A stretch of DNA of 46,283 bases, from contig NZ_JAAGOH010000034.1 of NCBI RefSeq assembly GCF_010499455.1, forward strand, positions 1 through 46,283, in the 5' to 3' direction. The notes beneath the pieces were generated by a model that worked only from the letters and a program-made list of their open reading frames with translations, searched no databases and had not been told where the DNA came from. A program made the position numbers and the translations under genes. This document shows, piece after piece, positions 1 to 46,283 of this stretch; within the stretch, counting starts at the first letter, position 1, and every line of letters begins with the position of its first letter. The stretch is from Ideonella livida (lineage in GTDB: Bacteria; Pseudomonadota; Gammaproteobacteria; Burkholderiales; Burkholderiaceae_C).

Positions 1-269
1 GCCGCCGGGCGGGTGGCCACTGGCCCCAGCGGCATCGGCCGTGAACCCGCCGCCTCCCCTGCGGCCGGTGAGGCAGGCGCGGCCGCCGGCATCACCGTGG
101 ACGGACCGATGCGCGCCGCGGACGAGCGCGGCAGCACCTCGGCCACCACGGCGCGGGCCAGTCGCAGCCGGCGGCGGCGGATGGCGCCCAGCCACAGGCC
201 CAGCCCGAGCCCGCAGGCCGCGCCCAGCACCTGCCAGACCCAGGCCGGCACATCGCCCAATCCATTCAC
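1..269 (-). CDS. Membrane-anchored protein of unknown function, N-terminus only
   Basis: This reading frame runs off the left edge of the window, so only about 89 N-terminal residues are visible. I place the start at the GTG at 269 because a GGAGG lies nine bases upstream of it. The protein begins MNGLGDVPAWVWQVLGAA and has one hydrophobic helix at roughly residues 9-29. An Arg-rich stretch (IRRRRLRLAR) follows, which by the positive-inside rule puts the rest in the cytoplasm. After that come Ala/Pro-rich residues of low complexity. The function cannot be judged from this part. It diverges from the methyltransferase gene across about 190 bp. I am fairly sure the frame is coding, given the ribosome binding site and the helix, but unsure of everything else. 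Confidence 0.55.
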   Translation of the reverse strand, partial: MNGLGDVPAWVWQVLGAACGLGLGLWLGAIRRRRLRLARAVVAEVLPRSSAARIGPSTVMPAAAPASPAAGEAAGSRPMPLGPVATRPA

Positions 270-460
270 GCTAGACACCCTCCACGCGCAACCCGCTGCA
301 TGTGCGGGTGGTCCTTGCGGGCGCAGCACACCCTCCTGGGTGCGCCCGCCCATCTGCCCGATTGTGATGCATGCGTGGGACAACGTCATGCCTTGTGGCC
401 GCGCGCAACGGTCAGCAGGTGTCACCGGGCACCGGGCAGGCCCCAGCGGACAATCGGCCC

Positions 461-1780
461 ATGTCTTCCCCACCCCTCCCCGGCCAGCCCGACGACACCG
501 GCGCCCTGGGCCAGCTCGCGCGCGACGAGCGCCAGTTCCAGCGCTTCCTGTCCCTGGTGGCCCAGAGCGTCACCGCACACCGCTGCATCCGCCTGATCCT
601 GGCCAAGCCGCGGGCCACGGCTGGCGACATGCACAAACTCACCGCCCGGCCGGTGACCGTGCGCGGCCAGGCCTGCCTGAGCCTGGTGCACCACCACCGC
701 ACCAAGGACATTACCAAGAACCCCCCGGTGGCCGAGGGCCTGGAGGCGCTGGCCTTGCTGCTGGACCCGGGGGCTGGCGGCAGCTTCAGCCACGCCCACC
801 TGTTCACCACCGAGGGCGACTGGCAGCTGCTGATCAGCAAGCGGGGCAAGGTGGGCCTGGTCTCTTCGGGCACCCCGGGCCAGGGTGCCGAGCCGTCCGC
901 CGCGCCCGCTGAGGGCCACGGCAACGCCCATGACCGGACCAAGCACCGACTGTTGAGCCTGGAGGAGCCCTTTCTGCAAGACCTGGGCGTCACCGACGAG
1001 CGCCACCGCCTGGTGCCGGCCATGGCGCGCAAATGGAAGCAGATCAACAAGTTTGTCGAGGTGCTCAGCCACGCGCTGGACGAAGCCCGGCTGAGCCCAC
1101 CCCCCGGACCGGACGGCCAGGCCGGCACGGTCAACGTGGTCGACTTCGGCGCCGGCAAGGGCTATCTCACCTTCGCCACCTACCAGCATCTGACCCAGGC
1201 CCGCGGCTGGCGCGCCCAGGTCAGCGGCGTGGAGCTGCGCGAGGACCTGGTGACCCAGTGCGACGCCGCCGCCCGGCGCCGGCAGCTCGACGGCCTGCAC
1301 TTCGTCTGCGGCGATGTGCGCAGCCACGTGCCCGAACGGCTGGACGTGATGATCGCCCTGCACGCCTGCGACACCGCCACGGACTTCGCCCTGGCCACCG
1401 CGGTGCGGGCCCGCGCCGCCATCATCCTGAGCGCGCCCTGCTGCCACAAGCAGATCCGGCCGCAGATGCAGTTGCCTCCGCTGCTCAAGCCCATGCTGCA
1501 GCACGGCATCCACCTGGGGCAGCAGGCCGAGATGCTGACCGACAGCCTGCGCGCGTTGCTGCTGGAAGCCCAGGGCTATGACACGCAGGTCTTTGAGTTC
1601 GTGGCGCTGGAGCACACCAGCAAGAACAAGATGATCCTGGCCGTGCGGCGGGCGCGCCCGCGCCATGACGAGGCCGCCCACCGGGCCCGGGTCCTGCAGC
1701 AGGTGGCCGAGATCAAGGCCTTCTACGGCATCACCGAGCACGCGCTGGAGCCTCTGCTGGCCCCGGCGGCAGCGGCATGA
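461..1780 (+). CDS. Class I SAM-dependent methyltransferase (Methyltransf_32-like)
   Basis: The 439-residue protein has a Rossmann-type methyltransferase domain in its C-terminal half. SAM motif I, DFGAGKGYL, lies near residue 227; an acidic strand end (GVELRED) and a GDVRSH segment follow. CCHKQIRPQ (near residue 326) and EHTSKNKM (near 383) are features of the Methyltransf_32 group, which includes relatives of eukaryotic METTL25. The N-terminal 200 residues (HHHRTKDITKN, FTTEGDWQLLISKRGK) look like a substrate-recognition domain of this family. The substrate is unknown; RNA or protein is possible. I chose the ATG at 461 because the extension from 371 is low complexity and lacks a clear ribosome binding site. 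The stop overlaps the next start (ATGA), so the two genes are probably translationally coupled. Confidence 0.8.
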   Translation: MSSPPLPGQPDDTGALGQLARDERQFQRFLSLVAQSVTAHRCIRLILAKPRATAGDMHKLTARPVTVRGQACLSLVHHHRTKDITKNPPVAEGLEALALLLDPGAGGSFSHAHLFTTEGDWQLLISKRGKVGLVSSGTPGQGAEPSAAPAEGHGNAHDRTKHRLLSLEEPFLQDLGVTDERHRLVPAMARKWKQINKFVEVLSHALDEARLSPPPGPDGQAGTVNVVDFGAGKGYLTFATYQHLTQARGWRAQVSGVELREDLVTQCDAAARRRQLDGLHFVCGDVRSHVPERLDVMIALHACDTATDFALATAVRARAAIILSAPCCHKQIRPQMQLPPLLKPMLQHGIHLGQQAEMLTDSLRALLLEAQGYDTQVFEFVALEHTSKNKMILAVRRARPRHDEAAHRARVLQQVAEIKAFYGITEHALEPLLAPAAAA

Positions 1781-2220
1781 TGCGCAGCGGCCTGCCCGCC
1801 GGCTGGGCCCCGACGCCCGACGCCGAGCTCACCCCGCTGCTGGCCGGTCTGGAGGCCGAGCTGCACCACCCCGGCGCCGCCTGCAGCCGCGAGCGGCTGG
1901 AAGCCCTGCTGCATCCGGACTTCCATGAGGTGGGCCGCTCCGGCCTGCCCTACGACCGGGCCACGGTGCTGGACTTTCTGGCCCGCCAGGGAGGCGACCC
2001 GCAGGTGCGCGCCTGGGGCCACGCCGCCCACCGCCTGGCGCCGCACGCCGCCTTGCTGACCTTCTGCTCGGCCCGGGTGTCGGCCCAGGGGGAGCTCAGC
2101 CATGCGGCGCGCCGCCTGTCGGTCTGGCGGCAGGACGCCTCGGGCTGGCGGCTGTTCTACCACCAGGGCACCCCGCTGCCGGCGGACGGGCCACCGCCGG
2201 CCGGACCCGCGTGCCCATGA
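1777..2220 (+). CDS. NTF2-like / DUF4440 (SnoaL-like) protein
   Basis: A 147-residue soluble protein of the NTF2-like alpha+beta cone fold, probably DUF4440. The visible pattern fits: an N-terminal helix (LLAGLEAELHHP), the LLHPDFHEVGRSG segment that opens the barrel, a DRATVLDFL helix, and C-terminal strands ending in the RRLSVWR, GWRLFYHQGTP signature. Members of this superfamily bind small ligands or act as small enzymes, but the ligand here cannot be named. The ATG overlaps the methyltransferase stop by four bases, which suggests one transcript and a related job. About 20 residues at the C-terminus are Pro-rich and probably disordered. Confidence 0.75.
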   Translation: MMRSGLPAGWAPTPDAELTPLLAGLEAELHHPGAACSRERLEALLHPDFHEVGRSGLPYDRATVLDFLARQGGDPQVRAWGHAAHRLAPHAALLTFCSARVSAQGELSHAARRLSVWRQDASGWRLFYHQGTPLPADGPPPAGPACP

Positions 2221-2242
2221 AAAAGCCGCCCGAAGGCGGCTT
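2220..2242 (-). terminator. Rho-independent terminator of pckG
   Basis: An 8-bp stem (AAGCCGCC / GGCGGCTT) closes a four-base loop that reads TTCG on the minus strand, followed there by a T-run (five A on the plus strand at 2220-2224). It starts about 24 bases after the pckG stop. It abuts the stop of the plus-strand NTF2-like gene, so it may end transcription in both directions. Confidence 0.85.
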
Positions 2243-2265
2243 GCATGGGGGAGCGGCGCTCAGGC

Positions 2266-4140
2266 TCAGGCGGTCAGGGCCTTTTCCAGCTTGGCCTTGG
2301 TGGCCTTCAGGGCCTCGGGCAGGTGGTACTCCAGCGTGGTGAACAGCTCCGTGTGCAGCTTGAGCTCTTCGGTCCAGGCGGCGTGGTCGATGCTGGTGAC
2401 CGAGGCGAACTGCTCGCGGCTGAAGTCCAGACCGTCCCAGGTCAGGTCATCGTAACGGGGGCTGGTGCCGAAAAGGTGCTCGGTGCCGGCCGCGGCCTTG
2501 CCCTCCACGCGCTCGATCATCCACTTCAGCACGCGGGCGTTCTCACCGTAGCCCGGCCACACGAACTTGCCGTCGGCGCCCTTGCGGAACCAGTTCACGC
2601 AGAAGATCTTGGGCAGGGTGGCGCCCGAGGCTTGCAGCTTGGCGCCCATGTCCAGCCAGTGCTGGAAGTAGTCGCTCATGTTGTAGCCGGCGAAGGGCAG
2701 CATGGCGAACGGGTCGCGACGCACCACACCTTGCGCGCCAAAGGCGGCAGCGGTGGTTTCGGAGCCCATGGTGGCGGCCATGTACACGCCTTCGGTCCAG
2801 TCGCGGGCCTCGGTCACCAGCGGCACGGTGGTGGAGCGGCGGCCACCGAAGATGAAGGCGTCGATCACCACACCGGCGGCGTCATCCCAAGCCGGATCGA
2901 GGGCCGGGTTGTTGGTGGCGGCCACGGTGAAGCGCGAGTTCGGGTGCGCAGCCTTGGTCCCCTTTTCCTTGGCGATGGCCGGCGTCCACTCGTTGCCCTG
3001 CCAGTCGATGGCGTGGGCCGGGGCCTCGCCGTCCATGCCTTCCCACCACACATCACCGTCGTCGGTCAGGGCGACGTTGGTGAAGATGGTGTCGCGCTGC
3101 ACGGACTTCATGCAGTTCGGGTTGGTCAGGTAGTTGGTGCCCGGGGCCACGCCGAAGTAGCCGGCCTCCGGGTTGATGGCGCGCAGCTTGCCGTCGGCGC
3201 TGGGCTTGATCCAGGCGATGTCGTCACCGATGGTGGTCACCGTCCAGCCGCCCAGCGAGGCGGGCGGGATCAGCATGGCGAAGTTGGTCTTGCCGCAGGC
3301 GCTGGGGAAGGCCGCCGCGACGTGGTACTTCTTGCCTTCGGGCGAGGTCACGCCCAGGATCAGCATGTGCTCGGCCAGCCAGCCCTGCTCGCGGCCCATG
3401 TTGGAGGCGATGCGCAGGGCGAAGCACTTCTTGCCCAGCAGCGCGTTGCCGCCGTAGCCCGAGCCGTAGGACCAGATCTCACGGGTGTTCGGGTAGTGGA
3501 CGATGTATTTGGTCTTGGGGTTGCAAGGCCACACGGTTTCGTCCTTCTGGCCTTCCGCCAGCGGCGCGCCCACGGTGTGCACGCACGGCACGAAGTCACC
3601 GTTTTCGCCGATCACGTCAAACACGGCCTTGCCCATGCGGGTCATCAACTTCATGTTGACGGCCACGTAGGCGCTGTCGCTCAGCTCGATGCCAACGTGG
3701 GCGATGGGCGAACCCAGCGGGCCCATGCTGAACGGCACCACGTACATGGTGCGGCCGGCCATGCAGCCCTTGAAGAGCGCGTTCTCACCGGTCTGCAGCA
3801 GGGTGCGCATCTCGGCCGGGGCCATCCAGTTGTTGGTCGGGCCGGCCAGTTCTTTGGAGTCGGCGCAGATGAAGGTGCGGTCTTCGACGCGGGCGACGTC
3901 CGACGGGTCGGTGCAGGCCAGGAAGCTGCCCGGGCGCTTGGCTTCGTTGAGCTTCTTGAAGGTGCCGGCGTCCACCAGCTGCTGGCACAGGCGGTCGTAC
4001 TCCTCCTGGCTGCCATCGCACCAATAGATGTCCTTGGGCTGGGTCAGGGCGGCCATCTCGGCCACCCAGGCGATCAGCTTGGCATTCTTGACGTAGGCGG
4101 GGGCATTCACGGCCACACCTTCAGCAACAGGACGGTTCAT
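2266..4140 (-). CDS. pckG: Phosphoenolpyruvate carboxykinase (GTP)
   Basis: The 624-residue product is a full-length GTP-dependent PEP carboxykinase, which interconverts oxaloacetate + GTP and PEP + CO2 + GDP at the entry to gluconeogenesis. Visible motifs include the kinase-1 P-loop with the reactive cysteine, [12 protein letters not shown] (about residues 277-288), kinase-2 TIGDDIAW (about 302-309), the PEP-binding FGGRRSTT near 430 and the conserved [19 protein letters not shown] chose the ATG at 4140 (MNRPVAEG) because a GGAG lies seven bases upstream and the length fits the family. An in-frame extension to 4305 would read through the palindromic leader and looks non-coding. The gene ends in a strong terminator and stands alone. 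It diverges from feoA across 407 bp rich in inverted repeats, so regulation by carbon source at its promoter is likely. Confidence 0.97.
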
Positions 4141-4169
4141 CACGGCACTCCGATACAGAAGACAAGAAA

Positions 4170-4240
4170 CGACATTGGGCGAACCTTGTCTTGGTGGCCG
4201 GCGCAACAACGCGGTTCCCTGCTTGGCTCGCCCAATGTCG
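4170..4240 (-). repeat. 13-bp perfect inverted repeat in the pckG 5' leader
   Basis: CGACATTGGGCGA at 4170-4182 is exactly reverse-complementary to TCGCCCAATGTCG at 4228-4240, with 45 bases between. The arms lie 30-100 bases upstream of the pckG start codon. They could form a long hairpin in the leader RNA or act as two operator half-sites. Confidence 0.75.
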
Positions 4241-4268
4241 CGGGGCGCTCCAAGGCCTAACGCGAAAC

Positions 4269-4326
4269 TGACAGCAACTAGCGAATGTTGCGCACTATTT
4301 CGCACCTATTGCTGTCACTTGCGCAA
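4269..4326 (-). promoter_or_regulatory. Nested palindrome, candidate pckG operator
   Basis: TGACAGCAA (4269-4277) and TTGCTGTCA (4309-4317) are perfect inverted arms. Inside them lie GCGAA (4281-4285) and TTCGC (4299-4303), and near the centre TGCGCA (4289-4294). All three pairs are centred at 4291-4293. A further palindrome TTGCGCAA (4319-4326) adjoins. This layering looks like a regulator binding region. The cognate regulator is not evident; TTGC-type sites are known for RamB/ScfR-like regulators, which is only a suggestion. Confidence 0.5.
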
Positions 4327-4461
4327 CAGGTCAGACCTATGGAAGAGCACGGTCGAGTGTAACGATCCCGTAATCCGCTGTGCCGGCCAAACTATGCAAA
4401 TCCCGTATGGATGAATGCCGGCAAGCCGCCCTCCCCTGGGGAACTGGGGGGGGGCGGAAAG

Positions 4462-4475
4462 CTGACCTGGATCAA
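4462..4475 (+). promoter_or_regulatory. FNR/ANR-type box upstream of feoA
   Basis: CTGACCTGGATCAA closely matches the FNR consensus TTGAT-N4-ATCAA. It ends 72 bases before the feoA start codon, so activation from near -41.5 would put the transcript start around 4510. Activation of feoAB by FNR-family regulators under low oxygen is known in other bacteria. Confidence 0.5.
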
Positions 4476-4547
4476 AGAAGGCCGCAAGCCCTCCGCGGAT
4501 GCCAATGAGAACCACTAGCATCTGCAACCTCCGCCACCCGGTGTCCC

Positions 4548-4826
4548 GTGAACCACGCCATGCCCCTCCTGCTGTCCGACCTGCACCCCGGCGAACGGGC
4601 TGAGGTCCATGGCCTGGCGGCCACCGACGCCGACCTGGACACCACCAGCCTGCGGCGCCTGGCCGAGCTCGGCTTCCTCCCCGGTGAGCCGGTGCAGCTG
4701 GTGCAGCGCGGCCCGGGCGGCCGCGAACCGCTGGCCGTGCGGGTTGGCGACAGCCTGTTCGCGCTGCGCCTGGCCGAAGCCCGCTGCGTGCAGGTGCGCG
4801 CCCCGGCCGCCCACCCCACCGCCTGA
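4548..4826 (+). CDS. feoA: Ferrous iron transport protein A
   Basis: A 92-residue single-domain FeoA, an SH3-like small cytoplasmic protein needed for FeoB-mediated Fe(II) uptake. The family pattern is clear: LSDLHPGERAEVHGL at the N-terminus, LRRLAELGFLPGEPVQLVQR in the middle, and PLAVRVGDSLFALRLAEA with the final strand. The start could be the ATG at 4548 (MNHAMPLL) or the one at 4560 (MPLLLSDL); the second is equally good on family grounds. feoB follows after an 11-base gap, so the two are one operon, probably with the Cys-rich gene at 6733. Confidence 0.93.
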   Translation: MNHAMPLLLSDLHPGERAEVHGLAATDADLDTTSLRRLAELGFLPGEPVQLVQRGPGGREPLAVRVGDSLFALRLAEARCVQVRAPAAHPTA

Positions 4827-4837
4827 GGCCGCACGTC

Positions 4838-6715
4838 ATGCACGCCAGCGCCGCCCCCGCCCGCCCCGTCAGCCTGGCACTGGTGGGCAACCCCAACTGC
4901 GGCAAGACCGCCCTGTTCAACCTGCTGACGGGGGCCCGGCAGAAGGTGGCCAACTACGCAGGCGTCACCGTCGAGCGCAAGCGAGGCCTGCTGCGTCTGG
5001 CCGACAGCCGGGCGGTGACGGTGATCGATCTGCCCGGCACCTACAGCCTGCAGCCCACCACCACCGACGAGCAGGTGACCTTGGAGGTGCTGGAGGGCCG
5101 TCGCATGGGCGAGGACGTGCCCGAGGCCCTGGTGGCCGTGGTGGACGCCACCCACCTGCGCATGAACCTGCGGCTGGTGCTGGAGCTGCGCCGCCTGGGC
5201 CGCCCCATGGTGGTGGCCCTGAACATGGCCGATGTGGCCCGCCAGCAGGGGCTGCACATCGACCTGCCCGCCCTGTCGGCCGCCCTGGGCTGCCCCGTGG
5301 TGGAGACGGTGGCCGTGCGCGGCGATGGCCACCAGGGCCTGCTGCAGGCCCTGCAGACCCTGGTGGACACGCTGCCCGCGCAGGCACAGGTGCCGGCCTG
5401 CACGCCCTCGCTGGAGGATGCCCAGACCTTGCAGGCCCAGGTGCGCGCCATCCTGGCCGAGGTGGCGCCTGGCGCCGCAGCCGTGCGCCGCTTCCATCCC
5501 CGTCTGGATGCCTGGGTGATGCACCCGGTGGCCGGACCGCTGCTGCTGGCGGCCCTGCTGTTCGTGGTGTTCCAGGCCGTCTTTGCCTGGGCCACCGTGC
5601 CCATGGAGGCCATCGAGGCCGGCATGGGGACGCTGGCCGAGCTGACCCGCAGCCACATGGACGAAGGACCGCTGCGAAGCCTGCTGGCCGACGGGGTCAT
5701 CGCCGGGGCTGGCGGGGTGCTGGTCTTCCTGCCCCAGATCCTGATCCTGTTCTTCTTCATCCTGGTGCTGGAGGACTCGGGCTACCTGCCGCGCGCGGCC
5801 TTTCTGCTGGACACGCTGATGGGCAAGGTGGGCCTGTCCGGGCGGGCCTTCATCCCGCTGCTCTCCAGCTTCGCCTGTGCGGTGCCGGGCATCATGGCCA
5901 CGCGCAGCATCCAGCACTGGCGAGACCGGCTGGCCACGATCATGGTCGCGCCGCTGATGACCTGCTCGGCCCGCTTGCCGGTCTACACCCTGCTCATCGG
6001 CACCTTCGTGCCCGATCAGGCGGTGGGCCCGTTCAACCTGCGCGGCCTGGTGCTTTTTGCCCTGTACCTGACGGGCGTGCTGGCGGCCTGCGCCGTGGCC
6101 TGGCTGTTCAAGCGGATCTGGCTCAAGAGCCGCTACCAGCCCCTGATGCTGGAGCTGCCCCCCTACCGCCTGCCCAGCCTGCGCAACCTGGTGCTGGGGC
6201 TGTGGGAGCGGGCGCGGCTCTTCGTGGTCCGCGTGGGCACCATCATCTTCGCGCTGAGCGTGACCCTCTGGTTCCTGGCCAGTTATCCACAACCGGCCCC
6301 TGGCGCCAGTGGCCCGGCCATTCTGCATAGCTTTGCCGGCATGCTCGGCCAGCAGCTGCAGCCCATACTCGCCCCCCTGGGGTTCAACTGGCAGATCAGC
6401 ATCGCCCTGGTGCCGGGCATAGCCGCCCGCGAGGTGGTGGTGGGGGCGTTGGGCACGGTGTACGCCCTGTCCGGCAGTGACGACGCGCTGACCGACTCCC
6501 TGGCGCCGGTGCTGGCCCAGGGCTGGTCCGCGGCCACCGCCTGGTCGCTGCTGGCCTGGTTCATCTTTGCACCGCAGTGCATCTCCACCCTGGCCACCGT
6601 GCGGCGCGAGACCCACCACTGGCGCTACCCCGCGGCCATGCTGGCCTACCAATTCGGCCTGGCCTGGCTGGCCGCCTTCCTCACTTACCGGGCGGCCAGC
6701 GCCTGGCTGGGCTGA
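4838..6715 (+). CDS. feoB: Ferrous iron transporter FeoB
   Basis: A 625-residue inner-membrane Fe(II) transporter with an N-terminal GTPase-like domain. The G motifs are intact: G1 GNPNCGKT (17-24), G2 threonine in YAGVT (near 44), G3 DLPG (64-67) and G4 NMAD (129-132). A helical GDI-like spacer follows, then about ten membrane segments including the conserved Gate regions (ILILFFFILVLEDSGYLPRA, FACAVPGIMATR) and the C-terminal ISIALVPGIAAREV. It is about 150 residues shorter than E. coli FeoB, mainly because it lacks the long C-terminal extension; such short forms are common in proteobacteria. It sits between feoA and a Cys-rich membrane protein gene. The FNR-type box upstream of feoA suggests induction when oxygen is low. 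Confidence 0.96.
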   Translation: MHASAAPARPVSLALVGNPNCGKTALFNLLTGARQKVANYAGVTVERKRGLLRLADSRAVTVIDLPGTYSLQPTTTDEQVTLEVLEGRRMGEDVPEALVAVVDATHLRMNLRLVLELRRLGRPMVVALNMADVARQQGLHIDLPALSAALGCPVVETVAVRGDGHQGLLQALQTLVDTLPAQAQVPACTPSLEDAQTLQAQVRAILAEVAPGAAAVRRFHPRLDAWVMHPVAGPLLLAALLFVVFQAVFAWATVPMEAIEAGMGTLAELTRSHMDEGPLRSLLADGVIAGAGGVLVFLPQILILFFFILVLEDSGYLPRAAFLLDTLMGKVGLSGRAFIPLLSSFACAVPGIMATRSIQHWRDRLATIMVAPLMTCSARLPVYTLLIGTFVPDQAVGPFNLRGLVLFALYLTGVLAACAVAWLFKRIWLKSRYQPLMLELPPYRLPSLRNLVLGLWERARLFVVRVGTIIFALSVTLWFLASYPQPAPGASGPAILHSFAGMLGQQLQPILAPLGFNWQISIALVPGIAAREVVVGALGTVYALSGSDDALTDSLAPVLAQGWSAATAWSLLAWFIFAPQCISTLATVRRETHHWRYPAAMLAYQFGLAWLAAFLTYRAASAWLG

Positions 6716-6732
6716 ATGCCCACACACCAGAC

Positions 6733-7023
6733 ATGCAGACCTTGGCCACCGCCCTCCTCGTCGCCTTCGCCCTGCTGCAGCTGCTGTGGTGGATGCTGCC
6801 CCCGGCCGCGCGCTGCGCCTTGGCCCGCCGCCTGCTGCGCCTGCCCGGGGCGGGACGGCTGGGGCCGCTGCAGCGCGCCGCCGCCGGACAGGCTGGTGGT
6901 TGCGGAGCCGGCTGCGGCAGCTGTGGCGCCGCGGCGCGGCCCGTGCAGGACTGTCCCCGCCCATCCGGCCCCGCGGCGGCGCCCACCCGCCCGGTCCACT
7001 GGCTGCGCCGGCCCCCGCGCTGA
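6733..7023 (+). CDS. Small Cys-rich membrane protein next to FeoB (DUF6587-like)
   Basis: The 96-residue product begins MQTLATALLVAFALLQLLWW, a single hydrophobic anchor. A basic amphipathic segment (RCALARRLLRLPG) and a compact cysteine cluster (GGCGAGCGSCG, three Cys in eight residues) follow, then a disordered Pro/Arg-rich tail with one more Cys. Small proteins with one membrane helix and a Cys cluster next to FeoB are known as FeoB-associated Cys-rich proteins, and this one looks like DUF6587. A role as an Fe(II) acceptor or FeoB partner is inference. The ATG at 6733 lies 17 bases after the feoB stop. The same frame is open upstream of 6733, but that part overlaps feoB and is not needed. 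Confidence 0.7.
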   Translation: MQTLATALLVAFALLQLLWWMLPPAARCALARRLLRLPGAGRLGPLQRAAAGQAGGCGAGCGSCGAAARPVQDCPRPSGPAAAPTRPVHWLRRPPR

Positions 7024-7152
7024 GGCGCGGCCCATTGCCCCACCAGCACCGCCCCACCCGACCGGGCCCACAATCGGCGTCCCGCCGCGGCGCAGGCCTG
7101 CACGCGGCAGCCCTGCGCGGCGGCCACCGCCGCGCCCCCTTTGGGATCCCCC

Positions 7153-7752
7153 GTGAGCGCCACCCCCACCCGCATCCTCAGCGTCAACACCGCCAGCGTC
7201 CGGCTGGTGGACATCCAGGGCCGTCGCGTGGCCACGGCCATCCACAAGCAACCGCAGCCGCAAGCGGTGGAGATCGGCCCCCTAGGCCTGCAGGGCGACG
7301 AACAAGCCGACCCGAGCGTGCACGGCGGGCTGGCCAAGGCGGTCTATGCCTACCCCAGCGAGCACTTGGCCTTCTGGCGCACGGTGCGGGCCCAGGCCCG
7401 TGTCGCGGGCTGGGACGCCGAGGTGCCGCCCGGTCTCATGGGCGAGAACCTGACCCTGTCCGGGCTGACCGAACGCCACGTGTGGATCGGTGACGAACTG
7501 CACCTGCCCAGCGGCGCGGTGCTGGTGGTGACCGAGCCGCGCCAGCCGTGCTTCAAGTTCAACGCCGCCATGGGCTTTGCCCAAGCGTCCAAGATGATGG
7601 TCCAGTCCGGCTACTGCGGCTGGTACCTGGGGGTGCGCCATCCCGGCGCCGTGCGCGCGGGCGACGAGGTCCGTGTGGTGCCCGGCCCGCGCGAGCTGGC
7701 GCTGCCAGACCTGTTCCGCGCCAAGATGAGCCGGCGCCGGCAGGACGACTGA
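7153..7752 (+). CDS. MOSC domain-containing protein (YiiM-like)
   Basis: A 199-residue soluble protein built around one MOSC (molybdenum cofactor sulfurase C-terminal) domain. Family features are GLQGDEQADPSVHGG, the aromatic AVYAYPSEHLAFW, GENLTLSGL, the conserved cysteine in PRQPCFKF (about residue 133) and GWYLGVRHPGAV. MOSC proteins of the YiiM type move sulfur through the conserved Cys or support Moco-dependent reduction of N-hydroxylated bases; the exact substrate is not shown here. I prefer the GTG at 7153 (MSATPTRILSV), with GGGAT just upstream, over the TTG at 7141. It converges on the sulfotransferase-like gene, with a GC-rich hairpin between them. Confidence 0.85.
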   Translation: MSATPTRILSVNTASVRLVDIQGRRVATAIHKQPQPQAVEIGPLGLQGDEQADPSVHGGLAKAVYAYPSEHLAFWRTVRAQARVAGWDAEVPPGLMGENLTLSGLTERHVWIGDELHLPSGAVLVVTEPRQPCFKFNAAMGFAQASKMMVQSGYCGWYLGVRHPGAVRAGDEVRVVPGPRELALPDLFRAKMSRRRQDD

Positions 7753-7763
7753 AGCCGCCGCCG

Positions 7764-7788
7764 GGCCAGGCCCACAGGCTTGCTGGCC
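7764..7788. terminator. Hairpin between convergent genes
   Basis: GGCCAG (7764-7769) pairs with CTGGCC (7783-7788), and an inner GCC/GGC pair extends the fold. There is no T-run on either strand, so it may be a weak or Rho-assisted terminator shared by the MOSC gene (plus) and the sulfotransferase-like gene (minus). Confidence 0.4.
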
Positions 7789-7790
7789 AC

Positions 7791-8552
7791 TCAGGCCTGG
7801 GCAGGCGCCTCGGCCGGGGTCAGGAATCGGGCGCAGACGGCCTGGTACAGGGCCTCGTCGTCCTCGTTGGCGGCGCGCACCTGTTCAAACACCGCATCGC
7901 CCAGCTTCTGGCGCAACTGGGCCAAGCGCTCGTCCATGCCCAGCGACAGGTCGCGCGAGACGTTGGCCGCCACATGGCGGACCTTGAAGTCGGGGAAGTG
8001 CGGCTTGAGCAACGCCTCCAGGCGGTTCATCGACCCGGCGAAATCCTCAACCACCCCGATGAAGGGCAGGGCCTGGGCCGCCTTGAGGGCCTGCTCGCGC
8101 TCGGTGCCACCCTCAGCGGCAAACATGCGGGCGAAACGGCTGGACTGGAAGTTGCGGCACTGGCGGTCACGGGGCATGGACAGCCGCACCTCGACGTAAC
8201 CGGCCAAGCTGGTGTTGCGCGCCAGCACGGCGCCAAAGCCGGCGCCGCCCTGCTTGGTCTCGAAAGCGTAAGCCGACGCGATGCGGTCCAGGGGCTGGCG
8301 CACGTAGATGACGGGGATGAACTCCACCCCCTCGACCTCGGGCAGCGGCAGCTCGGCGGTGTGCGACGAGAAGGCCAGCGCCTCGGGGTTGTCCTGAACC
8401 CACTGCGCCACTTCCTGGGCGTGCAGCTTGGCCGGCTTGTTCGTGAACTCGCGGGTGACCCAGCGCTCGCCGAAGTTCTCCTTGAGCACCTGGTCCACGG
8501 AAGTGCCGGCGTTCTTGAACAGGTGGTAGTGGAAGATGACGGTTCTGGACAT
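7791..8552 (-). CDS. Sulfotransferase family protein
   Basis: The 253-residue protein carries the PAPS-dependent sulfotransferase signature at its start: IFHYHLFKNAGTSVDQVL (residues 6-23), where HLFKNAGTS is the 5'-phosphosulfate-binding loop of the Sulfotransfer_2/3 type. A second expected segment is YVRQPLDRIASAYAFE (about 87-102), with the Arg and Ser that contact the 3'-phosphate. The rest is helical. The acceptor is unknown; bacterial members often act on polysaccharides or lipids, and several are tailoring enzymes with no fixed genomic partner. I chose the ATG at 8552 because family similarity begins there; the frame stays open for 1.7 kb upstream across argG, which is a GC-bias effect. 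It diverges from argG over 288 bp. Confidence 0.85.
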   Translation of the reverse strand: MSRTVIFHYHLFKNAGTSVDQVLKENFGERWVTREFTNKPAKLHAQEVAQWVQDNPEALAFSSHTAELPLPEVEGVEFIPVIYVRQPLDRIASAYAFETKQGGAGFGAVLARNTSLAGYVEVRLSMPRDRQCRNFQSSRFARMFAAEGGTEREQALKAAQALPFIGVVEDFAGSMNRLEALLKPHFPDFKVRHVAANVSRDLSLGMDERLAQLRQKLGDAVFEQVRAANEDDEALYQAVCARFLTPAEAPAQA

Positions 8553-8786
8553 GGCGGCTGCGGCCGGTGGCGGCGTGGCGGAGATCGTGGAAATGGGTGT
8601 CGGTGGGCCCCGATGACGGCAGTACAGCGCTGTGCGGGGCCTGCTGCCCTCACCCGACGCCCGGGTCGCCGTCATCTTACGGCAACGCCCACCCGCCGCC
8701 GACCGACGCCCTGGGGGGCCGTCGCCCCGGCGCGCACGCCCGTCGTGCACCTGCCGGGGGCCCTGGGAGCGGCGCAGGCGGCGTCC

Positions 8787-10181
<1,395 letters not shown>

Positions 10182-10259
10182 GCGCGGACGGGGCGCCTCC
10201 GCCCCCATCCCGGCACCGGCGGCGGCTGCAGCGTCCGCGCCCTGCGCCCGATCCCGCCA

Positions 10260-10284
10260 AGGCCCCCCCACAGGGGGCCTTTTT
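10260..10284 (+). terminator. Rho-independent terminator of argG
   Basis: AGGCCCCC (10260-10267) pairs with GGGGGCCT (10273-10280) around a five-base loop and is followed by five T (10280-10284). It lies about 80 bases after the argG stop. Confidence 0.9.
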
Positions 10285-10324
10285 CATGGGCGATGGCCGC
10301 GCCACACCAGCCAGCGCCACGCCC

Positions 10325-11044
10325 TCATTCGCCCCCGGCCTGGCGCAGGCGCGCCAAGTCCAGCACCTCTATCGCGCCCCGGCTGCCATGCAGCAGCCCC
10401 TGGGCTTGCAAGGCCTGCAGGCACTGGTTCACCGTCTGGCGCGACAAGCCCAGCATGCGCCCCAGCTCATCCTGCGAGACCTGCAGCACCCGCTGACTGC
10501 GGCCCTGCAGGCCACCGTAACCCTGGGCCATCTGCACCAGGCGCCGCGCCAGGCGCTGCGCCGGTGGCAACTGCACCTGCTCTTCCAGCGCCGCGAACAT
10601 CAGCCGCAAGTGCGCGGCCATCAAACGGCCCAGCGCCGCCCAGGCCGCCGGATGATCCTCCAACCAGTCCAGCAAAAGCGCCTGCGGCACCCACACCAGC
10701 GTGGCGTCCTGCGCCACCTGGGCGTCATGCGTGCGCGGTGCCCGGTCAAACACCGCAATCTCACCAAACCACTGCGGCGGCTCCAGCAGCGCCAGGATGG
10801 TCTCCTGGCCCTGGGCCCCCACGCCGGTGATGCGCACCGCCCCGCTGACCAGGGCATACAGGCCATCGGGCGACGCGCCACGGGCGAACAGCGCCTGCCC
10901 GGCGGGCACCCGGCGCAGCCGCCCAGCGGCCCGCACAAAGTCCTGCAACTCCTGCGGCGCAGCCGCCCACCAGGCCCCCTGGCGCAGCGCGGCCAAGGCG
11001 CTGTCAAGGGACAAAGGCATGGGCTGGGCGGCAGGCAGCGGCAT
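10325..11044 (-). CDS. Crp/Fnr-family transcriptional regulator
   Basis: The 239-residue protein has a cyclic-nucleotide-binding-type beta-barrel (PAGQALFARGASPDGLY, GEIAVFDRAPRTHDAQ, about residues 40-115), a dimerisation helix and a C-terminal winged helix. The helix-turn-helix is VSQDELGRMLGLSRQTVNQ, with SRQTV at the start of the recognition helix as in CRP relatives. It lacks the N-terminal cysteine cluster of true FNR, so it should not itself be an iron-sulfur oxygen sensor. The start is uncertain: ATG at 11044 or 11020 (neither with a good ribosome binding site) or TTG at 11074. It diverges from the Mpo1-like gene; a dyad (11123-11140) between them could be its own operator. The effector and targets are unknown. 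Confidence 0.85.
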   Translation of the reverse strand: MPLPAAQPMPLSLDSALAALRQGAWWAAAPQELQDFVRAAGRLRRVPAGQALFARGASPDGLYALVSGAVRITGVGAQGQETILALLEPPQWFGEIAVFDRAPRTHDAQVAQDATLVWVPQALLLDWLEDHPAAWAALGRLMAAHLRLMFAALEEQVQLPPAQRLARRLVQMAQGYGGLQGRSQRVLQVSQDELGRMLGLSRQTVNQCLQALQAQGLLHGSRGAIEVLDLARLRQAGGE

Positions 11045-11122
11045 GGACACGGCGGCAAACAGACAGGCAGACAAGACACCCGGCGGGGCCCCACCCCGGA
11101 TCTACCCGGGGCCCGAGCGCCC

Positions 11123-11140
11123 GTGTCGGCCACCTGACAC
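11123..11140. promoter_or_regulatory. Dyad GTGTC-N8-GACAC, candidate Crp-type operator
   Basis: The perfect 5-bp arms GTGTC (11123-11127) and GACAC (11136-11140) have the size and spacing typical of Crp-family sites. The dyad lies between the divergent Crp/Fnr-family gene and the Mpo1-like gene, so autoregulation is plausible. It is one short site found by eye. Confidence 0.35.
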
Positions 11141-11206
11141 AGCGCGGGCCAACGGCGGGCCAGCATGGTGCCCCCAGACCCCATCCGCCGCAAGGAGACC
11201 GGCCCC

Positions 11207-11731
11207 ATGAAGACCCTGACCCAGCAGCTCACCCAGTACGCGGCCTACCACCGCGACAGCCGCAACATCGCCACCCACTTCGTCGGCATTCCCATGATCG
11301 TGCTGGCCGTCTGCATCCTGCTCTCACGCCCGGGCGTCAACCTGGGCGCCATCCACGCCAGCCCGGCCCTGGCCGTGGCCCTGCCCTGCGCCTGGTACTA
11401 CCTGGCGCTGGACCGCACCCTCGGCCTGCTCATGGCCCTGCTGCTGGCCGCCGGCCTGCTGGTGGGCCAGACCTTGGCGCAGTGGCCCACGGCTGCTTGG
11501 CTCAGCTGGGGCCTGGGCAGCTTGGTGCTGGGCTGGGCCATCCAGTTTGTGGGCCACATCTTGGAAGGCCGCAAACCGGCCTTTGTCGACGACCTGATCG
11601 GTCTGCTCATCGGCCCGCTGTTCGTGCTGGCCGAAGCCCTGTTCGCCCTGGGCTGGCGCCCCGCGCTGCGCCAGGCCATTGAGGTGCAGGTGGGGCCGGT
11701 GCGGCACGGGCGCCGGGCGGCGCAGGCTTGA
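11207..11731 (+). CDS. Mpo1-like (DUF962) membrane protein
   Basis: A 174-residue inner-membrane protein of the DUF962/YGL010w (Mpo1) family. Its first conserved block is YAAYHRDSRNIATHFVGIPM, with histidines near 14 and 23. The second is QFVGHILEGRKPAFVDD near 115-131, ahead of the last membrane segment. Four to five hydrophobic segments fill the rest. Yeast Mpo1 is an iron-dependent dioxygenase acting on 2-hydroxy fatty acids, and the conserved histidines seen here are the likely metal ligands; the bacterial substrate is not established. I chose the ATG at 11207 because AAGGAG lies nine bases upstream. Its stop codon lies within an 18-bp palindrome that marks the edge of the low-GC defence island. 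Confidence 0.85.
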   Translation: MKTLTQQLTQYAAYHRDSRNIATHFVGIPMIVLAVCILLSRPGVNLGAIHASPALAVALPCAWYYLALDRTLGLLMALLLAAGLLVGQTLAQWPTAAWLSWGLGSLVLGWAIQFVGHILEGRKPAFVDDLIGLLIGPLFVLAEALFALGWRPALRQAIEVQVGPVRHGRRAAQA

Positions 11732-11742
11732 GTCCTCAAGCC
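11725..11742. repeat. 18-bp palindrome at the left border of the defence island
   Basis: GGCTTGAG and CTCAAGCC are perfect 8-bp arms separated by TC. The palindrome spans the stop codon of the Mpo1-like gene, and base composition changes sharply just to its right. No T-run follows. It could be a shared terminator hairpin or a relic of the insertion point. Confidence 0.55.
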
Positions 11743-11746
11743 CACG

Positions 11747-12508
11747 CTACTTCAGTAACCGCCTGCCAATCTCAAAGATCCCAGCCATGGGCATCGACTG
11801 CACCGGTCCCAGCACGGCGCCGGTGTCTTCTCGAAACCAGTTCAGTCCATCGGTCCGCACGGCCTTCAAGACCGGGCTGAAGTCGTATGCCGCTTGGCAC
11901 TTGAACCTTCCACCACCGCGGACGAGTCCAGCCATCGTGCTGTGGTTGCCTTTGTAGACCCAAACGATGGGCCACGGTTTCCAGGCAATGCCGACATGGT
12001 TCGAATCTTGGCGCCAGGTGCCCCAAGCGCGCTTTTCACCAATGTTCTGCAGCGACTTGAACAACCGCCACCGCTCCCACGGTGCAGGAAAGACGATGGC
12101 ATCGTTGAGATCCACAGACAAAGAGCGGGCTGCCTTCGTCGTCAGCGATTTGCGCGTCTCCCCTGCCGCATTGACGGGCAGGGCCTCGTCCCATAGCAAG
12201 GCACTGGCACTCCCGGCTGACTTATGGAACTGCCGGGCATCCATGACCAAATCTTCCAGGGCTCGCGCGCTGATGATTTGGGACAGCGCGATGGCAAGGC
12301 CCCGCAGTGCGTGGGTGCCATGTGCCTGCGCAGAGTCAATTGACCACAACAAGGACTCCCATTTCTGGGACTTCGTCAATCGCCGGCGCATCGGCAGCTT
12401 GGGATACGGCACCCGCTCTGGAGCGTCTTTGTTGTCCGGAAGCTGGCTATCCAGTCGCCGCAACACGTCCAGAAGCTCCTGATCAAACACGGGTTGACGT
12501 TCCGGCAA
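11747..12508 (-). CDS. Uncharacterised defence-island protein (possibly DUF6710)
   Basis: A 253-residue soluble protein and the last gene of the putative eight-gene operon. I do not recognise a catalytic motif. The middle is helical (LRGLAIALSQIISARALEDL). The C-terminal half has a distinctive aromatic block, FPAPWERWRLFKSLQNIG, then RQDSNHVGIAWKPWPIVWV and GNHSTMAGL. The combination of QDSNH and GNHS resembles DUF6710 as I recall it, but I cannot confirm this. The frame begins at a TTG (12508), 26 bases after the preceding gene, because an in-frame stop lies just upstream. Its position suggests an accessory or immunity-type role in the defence locus; that is inference. Confidence 0.6.
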   Translation of the reverse strand: MPERQPVFDQELLDVLRRLDSQLPDNKDAPERVPYPKLPMRRRLTKSQKWESLLWSIDSAQAHGTHALRGLAIALSQIISARALEDLVMDARQFHKSAGSASALLWDEALPVNAAGETRKSLTTKAARSLSVDLNDAIVFPAPWERWRLFKSLQNIGEKRAWGTWRQDSNHVGIAWKPWPIVWVYKGNHSTMAGLVRGGGRFKCQAAYDFSPVLKAVRTDGLNWFREDTGAVLGPVQSMPMAGIFEIGRRLLK

Positions 12509-12534
12509 GGTGACTCACAGTACAGGATTGGGGT

Positions 12535-13644
12535 CTACAGGTGGCTTGACACCGAGTCAGCCCACTTCGGAAACGCCTGCTTCAGGCGCTCCACGGTGTG
12601 GCGCCACTTGGGCGTTGTCGGCTGGCACACCGTGTTTTGGTTGCCGAACAGGCCCACTTCGTTGACGGCCTGGGTCTCCGGTACGGCATCGAGCCATTTC
12701 ACCCGGACAAAGTACTCGGCCCGATCCGGATCGTCGGCCGTCAGTTGGTACTTCTCGGCATGCTTGAGCGCCGTCAGGGCGGGTTGTTCGCCGTGATCGG
12801 TCAGCACCTTGAAGTCTTTCACCGGCTGGACCGACTCCAGCACCGTGCCCACGCCAACGTAGCCCTTCTTGGGAATCTTGACCCAGACCCGGTCCCCCGG
12901 CGAAAGGAGCTTCAAGGTCTGGCTGTACCAACTGCCGCCACCACCGCTGATGTAGCCAAACCGTCGGGCGTCCTCCCAACTGCGCGAGGTGGCGTCACCG
13001 AAGGACACATAAAACTCACCGTTCCAGGGTTCCTTGTCGCCTTTGACGGTGGCGGTGGCCACCATGTTGGCCTGGGTCTCGCCAGGATCAATGAGCCAAG
13101 CGCGGCTCAACAGCTTGTCGGCACCGTGCTCGAAGACTTGGAAGAAGAGGACGTTGATCGCGATGTCCCGGGCATTGAGGTAGCCAATGATCCGCTCGGT
13201 GGACGGGTCCAATTCAGCGGCCACGATGACGATCTGGTGCGACTGATTGAGGGTTTCTTCGTCCAACTCCACACCAAAGCGCGCCTGGAAGGCCGCATCC
13301 AGGCTCTTGCCACCCGAGAACCGCTGGTAGATCTGCGCCACCCGCTCCGGCGTCAACTGTTCAACCCACGAGGCGTAGTCCAGAGCCTGGGCGACGATTT
13401 CACGCGGTGTGCGGTCGCGCTTCAGCTCGATGAGCACCAAGGAGGCATCTGGCGCAATTGCCAGCAGGTCGATACGGCCACCGTAGGACGTGACTTCTTG
13501 GCGCCCGATCAGCATCCACTCGCTGGACAAGATGCGCGGATCCCGCACGATCATGTCTTCGAGTTGCTGCTCGCTGGCCAGGTGGCTGGAGACGAGTGGC
13601 GCCGGCTGTTCGCCGACCTTCCAGATGGCGTGGTGGATGGGCAT
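12535..13644 (-). CDS. PD-(D/E)XK nuclease domain protein (NucS/DUF91-like)
   Basis: The 369-residue protein has an N-terminal nuclease core of the restriction-endonuclease fold, of the kind found in NucS/DUF91 proteins. Visible are LEDMIVRDPRIL, then GGRIDLLAIAPD with the metal-binding Asp (about residues 55-66), then LVLIELKRDRTPRE with the E-x-K pair (about 69-82) and a helix with QALDYASWV. The second half is beta-rich (GDRVWVKIPKKGYVGVGTV) and may be an OB- or PUA-like nucleic-acid-binding part. It sits 16 bases after the HNH gene in the putative operon. The catalytic residues look intact, so it is probably active on DNA. Whether it serves the type I system, the ATPase-HNH pair or its own system is open. 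Confidence 0.8.
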   Translation of the reverse strand: MPIHHAIWKVGEQPAPLVSSHLASEQQLEDMIVRDPRILSSEWMLIGRQEVTSYGGRIDLLAIAPDASLVLIELKRDRTPREIVAQALDYASWVEQLTPERVAQIYQRFSGGKSLDAAFQARFGVELDEETLNQSHQIVIVAAELDPSTERIIGYLNARDIAINVLFFQVFEHGADKLLSRAWLIDPGETQANMVATATVKGDKEPWNGEFYVSFGDATSRSWEDARRFGYISGGGGSWYSQTLKLLSPGDRVWVKIPKKGYVGVGTVLESVQPVKDFKVLTDHGEQPALTALKHAEKYQLTADDPDRAEYFVRVKWLDAVPETQAVNEVGLFGNQNTVCQPTTPKWRHTVERLKQAFPKWADSVSSHL

Positions 13645-13660
13645 AGAGGGACAGTCAGGT

Positions 13661-14512
13661 CTAGGCGATCAGGCGTTGCAGTGCTGGTTGATTGCTGAAT
13701 CGGATACACCATTTCGCAACGGCCGAGAGTTCGGATTCCGGCTTGGTGAGGGAAGTAATTTCGCAGGCCACGGCCTTGACTTCCTGCCTTGCCGCCGCCG
13801 ACGTCGTTGTCTTCGCGAGTGCTTTCTGATACTTGTCGAGCAGCTTGGCCGTCTTCTGCCAGACCTTCCTGCGCTCCTCGGCGAGGGCCTGATGCTCGGT
13901 CAATTTCAGCCGCTCCACGGTTCGCCTCACGCGTACAGCGTCCCATCGCGATACGCCAGGTGCCGGCACTGCTTTGCCTTCTTCGTCGAAAGCCAAAAGC
14001 GTCACGTCATGCGCGTTGGTCGGGTCGAGAAAGTGCGGGACTTCGTCGCCCTCGCAAGGTCTCGCGTAGCTAGAACAGGGCGAGCCACGGCGCAAAGGAA
14101 ACCAAGCGCCCTTCTTCCGGTTCGGGACCGTCCCGGCGATCCGAAAGTTCATGTAATCAAACGCAAGCCACCAGTACCCGTCACGCTCTGGGCCGTGTGC
14201 ATTTCGAGCCACTTTCTTTGGGCGGAAGTGCTCCACATCCAGGTGCGAGGCGATGTCCTTTGCCTCAGTAAACCAGCACTTGCCGCCCGACAGTGCCAGC
14301 AACCACGGCTTGAGCTTGCCCCAGTGGGCGCTGTTCTTGTCGATGAACTCGTTGCGCTCCTTGACCTTCCTCGCAGCATCGAGTTTGGCAAGTTCACCAA
14401 CCAGCCTTTCGGACTCAGCTAGCCAGGCGCTCCAATCAGCCTTCGTCCAACGAACGTCGGCAGGCAAGTCCGCGTCCGTCGGCAATTTGTTATCCAAGTC
14501 GATGAAGATCAT
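13661..14512 (-). CDS. HNH endonuclease, Septu PtuB-like
   Basis: The 283-residue protein resembles the HNH partner of Septu and retron-Ec78 ATPases (PtuB, TIGR02646-type). The core is visible: GKCWFTEAKDIASH (77-90), the catalytic VEHFRPKK (93-100), GYWWLAFDYMNFRIAG with N122 and PNRKKGAWFPL with N131. This gives an H-N-N arrangement. It is odd in that the usual zinc-binding CxxC pairs are reduced: C79 has no partner at +3, and PNRKKG replaces the cysteine-containing knuckle. A helical C-terminus follows. The start overlaps the ATPase stop by four bases, so the two are coupled, as in ptuAB. Nicking or cleaving phage or host DNA on ATPase release is the known PtuB role; here it is inferred. 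Confidence 0.75.
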   Translation of the reverse strand: MIFIDLDNKLPTDADLPADVRWTKADWSAWLAESERLVGELAKLDAARKVKERNEFIDKNSAHWGKLKPWLLALSGGKCWFTEAKDIASHLDVEHFRPKKVARNAHGPERDGYWWLAFDYMNFRIAGTVPNRKKGAWFPLRRGSPCSSYARPCEGDEVPHFLDPTNAHDVTLLAFDEEGKAVPAPGVSRWDAVRVRRTVERLKLTEHQALAEERRKVWQKTAKLLDKYQKALAKTTTSAAARQEVKAVACEITSLTKPESELSAVAKWCIRFSNQPALQRLIA

Positions 14513-16293
14513 GCGCGGCCCTCCTCCCGCAAGATTTCTTCGATGATCTCGTCGGCAATGCGGTTTTGCTCCGCTTGCTCTTCCGGTGAGAGTGACGGCC
14601 TCCTGAACCTGCGGTGCTGGGCCATCTTGCGCACGAACAGCGCGTAGTCCGGGTCGCGGAAATCCGCCGTCGAGAAGCCCAAGTCCGCCAGCTCGGCCGA
14701 TAGGCGGGTCAGCTCAGCCTCTTCGTCGGCGGTACGGGGTTGCTTGACGAACAGTTCGTTGCGTCGGAACAGGCGGCGCTCGGTTTCTGCATCCAGCGTG
14801 GAAGTCAGGCCGAACAGTTCGCTCTTGAGCAAACCGGTGACGCCCATGCCTTGCGGGTGCTCGTCGGGCACGTCCACGACGGTACTGCGGCCCTGTCGGC
14901 GCAGGATGTGAACCTGCTCGCGCTTCAGGCTGCCCACCATCATGGGGTCGTGGGTGGTAATCAGAATCTGGGACTGTCCGGCTGTTTCGAAATAGCCATC
15001 TTCGACATAGCCCTGTGCGGCATAGCCGTCTGAATCACCCAGCACGCCCTCGATGTCATCAAAGTAACGCAGCTTCCAGATCGGGTTCAGGTGCGTGTCC
15101 GGCTCGTCGAGCAGGAACAGGCAATGGTTGTCGCGGGTGATGCGCATCAGGCCCAGCACGGTGAGCATTTGCAGCTCGCCTTCGGACAACTGCGTGAAGC
15201 TCACCGCACCACCGTGTTCGTCACGCTTCTTGACGGTGATGCGCACTTCTTCGATCAAGTCGCCGATGTAGGCGCCCTCGGCATAGCGGAAGAAGCTGTC
15301 GGTGCCGCCCACCAGCTCGCCCAGTTCCCGCAGCTTGGCGTGGCTGGGCACATACAAATAGAGCTGTTTTTGCTTCTCCGTGCGGCCCCGGAAGTCGATC
15401 TGCTGCGTGGTTTCTTGCTCGATGGGCGCCCAGGCCACTTGCCAGAGCTTGTCGAGGAACTCGCTCACCACATTGCCCCGTGCGTACCAGAAGCGTGGGT
15501 CGCCCTCGTTCAGCTCGTTTTCGTCGAAGCGGCCGCCCCGGCGTTTTTCGCGCAGCCGGTGCGGCTCTTTCAGCACGAACAGGGCGGATTCCAACGACTC
15601 GATGTGCAGGTTCTTGAGCACCTTCTGGAAGACCGGGTCGTCGGACAGCAAGCAGGCCAAGAGCACCAATTGGCTGTGGCCGCCACGGCAGTAGAACAGC
15701 CGGCGCAGGCGGTCATCGCCCGCTTGCTTAAGTCGGGCCTCGCGGCGGCGGCGCACCTCATCCAATGCGCGTATGTCGGCATCGCTGGCCGAGAACTGGT
15801 TTAGCAATTGCTCGGGCAGCACCTCGTCAGTGGTGATTTCCTGACGCAGATTGAAGCGGCGCTGGTGCTCTTGGAATAAGGCTTCGATGCGCTCGTTGCG
15901 GCCCGAGTAATAGGCAAAGATGTGCGAGGGCAGCAGCTCCCGGTTTTTCAGCAGGTAGCCCTGTGACTCGGCCTTGCCGTCCACCCACACATAGGGCCGT
16001 TTCTGCTTGGCGGTGACGGCTTGCAGCTTGACGGTGTGGCCGCGTATGTCGTACGCCAGCGTGTAGTCCAGTGCGGCGTCGCGATCCAGATCGACATCGC
16101 GGAAGATGGTGATCAGCGCCTCGATCAGGTTGGATTTGCCCACACCGTTCTGGCCGATCAGCGCATGGCTGCGGATGGCTTTGGGAACCGCTGCTGGGGC
16201 GGCTCGGGGAGCGGGTTCCAACTGGGTCGCGAAGTCGATCACCACGCCGCGCAGGTTGCGGAACTGCGGAATGCTCAGGTGCCGCAACTGCAT
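14509..16293 (-). CDS. ABC/SMC-type AAA ATPase, Septu PtuA-like
   Basis: The 594-residue ATPase is of the SMC/ABC class used by Septu, retron-Ec78 and OLD-like defence systems. Walker A is IGQNGVGKSNLIEAL (GQNGVGKS at 47-54), preceded by the typical N-terminus LRHLSIPQFRNLRG. The signature TQLSEGELQML lies near 366, Walker B CLFLLDEPDTHLNP near 390 and the H-loop TTHDP near 446. The middle is helical with an exposed charged region. I see no Toprim nuclease at the C-terminus, so catalysis on DNA should come from the HNH protein encoded next, which overlaps by four bases. It starts two bases after the hsdS stop and is therefore almost certainly co-transcribed with the type I genes. Confidence 0.85.
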   Translation of the reverse strand: MQLRHLSIPQFRNLRGVVIDFATQLEPAPRAAPAAVPKAIRSHALIGQNGVGKSNLIEALITIFRDVDLDRDAALDYTLAYDIRGHTVKLQAVTAKQKRPYVWVDGKAESQGYLLKNRELLPSHIFAYYSGRNERIEALFQEHQRRFNLRQEITTDEVLPEQLLNQFSASDADIRALDEVRRRREARLKQAGDDRLRRLFYCRGGHSQLVLLACLLSDDPVFQKVLKNLHIESLESALFVLKEPHRLREKRRGGRFDENELNEGDPRFWYARGNVVSEFLDKLWQVAWAPIEQETTQQIDFRGRTEKQKQLYLYVPSHAKLRELGELVGGTDSFFRYAEGAYIGDLIEEVRITVKKRDEHGGAVSFTQLSEGELQMLTVLGLMRITRDNHCLFLLDEPDTHLNPIWKLRYFDDIEGVLGDSDGYAAQGYVEDGYFETAGQSQILITTHDPMMVGSLKREQVHILRRQGRSTVVDVPDEHPQGMGVTGLLKSELFGLTSTLDAETERRLFRRNELFVKQPRTADEEAELTRLSAELADLGFSTADFRDPDYALFVRKMAQHRRFRRPSLSPEEQAEQNRIADEIIEEILREEGRA

Positions 16294-16295
16294 GG

Positions 16296-18317
16296 TCAGG
16301 CCTTGGCGGGTTCGGCGGTGGGTTTCTCGCGCACCTGCGCCGGCTCGGGTTCGGCAATCCAGCCGTGCGTCACCTCGGTTTTGAGCTGGGCGTAGAAGGC
16401 GTCGATCTCGCCGCCGAAGCGTTGCCAGAGGTCGCGGGCGGCCATCTCACCTTGGTGGCGGGCCAGGATGGTGGCCAGCGGTGCCTGGGCTTTCACATCG
16501 GGCGGTGTGGCCAAGCGCAGCAACGAGACAAGTTCGGTTTGGGGGGCTTTCATGGCGGTGTCTTCGGCTTGTTCGATGTTGATGCCGGTGAGGGCGGCAA
16601 CGGTTGAGCTTGCAAGGCTCGCAGCAACGCGCAACCCGGTAGTCAGGTGACGCGCATGCTGATCGCACAGCGCAAACAAGCGATCAATGACTTGAACGAT
16701 TCGATCCTGCTCATCACGGGGCGGCACAGGGACAACGAGGTCTTCAACCCCCCCCACCCGGAGGTGCTTGACGGTCATGCCGATCGCTGCCTCTGACATC
16801 CTCGTCTGGAAGCTGGGGCTTTGAATCACGTAGAGCAAGTAGCGATTGCTGAACAACTCGTTGAACAAGCGAATCAGCATCGTGCGCTGCCCGAGACAAA
16901 CCCGTTCACCATCGGGAACGATTGCGGCCTCCCCCATTGGCGCTTCCCGCGTAAAGAAGATGTCGCCTGCCCGGGGTTGCATGCGTCTTGCCCAATACGC
17001 ATAGGTCTCTTCAGAAATCTTTCGAGTCTTCGTTAGCTCCATTCGCCCGTCGCGGATGTCGGTGGTGCGAATAAGGTGAATGCCTTCATTGACGTACGGT
17101 GCTGTCTTGTTATGGCAGTCCACAACAGCTTGCGAAACCTGAAGCAACGAGGCCCAGCGCCAATGCTCGGGCAATACTTCGCTTGGTGCTGCGGCCTGCT
17201 GGGTTCTCAGCTTTTTAAGCATCCCAACGGCTTCCTTTTTTTCCTGCCCTTCAGCGGTTTTTGCCCACTTCGACCGGGCTTCCGCGATCTGGTCAAGCAG
17301 CGTTGACGCAGGGGTTGGCGTCCGTGTGGATGGCAACAAGCGCCCATTCACAGCAAGGTCGAGGACTAGCCCCCTGAAGTCGCGTACGTCCTGCGGCTCG
17401 CTGAATAGCTGCCCGAAGTTCGCTTGCAGCCTTTCCCACCCCATCCGCAACTCATGCGAGCTTTGTGCGGTGGCCAAGGCTTGCAAGGTGGACTGCCTCA
17501 GGGCGTTCTGTAGCTTGCGGCGGTCTTGCTGCTGCTTCTCCAACTGATCGCACAAGGCCATCAGTTCATCGACTTTGGCGACGATGCGGGATTGCTCTTC
17601 GGATGGAGGCAACGGAAAAGCCCGCGTTGCGAAGTAGTCCGTTGGCACACGCTTTTGACCCGCAGTACCGGTCATGTTTTTCTCGCCCTCCACCATGAAA
17701 AGCGGCGAGCGCAGAAATAGGTAGACGTATGCGGACAAAACGCCAGGGTGAATGGGGCGGAACACCTGGAGTTCGGTGGTGCCCGCGCCAATACCTGCAT
17801 CTCCCGGCAGGCCCTCCACGGCGGCGGCTTTGCCGTTTTCAAAGCAGGGCGTGATCTTGGCCAGCACCACGTCGCCGTTTGCGAAATGGGTGTAGCCCTT
17901 CTTGATGTCGCCCCAGCGCTTGGTCTCGGCAATGATGGCTGCGCGGTGAAATTGAGGCACCCCGCTCATGGGAACAAAGGCTGCTAGTTGCTCGTCCGGC
18001 GCATCATTGCGCGGATTGATCTCACCGATGTCAAGTAGGCGTGTCCATCGCCAAGCCGCCGGCAACGAAATGCCTTGAGGCGGGCAGACGGGCTCACTTT
18101 CAAGTTCAACCATCCGCTTGTATTGCTTGGCCCGGATCAGCCGCTGTCGTTGTGCACCGATATGCGCCAGCAAAAGGCCGGCATCTTCCCTAGATTCACC
18201 ACGCGGGGTCAGCGAACCCGTGACGGCCAGCTGGTAAATCATTTGCCGCAAGTGGGCGATACCTCCCGGCGCCTTAGCAACATGCCCAAACTCCGCCAAA
18301 AACTGCTTCGCATCCAT
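16296..18317 (-). CDS. hsdS: Type I restriction-modification specificity subunit with C-terminal extension
   Basis: The 673-residue HsdS selects the bipartite target of the type I enzyme. It has two target-recognition domains, opening at LPAAWRWTRLLDIGEIN (about residues 85-101) and LPEHWRWASLLQVSQ (near 390). Each is followed by a conserved helix (DELMALCDQLEKQQQDRRKL and DRLFALCDQH). An N-terminal helical piece (LRQMIYQLAVTGSLTP) is repeated in the middle as VLDLAVNGRLLP. Unusually, about 90 residues after the second repeat form an extra domain (MKAPQTELVSLLRL, LARHQGEMAARDLWQ, FYAQLKTEVTHGW) that looks like a winged helix. GGAGG upstream supports the ATG at 18317, which overlaps the DUF1016-like stop. 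With HsdM it would methylate, and with HsdR cleave. Confidence 0.92.
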   Translation of the reverse strand: MDAKQFLAEFGHVAKAPGGIAHLRQMIYQLAVTGSLTPRGESREDAGLLLAHIGAQRQRLIRAKQYKRMVELESEPVCPPQGISLPAAWRWTRLLDIGEINPRNDAPDEQLAAFVPMSGVPQFHRAAIIAETKRWGDIKKGYTHFANGDVVLAKITPCFENGKAAAVEGLPGDAGIGAGTTELQVFRPIHPGVLSAYVYLFLRSPLFMVEGEKNMTGTAGQKRVPTDYFATRAFPLPPSEEQSRIVAKVDELMALCDQLEKQQQDRRKLQNALRQSTLQALATAQSSHELRMGWERLQANFGQLFSEPQDVRDFRGLVLDLAVNGRLLPSTRTPTPASTLLDQIAEARSKWAKTAEGQEKKEAVGMLKKLRTQQAAAPSEVLPEHWRWASLLQVSQAVVDCHNKTAPYVNEGIHLIRTTDIRDGRMELTKTRKISEETYAYWARRMQPRAGDIFFTREAPMGEAAIVPDGERVCLGQRTMLIRLFNELFSNRYLLYVIQSPSFQTRMSEAAIGMTVKHLRVGGVEDLVVPVPPRDEQDRIVQVIDRLFALCDQHARHLTTGLRVAASLASSTVAALTGINIEQAEDTAMKAPQTELVSLLRLATPPDVKAQAPLATILARHQGEMAARDLWQRFGGEIDAFYAQLKTEVTHGWIAEPEPAQVREKPTAEPAKA

Positions 18318-18595
18318 CAGTTATCCTCCCCACGGTTTTCCAGCCGCGCCCGCGAATTGGCAATGGCCTCCTGCAACTTGGCCTGCAAAACTTCCTTGGA
18401 TGGCAAAACCGTAAGATATTCGGCAACGTGAATGCCGCTGCACAAATTGGTGCCCAATTGTCTCGGCAGCGCGGAGACGATCCGTTCGCAGTAGCCGGTA
18501 CGCTGGCCATGGAGCATGACAGTGCGGCTGCGCTCGATGAGTTGGCGGATGTCGCCCAACAGTTGGGGCGTGGGTTCCAGCGATGCGCCACTCAT
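18317..18595 (-). CDS. Miniature DUF1016 (YhcG-like) protein, internally deleted
   Basis: Only 92 residues, but both ends resemble the much longer DUF1016/YhcG nuclease family. The N-terminus PTPQLLGDIRQLIERSRT and GYCERIVSALPRQLG match the opening helices. The C-terminus VAEYLTVLPSKEVLQAKLQE matches the family's extreme end. The middle, including the PD-(D/E)XK catalytic region, is missing, with only a short junction (TNLCSGIH) between. The start overlaps the hsdM stop (ATGA) and the stop overlaps the hsdS start (TGATG), so the reading frame is kept in the operon. It could be a deletion remnant kept for translational coupling, or a mini-protein that modulates DUF1016 or HsdM/S. It is not catalytic as it stands. 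Confidence 0.65.
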   Translation of the reverse strand: MSGASLEPTPQLLGDIRQLIERSRTVMLHGQRTGYCERIVSALPRQLGTNLCSGIHVAEYLTVLPSKEVLQAKLQEAIANSRARLENRGEDN

Positions 18596-20511
18596 GCCTG
18601 CGCATCCTCGCTGCTGAAGTGGTGCGCCAGCGCGGCCGCCAGCTCGCTCTTCAAGCGGTTCTCGGTCTCCTCGATCTGACCCAGCAAGGCCTTGTACTTG
18701 TCCAACAGCACATCGGGGTCGTGGCTTTCTTCCTCGGGCGCGTTCGGGTTCTTCAAATCCAGGTTGAAGATCGGCCAGTAGAGGCGATCCCCGGCGGCCT
18801 GGGCATCGCGGGCTTGCAGGTCTAACGAGTCCGCTTGGGCGCGCAACTGCTCGACGGTACGAGTGAGACTGATGATGGTCGCCTCCGTACTGCCGCTGTT
18901 CAGCGCTGAGCGCAGTGCCTCGACTAGCACGAGGGTGTAGTCGCGCTGACCTGCGTGAGCCGCGTGAAGGTCTGACTGCAAATCTTCCACCTGCTCTTGG
19001 AGTGTGTTCACAAGGCTCTCGTCCTTCCGGCGGCCGACGAGGGAGTCGCTCAAGTATTTGGCTTGCCGACGGCAGACGGCTGCCTGATTTCTGATGTCTT
19101 CGGCCCGCGCCCAATGCGGTGTCGCCTGGCTTTGCGCCTGCTCGCGCTTGCTCTTGAAATCCACCTTCCAGGCGAACTCGTTTTCCACCCGATCGGCAAA
19201 GTCGTTGGCCTCATTGCCCCACCACGCGATCTCGGGCTGGAACTCCTCAACGCGGATGGGTTTGGTCTTGCTGTAGCTCTTGTAGCCCGGCGGGTAGGGG
19301 TGCTCGTAGTACCAGATGGTGTCGGTGTGGAAGTGCTCGGTGCCGTCGTCCACCTGGGCACCCTTGGTGAAGAACAGCAGGTTGGTCTTGATGGTGGTGT
19401 ACGGGGCGAACACGCCCTTGGGCAGGCGCACGATGGTGTGCAGCTTGCAGTCGCGCAACAGCAACTGTTTGAGCGTGCCCTTGATGCCGTCGCCAAACAA
19501 AAAACCGTCGGGCAACACCACAGCGGCGCGGCCGTTCTCCTTCAACAGCTTCTTGACGATCAGCGCCATGAACATGTCGGCGGTTTCGCGGGTGCGCAGG
19601 TCAGCGGGGTAGTCGCTGCCCACGCCGTCATCCTCGTAGCCGCCAAAGGGCGGGTTGGTGATGACGCAGTCCACCTTGTCGTTGGCGCTCCAGTCGTTCC
19701 AGCCGATGCCCAGGGTGTTACGGTGCACGATCTGGCTGGGCACGTCGATGCCATGCAACAGCATGTTGGTGGTGCACAGCAAGTGCGGCAGTTGCTTCTT
19801 CTCGATGCCGTGAATCAGCTCCGCAATGGCCGCCTTGTCTGCGGGGCTGGACTTGTCGGTGAGCTGGTGACGCAGGTGCTCGATGGCCGCCGTCAAGAAG
19901 CCACCCGTGCCGCAGGCAGGGTCCATCACCGTCTCGCGCTTGGCCAAGCTGGGGTTCAGCCGGTCCGCCATGAACTGGGTGATGGCACGCGGGGTGTAGA
20001 ACTCGCCTGCATTGCCGGCGCCCCGCAGGTCGTTCAGCAATTGCTCGTAGACATCGCCCAGGTTGGCGCGAATCGTGAAGTCGTGGAAGTTGATGGCCTC
20101 TTCCAGCTTCTCAATCACGGCCAGCAGCTGGGTGCCGGACTTCATGTAGTTGTTGGCGTCCTCAAAGACGCTACGGATCACCTGATGCAGCGGGCTGTCC
20201 GATGCGTCCAGCTCCTTCAAAGCCGGGAAGAGCTGATTGTTGACAAAGCCAATGATCTCTGAGGGGGTCTTCTGAGGAGCTTTCTTGCCGTCAAGGCCCG
20301 CCACAAACGCCGCCCAGTTGCGCCAACGCAGCCCTTCATCCAGAGGCGATTGGTACGAAGCGTCGTCGTCTTCCCACTCCTCTTCGCGCTGGTCGAAGAC
20401 TTTCAGGAACAGCATCCAAGTGAGCTGACCCAGGCGCTGGGCGTCGCCATCGACACCATCGTCTTTGCGCATGATGTCTTGGATGGATTTGATGGTACTG
20501 CTGAGGTTCAT
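18592..20511 (-). CDS. hsdM: Type I restriction-modification N6-adenine methyltransferase subunit
   Basis: The 639-residue HsdM has the N-terminal helical domain (QRLGQLTWMLFLKVFDQREE) and a gamma-class N6-adenine methyltransferase domain. Motif I is VMDPACGTGGFLTAAIE (near 193-205) and motif IV CVITNPPFGG (near 281-290), with the GEFYTPRAI lead-in. The C-terminal part has an unusual helical insert (about residues 465-575, rich in Glu, Gln, Arg and Ala) before the GDRLYWPIFNLDLKNPN block. This insert is predicted to form a coiled coil and could be a docking surface. hsdR lies 35 bases upstream and the mini-DUF1016 gene overlaps the stop. The enzyme protects host DNA by methylating the HsdS target. 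Confidence 0.95.
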   Translation of the reverse strand: MNLSSTIKSIQDIMRKDDGVDGDAQRLGQLTWMLFLKVFDQREEEWEDDDASYQSPLDEGLRWRNWAAFVAGLDGKKAPQKTPSEIIGFVNNQLFPALKELDASDSPLHQVIRSVFEDANNYMKSGTQLLAVIEKLEEAINFHDFTIRANLGDVYEQLLNDLRGAGNAGEFYTPRAITQFMADRLNPSLAKRETVMDPACGTGGFLTAAIEHLRHQLTDKSSPADKAAIAELIHGIEKKQLPHLLCTTNMLLHGIDVPSQIVHRNTLGIGWNDWSANDKVDCVITNPPFGGYEDDGVGSDYPADLRTRETADMFMALIVKKLLKENGRAAVVLPDGFLFGDGIKGTLKQLLLRDCKLHTIVRLPKGVFAPYTTIKTNLLFFTKGAQVDDGTEHFHTDTIWYYEHPYPPGYKSYSKTKPIRVEEFQPEIAWWGNEANDFADRVENEFAWKVDFKSKREQAQSQATPHWARAEDIRNQAAVCRRQAKYLSDSLVGRRKDESLVNTLQEQVEDLQSDLHAAHAGQRDYTLVLVEALRSALNSGSTEATIISLTRTVEQLRAQADSLDLQARDAQAAGDRLYWPIFNLDLKNPNAPEEESHDPDVLLDKYKALLGQIEETENRLKSELAAALAHHFSSEDAQA

Positions 20512-20546
20512 TTCGTTGTTCTCGTTTCAGGCGGCCCGCCAGTGGG

Positions 20547-22979
20547 TCAGGCCTGCTTCTTGTTGTTCTCTTCGTCGTAGAGCGCTTGTTCCAATGCCCG
20601 CACGGCCTGGGTGAACTGTTCAACGCCGCCGAAGATGCCGCGCCGAATCTGTGTCTTGCTGCCGAACTGGTCGAAGGGCGGCAGTTCCAGCACCTTGGCG
20701 TCTTCCATGTTTTGCACGCCGTGGTCGGCAAACTTGTCGAGCAAGGCCTCCAGCACCGCACGGGCCTGGTCACCGTACTGGCCGAACACGTTGCGTTTTT
20801 TGACGTTGTTGGCGCGCTCGCGCCGGGTCAGCGGTTTCTGGTCGAAGGCCACATGGGCCACCAGATCGAACACATCCAGCTCGGCACCGTTGGGCACCGC
20901 TTGCTGCAGCACCTCCAGCGGCACGCCGTGGTCTGCCAGCTCGTCCAACACCGCTTGCTTGCGTTCAGCGCTGTTCCACCGGCGCAAGAAGTCGGTCAGG
21001 CTGCCGAACTCGGCCTGCAAGGCCTGCTTGATGTCGTCCTTGAGCAGAACGCGGTAGTCCTCGGTGATGAGCTTGCCATCTGCATCCAGGTACTGCGAGC
21101 GCTCGACAGCGACGCGCACGTTCACGTCGTCAATGACGTACTTGGTGCGGCCTTCGCCCCCGGCACCGACGGTGGTGATGTCGGGCGGTTGACCTGTCGT
21201 ACCTGGCTGGGTGGGGCCAGGGTACGGAGGGTCCGGCTCACCTGTGCCCGGTGGCACATCGGGTGGCACCACGGGTTCGTCTTCTTGGGGCTCATAAATC
21301 ACCACCGGCTCGCCGTCGAAGTCTGGGTCGGCAAACAGGCGGGTTGCGCCCTTGAAGTCCATGATGGTGAAGTACAGCTTCTGGTAATCCTCGCGCAGGC
21401 GCGTGCAGCGCCCGATGATCTGCTTGAACTCGGTCATCGAGTTGATGTTTTGGTCCAGCACGATCAGCTTGCAGGTCTTGGCGTCCACTCCGGTGGTCAG
21501 CAGCTTGGAGGTGGTCGCAATCACGGGATAGGCCTCGTCGTTGTCAATGAAGTACGACAACTGCGCCTTGCCCTCGTGGTCATCGCCGGTGATGCGCATC
21601 ACGTAACGGCGGTTACTGGCAGCGGCAGGAATGATCTTGACCAGTTCTTGGCGCATGCGCTCGGCATGGTCTTGGTCGTCGCAAAACACGATGGTCTTGG
21701 CCATCGGATCGGTGACTTTGAGGTACTCCCACACCTTACGTGCCACCAAGCGGGTGCGTTTCTCCAGCACCAGATGGCGGTCGAAATCCTTGGTGGTGTA
21801 GAGCCGCTGTTCGACGGCCTGACCAAGCTTGTCCACCTTGCCCTTCTCCGGCATGTAGCCCACGGCATCCACGTCCGTGGCGATGCGGATCACCTTGTAG
21901 GGCGCAAGGAAACCATCCTCAATGCCCTGCTTCAGCGAGTAGGTGTAAACCGGGTCGCCAAAGTAAGTGAGGTTGCTCACCTCTTTGGTTTCTTTGGGTG
22001 TGGCCGTCAGACCCAGGTGCGTGGCGGCGCTGAAGTAGTCCAGCACATCGCGCCAAGCTGAATCATCGGCGGCGCTGCCGCGATGACATTCGTCGATCAC
22101 CACCAGATCGAAAAAGTCCGCCGGGAATTGCCGGTAGATCTGCTTCCAATCCTCGCGCCCGGTGACGGCTTGGTACAGCGCCAGGTAGATCTCGTAGTTC
22201 TTCTTGACCTCGCGGTTGCTGACTTTGTGCATCACCTCGCCGAACGGGGCGAAGTCCTGCTGCATCGTCTGATCGACCAGGATGTTGCGATCTGCCAAGA
22301 ACAAGATGCGCTTCTTGGCCTTGGCTTTCCAAAGGCGCCAGATGATCTGGAAGGCGGTGTAAGTCTTGCCCGTGCCGGTGGCCATGACCAGCAACACGCG
22401 CTGCTGCCCCTTGGCGATGGCCTCCATGGCGCGGTTGATGGCCACACGCTGGTAGTAGCGCGGTTCCCGGCCGCTGCCATCCGTGTAGAACGGCTGTTCC
22501 ACCAGCGCCACGGCGGCAGGCGTGCTCAGCCCCTTCCATTGCTGGAACAGCGCCCAGAGTTCGGCGTGTGTCGGGAAGGCATCCAGGGAAACTTCACGCT
22601 CGGTCGGCGAGGTCAGCCCGGTGCGGTCGTGTAGCAGGAATGCCGTGCCGTTGCTGCTGATGGCAAAAGGCGCATCCAGCATCTCGGCATATGCCAGCGC
22701 TTGCTGCATGCCATGACCCACCGGAAACTTGGCTTGCTTGGCTTCAACCACGGCCAGCGGAACATTCGGGCGGGCGTAGAGAACGTAGTCAGCGCGCTTG
22801 GGCCCCCCCTTGGCTTCAGGATTACGAACCCGGGAAGCCAACTTGCCGCGCACCATGACACGGCCGTCCGTGAGGCGCACTTCCTCACGAAACTGTGTCT
22901 GCTGCCAACCAGCGGCCTGTATCGCGGGCGTGATGAACTTGGTACAGATGTCCCGTTCACTCAGCTCGTACTTGTCCAC
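20547..22979 (-). CDS. hsdR: Type I restriction enzyme, motor/nuclease subunit
   Basis: The 810-residue HsdR cuts unmethylated DNA after ATP-driven translocation. The N-terminal nuclease is complete: RADYVLYARPNVPLAVVEAK supplies the Asp and E-x-K (about residues 59-78), with QQALAYAEML behind it. The SF2 motor has Walker A MATGTGKTYTAF (near 198), DECH in VVIDECHRGS (near 294), GLTATP, and motif VI QIIGRCTRLRED (near 522). A Pro-rich linker near 575-605 separates the motor from the C-terminal helical domain. I chose the GTG at 22979 because AGGGAGAA lies seven bases upstream; the open frame to 23084 has no family similarity. It is the first gene of the putative operon. A 21-bp dyad at 23030-23050 may be its operator. 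Confidence 0.95.
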   Translation of the reverse strand: MDKYELSERDICTKFITPAIQAAGWQQTQFREEVRLTDGRVMVRGKLASRVRNPEAKGGPKRADYVLYARPNVPLAVVEAKQAKFPVGHGMQQALAYAEMLDAPFAISSNGTAFLLHDRTGLTSPTEREVSLDAFPTHAELWALFQQWKGLSTPAAVALVEQPFYTDGSGREPRYYQRVAINRAMEAIAKGQQRVLLVMATGTGKTYTAFQIIWRLWKAKAKKRILFLADRNILVDQTMQQDFAPFGEVMHKVSNREVKKNYEIYLALYQAVTGREDWKQIYRQFPADFFDLVVIDECHRGSAADDSAWRDVLDYFSAATHLGLTATPKETKEVSNLTYFGDPVYTYSLKQGIEDGFLAPYKVIRIATDVDAVGYMPEKGKVDKLGQAVEQRLYTTKDFDRHLVLEKRTRLVARKVWEYLKVTDPMAKTIVFCDDQDHAERMRQELVKIIPAAASNRRYVMRITGDDHEGKAQLSYFIDNDEAYPVIATTSKLLTTGVDAKTCKLIVLDQNINSMTEFKQIIGRCTRLREDYQKLYFTIMDFKGATRLFADPDFDGEPVVIYEPQEDEPVVPPDVPPGTGEPDPPYPGPTQPGTTGQPPDITTVGAGGEGRTKYVIDDVNVRVAVERSQYLDADGKLITEDYRVLLKDDIKQALQAEFGSLTDFLRRWNSAERKQAVLDELADHGVPLEVLQQAVPNGAELDVFDLVAHVAFDQKPLTRRERANNVKKRNVFGQYGDQARAVLEALLDKFADHGVQNMEDAKVLELPPFDQFGSKTQIRRGIFGGVEQFTQAVRALEQALYDEENNKKQA

Positions 22980-23029
22980 GGCGTTCTCCCTGAACCTTCT
23001 CGTTCTTGTTGTCCCTTCCTCGGCCCCCA

Positions 23030-23050
23030 GGTGCCTTTCTGGAAGGCACC
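23030..23050. promoter_or_regulatory. 21-bp dyad upstream of hsdR
   Basis: GGTGCCTT (23030-23037) and AAGGCACC (23043-23050) are perfect 8-bp arms with a five-base spacer. The dyad lies 50-71 bases upstream of the hsdR start codon, a natural place for an operator or a leader hairpin. No regulator gene is present in the island. Confidence 0.5.
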
Positions 23051-23350
23051 CTAGGAATTCTGGGAAGAGAACCTGGGCACACAATCATGTGGAGCCAAAT
23101 CAAGAGGATAGGTAACCGGCTAGAAGTGTGCAAACGTTCCCGACGTCCGCTCCCGACAACCAAAGGCTGTGTGACAAGCACGCTCGCCTTTCTGGCCAAC
23201 CAGCTCACCGACCGCGCCCCGGAAAGAATGGGTTGAACGATGGGGCCATGGGTCGTCCAACCTCGCGGCAAGCGACCTGCGATTGACATCCAAAGAAAGG
23301 TCGTTGGTGGCGGGAAGATGGCAAAGAGTGCCAAGAACAACGTCAACAAG

Positions 23351-23388
23351 AAAAAAGCCCCAAGTGACAAGCACTTAGGGCTCTTTCT
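23351..23388 (-). terminator. Rho-independent terminator of ssb
   Basis: On the minus strand AGCCCTAAGTG pairs with CACTTGGGGCT (11 bp with one mismatch) around a five-base loop and is followed by a run of T (six A on the plus strand at 23351-23356). It lies about 30 bases after the ssb stop. T-rich bases on the other side may also let it end transcription entering from the island. Confidence 0.85.
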
Positions 23389-23412
23389 TTACCGTCTACG
23401 GACAGGTAGATC

Positions 23413-23937
23413 CTAGAACGGAATGTCGTCATCCATGTCGTCGAAGCTGGTGCTCGACTTGGGGGCGGGGCGCGGGGCGGGGGCCGGCGCCGGGCGGGCC
23501 ATGGGGGCCGGGCGCGCGGCGCGGGGGGCCGGGGCGGGTGCGGGCTCACCACCACCCATGTCGTCTTCGTAGCCGCCGCCACCACCGCCAGCGCCGCCGC
23601 CGTCACGGCCGCCCAGCAGTTGCATCTGCTCGGCCACGATTTCGGTGGTGTAGCGGTCGTTGCCGTCCTTGTCCTGCCACTTGCGGGTCTTCAGGCGGCC
23701 CTCGATGTAGACCGGGCGGCCCTTGCGCAGGTACTCGCCGGCCACTTCGGCCAGGCGGTCATAGAGCACGACGGAGTGCCACTCGGTTTCCTCCACGCGC
23801 TCGCCGCTGTCACGGCTCTTCCAGTTGCGGGTGGTGGCCAGGCGCAGGTTGCACACCGCCGAGCCGCTGGGGGTGTAGCGGGTCTCGGGGTCGCGCCCCA
23901 GGTTGCCGATGAGGATGACTTTGTTGATGCTGGCCAT
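23413..23937 (-). CDS. ssb: Single-stranded DNA-binding protein
   Basis: The 174-residue SSB protects single-stranded DNA in replication, repair and recombination. The N-terminal OB fold is standard: [20 protein letters not shown], then [33 protein letters not shown] and [12 protein letters not shown] (residues 1-110). A flexible Gly-rich then Pro/Ala-rich linker follows, with the conserved acidic tip DDMDDDIPF that docks partner proteins such as RecQ, whose gene lies in this window. The ATG at 23937 has GGAG seven bases upstream. It ends at a strong terminator that separates it from the defence island; ssb is thus the first conserved gene on the right flank. Confidence 0.96.
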
Positions 23938-24124
23938 GGGCGCTCCTGCGCTGGAAGAACGTCGGCGGCGCAACACGGAAACGGTCCGCCGACCATGAGG
24001 TTGAGGGCCGGAATTGTGCCCGATGGCCGCCGCCTGGCGCCCCCTCCGACGGGGGACCGGCGGTCGCGCCGGGCGGCCAGCGGGGCGGCTTGTGGGGCGG
24101 GCCGGCCCCTGGCAGCATGGCGCG

Positions 24125-24622
24125 ATGGACACCCTGCGGCCTCAACCCTTCGTTCCCGCCCCTGTCCGGCCTCGGCGCCGGGACCTGCGCGGGCCCGCAC
24201 TCGTCTGGGCCCTGGCCGTCAGCCTGGGGCTGGCGGGTTGCGCGGGGGCGGCGCCGGCGCTGCCCCCCACCGCCGGCGCCACCGCCACGACCACGGTGAT
24301 CGCCCCAACGACCGAGGCAGGCGGGCTGCGCCAGGCCCTGCAGGCGCTGGTGGGCGAGGCCCGTTGCCAGGACGACAGCGCTTGCCGCACCTTGGGCCTG
24401 GGGGCGCGGCCCTGTGGCGGCCCCTCGGCCTGGCTGGCGTATGCGGAGCGCCCGGGCCTGGCCGCCGAACTGGCCCCGCTGGCGCAGGCGCTGGCGCGGG
24501 CAGAGCAATCGGAACACGAACGCAGCGGGCGCATGGGCATCTGCCAGGTGCTGCCCGATCCCGGCGCACGCTGCGAGGCAGGGCGCTGCGTGCTGCGCGG
24601 CGGCCGCAGCGCAGCCTACTGA
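24125..24622 (+). CDS. Cys-containing exported lipoprotein
   Basis: A 165-residue putative lipoprotein. A basic N-terminus (RPRRRDLRG) is followed by a hydrophobic stretch and a lipobox LGLAGC, with the modified Cys near residue 40. The mature part has a recognisable four-cysteine pattern: [45 protein letters not shown]. This pattern recurs in small periplasmic lipoproteins of Burkholderiales, but I know no function for it; paired disulfides are likely. The ATG at 24125 lacks a strong ribosome binding site. It converges on the prolyl oligopeptidase gene. Confidence 0.65.
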
Positions 24623-24669
24623 AAGGCGTGGGCCGGGGGCCGGCTGAGCGCAGGACTTGACTCGACGCG

Positions 24670-26967
24670 TCAGCGCGGCTGGAAGTCGGGGTGCCCCATC
24701 TGCCAGAGCATGAAGGCGAAGACGTCGGCACGCTCCTCGAGCTGCTGGCGCTTGGTGCTGCCGATGCCGTGGCCGGCATCCCAGTCCAGGCGCAGCAGCA
24801 CGGGCCGGCCGCTGGTGCTGGCGGCCTGCAGCCGGGCGGCCACCTTGCTGCTTTCCCACACCTCCACGCGGGGATCGTGCACCCCGTGCACCAGCATGAC
24901 GGCCGGGTAGGCGGTGGCGTCGCGGATCTGGTGGTAGGTGCTCATGGCCAGCAGGGCGCGAAAGCCCGGCTCGTTGGTGCGGGTGCCAAACTCGGGGATG
25001 TTGGCCGGACCGGTGGCCATCAGCTCCGAGCGGATCATGTCCAGGGCGCCCACCTGGGGCACGGCCACGGCGAACAGGTCGGGCCGCTCGGTGATGCTGC
25101 GGCCCACCAGGATGCCGCCGGCGCTGGCGCCCCACAGGCCCAGGCGCTGCGGCCGGGTGTAGCCCTGGTCGATGAGCCACTGGGCGCAGGCAATGGTGTC
25201 CTTCCAGGTGTTGGGCTTGGTGGCCTGGAAGCCGCCCATGTGCCAGTCCTGCCCGAAGACGCCGCTGCCGCGCGGGTTGATGACCGCCATCACCCCGCCG
25301 GCCTCCAGCCAGGCCAGGCGCGAGAGGCTGAAGAAGGGCTCCTCGGTCATGCCATAGCTGGCGTAGCCGTAGAGCAGGGTGGGATGGCGGCCGTCGAGCA
25401 CCAGGCCCTTGCGGTGGATGACGCTCATGGGCACCCGGGTGCCGTCGTGGCTGGTGACCAGCACCTCGGTGGCCTCGATGCCCTCGGGCGTGTCGTGCGG
25501 GCCGGCCGGCTGCAGGCCGGTGTTGCGGACCTGGCCGTCGGCCTGCACCTCGTAGATCTGTCGGGCGCGGGTCCAGCCCTGCAGGTCCAGCACCAGGCCG
25601 GGCAGGTCGGGGTGGGCGGCACCGGGGCCGCCTTCCCCGTCGGCGAGGGCGAAGGAGCCGGTCACCGGTAGCGGCACCTCCTGCAGCGCCGGGCCGGCCT
25701 GCAGGCCCAGGGGCCGCTTGAGCAGGCGCTTGGCATTGCCGCTGCGCACTTCCAGGTATAGCGCGTCGGCGGCGGCGGCCAGTCCCGCGATCACCCCCTC
25801 GCCCTGGGGCACCAGCACCTGGGCGCGGGCCATGTCGGGCTGGCGCAGGTCCAGGCCCAGCACCTGGAAGCGCGGCGCGCCGCGGTGCGAGAGCAGGTAG
25901 AGGGTGTCGCCGTGGTAGCTCAGCCCCGTGATCTGGTCGGCGGTGTCCACCACCGGCCGCCAGCGCGGCTGGCCTCGCAGCACCTCGGCCGCGGAGCTGA
26001 GGTAGAGGCGGAATTCGCGCTGCACACCGTTCTGCACCAGGCCCAGGGCCCAGCGCCCGTCGTGGGTGAAGGACACCGAGGGTGTCTCATCCGGTGCCAG
26101 TTGCACGCCTGGCATGCCAGCGCCCAGCACGCGGCGCGCCTGGGCCAGGCCGCCGCGGGCAGGCATCAGCCAGACGCTGGCATTGCGGTACTTCTCCACC
26201 TCGGGGGCGCCGGGCCGCAGGGCCTGCAGGCGGGTGAAGGCCAGGTGGCGGCCGTCGGCCGAGAAGCTGGGGCCGGCCCAGTTGGCGCGGTCGATGGGGG
26301 CACCCACCGGGCGGCCGGTCCGGGTGTCGAGCCGGTGCAGCACCGCCTCTTCGGAGCCCTGCTGCGACAAGCCGTAGACCAGCAGGTCGCCGCCGGGCGC
26401 GGCGTCGTAGTAGTTGATGGCGTGGGGCTTGCCGGTGCGCCGCTCCAGCGCTGCCGGGTCAACCAGCAGGCGGTCGCTGCCGGGTTGGCGCAGGTGGAGC
26501 TTGAACTGGTTGTCGCCCGGGTCGCGACGCTCGTAGAACAGCCGACCGCCAGGCTGGCGCAGCACCGCGGCCACGCGCACCGGCACCGCCTCGTCCAGCG
26601 CCACCAAGCGGTCGAGCAGGCGCTGGCGGCCGGGCAGGCGGGCCAGCACCTGGCGGGTGTGCTCGCCCTGGGCGCGCATCCAGGCCTGCACCTCGGGCTG
26701 GGCCTTGTCCTCCAGGGCCCGGTAGGGGTCGTGCACGGTAGTGCCGTGGAAGGTCTCGGGCACGTCGCGCACCGGCGCCACGGGCGGTGGCGGCAGGCCG
26801 GCGGGCACCGGCGCCACCCCGGCCGGCAGGCCGGGCGGGGTGACGGCGGGCGGTGCGGGCTGGGCACCGGCCGGAACGGCCAGGCTCAGGGCCAGGCTGG
26901 CGACCCAGGCGGCCAGGAGACGGCGCCGCGGGGCACGGGCGACAAGGGAGCGGACAGGTGGGGTCAT
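24670..26967 (-). CDS. Exported prolyl oligopeptidase family protein (S9A)
   Basis: The 765-residue serine peptidase has a signal peptide (ARAPRRRLLAAWVASLALSL to about residue 35) and a Pro-rich spacer. A seven-bladed beta-propeller opens with FHGTTVHDPYRALED (about 75-480). The C-terminal alpha/beta-hydrolase domain carries the catalytic Ser in WGASAGGIL (near 614; the family norm is GGSNGG), Asp in HGVHDPRVEVW (near 692) and His in DAGHGIG (near 729). It should cleave short peptides after proline or similar residues in the periplasm. The closing domain begins VIHRKGL and YGYASYGM, as is normal. It diverges from recQ over 246 bp and shares no obvious operon. Confidence 0.9.
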   Translation of the reverse strand: MTPPVRSLVARAPRRRLLAAWVASLALSLAVPAGAQPAPPAVTPPGLPAGVAPVPAGLPPPPVAPVRDVPETFHGTTVHDPYRALEDKAQPEVQAWMRAQGEHTRQVLARLPGRQRLLDRLVALDEAVPVRVAAVLRQPGGRLFYERRDPGDNQFKLHLRQPGSDRLLVDPAALERRTGKPHAINYYDAAPGGDLLVYGLSQQGSEEAVLHRLDTRTGRPVGAPIDRANWAGPSFSADGRHLAFTRLQALRPGAPEVEKYRNASVWLMPARGGLAQARRVLGAGMPGVQLAPDETPSVSFTHDGRWALGLVQNGVQREFRLYLSSAAEVLRGQPRWRPVVDTADQITGLSYHGDTLYLLSHRGAPRFQVLGLDLRQPDMARAQVLVPQGEGVIAGLAAAADALYLEVRSGNAKRLLKRPLGLQAGPALQEVPLPVTGSFALADGEGGPGAAHPDLPGLVLDLQGWTRARQIYEVQADGQVRNTGLQPAGPHDTPEGIEATEVLVTSHDGTRVPMSVIHRKGLVLDGRHPTLLYGYASYGMTEEPFFSLSRLAWLEAGGVMAVINPRGSGVFGQDWHMGGFQATKPNTWKDTIACAQWLIDQGYTRPQRLGLWGASAGGILVGRSITERPDLFAVAVPQVGALDMIRSELMATGPANIPEFGTRTNEPGFRALLAMSTYHQIRDATAYPAVMLVHGVHDPRVEVWESSKVAARLQAASTSGRPVLLRLDWDAGHGIGSTKRQQLEERADVFAFMLWQMGHPDFQPR

Positions 26968-27213
26968 CGTGTGACGGCGCGAAAGCTGCGGGGTGGGCGG
27001 CAGGAGCGGCCGCAGGGGCGGCGCTGACGGTGGACGGCTGCTGCGGCGGGGTGAAGGAACCGCGACCGACCCGGTGCACCCGGTAGGCGCACCGCGCCTG
27101 CAGGCTAGCAGCGCGGTCGGCCGGCCACAACACCGCCAGGGGCCGCGCTGTCGCCGGCCGGACGCCCCTCCCCCAAGGTCCCGGGCGGGTGCCAGCCGCT
27201 ACCATGCCGGACC

Positions 27214-29142
27214 GTGTCCGATTCCTCCGCCTCCCCCCTCGCCCCCGCCGCCCTGCTGGACCTGCTGCATGAGGTCTTCGGCTACAGCGCCTTCCGTGGC
27301 CAGCAGCAGCCCGTCATCGAGCAGGTGAGCCAAGGCGATGACGCCCTGGTGCTCATGCCCACCGGCGGCGGCAAGAGCCTGTGCTACCAGGTGCCCGCCA
27401 TCGCCCGGCACCGCGCCGGCCTGGGCGTGACGGTGGTGGTGAGCCCGCTGATCGCGCTGATGCACGACCAGGTGGGCGCACTGGATGAGGCCGGCGTGCC
27501 CGCCGCCTACCTCAACAGCTCGCTGGACCTGGCCGGCGTGCAGCAGGTGGAGCGCGACCTGCTCTCCGGCCGCCTGGTGCTGCTGTACGCCGCGCCCGAG
27601 CGCATCGTGCACCCGCGCTTCCTGGCCATGCTCGACAGCCTGCACGAGCGCGGCAAACTCAGCCTGTTCGCCATCGACGAGGCGCACTGCGTCAGCCAGT
27701 GGGGACACGACTTCCGCGAGGAATACCTGCAGCTGGGCGTGCTGCCCGAGCGCTACCCCGGCGTGCCGCGCGTGGCACTTACCGCCACAGCCGATGCGCA
27801 CACCCGCGCCGACATCATCCACCGGCTGGCACTGGAATCGGCGCGCACCTTCATCAGCAGCTTCGACCGGCCCAACATCCGCTACGCCATCGTCGAGAAG
27901 GACAACGCGCGGGCGCAGCTGCTGCGCTTCATCCGTGACGAGCACGAGGGCGAGGCCGGCATCGTCTACTGCCAGAGCCGCAAGAAGGTGGAGGAGACCG
28001 CCGACTGGCTGCGCGGCGAGGGCCTGAACGCCCTGCCCTACCACGCCGGCCTGGACGCCGAGGTGCGCCGCCGCCACCAGGACCGTTTCCTGCGCGAGGA
28101 AGGGCTGGTGATGGTGGCCACCGTCGCCTTCGGCATGGGCATCGACAAGCCGGACGTGCGCTTTGTGGCCCACCTGGACCTGCCCAAGAACATTGAAGGC
28201 TATTACCAGGAGACCGGCCGCGCCGGCCGCGACGGCGAGCCCGCCGACGCCTGGATGACTTACGGCCTGGCCGATGTGGTCAACCAGCGCCGCATGATCG
28301 ACGAGAGCACGGCCGAGGACGAATTCAAGCGCCTGCAGCGCGGCAAGCTCGACGCCCTGCTGGCCCTGTGCGAGAGCCTGGACTGCCGGCGCCTGCGTCT
28401 GCTGGCTTACTTTGGCGAGGACACGCCGACAGGCTACCGCTGCGGCAACTGCGACAACTGCCTGCAGCCCCCCGCCCGCTGGGACGCCACCGAGGCGGCA
28501 CGCAAGGCGCTGTCCTGCATCTACCGCTGCCACCAGCATTCGGGCTTCGGCTTTGGCGCCGGGCACCTGATCGACGTGCTGCGCGGCAAGTCCACCGACA
28601 AGACCCGCCAGCGCGGCCATGAGGCGCTGTCCACCTGGGGCATCGGCGCCGACCTGGCCGAGGACCAGTGGCGCGGCGTCATCCGCCAGCTCATCGCCCT
28701 GGGCCATGTGCGCAGCGAGGGCGAGTACAACACCCTGGCCCTGGGCGAGAGCGCCCGGGCCGTGTTGCGCGGCGAGCTCACCATCGAGCTGCGCGAACCG
28801 CGCGAGCCCACGCCGCGCAGCCGCAGCCGCTCGCGCAGCGGCAGCTCGGCCGGCGCCAACCCCAAGGTGCCACGCGCCGCCGCCGCGCTGGACGGCGCCG
28901 GACAGGCGCGCTTTGCCGCCCTCAAGGCCTGGCGGGCCGAGGTGGCGCGCGAGCACAACCTGCCCGCCTACATCGTGTTCAACGACGCCACCCTCACCCA
29001 GATGGCGGCCGACAACCCGGGCACCCTGGCCGACCTGGCCGGCATCAGCGGCGTGGGCAGCAAGAAGCTGGAGGCCTACGGCCGGGAGATCCTGCGGGTG
29101 CTGGAGCGGGTGGAGCTGCTGGACGACGTGCCACCCGTCTGA
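27214..29142 (+). CDS. recQ: ATP-dependent DNA helicase RecQ
   Basis: The 642-residue RecQ has all three expected parts. The SF2 helicase core shows [11 protein letters not shown] (motif 0), [12 protein letters not shown] (Walker A near 50) and [20 protein letters not shown] (DEAH near 154). It continues with [18 protein letters not shown] and [13 protein letters not shown] (motif VI). The RQC zinc site is [12 protein letters not shown] and YRCGNCDNC (about 390-417), followed by a winged helix. An Arg/Ser-rich linker leads to the HRDC domain ([28 protein letters not shown]; about 560-640). It unwinds DNA in recombination and fork repair. The start is the GTG at 27214; no other in-frame start fits. 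Confidence 0.96.
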
Positions 29143-29327
29143 TTCGGCCCTGCGGAAAAAGTCCAGCGCGCGACAGGGACACACGCATCGCACCCTCAAG
29201 TGCGCGTTGGTGCACTCCGACAACCCCCTCATGACCGGTTTCACCGGCACCGTGTGGGGCAGCAGTCAGGCCCCGGAGTCCGCCCCGTCGTCCCGCACGA
29301 CACCCGTCCTCTGCTCGAGGTTTTGCC

Positions 29328-29519
29328 ATGCGCATCGTCCGCTCGCTCATCGTGGTTCCCCTGGTCCTGTCGGGACTGGCCAGCTGCGCCTTCACCCCGC
29401 TGGGCCTGCAGGCCAGCGCCAGCCACGCCACGCCCCCCACCGGCGCAGGCCCGGCCACCGGTGCCCCCACCGCCGGTGACGTCACCCTGGCGGCCGCGCC
29501 CGCCACCGGCGGCCGCTGA
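29328..29519 (+). CDS. Small lipoprotein of unknown function
   Basis: A 63-residue product with a lipoprotein signal: MRIVRSLIVVPLVLSGLASC, with lipobox LASC at residues 17-20. The mature part is only about 43 residues, rich in Ala, Gly, Thr and Pro, and without secondary structure I can identify. GAGG lies about nine bases before the ATG. It precedes the TlpA-like, bufA and bufBC genes on the same strand, so it may belong to that operon. It could also be a stand-alone envelope lipoprotein. Confidence 0.55.
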   Translation: MRIVRSLIVVPLVLSGLASCAFTPLGLQASASHATPPTGAGPATGAPTAGDVTLAAAPATGGR

Positions 29520-29627
29520 AACACGGCCAAGCCGCGACCGATCCACCGCGGTGTAAGAAATGGGCAGGGGTGCCCGACACAGTCCCAGACCCGGCCCTCC
29601 GCCGGACCCTCCACGGGACCACACCCC

Positions 29628-30167
29628 ATGCCACAGCCCTTCTTCCCGTCCTGCCGGCCCGCCCTGCGCGCCGGACTGGCCGCCCTGGCCCTGAGCGCCT
29701 GCGCGGCCCCACAGGCGGCGCCGCATGCCACGGCCGGCGCGGCCACCCCCCAGCTGCGCGGCTTTGCGGTGCAGACCGAGGCGCTCGACCTGAGCCGGCT
29801 GCACGGCAAGGTGCTGCTGCTGTTCTTCTGGAGCACGGACTGCCCGGTCTGCCTGGACAAGATGGCCGAGCTGCGCCGCAACCTGGCCGGCTGGCGCGGC
29901 CGCGACTTCCTGGTGCTGGCCATCAACCAGGACCGCCACCCGGAGTCCCTGCAGGCTTACCTGCGCGCGGTGCAGGGCGCCCACGCGCCCGACCCGCAGC
30001 TGCGCTTCGTCTGGCGCCATGACCCCGGCCACCGCGACAGCTTCGGCCCCCTGCCCGAGCGCGCCCCCACCACCGTGCTGCTGGACCGCGACGGCCGAGA
30101 ACGTGCGCGCCTCATGGGTCGCATTCCCGCCACGCTGTGGGACGACATCGCCGAACTGCTGCTCTGA
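29628..30167 (+). CDS. TlpA/ResA-like thioredoxin-fold lipoprotein
   Basis: A 179-residue exported protein. Its signal ends in the lipobox ALSAC, with the lipidated Cys at residue 25. The mature domain has the thioredoxin fold of the TlpA/ResA (AhpC-TSA/Redoxin) group: the strand VLLLFFWSTDCPVCLDKM holds the redox pair C72 and C75 (CPVC); then come LAINQD and the cis-proline region ERAPTTVLLDRDGRE. Such proteins reduce disulfides or handle metal-thiol chemistry in the periplasm. It lies 39 bases upstream of a Cys-containing RiPP precursor gene, so it may act on the thiols of that product; this is inference. The CPVC pair points to a reductase rather than a sensor. Confidence 0.85.
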   Translation: MPQPFFPSCRPALRAGLAALALSACAAPQAAPHATAGAATPQLRGFAVQTEALDLSRLHGKVLLLFFWSTDCPVCLDKMAELRRNLAGWRGRDFLVLAINQDRHPESLQAYLRAVQGAHAPDPQLRFVWRHDPGHRDSFGPLPERAPTTVLLDRDGRERARLMGRIPATLWDDIAELLL

Positions 30168-30172
30168 GCCCT

Positions 30173-30183
30173 CCCCCCCCCCC
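30173..30183 (+). repeat. Poly-C tract (11 C) upstream of bufA
   Basis: Eleven consecutive C lie 23 bases upstream of the bufA start codon, just ahead of its AGGA ribosome binding site. Homopolymers of this length are prone to slippage, so the spacing here could vary between cells. Their length is also prone to sequencing error. Confidence 0.7.
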
Positions 30184-30206
30184 ACCCTCCACAGGAATCT
30201 CTGACC

Positions 30207-30485
30207 ATGGATCATCGTCTCGTGCTGTCTTCCGCCCTGGCCTCGGTGCTGGCCCTGGGCGTCACCCCCGCCGCCTCGGCCGCCGGCGACAAGGAAAAGT
30301 GCTACGGCATCGCCAAGGCTGGCAAGAACGACTGCGCCAGCGCCGCCGGCGGCCACACCTGCGCCGGCCAGGCCCAGGTCGACAACGCCCCCACCGAATG
30401 GGTGTTCGTGCCCAAGGGCCAGTGCCAGGCGCGCGGCGGCAAAACCCAAGCCCCCGCCGTCAGCACCGCCCCCGGCAGCCGCTGA
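30207..30485 (+). CDS. bufA: Bufferin-type RiPP precursor (DUF2282, BufA1-like)
   Basis: The 92-residue precursor has a Sec-type signal peptide ([18 protein letters not shown], cleavage near PAASA-A at residue 25) and a short mature part with four cysteines at 32, 43, 52 and 73. The conserved core [17 protein letters not shown] is the hallmark of DUF2282, recently described as bufferin precursors. In these, a DUF692 (MNIO) enzyme oxidises cysteine-containing residues and the exported product binds copper. The next gene starts one base after the stop and encodes the expected maturase joined to its partner, which strongly supports this call. The C-terminal 18 residues are rich in Ala, Pro and Ser. 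Copper-responsive control is expected from the family but not visible here. Confidence 0.9.
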
Positions 30486-30486
30486 G

Positions 30487-32310
30487 ATGTACCGCCCCCA
30501 CACCGGCATCGGCTGGCGCCAACCGCATTACCAGGCCCTGCTGGACCAGCAGCCGGCGCTGGGCTTTGTGGAGGTGCACACCGAGAACTTTCTGGCCGAC
30601 GGCGGCGCCGCCCTGGCGGTGCTGGAGGCCGGCCGCGCCCACTGGCCGGTGAGCCTGCATGGCGTGGGCCTGGGCCTGGGCTCCACAGAAGGACTGGACC
30701 CGGACCATCTGGAGCGCCTGGCCCGGCTGGTGCAGCGCATCGAGCCGGTGCGGGTGAGCGACCACGCCAGCTTTGCCCGCGCCCGCCTGCACCCCCAGGG
30801 CCCGGTGGTGCACGCCCTGGACCTGCTGCCCGTGGCCTTCACCCGCGCCGCCCTGGCGCGCATGGTGCGGCAGGTGCAGCAGGTGCAAGAGCGGCTGCGC
30901 CGCCCGCTGCTGGTGGAGAACCTGGCCGCCCCGCTGCGCTGGGCCCAGGCCGAGATGGACGAAGCCGAATTCCTGCGCGAGCTGGCCCGTCGCAGCGGCT
31001 GCCAGCTGCTGCTGGATGTGAACAACTTGGTGGTCAACGCCCTCAACGTCGGCGCCGCCGACCCCGTGGCCCACGCCCTGGACACGGTACACGCGCTGGA
31101 CCCGGCCAGCGTGGGCGAAATCCACCTGGCCGGCCACCAGGACACCGGCGCCCTGGTGATTGACGACCACGGCAGCCGCGTGCCCGCGTCGGTGTGGGCG
31201 GTATACGCCGCCACACTGCGCCATGTAGGCGCCCGGGTGCCCACCCTGGTGGAATGGGACACCCACCTGCCCCCCTTGGCCGTGCTGCTGGAAGAGGCGG
31301 ACACGGCGGCAAGATGGGCAGGCGAGGTGGCGGCGGCACAAGCGGCACAAGCGGCACAAGCGGCACAAGCGGCACAAGCAGCAGAAGAGGCCGCGGAGAC
31401 GCAGGCCACCACACCGTCGCCGCCCCCCAGCGCCCGCCCGGCCCCGCCGCCGCAGGCGCCCCTGGACGACGCTGCCGAGGCCTGGCGCCAGCGCCTGCTG
31501 CTGCAGGTGCTGTTCCACCAGGCCCCGGCGTCCGAATTGCACCCCGCGCTCTGCGGCCCCATCGCCCGGCAAACCCGGGCGCTGCAGTCCCACTGGGCCC
31601 ATGGCGCGCTGCTGGCCGAGCGGGTGCTGGCCGACGCCTGCCCCGCCCTGAGCGACGCCGTGGGGCCCGAGGCCACCGCCGTGCTGGCGCGCCAGCTGTG
31701 GCGACAGGCGCCACCCCAGGCCGCCGACGCCGAGGCCTGGCAAGCGCTCGCCCAGCAGCTGCCCGCCCTGGTGGCCCAGGCCCCACCCCTGGCCGACCGG
31801 CCCTGGCTGTCCGACCTGGCCCGGCTGGAAGTGGCCCTGCACCACACCCGCCGCGCGGCCGACGCCCCCACCTCACCTGACCTGCCGCCCGGCCTGGGTC
31901 TGCTGGGCACGGCCGAGGCGCCGCGCTGCCAGTTGCACCTGGCACCGGGCAGCACGGTGCTGCAGGTGGCGGGGGCTGCGTGGGCCGCGTGGTCTTCATG
32001 GTCTGCCCGGGCGGCTGAGGCCACCGGGTCGGCCCCGCACGGCGGGGACCACGCGCAGGCCGTGCCGCAGGACCCGCCGGCAGACGGGCGGCCCCGGGTG
32101 TGGCTGTGGCTGTACCGCCGCGGCTGGCGGGCACAGGCCTCGCCGGCCAGCGCCGGGGACGCTGCCTTTCTGGCGGCCTGCGCCGACGGCACCCCGCTGG
32201 GTGAGGCGCTGGACCGCGCCGCGGCGGCCGAAGCCCCCTGGGCATTTGCCCCATGGCTGCGCCGCGCCCTGGCCCGGGGCGAGGTGGCGGCCGTCACAGC
32301 GCCGTCCTGA
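30487..32310 (+). CDS. bufB: BufB-BufC fusion: MNIO maturase (DUF692) joined to DUF2063 partner
   Basis: The 607-residue protein joins two subunits that are normally separate. Residues 1 to about 280 are a DUF692 MNIO enzyme, a TIM barrel with a multinuclear iron site. Metal- and substrate-site blocks are visible: GIGWRQPHY, FVEVHTENF, RVSDHASFA, LLVENLAAPL, LLLDVNNLVVNALN, EIHLAGHQDTG and TLVEWDTHLP. A linker (about 280-330) starts with a repeated AQA motif and then turns Pro-rich. From about 335 on is a DUF2063/BufC module, with QVLFHQAPASELHPAL, an LADACPALSDAVG helix and WLSDLARLEVALHHTRRA; its C-terminal beta part (VWLWLYRRGWRAQ) is also there. BufC binds the precursor for BufB. It starts one base after bufA and ends at a hairpin. 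No DoxX-type bufD is next to it. Confidence 0.9.
   Translation: MYRPHTGIGWRQPHYQALLDQQPALGFVEVHTENFLADGGAALAVLEAGRAHWPVSLHGVGLGLGSTEGLDPDHLERLARLVQRIEPVRVSDHASFARARLHPQGPVVHALDLLPVAFTRAALARMVRQVQQVQERLRRPLLVENLAAPLRWAQAEMDEAEFLRELARRSGCQLLLDVNNLVVNALNVGAADPVAHALDTVHALDPASVGEIHLAGHQDTGALVIDDHGSRVPASVWAVYAATLRHVGARVPTLVEWDTHLPPLAVLLEEADTAARWAGEVAAAQAAQAAQAAQAAQAAEEAAETQATTPSPPPSARPAPPPQAPLDDAAEAWRQRLLLQVLFHQAPASELHPALCGPIARQTRALQSHWAHGALLAERVLADACPALSDAVGPEATAVLARQLWRQAPPQAADAEAWQALAQQLPALVAQAPPLADRPWLSDLARLEVALHHTRRAADAPTSPDLPPGLGLLGTAEAPRCQLHLAPGSTVLQVAGAAWAAWSSWSARAAEATGSAPHGGDHAQAVPQDPPADGRPRVWLWLYRRGWRAQASPASAGDAAFLAACADGTPLGEALDRAAAAEAPWAFAPWLRRALARGEVAAVTAPS
31333..31377 (+). repeat. Five tandem 9-bp repeats encoding the AAQ linker
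   Basis: GCGGCACAA is repeated five times without change, in frame, coding for Ala-Ala-Gln units in the linker between the BufB and BufC parts. Copy-number change would alter linker length in steps of three residues and keep the frame. Confidence 0.9.
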
Positions 32311-32318
32311 GCCACCGG

Positions 32319-32349
32319 GGCGAGCCGGTACGGCCCTGCCCGGCTCGCC
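32319..32349. terminator. 10-bp perfect hairpin between convergent bufBC and prfC
   Basis: GGCGAGCCGG (32319-32328) pairs with CCGGCTCGCC (32340-32349) around an 11-base loop. It lies nine bases after the bufBC stop and just beyond the prfC stop on the other strand. It has no T-run, so it may stop polymerase weakly or protect transcript ends. Confidence 0.5.
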
Positions 32350-32361
32350 GACCAGCCGTCC

Positions 32362-33990
32362 TCAGGCGTCCATCTGCTTGTGGAACACCAGGCCGGCGTG
32401 TTCGCGCAGGGCGTGGAACTTGATCTTGGGCCAGTTGTCCTGGATGGCGCGCAGCTCGCCGGCGTATTCCAGCAGCAGGGTGGGGGCGTCCACCGCGTCC
32501 AGGGCCATGCGGTGGCTGTTGTGGTCGATGAAGCGCTTGAGCTCCTTCTCGCCGCCGTCGGCCTCGTCGCAAGTCACCCAGCGGGCCACGTTGAAGCGCG
32601 CGGCCAGGATGCGGGCCTTGACGCCGTACTCGTGCTCCAGGCGATGGGCCACCACTTCAAACTGCAGCTGGCCCACGGCACCCAGCAGCAGCACGCTGCC
32701 GGCCATCGGGCGGAAGACCTGGATCGCACCCTCCTCGCCCAGCTGGGTCAGGCCGGCGCGCAGTTGCTTGGTCTTGAGCGGATCGGCCACTTCCACCGAG
32801 CGGAACAGCTCGGGCGCGAAGAAAGGCAGGCCGGTGTACTGCAGGGCCTCGCCTTCGGTGAGGGTGTCGCCCAGTTGCAGCACGCCGTGGTTGGGAATGC
32901 CGATGATGTCGCCGGCATAGGCCTCGTCCAGCAGCTCGCGCTTCTGGCTCATGAAGGTCACCACGGTGTTGGGGCGCAGGGTCTTGCCCGAGCGCACCAC
33001 CTTCAGGTTCATGCCGCGCTGGAACTTGCCCGAGGCCACGCGCAGGAAGGCGATGCGGTCGCGGTGCGCCGGGTCCATGTTGGCCTGGATCTTGAAGACC
33101 ACGCCAGTGAACTTGGTCTCTTCGGGCTGCACCACGCGCTGCAGCGCGGCGCGCTCACCCGGCGGCGGGGCCAGGTCGACCAGGGCGTCCAGCACTTCCT
33201 GCACGCCAAAGTTGTTGACCGCCGAGCCGAAGAACATCGGCGTCTGGCGTCCGGCCAGGAACTCGGCCTCGTCAAAAGCGGGGGCGGCCTCGCGCACCAG
33301 CTCGATCTCGCCGGCGGCCTGCTCGTACACGTCGCCAAAGCGCTCGGTCAGCACGGGGTTGGCGATGCCGTCGACGATTTCCTCGGTGCCGGCCACGCGG
33401 TCTTCGCCTGGGGTGAAGACGCGCATCTGGTCCTTGCGCAGGTCCAGCACACCGCCAAAGAACTTGGCCATGCCCACCGGCCAGGTGAAGGGCACCACGG
33501 TCATGCCCAGCTCGGCCTCGATCTCGTCCATCAGGGCCAACGGGTCTTTCACCTCGCGGTCCATCTTGTTGACGAAGGTGAGGATGGGGGTGTTGCGGGC
33601 GCGGCAGACCTGCAGCAGGCGACGGGTCTGCGGCTCCACGCCGTTGGCCGCGTCGATGACCATCAGCGCGGCGTCCACGGCGGTGAGCACGCGGTAGGTG
33701 TCTTCGGAGAAGTCCTGGTGGCCCGGGGTGTCCAGCAGGTTGATGGTGCAGCCGCGGTACTCCATCTGCATGACGGAGGAGGCCACCGAGATGCCGCGCT
33801 GCTTCTCGATCTCCATCCAGTCGGAGGTGGCGTGGCGGCTGGCCTTGCGGGCCTTGACCGAGCCGGCGATCTGGATGGCCCCGGAGAACAGCAGCAGCTT
33901 CTCGGTCAGCGTGGTCTTGCCCGCGTCAGGGTGGGAGATGATGGCGAAGGTGCGGCGCTGGCGCACCTGCTGGGCAAGTTCAGCGGACAT
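32362..33990 (-). CDS. prfC: Peptide chain release factor 3
   Basis: The 542-residue GTPase recycles RF1 and RF2 from the ribosome after termination. The G domain is intact: FAIISHPDAGKTTLTEK (G1 at 19-27), GISVASSVMQ (switch I, G2), LLDTPGHQDFSEDTYR (G3 at 87-91) and FVNKMDRE (G4 at 141-144). RF3-specific features follow, such as WPVGMAKFFGGVLDL and GTEEIVDGI, then domain II (GVVFKIQANMDPAHRDRIAF) and the C-terminal VVAHRLEHEYGV segment. Length and order agree with E. coli RF3. The ATG at 33990 is the only sensible start. It converges with bufBC and diverges from the small gene at 34223. Confidence 0.96.
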   Translation of the reverse strand: MSAELAQQVRQRRTFAIISHPDAGKTTLTEKLLLFSGAIQIAGSVKARKASRHATSDWMEIEKQRGISVASSVMQMEYRGCTINLLDTPGHQDFSEDTYRVLTAVDAALMVIDAANGVEPQTRRLLQVCRARNTPILTFVNKMDREVKDPLALMDEIEAELGMTVVPFTWPVGMAKFFGGVLDLRKDQMRVFTPGEDRVAGTEEIVDGIANPVLTERFGDVYEQAAGEIELVREAAPAFDEAEFLAGRQTPMFFGSAVNNFGVQEVLDALVDLAPPPGERAALQRVVQPEETKFTGVVFKIQANMDPAHRDRIAFLRVASGKFQRGMNLKVVRSGKTLRPNTVVTFMSQKRELLDEAYAGDIIGIPNHGVLQLGDTLTEGEALQYTGLPFFAPELFRSVEVADPLKTKQLRAGLTQLGEEGAIQVFRPMAGSVLLLGAVGQLQFEVVAHRLEHEYGVKARILAARFNVARWVTCDEADGGEKELKRFIDHNSHRMALDAVDAPTLLLEYAGELRAIQDNWPKIKFHALREHAGLVFHKQMDA

Positions 33991-34222
33991 GGCGGATGGG
34001 GGTGGGGAAGGCGGCGGGCCAATCCGGCCGGGCAGATGGGCACTGCCGCCTGCGCCGCAGGCAAAACGGGGTCGGGATTATCGCCGGGCCGCCCCGCCCA
34101 CCACCGCGCGCCGGCACGACGTCAGCCTCAGGCTGGGGCCTTGACAAAGAAATTCCCGCCGCAGGGCCGCCGCGGGCCCTCAAAATTTGGGTTTCCTCAA
34201 TTCCTCACCGGCACGATTGAAC

Positions 34223-34411
34223 ATGGCCCAGAACAACGCCCCCACCTTCATGGTCGACGGCATCCGCACCATCGCCATCCACAACGACGTGGTCCGCGTC
34301 CAGTTCCATGAGCTTGACCAGGACGGCAAGCCGGCCGACGTGGTCAAGCTGATGATCCCGATGCGCCAGCTGCAGCAGATCGCCGACGCGCTCAAGAACA
34401 TCAAGCGCTGA
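34223..34411 (+). CDS. Small conserved hypothetical protein (62 aa)
   Basis: A 62-residue soluble protein, MAQNNAPTFMVDGIRTIA and so on, with predicted beta strands (TIAIHNDVVRVQFHEL, DVVKLMIPM) and a C-terminal helix (RQLQQIADALKNIKR). Codon use is normal for the window, and the region upstream is AT-rich with a perfect TTGACA at 34141. I therefore think it is a real gene. I do not recognise the family; it looks like a small single-domain protein. The ATG at 34223 is preferred over 34187, whose extension (MGFLNSSPARLN) looks non-coding. Confidence 0.65.
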   Translation: MAQNNAPTFMVDGIRTIAIHNDVVRVQFHELDQDGKPADVVKLMIPMRQLQQIADALKNIKR

Positions 34412-34431
34412 CCGCACCGACGCCCACCCCG

Positions 34432-34447
34432 CCCGGTGCATACCGGG
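34432..34447. terminator. Small hairpin between convergent genes
   Basis: CCCGGT (34432-34437) pairs with ACCGGG (34442-34447) around a GCAT loop. It lies between the ends of the small gene (plus) and the nitrobindin-like gene (minus). There is no T-run. Confidence 0.35.
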
Positions 34448-34450
34448 TGC

Positions 34451-35092
34451 TCAGGCCGGCCGGGCCAGCGGGTTGGGCGTGGGCTCCGCCAGCCGATGCA
34501 GCGTGTTGCGGTCGGTATGGTGGAAGGGCTCGGCCTGGCCGCGGATCTGCAGCACGGTGTCCTCCTCGTAGGTCCAGGAGTCATCGTCGTGTACCGTCAC
34601 CCGGATGTGGAAGGCGGTGGTCTTGAAGGCCTGGTCCAGGAACGGCGCCGAGCAGATGCCGAAGGTGTCCAGGCCCTGGGTGGCCTGCAGCGCAAAGCTG
34701 CGGGCATCGGCCGCGGCGGTGCCGCCGGCCATGGCCACCTCCCCCCGGGGAATGGTCAGGGTGTGGATGACCGCGCCGGTGGCCGGCTCCCACAGCCAGT
34801 AGCCCACCTGCTCGTGGTAGGTCTTGACCTGCCCGGGCTTGGTGATGTGCGTGTGGTAACGCAGCCCATACAGCAACTGCGGCCCGTTGGTCACCGGGTC
34901 GATGGGCTGCAGCTCGAGGCGCTCGACAAAGGCCTGCTTGCGCGGGCCGTCGGCCTTGGGCTTCACATCCAGCCCGCGGGTGCCGCTCCACACGCCGGCC
35001 AGGGCGCGCAGCGGCCCCAGACAGGCCAGGGTGTCCACGGAAAAATCCCGGGGCTCGGTGTAGAGGTCGTCGGGAAGGGGGCGCTCGCTCAT
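34451..35092 (-). CDS. Nitrobindin/FABP-like beta-barrel protein (DUF1794-type)
   Basis: The 213-residue cytoplasmic protein shows the pattern of the nitrobindin (THAP4-like, heme-binding beta-barrel) family. It has an opening LGPLRALAGVWSGTRGLD, then strands FVERLELQPI, QLLYGLRYHTHI and HEQVGYWLWEPATGAVI. It continues with LTIPRGEVAMAGG and closing strands AFHIRVTVHDDDSWTYEED. Nitrobindins bind ferric heme or small hydrophobic ligands; the proximal histidine cannot be fixed by eye, though H-rich RYHTHI is a candidate region. The ATG at 35092 (MSERPLPDDLY) is preferred; extension to 35134 is weak. It diverges from phaC across 218 bp that hold an FNR-type box. Confidence 0.7.
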   Translation of the reverse strand: MSERPLPDDLYTEPRDFSVDTLACLGPLRALAGVWSGTRGLDVKPKADGPRKQAFVERLELQPIDPVTNGPQLLYGLRYHTHITKPGQVKTYHEQVGYWLWEPATGAVIHTLTIPRGEVAMAGGTAAADARSFALQATQGLDTFGICSAPFLDQAFKTTAFHIRVTVHDDDSWTYEEDTVLQIRGQAEPFHHTDRNTLHRLAEPTPNPLARPA

Positions 35093-35172
35093 GGGTGACT
35101 CCGTCTGAGGGGCCGGCGCGCCGGCGCAGGCCACCGGCCCCGACTGTAATGAAGCCGGGGGGCGGAGCGGTC

Positions 35173-35186
35173 CTGATGCAGGTCAA
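35173..35186. promoter_or_regulatory. FNR/ANR-type box between the nitrobindin-like gene and phaC
   Basis: CTGATGCAGGTCAA matches eight of the ten defined bases in TTGAT-N4-ATCAA. Its centre is about 87 bases upstream of the nitrobindin-like start and about 131 upstream of the phaC start, so either gene could be the target. It resembles the site before feoA. Confidence 0.45.
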
Positions 35187-35310
35187 GGTCCCAGGCCGCG
35201 GTCATCGCGGCGACGGAGGGGCTGTGGTATCCCTGCGGCTTGGGCGCATGGAGCCCCCAGGGGCGCGCCGCGACCCCGCTTCGCCCGCCACCCGCCGCCG
35301 CCCCACCCGC

Positions 35311-37122
35311 ATGACCCTGCCCACCGACCCCACCCTGGCCGCCCTGCTGCCTGACGCGCCGGCCAGCCACTGCACCGACCCCGAACTCCGGGCCCGCGAG
35401 GCCGCCACCCGCCTGGACAGCCGCTGGCACGCCGCCATGGCCAAGCTCACCGGCGGCCTGTCGCCGGTGGCCCTGACCCTGGCCTGGACCGACTGGGCCC
35501 TGCACCTGGCCACCCAGCCCGCCCAGGCCCGGCGTCTGGGCCTGGCCGCCTGGGGCCAGGGGCTGAGGCTGCTGGGCCAGTCCCTGGCTCCGGCGGCCCA
35601 GGACCCGGCGGACCCCGCCACCCCGGCCGACCCCCGCTTTGCCGATCCACTGTGGGCCCGCTGGCCCTGGCAGGGCGCGGTGCAGGCCGCCCAGGCGGCC
35701 GAGACCTGGTGGGCCGAGGCCACCCAGCTGCGCGGCATGAGCCCGCACCACCAGGAGATGGCGGGCTTCTTCGCCCGCCAATGGCTGGACATGCTCTCGC
35801 CGGCCAACTGGGGCCTGGCCAATCCCGAGGTGCTGCGCCGCACGCTGGAGCGCCAGGGCGGCAACCTGCGCGACGGGGCCGCCCACCTGGGCGACGACTG
35901 GCGGCGCCGGCACGGCCTGTCACCGCTGCAGCCGCCCACCCGGCCGTACCAGCCCGGCGTGGACCTGGCGGTCACCCCGGGCCGGGTGGTGCACCGCAAC
36001 GCCCTGGCCGAGCTGATCCAGTACGACCCGGTGACGCCACAGGTGCAGGCCGAACCGGTCTTCCTGGTGCCGTCCTGGATCATGAAGTACTACATCCTGG
36101 ACCTCTCGCCCGAGAACTCGCTGGTGCGCTGGCTGGTGGGCCAGGGCCATACCGTCTTCATCCTGAGCTGGCGCAACCCGGACGAGGGCGATGCCCGGCT
36201 CACGCTGGCCGACTACCTGGAGGCCGGCATCTTCGACGCCCTGGCCGCCATCGGCCGCGCGGTACCGGGCGAGGCGGTGCATGCCTGCGGCTACTGCCTG
36301 GGCGGCACCCTGCTGTCCATCGGCGCGGCCGCCCTGGCGCGCCCGGGCCAGGTGCAGGGCGCCCAGACGCTGCCGCCGCTGGCCAGCCTGAGCCTGCTGG
36401 CCGCCGAGACCGACTTCACCGAGCCCGGCGAGCTGGGCGTGCTCATCGACGAAGGCCAGGTGGCGCTGCTGGAGGACATGATGGCCGAGCGCGGCTACCT
36501 CAGCGGCGCGCAGATGGCCGGCAGCTTCGCCTACCTGCACTCGCGCGACCTGGTCTGGTCGCAGCAGCTGCGGCGCTTCTGGATGGGCGAGGCCGACCAG
36601 CCCAACGACCTGATGGCCTGGAACGCCGACACCACCCGCATGCCGGCGCTGATGCACAGCGAGTACCTGCGCCGCTGCTACCTGCGCAACGAGCTGGCCG
36701 AGGGGCGCTTTCCGGTGGAGGGGCGGCCGGTGTCGCTGGGCGACCTGCGCCAGCCCCTGTTTGTGGTGGGCACCGAGAAGGACCATGTCTCGCCTTGGAA
36801 GTCGGTCTACAAGCTGCACCGGCTGACCGATACCGACCTGACCTTCGTGCTGGCCAACGGCGGACACAACGCCGGCATCGTCAGCGAACCGGGCCATCGG
36901 GGCCGGCACTACGCCCTGCGCCTGCGCCCTGCCGGCGCCGCCTGGGTGCCACCGGAGGCCTGGGGCCAGCAGGCCGAGCGCCGGGAGGGCTCGTGGTGGC
37001 AGGCCTGGCACGACTGGCTGGTGACACACAGCCGCGGCCCGGTGACCGCCCGCACGCCGGCTGCCGGCCTGGGGCCCGCCCCGGGCCACTACGTGCTGCA
37101 ACGCTACGTGGAGGCAGGCTGA
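35311..37122 (+). CDS. phaC: Polyhydroxyalkanoate synthase
   Basis: The 603-residue enzyme polymerises (R)-3-hydroxyacyl-CoA into storage polyester. The alpha/beta-hydrolase core has the PhaC lipase-like box CGYCLGGT, with nucleophile C329 where true lipases have Ser. The catalytic Asp is D491 in GTEKDHVSPWKSVY and the His is H519 in NGGHNAG. Other family blocks are PVFLVPSWIMKYYILDLSP, GHTVFILSWRNPD and MAWNADTTRMP. The N-terminal 200 residues are the usual helical class I part with an Ala/Pro-rich insert. Length and the absence of a PhaE or PhaR partner gene suggest class I. I chose the ATG at 35311; an upstream in-frame ATG near 35249 is possible. No phaA or phaB is adjacent. Confidence 0.93.
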   Translation: MTLPTDPTLAALLPDAPASHCTDPELRAREAATRLDSRWHAAMAKLTGGLSPVALTLAWTDWALHLATQPAQARRLGLAAWGQGLRLLGQSLAPAAQDPADPATPADPRFADPLWARWPWQGAVQAAQAAETWWAEATQLRGMSPHHQEMAGFFARQWLDMLSPANWGLANPEVLRRTLERQGGNLRDGAAHLGDDWRRRHGLSPLQPPTRPYQPGVDLAVTPGRVVHRNALAELIQYDPVTPQVQAEPVFLVPSWIMKYYILDLSPENSLVRWLVGQGHTVFILSWRNPDEGDARLTLADYLEAGIFDALAAIGRAVPGEAVHACGYCLGGTLLSIGAAALARPGQVQGAQTLPPLASLSLLAAETDFTEPGELGVLIDEGQVALLEDMMAERGYLSGAQMAGSFAYLHSRDLVWSQQLRRFWMGEADQPNDLMAWNADTTRMPALMHSEYLRRCYLRNELAEGRFPVEGRPVSLGDLRQPLFVVGTEKDHVSPWKSVYKLHRLTDTDLTFVLANGGHNAGIVSEPGHRGRHYALRLRPAGAAWVPPEAWGQQAERREGSWWQAWHDWLVTHSRGPVTARTPAAGLGPAPGHYVLQRYVEAG

Positions 37123-37297
37123 GCGGGCGCACCGCCAAAAATCGCCGCGCCCATGAGCCGTTTGGCCGCGGCGCCCTGCGTTAACCCATGCAAGCCCCCC
37201 ACAAGCCTGAATTCGGGACCACCGGGGGGCGGCGGCCCTGTCCAGCCGCCCGCCAGCCCCGTAAAGTTGTGCGAATGCTCTCCTGAGGACTCCCACC

Positions 37298-38608
37298 ATG
37301 CGCCCGAGGACCCTTCTTTCACCACTGCGCCACGCCCTGGTCCGCCCCCTGCTGGGCCTGGCCCTGGCCACCGCCCTCACCCCCATGGCCGAGGCCGCCC
37401 GCCTGGCCCTGGTGCTGGGCAATTACAACTACCAGAACATCCAGCCCGCCCTGCGCAACGCACGCAACGACGCCCAGACCATGGCGCGCGAGCTGGAGTC
37501 GGCCGGCTTCTCGGTGACCAAGGTCATGGACGGCACCCGGGCGTCCACCTTCGCGGCCCTGGATGGCTTCCTCGGCCGCATCCGCAAGGGCGACGAGGTG
37601 GTCTTTTTCTTCTCGGGCCACGGCTCCCAACCGCCGTCCTCCGGGCCGATGCTGCTGCCGGTGGACATCCAGCCCACCAGCGAACGCTCCATCCAGCGCG
37701 ACGCCATCTCGCTGGACCAGGTGATGGACGACCTGAACAAGCGGGCGCGTTTTGTCCTCATGATCATCGACGCCTGCCGGGACGACCCCTTCCGCCAGTC
37801 CTCGGCCGGCCGCTCCATCGCCCCGGGCTCGGCCCTGGGCCGGGTGGAGCCGCCCAGCGGCACCCTGGTCATCATGGCCGCCTCCAAGGGCCAGCAGGCG
37901 CTGGACCGGCTCTCCGACAAGGATCCGGTGCAAAACGGCCTGTTCACCCGCGAGCTGGTGCGCCACATGCGCACCCCGGGGCTGTCGGCCTCCGAGATGG
38001 CGCGGCGGGTCAAGTTCGGGGTGGAGCAGGCCGCGCTGTCCATCAACCACCAGCAGCGCCCGGCGGTGATCGACGAGTCCTCCTCCAGCGAGTTCTACTT
38101 CTATCCCCCCAGCACCGGCGCCGCCCCGGCCCCCGTTGCCCCGCTGGTCCCGCCCACGCCGAGCCCGGTCCCCGCCCCGACCCCGGGGGGCTACACCACC
38201 CCGGTGCAGACGCCGGTGCAACCCGTCCAGCCCGCGGTGCAGGCCCCGACCACCCCCCCGGCGGCACGGCCGCCGGTCGGTGACGTCACCCAGAGCGAGG
38301 CACAGCGCGAATTCGAGGCCTGGGATGCCGCCATGCGCAACCCCAGCCGCGCCGGCCTGGAGAGTTTCCTGAGCCGTTTCCCCCAGGGCCGCTACGCCGG
38401 CCTGGTGCGCACCGAGCTGCAGCGGCTGGGCGGCACGGCCAGCACGCCGGCCGCCGCGCCGGCGGCACCGCGGCCCCAGAACCCCCAGGCCGAGTTCGAG
38501 TTCTGGGAAAGCATCAGCGCCCGCAACACCCGCCAGGCCTACGAGGAGTACCTCCAGGCCTACCCCAACGGCCGCTACGTCGACATCGCCCGGGCCCGGA
38601 TGAAATGA
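37298..38608 (+). CDS. Secreted caspase-like (C14) protease with C-terminal repeats
   Basis: The 436-residue protein has a signal peptide (cleavage near AEAA, residue 33) and a caspase-fold domain. The catalytic dyad is present: H108 in FFFSGHGSQ and C160 in LMIIDACRDDPF, after the opening ARLALVLGNYNYQ and the helix ALRNARNDAQTMAREL. Acidic residues near the Cys suggest cleavage after Arg or Lys, as in metacaspases. A Pro-rich spacer (about 268-325) leads to two related C-terminal segments, FEAWDAAMRNPSRAGLESFL with FPQGRYAGLV, and FEFWESISARNTRQAYEEYL with YPNGRYVDIA, which look like a Sel1/TPR-type helical pair. TGAGGA eight bases upstream supports the ATG. Two related secreted-protein genes follow and could be substrates or partners. 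Confidence 0.88.
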   Translation: MRPRTLLSPLRHALVRPLLGLALATALTPMAEAARLALVLGNYNYQNIQPALRNARNDAQTMARELESAGFSVTKVMDGTRASTFAALDGFLGRIRKGDEVVFFFSGHGSQPPSSGPMLLPVDIQPTSERSIQRDAISLDQVMDDLNKRARFVLMIIDACRDDPFRQSSAGRSIAPGSALGRVEPPSGTLVIMAASKGQQALDRLSDKDPVQNGLFTRELVRHMRTPGLSASEMARRVKFGVEQAALSINHQQRPAVIDESSSSEFYFYPPSTGAAPAPVAPLVPPTPSPVPAPTPGGYTTPVQTPVQPVQPAVQAPTTPPAARPPVGDVTQSEAQREFEAWDAAMRNPSRAGLESFLSRFPQGRYAGLVRTELQRLGGTASTPAAAPAAPRPQNPQAEFEFWESISARNTRQAYEEYLQAYPNGRYVDIARARMK

Positions 38609-38671
38609 CGCCGCGCCCCAGAGCGGTCCCGCCCCCCATTCCCCACCCACCACCCCCAGAGGCTTCACCCC

Positions 38672-39151
38672 ATGAACACCCTTCGCATCCTCCGCACCGG
38701 CGCCGCCGCCGTGGTCCTGAGCCTGTGCGCTGCCGCCGCCTCGGCCCAGACCTACAGCAAGCAGCAGCTGCAGGACCTCTACAGCTCCTTCGTCACCGCC
38801 GAAGGCTTCCGCCCTGAGATCACCCCGGCGGGCAACGTCAAATTCAAGCGCGAGGGCCGCACCCACGTCATCTACGTGGACGAGAAGGACCCGACCTACT
38901 TCCGCCTGGTCATCGCCTTCGCCGAGGACGACAAGAGCCAGGCCACCCGCAGCCGCCGCCTGGAGGCCGCCTCCTTCGCCTCCGGCGAGGTCAAGGTCGG
39001 CAAGGCCTACCTGGACAACGAAGGCGACCCGGTGTTCAGCGTCGAGATCTTCACCATCGTCCCGGGTGACGCCAAGGGCATCTTCAACCGCCTGCTGAAG
39101 GTCCTGGACCTCACCTACTCGAAGTACCAGGAAAAGTTCAACAACCGTTGA
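38672..39151 (+). CDS. Secreted protein, first of two tandem paralogs (YbjN-like?)
   Basis: The 159-residue protein has a clear signal peptide ending in AAASAQT (about residue 25). The mature domain, about 134 residues, begins SKQQLQDLYSSFVTAEGF and goes on with GNVKFKREGRTHVIYVDEKD, TYFRLVIAFAEDD, SFASGEVKVGKAYLD and LLKVLDLTYSKYQEKF. The order of helix, strand, GNVKF strand, VDEKDPTYF strand and closing helix resembles YbjN/type III chaperone-like folds, but I cannot confirm this. The protein is about two-thirds identical to the next one, so the pair arose by duplication. It starts 63 bases after the caspase-like gene and is probably co-transcribed. Confidence 0.8.
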   Translation: MNTLRILRTGAAAVVLSLCAAAASAQTYSKQQLQDLYSSFVTAEGFRPEITPAGNVKFKREGRTHVIYVDEKDPTYFRLVIAFAEDDKSQATRSRRLEAASFASGEVKVGKAYLDNEGDPVFSVEIFTIVPGDAKGIFNRLLKVLDLTYSKYQEKFNNR

Positions 39152-39201
39152 ACCCGGCCTGAGCGCGCCCCGCCGGCGCGCCGCCAACACCGCCCTGGGC
39201 C

Positions 39202-39234
39202 TCCACCACCTGACGCCAGCCGACAGGTGGTGGA
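39202..39234 (+). repeat. 11-bp perfect hairpin between the tandem paralogs
   Basis: TCCACCACCTG (39202-39212) pairs exactly with CAGGTGGTGGA (39224-39234), with an 11-base loop. It sits in the 269-bp gap between the two paralogs and has no T-run. It could be an attenuator, a transcript-stabilising hairpin or a weak terminator. Confidence 0.6.
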
Positions 39235-39420
39235 CCGCCTGAGGTCTGCACCTGCACTTCCACCGCCCCTTGCGATCGCACCGGCTTTTCCGGGCGCGAG
39301 GGGCGATCCTGCGCCCTTCGCGCCCCTGCCGACCCTGCCGCCTCGAACTTCCTGGCCAGGCGGCCCCGTGGATCCCTGCCCCACCCCGCGCCTGCAGGCG
39401 CCTCCCCAAGGAGATTGACC

Positions 39421-39960
39421 ATGTCCACCGCCCTTCGCCTGGCCCGTGCCGGCACCGCCTCACTGCTCGTGTCGCTCTTCGCCGCCTGTTCCAGCCTGCC
39501 CAGCATGCCCAGCATCCCGGGTCTGGGTGGCGGCTCGTCTGCGGAGGCCAGCACTGGCAGCTATGGCAAGAAGCAGCTTCAGGACCTCTACAGTGGCTTC
39601 GTGCGCGCTGAGGGCTTCCAGCCCGAGATCACCCCGTCAGGCAATGTGAAGTTCACGCGCAACAGCCGCATCCACATCCTGTATGTGGACGAGAAGGACC
39701 CGACCTACTTCCGTCTGGCCATGGCCTTTGCGGAAAGCGACAAGAGCGCCGCGGCCCGCGCGCGGCGCCTGGAGGGGGCTTCCTTCGCCTCGGGCGAGGT
39801 CAAGGTCGGCAAGGCCTACCTGGACAGCGATGGCGACCCCACCATCAGCGTCGAGCTCTTTGCCAAGAGCCCGGAGGAAGCCAAGCCGCTGTTGGCGCGC
39901 ATGCTCAAGGTGCTGGACCTGACCTACACCAAGTACCAGGAGGGTGCGCGAAACCGCTGA
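39421..39960 (+). CDS. Lipoprotein, second of two tandem paralogs (YbjN-like?)
   Basis: The 179-residue paralog differs from its neighbour mainly at the N-terminus. Here the signal ends in a lipobox (SLFAAC, Cys near residue 22), followed by a Ser/Pro/Gly-rich tether (SSLPSMPSIPGLGGGSS) of about 25 residues. The domain then matches the first paralog: KKQLQDLYSGFVRAEGF, GNVKFTRNSRIHILYVDEKD, SFASGEVKVGKAYLD and MLKVLDLTYTKYQEG. One copy is thus soluble in the periplasm and the other tethered to a membrane. AAGGAG ahead of the ATG at 39421 supports the start. Even the DNA is nearly identical around the SFASGEVKVGKAYLD block, pointing to recent duplication or gene conversion. Confidence 0.82.
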   Translation: MSTALRLARAGTASLLVSLFAACSSLPSMPSIPGLGGGSSAEASTGSYGKKQLQDLYSGFVRAEGFQPEITPSGNVKFTRNSRIHILYVDEKDPTYFRLAMAFAESDKSAAARARRLEGASFASGEVKVGKAYLDSDGDPTISVELFAKSPEEAKPLLARMLKVLDLTYTKYQEGARNR

Positions 39961-40076
39961 TCCACGCCCCGCAGCGCCCCCGCCACCGCCGCCATCCCCC
40001 CGGGACTCCCCCCCGATTTCAGGGCAGGGAGGCCCGGGGGGCCGTTGATACACTTGAAAAGATTTGGTGCCTCTGC

Positions 40077-40141
40077 GCCCCGCAGGGAAATCCGCCCCTG
40101 CGGGGCAACGCCAAAACCCCCTTTTCCGGGCTGTCCAGCCC
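40077..40141 (+). promoter_or_regulatory. Two hairpins in the leader of the large glycosyltransferase gene
   Basis: GCCCCGCAGGG (40077-40087) pairs with CCCTGCGGGGC (40096-40106): an 11-bp perfect stem with an eight-base loop. A smaller hairpin follows, GGGCT-GTCC-AGCCC (40128-40141). The first could end transcription from the paralog genes although no T-run follows it; both could shape the leader of the glycosyltransferase mRNA. AT-rich bases at 40045-40066 just upstream could hold a promoter. Confidence 0.5.
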
Positions 40142-40169
40142 TGTGCGTGGATCTATTTTTGGAGTTTTC

Positions 40170-43100
40170 ATGATGTCTCAGGAAACCGGCCCCAAGGGCG
40201 GTCTGGCGGGTGCAAGCCAAGTGGAAACCGAAACCCAGAAAACGGTGAATCCCTCCGCCACCGTGGCCGCCGCCGGCGCAGCCAGCCAAGTTTCCGAAAA
40301 CACCCCGCCCGTCGCGCTGGCCGGCGGTGTCGAATACCTCTACACCCGACGGCTGGTGGGCTGGGCCACCGGCCCAGTGGCTGCCGGCGAGACCCTGGAG
40401 GTGGAGCTGCTCAGCGACGGCGTGCCGGTGGCCCGTGCGCCGGTGGCCCAGCTGCGGACCGACCGGCCGGACCCGGCCACCGGCATGGCCACCGCCACCG
40501 GCTGGGAGATCACGCTGTCGCCCGCCGTGATGGATGGCAAGGTGCACACCCTGTCCCTGCGCCGCCTGTCCGACGGGGCGCCGATCGAAGGTTCGGCCAA
40601 GGCCCTGCTGCTGCCCAAGGGCGAACGCAGCAAGCCGGTCGAAGGCCACATCGACGGCTTCCGCGGCTTCATGGTCGGCGGCTGGGCCTTTGACCCCGAG
40701 TACCCCGAGCAGCCCCTGGATGTGGAGCTGCACTGCGACGGCGTGGCCGTGGCCCGCAGCCGCGCCGATGTCTTCCGTGCTGACCTGGCCAAGCTGGGCA
40801 AGAACAATGGCCGTGCCGCCTTCGCGCTGCGCGTGCCGCCGCACCTGTACGACGGCAAGGGCCGAGTGCTGACCGTGGTCGAGGCCCGCGGCGGCTCCCC
40901 GCTCAAGGGCGCCACACTTGAACTGCCTCACACCCGCTTCCAAGGGGCCATCGAGGGCACCTCGGGTGCCGCCGTGCAGGGCTGGGTGCAAGTGGTGGGC
41001 AACTCCACCGGTGGCATGGCTGTGGAGCTGTGGATCGACGGCGACCTGGCCTCCAGCGGCCATGCCGACCAACCGCGCGAAGGCGGCGAGGGCGTCCGCT
41101 TCCACATCGGTCTGCCCGACAAGTACCTGGACGGCCGGGTGCACGAGCTGTCGCTGACCTCTCCGGATTACCCCGGCATCGAACTCGCGGCCAACGCCAT
41201 TCTGCTGCCCTGCCACCTCACGCCGGCCGACGCCCTGCAGCGCTATGCCGGCTTCCGCTACCTGCGCAGCTACGTCTCGCCACTGGGGCCGCGCCGCTAT
41301 GAGTCGCTGCGCCGTGGCATCGCCGACCTGGCCAGTGCAGCCGCCGAGGCCAGCTCCGAAGCCGACCTGCGGGCCATCTGCCGCGACCTGGTGTCGCTGT
41401 CGCATGGCCAGGAGCAGGTGATCCGCAGCTTCATCTCGCCAGTCCAGCGCTTCACCCCGCTGCACTTCGTGCCGCACGCCACCCCGGACGTGTCCATCGT
41501 CATCCCGGCGCACAACAAGTTCGCCACCACCTACAACTGCCTGGCCTCCATCGCCGCGGCCCGCTGCCAGGCCACCTACGAGGTCATCGTGGTGGACGAC
41601 GGCTCCAAGGACGAGACGCTGGACCTGCCCACCATCGCCCCGAACGTGAAGGTGGTGCGCCATGAAGAGGCCAAGGGTTTCGTGGGCGCCAGCAACGCCG
41701 GCGGCGCCGCGGCCACCGGCCGCTACGTGGTCATGCTCAACAACGACACCGAGGTGATGGCCGGCTGGCTCGACGAGCTGCTGGATCCCTTCACCCGGTT
41801 CGAGGGCGTGGGCATGACCGGCGCCAAGCTGATCTACCCCGACGGCAAGCTGCAGGAGGCCGGCGGCCTGATCTGGGCCAACGGCCAGCCGTGGAACATC
41901 GGCCGTAACGGCAACCCCGACGACCCGCGCTACAACTACACCCGTCAGGTGGACTACATCTCCGGGGCCTGCGTCATGCTGCCCATGACGCTGTGGAAGG
42001 AGCTGGCGGGCTTTGACACCTACTTCGCCCCGGCCTATTACGAGGACACCGACCTGGCCTTCCGCGTGCGTGCCAAGGGCTTCAAGACGGTCTACACCCC
42101 GTTCTGCGAGGTGGTGCACTACGAGGGCGTGAGCAACGGCACCAGCACCTCGGGCAGCGGCCTCAAGCGCTTCCAGGCGATCAACGAGCCGAAGTTCAAG
42201 CAGCGCTGGACGCACGCCTACCGCCACAACGGCAAGCTCGGCCAAGACGCCCCCCACGTCATGCAGGACCGCGGCGTGACCCACCGCGTGCTGGTCTTCG
42301 ATGCCCAGACCCTGACCCCCGACCTGGACGCTGGCAGCTACTCGGCCACCCAGGAAATCCGCATCCTGCAGTCCCTGGGCTTCAAGGTCACTTTCGTGCC
42401 GGCCAACATGGCCTACATGGGCGGCTACACCGAGGCCCTCCAGCGCATGGGCGTGGAGGTGCTTTACGCGCCGTTCTACTTCAGCATGGCTGAGGTGGTG
42501 GAGCGCCGCGGCAAGGAATTCGACCTGTTCTACGTGGCCCGCTACGGCGTGGCCGAGCAGGTGGTCAAGACCATCCGCGCGCAGTGCCCGCAGACGCCGA
42601 TCATCCTGAACATCCACGACCTGCACTTCCTGCGCGAAATCCGCGAGGCGCTGCAGCGCAAGGACATGTCGCACATGAACCGCGCCACAGCCACCCGCGA
42701 CGCCGAGCTGGCCGTGATGCGCGAAGTGGACCTGGCCATCACCTACAGCAAGGTCGAGGAGGCGGTGATCGTCAGCCACAACCTGACCTCCACCCGCACC
42801 GGCCACTGCCCTTGGGTGGTGGAGACCGCCACCCAGGTGCCGCCCTTCGCCCAGCGCGAGGGCATCGCCTTCCTGGGCGGCTTTGGCCACAGCCCGAACG
42901 TGGAAGCCGTGGAATGGTTCTGCCGCGACGTGATGCCGCTGCTGCGTGCCCGCCTGCCGGGCGTGCCCTTCCTGATCTACGGCAGCAAGGCGCCTGACAG
43001 CCTCAAGAAGCTGGAGGACGAGGACATCGTGCTCAAGGGCTTCGCGCGCACCACCGAGGAGGTGTACGACACCGCCCGCGTGTTCGTGGCCCCGCTGCTG

Positions 43101-43430
43101 ACCGGCGCCGGCCTCAAGGGCAAGGTGATCGGCGCCTTCGCCCGCGGCATCCCGACGGTGATGACCCCCACCGCCGCCGAAGGCACCGGCGCCCGCCACG
43201 GCTTGGACGCCTTCGTCTGCACCGAGCCCGCCGAATGGGTGGACGCGCTGGTCAAGCTCTACAGCGACGAGGCCGCCTGGAACGCCATGAGCGCCTCGGC
43301 CCGCCACCTGACCCAGGTGGAGTACTCGCTGGAAGCAGGCCGCAAGACCCTCAAGGAGGCGCTGCACCAGGTCAACGTGTTCCCGGAATCGGACTGCCAC
43401 GCCCTGTGGCCGCTGAAGCTGGAGCTCTGA
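40170..43430 (+). CDS. Large multidomain glycosyltransferase (beta domains + GT2 + GT-B)
   Basis: A 1086-residue protein with no signal peptide or membrane helix, so probably cytoplasmic. The N-terminal 350 residues look like three or four related beta-sandwich units (GGVEYLYTRRLVGWA, GHIDGFRGFMVGGWAFD, GAIEGTSGAAVQGWVQV), each ending in an HxLxL-type strand. A GT2 (GT-A fold) domain starts near 440: VSIVIPAHNK, VIVVDDGSKDE, GASNAGGAAATG, VMLNNDTEVMAGW and YYEDTDLAFR. From about 700 is a GT-B domain (RVLVFDAQTLTPD, AFLGGFGHSPNVEAVEWF, LTGAGLKGKVIGAFARGIP). Such fused enzymes build surface polysaccharides or decorate glycoproteins; the sugars are unknown. GGAG at 40161 supports the ATG at 40170 or 40173. 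A terminator follows the stop. Confidence 0.9.
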   Translation: MMSQETGPKGGLAGASQVETETQKTVNPSATVAAAGAASQVSENTPPVALAGGVEYLYTRRLVGWATGPVAAGETLEVELLSDGVPVARAPVAQLRTDRPDPATGMATATGWEITLSPAVMDGKVHTLSLRRLSDGAPIEGSAKALLLPKGERSKPVEGHIDGFRGFMVGGWAFDPEYPEQPLDVELHCDGVAVARSRADVFRADLAKLGKNNGRAAFALRVPPHLYDGKGRVLTVVEARGGSPLKGATLELPHTRFQGAIEGTSGAAVQGWVQVVGNSTGGMAVELWIDGDLASSGHADQPREGGEGVRFHIGLPDKYLDGRVHELSLTSPDYPGIELAANAILLPCHLTPADALQRYAGFRYLRSYVSPLGPRRYESLRRGIADLASAAAEASSEADLRAICRDLVSLSHGQEQVIRSFISPVQRFTPLHFVPHATPDVSIVIPAHNKFATTYNCLASIAAARCQATYEVIVVDDGSKDETLDLPTIAPNVKVVRHEEAKGFVGASNAGGAAATGRYVVMLNNDTEVMAGWLDELLDPFTRFEGVGMTGAKLIYPDGKLQEAGGLIWANGQPWNIGRNGNPDDPRYNYTRQVDYISGACVMLPMTLWKELAGFDTYFAPAYYEDTDLAFRVRAKGFKTVYTPFCEVVHYEGVSNGTSTSGSGLKRFQAINEPKFKQRWTHAYRHNGKLGQDAPHVMQDRGVTHRVLVFDAQTLTPDLDAGSYSATQEIRILQSLGFKVTFVPANMAYMGGYTEALQRMGVEVLYAPFYFSMAEVVERRGKEFDLFYVARYGVAEQVVKTIRAQCPQTPIILNIHDLHFLREIREALQRKDMSHMNRATATRDAELAVMREVDLAITYSKVEEAVIVSHNLTSTRTGHCPWVVETATQVPPFAQREGIAFLGGFGHSPNVEAVEWFCRDVMPLLRARLPGVPFLIYGSKAPDSLKKLEDEDIVLKGFARTTEEVYDTARVFVAPLLTGAGLKGKVIGAFARGIPTVMTPTAAEGTGARHGLDAFVCTEPAEWVDALVKLYSDEAAWNAMSASARHLTQVEYSLEAGRKTLKEALHQVNVFPESDCHALWPLKLEL

Positions 43431-43476
43431 AGGCCCGACCAGGCACCCGGCCCCACCCCGGGGCCGGATCGACGCA

Positions 43477-43501
43477 GGGCTACCCCAGGGTCGCCCTTTT
43501 T
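43477..43501 (+). terminator. Rho-independent terminator after the large glycosyltransferase gene
   Basis: GGGCTACC (43477-43484) pairs with GGTCGCCC (43489-43496) with one mismatch and a CCAG loop, followed by five T (43497-43501). It lies 47 bases after the stop codon. Confidence 0.75.
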
Positions 43502-43536
43502 CTTGGGCCGGCTCCGGCTCCGGCTCCGGCGCCCGG

Positions 43537-43959
43537 TCAGGCCGGCGGCACCTCGACAGGCCGCAGTGCCAGCGCGGTGAGCACCAGGGCGCGCTCGCGG
43601 TCCTCCAGCGCGTCGGGCGGCCGGCACACGGCGCTGCCCAGGCTCAGCTCGAAGGTTTCGCCGGCGGCCAGGGGGCGCGGCAACCACAGGCTGAAGCTCT
43701 CGCCCATGGCCAGGGGGCCGGTGCGGACACTGGCCTCGGCCAGGGTCAGGCAGACCTCGTTGCCGGCGTAGGCGGCGGTCCAGTCGGGATTCCAGGCGCG
43801 CAGCGTCAGGCCGGCTGCGGCCCGGGTGGCGCGCCCGCGCAGCCGCAGCTCGGCGGTGGTCCAGCCATCGGGCCAGCGGCCGCCGGTGCAGCTCAGCACC
43901 TCGGCTCCGTCCACCTGCGGCCAGGGCGGCTGCGCCGCTGTCGGAAGGTCGGGGGTCAT
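43537..43959 (-). CDS. Small beta-rich protein coupled to a glycosyltransferase
   Basis: A 140-residue soluble protein of unknown family. It seems to be mostly beta strands (AELRLRGRATRAAAGLTLRAW, SFSLWLPRPL, TFELSLGSAV). The pattern of an Arg/Gly turn between hydrophobic strands recalls the beta-sandwich units at the N-terminus of the glycosyltransferase at 43956-46283 and of the large protein on the other strand. It may be a free copy of that accessory domain. The start overlaps the upstream glycosyltransferase stop by four bases, so the two are translated together. A role in glycan or acceptor binding is inference. Confidence 0.65.
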   Translation of the reverse strand: MTPDLPTAAQPPWPQVDGAEVLSCTGGRWPDGWTTAELRLRGRATRAAAGLTLRAWNPDWTAAYAGNEVCLTLAEASVRTGPLAMGESFSLWLPRPLAAGETFELSLGSAVCRPPDALEDRERALVLTALALRPVEVPPA

Positions 43960-46283
43960 GGGGCAGTGTCCTGCGGGTCGGGATCCCGGGGTGCCGGATC
44001 GGTGGGCAAATCGGCTGGCGGGCCTGTGCGCCAGAAGGCCAGCGCATCCAGCCGGTCCAGTGCCCGTTCCGGGTGGGCGGTCAGGCGTTCAGCATGGTGG
44101 GCCGCAAAGCGCTCCCGGCGGGCCTGGATCAGGGTCCAGGCGGCAGCGCCGCCGCGGCCGCGGCCGTAGCTGGCGTGCTCGTAGTGGTGCACCGCCAGGG
44201 CGGGGTCGTAGCGCACGCGCAGGCCCCGGGCCCACAGCCTCAGGCACAGGTCGGTGTCTTCGTAGTAGCCCGGCGAATAGCCCTCGTCAAAACCGCCCAG
44301 GGCTTCGAAATCGCCGCGGCGCACCGCCAGGCAACAACCGGAGCAGTAGTCCACGTCACGCGCACGCCGGTAGCGCGGCGTCAGCGGGTCCTGCCCGCGG
44401 CCGCAGCCGGCGGTGGAGCCGTCGCGGAAGACCACGCCGCCGGCCTCCTGCAGCCGGCCGTCCAGCTGCAGCACCTGACCGCCGACGGCCCCCACCGTGG
44501 GGTCGGCCAGGGCGCGCACAGCGGCCTGCAGCGTGCCTGGCACCAGTTCGATGTCGTTGTTGAGAAACAGCAGGTGCGCGCCGGCGGCCTGCCGGGCGCC
44601 GGCGTTGCAGGCCGCCGGATAGCCCACGGCCTGGGGCAGCCGCAGCAGCTTGAGTCCGTGCACCCGCTCGCCCAGGTCGGTGGTGCGGTCGGTGGAGCCG
44701 TTGTCCACCACGATGACCTCCAGACGCAGGTCCGGGTCCTGCCGCTGCAGCGCAGCCAGCTGGAGCAGCAACGCGGCGGTGAAGTCGTGGTGGTCCAGCA
44801 CCGGCACGATGACCGAGAGGTCGGGGGCGGCGGGCAGGTCCAGGCGCAGGGGGGCGGCCGCGTCCAGGCGGGCCGCCTCCAGCCGGGTGCGGCGCTCGTA
44901 GAGGCCGCGGGCCTGGTCCAGGTCCACCGGCCGCTCGGCCAGCGGCGGCGCGGCGCTCCAGCCCCGGTCGCGGCCCAGCAGCAGGTAATGCTCCAGCGGG
45001 CCCAGCAGGCCCAGACGCCGGATCTCCTCGGCCGCGGTGGGGTGCCGGGCCAGGTAGTGGGCGGCCTGGAAGCGGGGATTGGGGTCCAGGCCGGCGGCCA
45101 CCCCCACGCGCAGGAAGTGCTCGACCACGCTCTGGCCCGCCAGCTCGGCCAGGCGACCGTGGCGGGCGCATTCGCGCAGGTAGTGCTCCACGTCCAGGTC
45201 TGGCAGGGGCGAGCGGCCCTGGGCCAGGCCGCGCTCGCAGCAATGCTGCAGCGCCGAGCCGAAACGCAGGCCCGGCCCGATCTGCGCCCGCACGGCGGCC
45301 GGCAGGCGGGCCAGGTAGAAGGCCTCGTCGAACAGGACGCTGGGACACACGCCCTGCTCATGGGCGTCGGTCACCAGCCAGTCGAACAGGCGCCCGGGCG
45401 CGGCGGCTTGGGCCCCCGGCGCCTGGGCCACGGTGCTGGCGCAGTAGAGGGGATGGGGCCGCAGCCCGCTGCGCTGGCCCAGGCGCAGGAAATACAAGTA
45501 AGCGCCCGTGAGGCCGCCGCTGGCCTGGGCCTGGGCCAGACGCAGGTCGCGGGCCTGCACAAAGGCCTCGTCAAACAGCCAATGCGGGGACAGCCCGCGT
45601 GGGGCGCCGTGGCGCAGGTAGTCCTCCACCAGGCTCCAGCCGGGGGCGCGGGCGTCATAGCCGGCGCGCTCGGCATAGAACGGGGCGCTGAACAGGGCCG
45701 AGGGGCTGCAGTGGCGCCGGTCACCTTCCAGGCGCTGGAATTCCGCCAGGCTGGCCCAACGCCCGGCCTGCAGGCCGCGCACCACATGGGGATAACGGGC
45801 CTCGTACCAGGCGGGATCGGGCTGGAACTCGCGCACGCGGTACAGGCTGGCGGTGGGCGCTGACCGGTCTTCGGCCACGGCGGCCGGCCGCAGGCTCAGC
45901 TGCAGGTCCCGCAGGAGGACACCGGCGCCGGCAGCGCCCGGGGGCCAGGCCAGGTGCAGACTCAGGACCCGGCCGGGGCCACCGGCCCGGGTGACGGGAC
46001 CGGCCTCCAGCTGCAGCACGGCGGCAGTCAGCGGTGGGTCCTCCGGTTGCAGGGCCTGCCCGTCCAGCCGCAGGGTCAGGCGCGGGCGCGGACCGGCAGG
46101 CGGCTCCAGTGCCAGCGCCAACTGCAGGTGCAGCTGCCCGGCCTGTGCCGGTGGCGGCAGCACCAGCGCCGCCCGCTCGCCCAGCATCTGCAAGGCGCCG
46201 CCGGCGGCCAGGCACCAGCCCGGCAGCACATGGGCGGCGCGGGCGGCGGCCTGGTCGGGCCCGGGCAGCCGCCAGGTGCCGGT
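43956..46283 (-). CDS. GT2 glycosyltransferase with tandem FD/YL repeats, 5' end outside window
   Basis: At least 775 residues are visible; the frame stays open to the right edge, so the true N-terminus lies outside. Three parts can be seen. First is a beta-rich domain (LHLQLALALEPPAG, LTLRLDGQALQP, VLSLHLAWPPG). Next come about five tandem repeats of 40-50 residues built around LFDEAFYLARL-type and YLRHGAPRGLSP-type motifs, as found in some O-antigen glycosyltransferases. Last is a GT2 domain: LSVIVPVLDHHDFT, VIVVDNGSTDRTTD, LLFLNNDIELVPG, CSGCCLAVRRGDFEALGGFD and YYEDTDLCLRLWARG. The catalytic D-x-D-like and EDTD motifs are intact. It converges on the large glycosyltransferase gene and overlaps the small beta-rich gene. 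Surface-glycan synthesis is the likely role. Confidence 0.88.
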   Translation of the reverse strand, partial: TGTWRLPGPDQAAARAAHVLPGWCLAAGGALQMLGERAALVLPPPAQAGQLHLQLALALEPPAGPRPRLTLRLDGQALQPEDPPLTAAVLQLEAGPVTRAGGPGRVLSLHLAWPPGAAGAGVLLRDLQLSLRPAAVAEDRSAPTASLYRVREFQPDPAWYEARYPHVVRGLQAGRWASLAEFQRLEGDRRHCSPSALFSAPFYAERAGYDARAPGWSLVEDYLRHGAPRGLSPHWLFDEAFVQARDLRLAQAQASGGLTGAYLYFLRLGQRSGLRPHPLYCASTVAQAPGAQAAAPGRLFDWLVTDAHEQGVCPSVLFDEAFYLARLPAAVRAQIGPGLRFGSALQHCCERGLAQGRSPLPDLDVEHYLRECARHGRLAELAGQSVVEHFLRVGVAAGLDPNPRFQAAHYLARHPTAAEEIRRLGLLGPLEHYLLLGRDRGWSAAPPLAERPVDLDQARGLYERRTRLEAARLDAAAPLRLDLPAAPDLSVIVPVLDHHDFTAALLLQLAALQRQDPDLRLEVIVVDNGSTDRTTDLGERVHGLKLLRLPQAVGYPAACNAGARQAAGAHLLFLNNDIELVPGTLQAAVRALADPTVGAVGGQVLQLDGRLQEAGGVVFRDGSTAGCGRGQDPLTPRYRRARDVDYCSGCCLAVRRGDFEALGGFDEGYSPGYYEDTDLCLRLWARGLRVRYDPALAVHHYEHASYGRGRGGAAAWTLIQARRERFAAHHAERLTAHPERALDRLDALAFWRTGPPADLPTDPAPRDPDPQDTAP

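What the first reader, a model, noticed from the sequence alone, without database searches (positions are those of the whole stretch)
11747..22979. Eight-gene composite defence operon: type I RM + ATPase-HNH pair + extra nuclease
hsdR, hsdM, a mini-DUF1016, hsdS, an SMC-type ATPase, an HNH nuclease, a PD-(D/E)XK nuclease and an unknown protein follow each other on one strand with gaps of at most 35 bases and several 4-base overlaps. Type I RM and Septu-like PtuAB are each known. Tight coupling of both, plus a third nuclease and a protein of unknown function, suggests a layered system in which ATPase-HNH might act when RM fails or is inhibited. The joint function is inference.
Basis: partly seen in the sequence, partly recalled or inferred. 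Interest (0 to 1): 0.8.

Follow-up and report, generated by a model that had tools for sequence, protein, structure and literature searches.

The report
Restriction system carrying a Septu effector
A bacterial DNA-restriction operon carries, directly behind its targeting subunit, a second two-protein nuclease of the Septu kind; the same arrangement recurs in many distant bacteria, so the two look like parts of one coupled antiviral machine and not neighbours by chance.

Summary
The eight genes exist as described: one strand, gaps of at most 35 bases. They are not one eight-gene system. The unit that recurs is hsdR-hsdM-hsdS-ptuA-ptuB: in 66 loci with a close PtuA, HsdS lies upstream in 64 of 64 with room, HsdM 56 of 56, at least part of HsdR 54 of 54, and PtuB is present in 65 of 65. 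The ATPase and HNH protein are PtuA/PtuB relatives. HsdS here ends in an extra conserved, winged-helix-like tail. Nine of nine diverged PtuAB-linked HsdS carry a related tail; 0 of 15 HsdS from operons without PtuA do. Some loci keep hsdM-hsdS-ptuA-ptuB without intact hsdR nearby. I propose that the tail couples PtuAB to HsdM-HsdS, PtuAB being a dedicated effector that works much as PrrC does with EcoprrI. The 'mini-DUF1016' is a nuclease remnant with its core deleted. The NucS-like nuclease is a type I accessory that sometimes follows PtuB. DUF6710 is a rare addition. Two tail-bearing HsdS without PtuA in view are the main counter-evidence. Function is inferred; no experiment was run. My literature searches found no description of the linkage.

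The parts
20547..22979 (-). hsdR, 810 aa, EcoAI-family restriction subunit; nuclease (D64, E79, K81) and Walker motifs as in relatives; one odd residue, GRCTR where 44 of 45 aligned sequences have GRGTR
   Evidence: NF046051 1117.5 bits, cut-off 550; motif columns in 45 aligned sequences
18592..20511 (-). hsdM, 639 aa, N6-adenine methyltransferase subunit; NPPF and DPACGTGGFL motifs intact
   Evidence: PF02384 212.9 bits; motif columns in 50 aligned sequences
18317..18595 (-). mini-DUF1016 (92 aa): remnant of a ~349-aa DUF1016 (PDC-S02) protein with two in-frame internal deletions; nuclease core lost
   Evidence: residues from 53 on are 67-89% identical to the C-terminus, and the first ~47 residues match the N-terminus, of full-length proteins in the same slot
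16296..18317 (-). hsdS, 673 aa, specificity subunit with C-terminal tail
   Evidence: PDLC03096 842.9 bits; Methylase_S
16323..16553 (-). HsdS C-terminal winged-helix-like tail (77 codons), proposed coupling element to PtuA
   Evidence: holds the most conserved 25-residue block of HsdS, 0.90; found within 700 nt of ptuA in 62 of 64 relatives; model core pLDDT 80-86; controls
14509..16293 (-). ptuA, 594 aa ABC-type ATPase; ATP-binding motif residues intact
   Evidence: PDLC00293 669.9 bits; profile matches solved PtuA chains; invariant residues G47-S54, S370-E373, D396, E397, H448
13661..14512 (-). ptuB, 283 aa HNH-type nuclease
   Evidence: PDLC00343 342.5 bits; profile and fold match solved PtuB; H95, N122, N131 invariant in 60 of 60 aligned; that these are the HNH residues is inferred
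12535..13644 (-). NucS-like PD-(D/E)XK nuclease (PDC-S11), 369 aa, variable accessory
   Evidence: PDLC04916 543.3 bits, NucS_C 26.1 bits with cut-off 24; in L186-L188 it follows hsdS with no ptuAB
11747..12508 (-). DUF6710 protein, 253 aa, function unknown, rare addition
   Evidence: PF20457 123.6 bits; 3 of 329 genomes, own included

Best explanation
The core is a type I RM system of EcoAI type with a built-in Septu effector. HsdM and HsdS recognise and methylate the host's target sites, and HsdR cuts unmodified DNA. HsdS carries an extra C-terminal winged-helix-like tail that I infer docks PtuA, holding the PtuA-PtuB complex on, or under the control of, the HsdM-HsdS complex. When that complex meets unmodified foreign DNA, or is blocked by a phage anti-restriction protein, PtuB is freed. 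It then cleaves an essential nucleic acid (tRNA, as in Septu EcB88 and retron-Eco7, or DNA, as reported for another Septu), stopping phage growth, probably at the cost of the cell. This works like PrrC with EcoprrI, with another kind of nuclease. The NucS-like and DUF6710 genes are extra cargo at the distal end. Shown here: gene order, recurrence, family identity, conservation and homology of the tail and its absence in controls, HsdR-free variants. Inferred: docking, trigger, substrate, outcome.
For: Recurrence: HsdS 64/64, HsdM 56/56, at least part of HsdR 54/54, PtuB 65/65 of close loci with room; record titles include Proteobacteria, desulfobacteria and Planctomycetes. The hsdS-ptuA gap is 1-2 bases in 42 of 64 and within -1 to 26 in 61 of 64; ptuA and ptuB overlap by 4 bases in 47 of 51 scored. 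Reach: 6 of 6 viral-contig PtuA loci lie beside HsdS, two being the same sequence; 5 of 5 plasmid loci fetched, of 15 matching records. Of 398 genomes 10 matched a PtuA profile; of the 9 besides the own, 6 have HsdS directly upstream. Tail: highest block conservation in HsdS, 0.90. The close and diverged tail groups are homologous (hhalign probability 95.2, E 2.7e-8). Leave-one-out test: 9 of 9 diverged PtuAB-linked HsdS score probability 93.6-98.8, 0 of 15 HsdS without PtuA exceed 1.5, and 0 of 7 HsdS beside AAA proteins without PtuB exceed 1.1. In E. coli tail and ptuA are in the same 3 of 5,426 genomes. HsdR-first survey: 11 of 12 HsdS seen have neither tail nor PtuA. No hsdR within reach: L076-L079, L098, L157, L158 and an hsdR fragment in E. 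coli. Logic from passages of PMC2610378, PMC3874165, PMC3506569, PMC13096335, PMC11555353.
Against: No binding, transcript or phage data. Two HsdS have the close-type tail without PtuA in view: L084 (PtuAB absent, Hachiman HamA and a helicase next door) and L126 (contig ends after hsdS). The tail tracks PtuA (Spearman 0.74) no better than it tracks the conserved parts of HsdS (0.76), and bootstrap intervals for its excess over HsdR, HsdM and the HsdS recognition regions all reach zero. The N-terminal and central conserved regions of HsdS are nearly as conserved as the tail (up to 0.78 and 0.82). Against A1 alone single diverged tails score weakly (probability 0.3-86). The excess of broken hsdR (7 of 52) over hsdM (2 of 54) is not significant (p 0.09). 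The tail's PDB match is weak (best E 0.91). The retron-Eco4 PtuAB is said not to target tRNA (PMC11555353), so the substrate may differ.
Confidence: 0.5

Rival explanations
1. PtuAB is a second restriction arm: HsdM-HsdS marks unmodified sites and PtuAB, recruited by the HsdS tail, cuts that DNA, replacing or supplementing HsdR. No guard or suicide logic is needed.
For: hsdM, hsdS, ptuA and ptuB together with no hsdR within reach (L076-L079, L098, L157, L158) and with only an hsdR fragment (E. coli L075/L206/L207). Septu of ATCC 25922 was reported to target DNA (passage in PMC11555353).
Against: 45 of 52 close relatives keep an uninterrupted HsdR, which would be partly redundant. Two characterised PtuAB systems cleave tRNA-Tyr.
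Confidence: 0.25
2. Two independent defence systems, type I RM and Septu, merely share an operon and promoter inside a mobile defence cargo, with no mechanical link.
For: The locus is a low-GC island; EcoAI-type operons without PtuAB are common (11 of 12), and accessories vary freely.
Against: Same order in every close relative with room, near-zero gaps, and a tail on HsdS that goes with PtuAB across different RM backbones.
Confidence: 0.13
3. The HsdS tail has nothing to do with PtuA; it is a lineage feature of this HsdS subfamily (for example DNA or DUF1016 binding) that travels with the operon.
For: L084 keeps the tail and a 349-aa ORF in the DUF1016 slot but has no PtuAB; the tail correlates as well with conserved HsdS regions as with PtuA.
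Against: Related tails on 9 of 9 PtuAB-linked HsdS of other backbones (HsdS profile E 1e-41 to 1e-66), in loci without a DUF1016 hit.
Confidence: 0.12

Closest known systems
Septu (PtuA-PtuB)
   Same: ABC-type ATPase followed by HNH nuclease with 4-base overlap; PADLOC PtuA1/PtuB1 models at 669.9 and 342.5 bits; nearest solved chains are PtuA and PtuB
   Different: PtuA is 594 aa, against 465 in 8ee4 and 550 in retron PtuA chains; behind a tail-bearing HsdS; far below the NCBIfam cut-offs for the retron Ec78 PtuA and PtuB equivalogs
PrrC-EcoprrI (type IC RM with latent anticodon nuclease)
   Same: Nuclease with an ABC-type ATPase part, encoded inside a type I RM operon; guard or effector logic (PMC2610378, PMC3874165, passages)
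   Different: PrrC is one protein with another nuclease type and is tied to type IC; here two proteins, HNH, EcoAI-like RM, with an HsdS tail
Retron I-A / Retron-Septu (Eco7, Ec78)
   Same: PtuAB used as the effector of another module
   Different: No reverse transcriptase among the eight genes; the sensor would be HsdM-HsdS
Methylation-associated defence system (MADS)
   Same: Methyltransferase, HsdS and AAA ATPase (by the NCBIfam model names); HsdM, HsdS and PtuA give sub-cut-off hits to MAD2, MAD5 and MAD3
   Different: 92.3, 26 and 22.4 bits against cut-offs of 720, 400 and 420; PtuB and a classical HsdR present
TIGR04435 restriction system-associated AAA family ATPase
   Same: AAA ATPase placed after HsdS in a type I operon, as annotated in L080
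   Different: Window PtuA scores 111.3 bits, cut-off 300; in L080 the partner is not PtuB by my profile and HsdS has no related tail
DarTG2 embedded in a type I RM (RptR island of EPEC)
   Same: Known example of a toxin module inside a type I RM operon (PMC12255303, passages)
   Different: Different toxin, placed between hsdS and hsdR, with a repressor gene

Membership tests
Septu | PtuA-type ABC ATPase with intact ATP-binding motifs | tested here: met
   PADLOC 669.9 bits; motif residues invariant; best PDB profile hits are PtuA chains
Septu | PtuB HNH nuclease encoded next to ptuA | tested here: met
   342.5 bits; conserved H95/N122/N131; the nine best Foldseek hits are PtuB (E 4.8e-5 to 4.3e-3, TM 0.35-0.48, so a distant match)
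Septu | Anti-phage activity, cleavage of tRNA or DNA | not testable with these tools
   needs experiment
Type I RM (EcoAI-like) | HsdR, HsdM, HsdS present with catalytic motifs | tested here: met
   NF046051 1117.5 bits, cut-off 550; one unusual residue in GRCTR
Type I RM (EcoAI-like) | Sequence-specific methylation and cleavage | not testable with these tools
   needs methylome and restriction assay
PrrC-type RM guard | PrrC protein present | tested here: not met
   the ATPase matches PtuA; no PrrC family in the Pfam and NCBIfam lists or among the 25 of 93 PADLOC hits shown
PrrC-type RM guard | Toxin silenced by the RM complex and released by its inhibition | not testable with these tools
   a claim of 'works like', not of membership
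Retron I-A (Septu type II) | Reverse transcriptase gene before ptuA | tested here: not met
   no reverse transcriptase domain in the Pfam hits of the eight proteins; hsdS precedes ptuA
MADS | MAD2, MAD3 and MAD5 above curated cut-offs | tested here: not met
   all far below
TIGR04435 restriction-associated AAA | Score above curated cut-off | tested here: not met
   111.3 of 300 bits
DUF1016 (PDC-S02) nuclease | Nuclease core present | tested here: not met
   central ~236 residues deleted, N- and C-terminal pieces remain; that this stretch is the nuclease core is recalled

The most novel reading that the evidence does not exclude
HsdM-HsdS with a tail is a general, methylation-aware sensor platform, and PtuAB is its plug-in effector. 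HsdR is optional: in its absence hsdM, hsdS, ptuA and ptuB form a new class of restriction-like system in which a Septu nuclease, not HsdR, carries out the response to unmodified DNA.
Probability: 0.3. Interest if true: 0.82.

Novelty: new variant of a known kind. Interest (0 to 1): 0.62.

Why it matters
Makarova et al. 2012 (PMC3506569, passages read) proposed that immunity systems hold suicide effectors in check and named PrrC with its RM system as the one well-studied case of such cooperation. A second, independent, widespread case with a small, deletable candidate adaptor (the 77-aa HsdS tail) would make that hypothesis directly testable. It would also give a reason why PtuAB genes sit behind type I specificity subunits, and would mean that tools which report 'RM' and 'Septu' separately may split one system in two.

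Tried and rejected
One conserved eight-gene system: rejected, because DUF6710 is in 0 of 66 relatives and the NucS-like gene follows PtuB in 4 of 66 (L030 a 15% fragment, L046, L047, L069; a 33% opposite-strand hit in L021 was not counted).

Mini-DUF1016 as a new small nuclease: rejected, the core is deleted.

Clean insertion site between ssb and the Mpo1-like gene: not shown. In 8 of 15 congener loci of the Mpo1-like gene a Crp-like neighbour is found, but in none is ssb in view by the flank test, whose ssb query was in a wrong frame. The ssb-centred loci show neither the Mpo1-like gene nor hsd genes outside the own genome.

Tail-PtuA co-evolution as proof: rejected as proof, (searches gave similar but unadjusted correlations). 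Residues after a motif mixed the two HsdS halves and are not used. Broken hsdR as proof: not significant; interruptions may be sequencing errors, and the HsdS integrity count is unreliable because recognition regions diverge.

Other searches: DUF6710 in viral contigs, no relative. PtuA in phage records, no match. Tail in plasmids: close type none, L078 type 2 of 72,556 records, both PtuA-linked and one the query's own, L159 type none. Single-sequence PDB searches, none for PtuA or PtuB. A search for MADS listed only unrelated Mad3 papers.

Limits of counts: the 66 loci were chosen by similarity to the window PtuA. HsdR, HsdM and HsdS counts accept any tblastn hit, fragments included, where room was over 6000, 3500 and 300 bases. 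The alignment used 56 of 64 HsdS (8 short ones dropped). In one search only 3 candidates per genome were scored, and the profile was built from RM-linked PtuA. Of 17 genomes, 15 others plus a second locus of the own genome were fetched (G710 was not); HsdS was seen in 12 of the 16 regions. Of 15 plasmid records 5 were fetched. 'No hsdR' means none in the stretch held; L078 starts at the origin of a circular record with 1.1 kb before hsdM, so hsdR could lie across it, or elsewhere in any genome.
Full report
OBSERVATION. Eight minus-strand ORFs run from 22979 down to 11747. Junctions: hsdR/hsdM 35 bases, hsdM/mini-DUF1016 4-base overlap, mini/hsdS 1-base overlap, hsdS/ptuA 2 bases, ptuA/ptuB 4-base overlap, ptuB/NucS-like 16, NucS-like/DUF6710 26. 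GC is 0.58-0.63 in the bins inside the operon against 0.66-0.77 outside, boundary bins apart. ARAGORN finds no tRNA in the window. Promoter and terminator scans give nothing beyond chance.

IDENTITY. HsdR belongs to the EcoAI family (NF046051, 1117.5 bits against a cut-off of 550). Its nuclease and Walker motifs match its relatives; in one helicase motif it has GRCTR where 44 of 45 have GRGTR. HsdM and HsdS are clear. The ATPase and HNH protein hit PADLOC PtuA1 and PtuB1 at 669.9 and 342.5 bits. Single-sequence PDB searches found nothing, but alignment profiles find Septu and retron PtuA first (9vh1, 8ee4 and others, E from 1.2e-10) and PtuB (9l7p, 9kjx, 8ee7 and others, E from 1.4e-6). An AlphaFold2 model of PtuB (pLDDT 86) has solved PtuB chains as its nine best Foldseek hits (E 4.8e-5 to 4.3e-3, TM 0.35-0.48). 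NCBIfam's curated cut-offs for the retron PtuA/PtuB equivalogs are not met.

RECURRENCE. A scan of one genome per species with the PtuA protein gave 66 loci. By tblastn, HsdS lies upstream of ptuA in 64 of 64 loci with room, HsdM in 56 of 56, at least part of HsdR in 54 of 54, and PtuB is present in 65 of 65 (gene orders). The hsdS-ptuA gap is 1-2 bases in 42 of 64, between -1 and 26 in 61 of 64, and 344-1620 in three; ptuA and ptuB overlap by 4 in 47 of 51 loci where the PtuB match starts at residue 1 (15 others not scored). PtuB comes in two kinds, 47-82% and 29-35% identical to the window's, behind related PtuA. A DNA search with ptuA matches 3 of 5,426 E. coli genomes. Viral contigs gave 6 loci, all next to HsdS (L160 and L161 the same sequence). 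Plasmids: 15 records matched; the 5 fetched all have HsdS directly upstream. Phage records: none. In 398 phylum-wide genomes, 10 matched a PtuA profile, own included. Of the other 9, HsdS is directly upstream in 6 (L098-L102 and L104, ptuA split in L099 and L100), one gene away in 1 (L106), has no room in 1 (L103), and is absent in 1 (L105).

THE HsdS TAIL. In an alignment of 56 HsdS, the block at window residues 626-650 is the most conserved of all (0.90) and its neighbours 576-625 reach 0.75-0.78. The N-terminal and central conserved regions reach 0.78 and 0.82, and the recognition regions mostly lie at 0.25-0.50. The tail's AlphaFold2 model is strand-helix-strand-helix-helix, core pLDDT 80-86. 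Foldseek hits are weak (best E 0.91) and include methionine aminopeptidase and BigR/ArsR entries; that these hold winged-helix parts is recalled, not tested. The tail is found within 700 nt of ptuA in 62 of 64 loci; the two misses, L059 and L065, have another ORF between, and their HsdS rows show the tail.

CONTROLS FOR THE TAIL. Diverged PtuAB-linked HsdS (L076-L079, L098, L099, L158-L160) share a tail: with each sequence and its near twin left out, 9 of 9 match the others' profile at probability 93.6-98.8. Of 15 HsdS from operons without PtuA none exceeds 1.5, and of 7 HsdS beside AAA proteins lacking PtuB none exceeds 1.1. The close and diverged tail groups match at probability 95.2, E 2.7e-8, against 0.18 for the control group; single diverged tails against the close group alone score 0.3-86. 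In the HsdR-first survey 11 of 12 HsdS seen have neither tail nor PtuA; the twelfth, L126, has the tail but its contig ends there. The window genome's own second EcoAI-type operon (L131) has neither. In E. coli, tail and ptuA fall in the same 3 genomes. In 398 genomes the close tail is strong in two, own and L084 (a third hit is partial, E 0.004). L084 is the counter-example: tail and a 349-aa ORF in the DUF1016 slot, no PtuAB, a Hachiman HamA and a helicase beside it. Distances of the tail follow PtuA (Spearman 0.74 in 35 loci) but equally the conserved HsdS parts (0.76), so this is not proof of contact.

HsdR IS DISPENSABLE NEARBY. No HsdR hit in any ORF of at least 60 aa in L076, L077, L078, L079 (plasmids), L098, L099 (ptuA split), L157 and L158, which do hold hsdM, hsdS, ptuA and ptuB; the same profile finds diverged HsdR at E 1e-30 to 1e-49 in other loci. 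L078 has only 1.1 kb before hsdM. In all 3 E. coli genomes hsdR is annotated as a C-terminal fragment while M, S, A and B are full length; their near-identical surroundings suggest one event. Among close relatives hsdR is interrupted in 7 of 52, hsdM in 2 of 54, ptuA in 2 of 66, ptuB in 2 of 64; the excess is not significant. So HsdR is probably not what keeps PtuAB harmless, and PtuAB is kept where HsdR is lost.

THE OTHER THREE GENES. The 92-aa mini-DUF1016 aligns to both ends of DUF1016 proteins in the hsdM-hsdS slot, with two in-frame gaps; the centre is gone. A DUF1016 match is in that slot in 21 of 66 relatives (a 28% hit in L068 not counted), 17 of them clean ORFs of 345-365 aa. The NucS-like gene is PDC-S11: 18 of 329 genomes match at E 1e-20, 5 strongly (E 1e-157 or better), own included. 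Of the other four strong ones, three have it directly behind hsdS with no PtuAB (L186-L188); in the fourth (L189) it is not in such an operon. It follows PtuB in L046, L047 and L069, and as a fragment in L030. DUF6710 occurs in 3 of 329 genomes, own included; of the other two, one (L184) lies beside a type I RM operon and one (L185) does not.

MECHANISM. PrrC is kept latent by EcoprrI and turned on by T4 Stp (PMC2610378, PMC3874165, PMC12707154, passages). PtuAB of retron-Eco7 and Septu EcB88 cleaves tRNA-Tyr, another Septu is reported to cut DNA, and retron-Eco4 is said probably not to target tRNA (PMC11555353, PMC13096335, passages). Retrons already use PtuAB as an effector. By analogy I infer that HsdM-HsdS, through the tail, controls PtuAB here. 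Guard (release on inhibition) and direct effector (action on unmodified DNA) cannot be told apart by sequence; HsdR-free loci favour direct control by HsdM/HsdS.

NOVELTY. Searches for Septu with type I restriction, PrrC with Septu, 'restriction system-associated AAA', Septu with HsdS, and RM accessory genes gave listings, and the passages I read show no description of PtuAB as a type I RM partner. The PADLOC paper's passages mention Septu type II (retron) and the Hma operon found near Septu (PMC8565338). The library lacks most subscription papers and preprints, so this is not proof of novelty. The name of NCBI's TIGR04435 shows that a related association was noticed in annotation. Hence: new variant of a known kind.

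Noticed in passing
own genome G000:C40:5275-12253 (L131): A second EcoAI-type hsdR-hsdM-hsdS operon (HsdR 61% identical to the first), without HsdS tail and without PtuAB.
   Followed up: partly
L084 (G352:C12): Tail-bearing HsdS with a 349-aa ORF in the DUF1016 slot but no PtuAB; Hachiman HamA and a helicase lie beyond hsdS on the other strand.
   Followed up: partly
L049, L050, L055, L056, downstream of ptuB: A 451-aa ORF of unknown identity follows ptuB within 6-21 bases in Vibrio and Pseudoalteromonas loci; possibly another accessory.
   Followed up: no
L059, L061, L065: Larger gaps (344-1620 bases) between hsdS and ptuA, with extra ORFs of 190 and 489 aa in L059 and L065.
   Followed up: no
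L159, L160: A different gene order, hsdR-hsdS-ptuA-ptuB-hsdM, in viral contigs; also hsdS-ptuA-ptuB-hsdM in L076, L077 and L158.
   Followed up: partly
L101, L102, L104, L162, L080: hsdR-hsdM-hsdS followed by a more diverged AAA ATPase and a partner of about 340-390 aa that is not PtuB by profile, with no related HsdS tail: perhaps a second family of RM-linked ATPase pairs.
   Followed up: partly
window 20547-22979, HsdR residue 525: GRCTR in place of the GRGTR seen in 44 of 45 aligned HsdR; effect unknown.
   Followed up: no
window 23413-23937 and 11165-11731: The island lies between ssb and an Mpo1-like gene; in the congener loci examined these two are not seen next to each other.
   Followed up: partly
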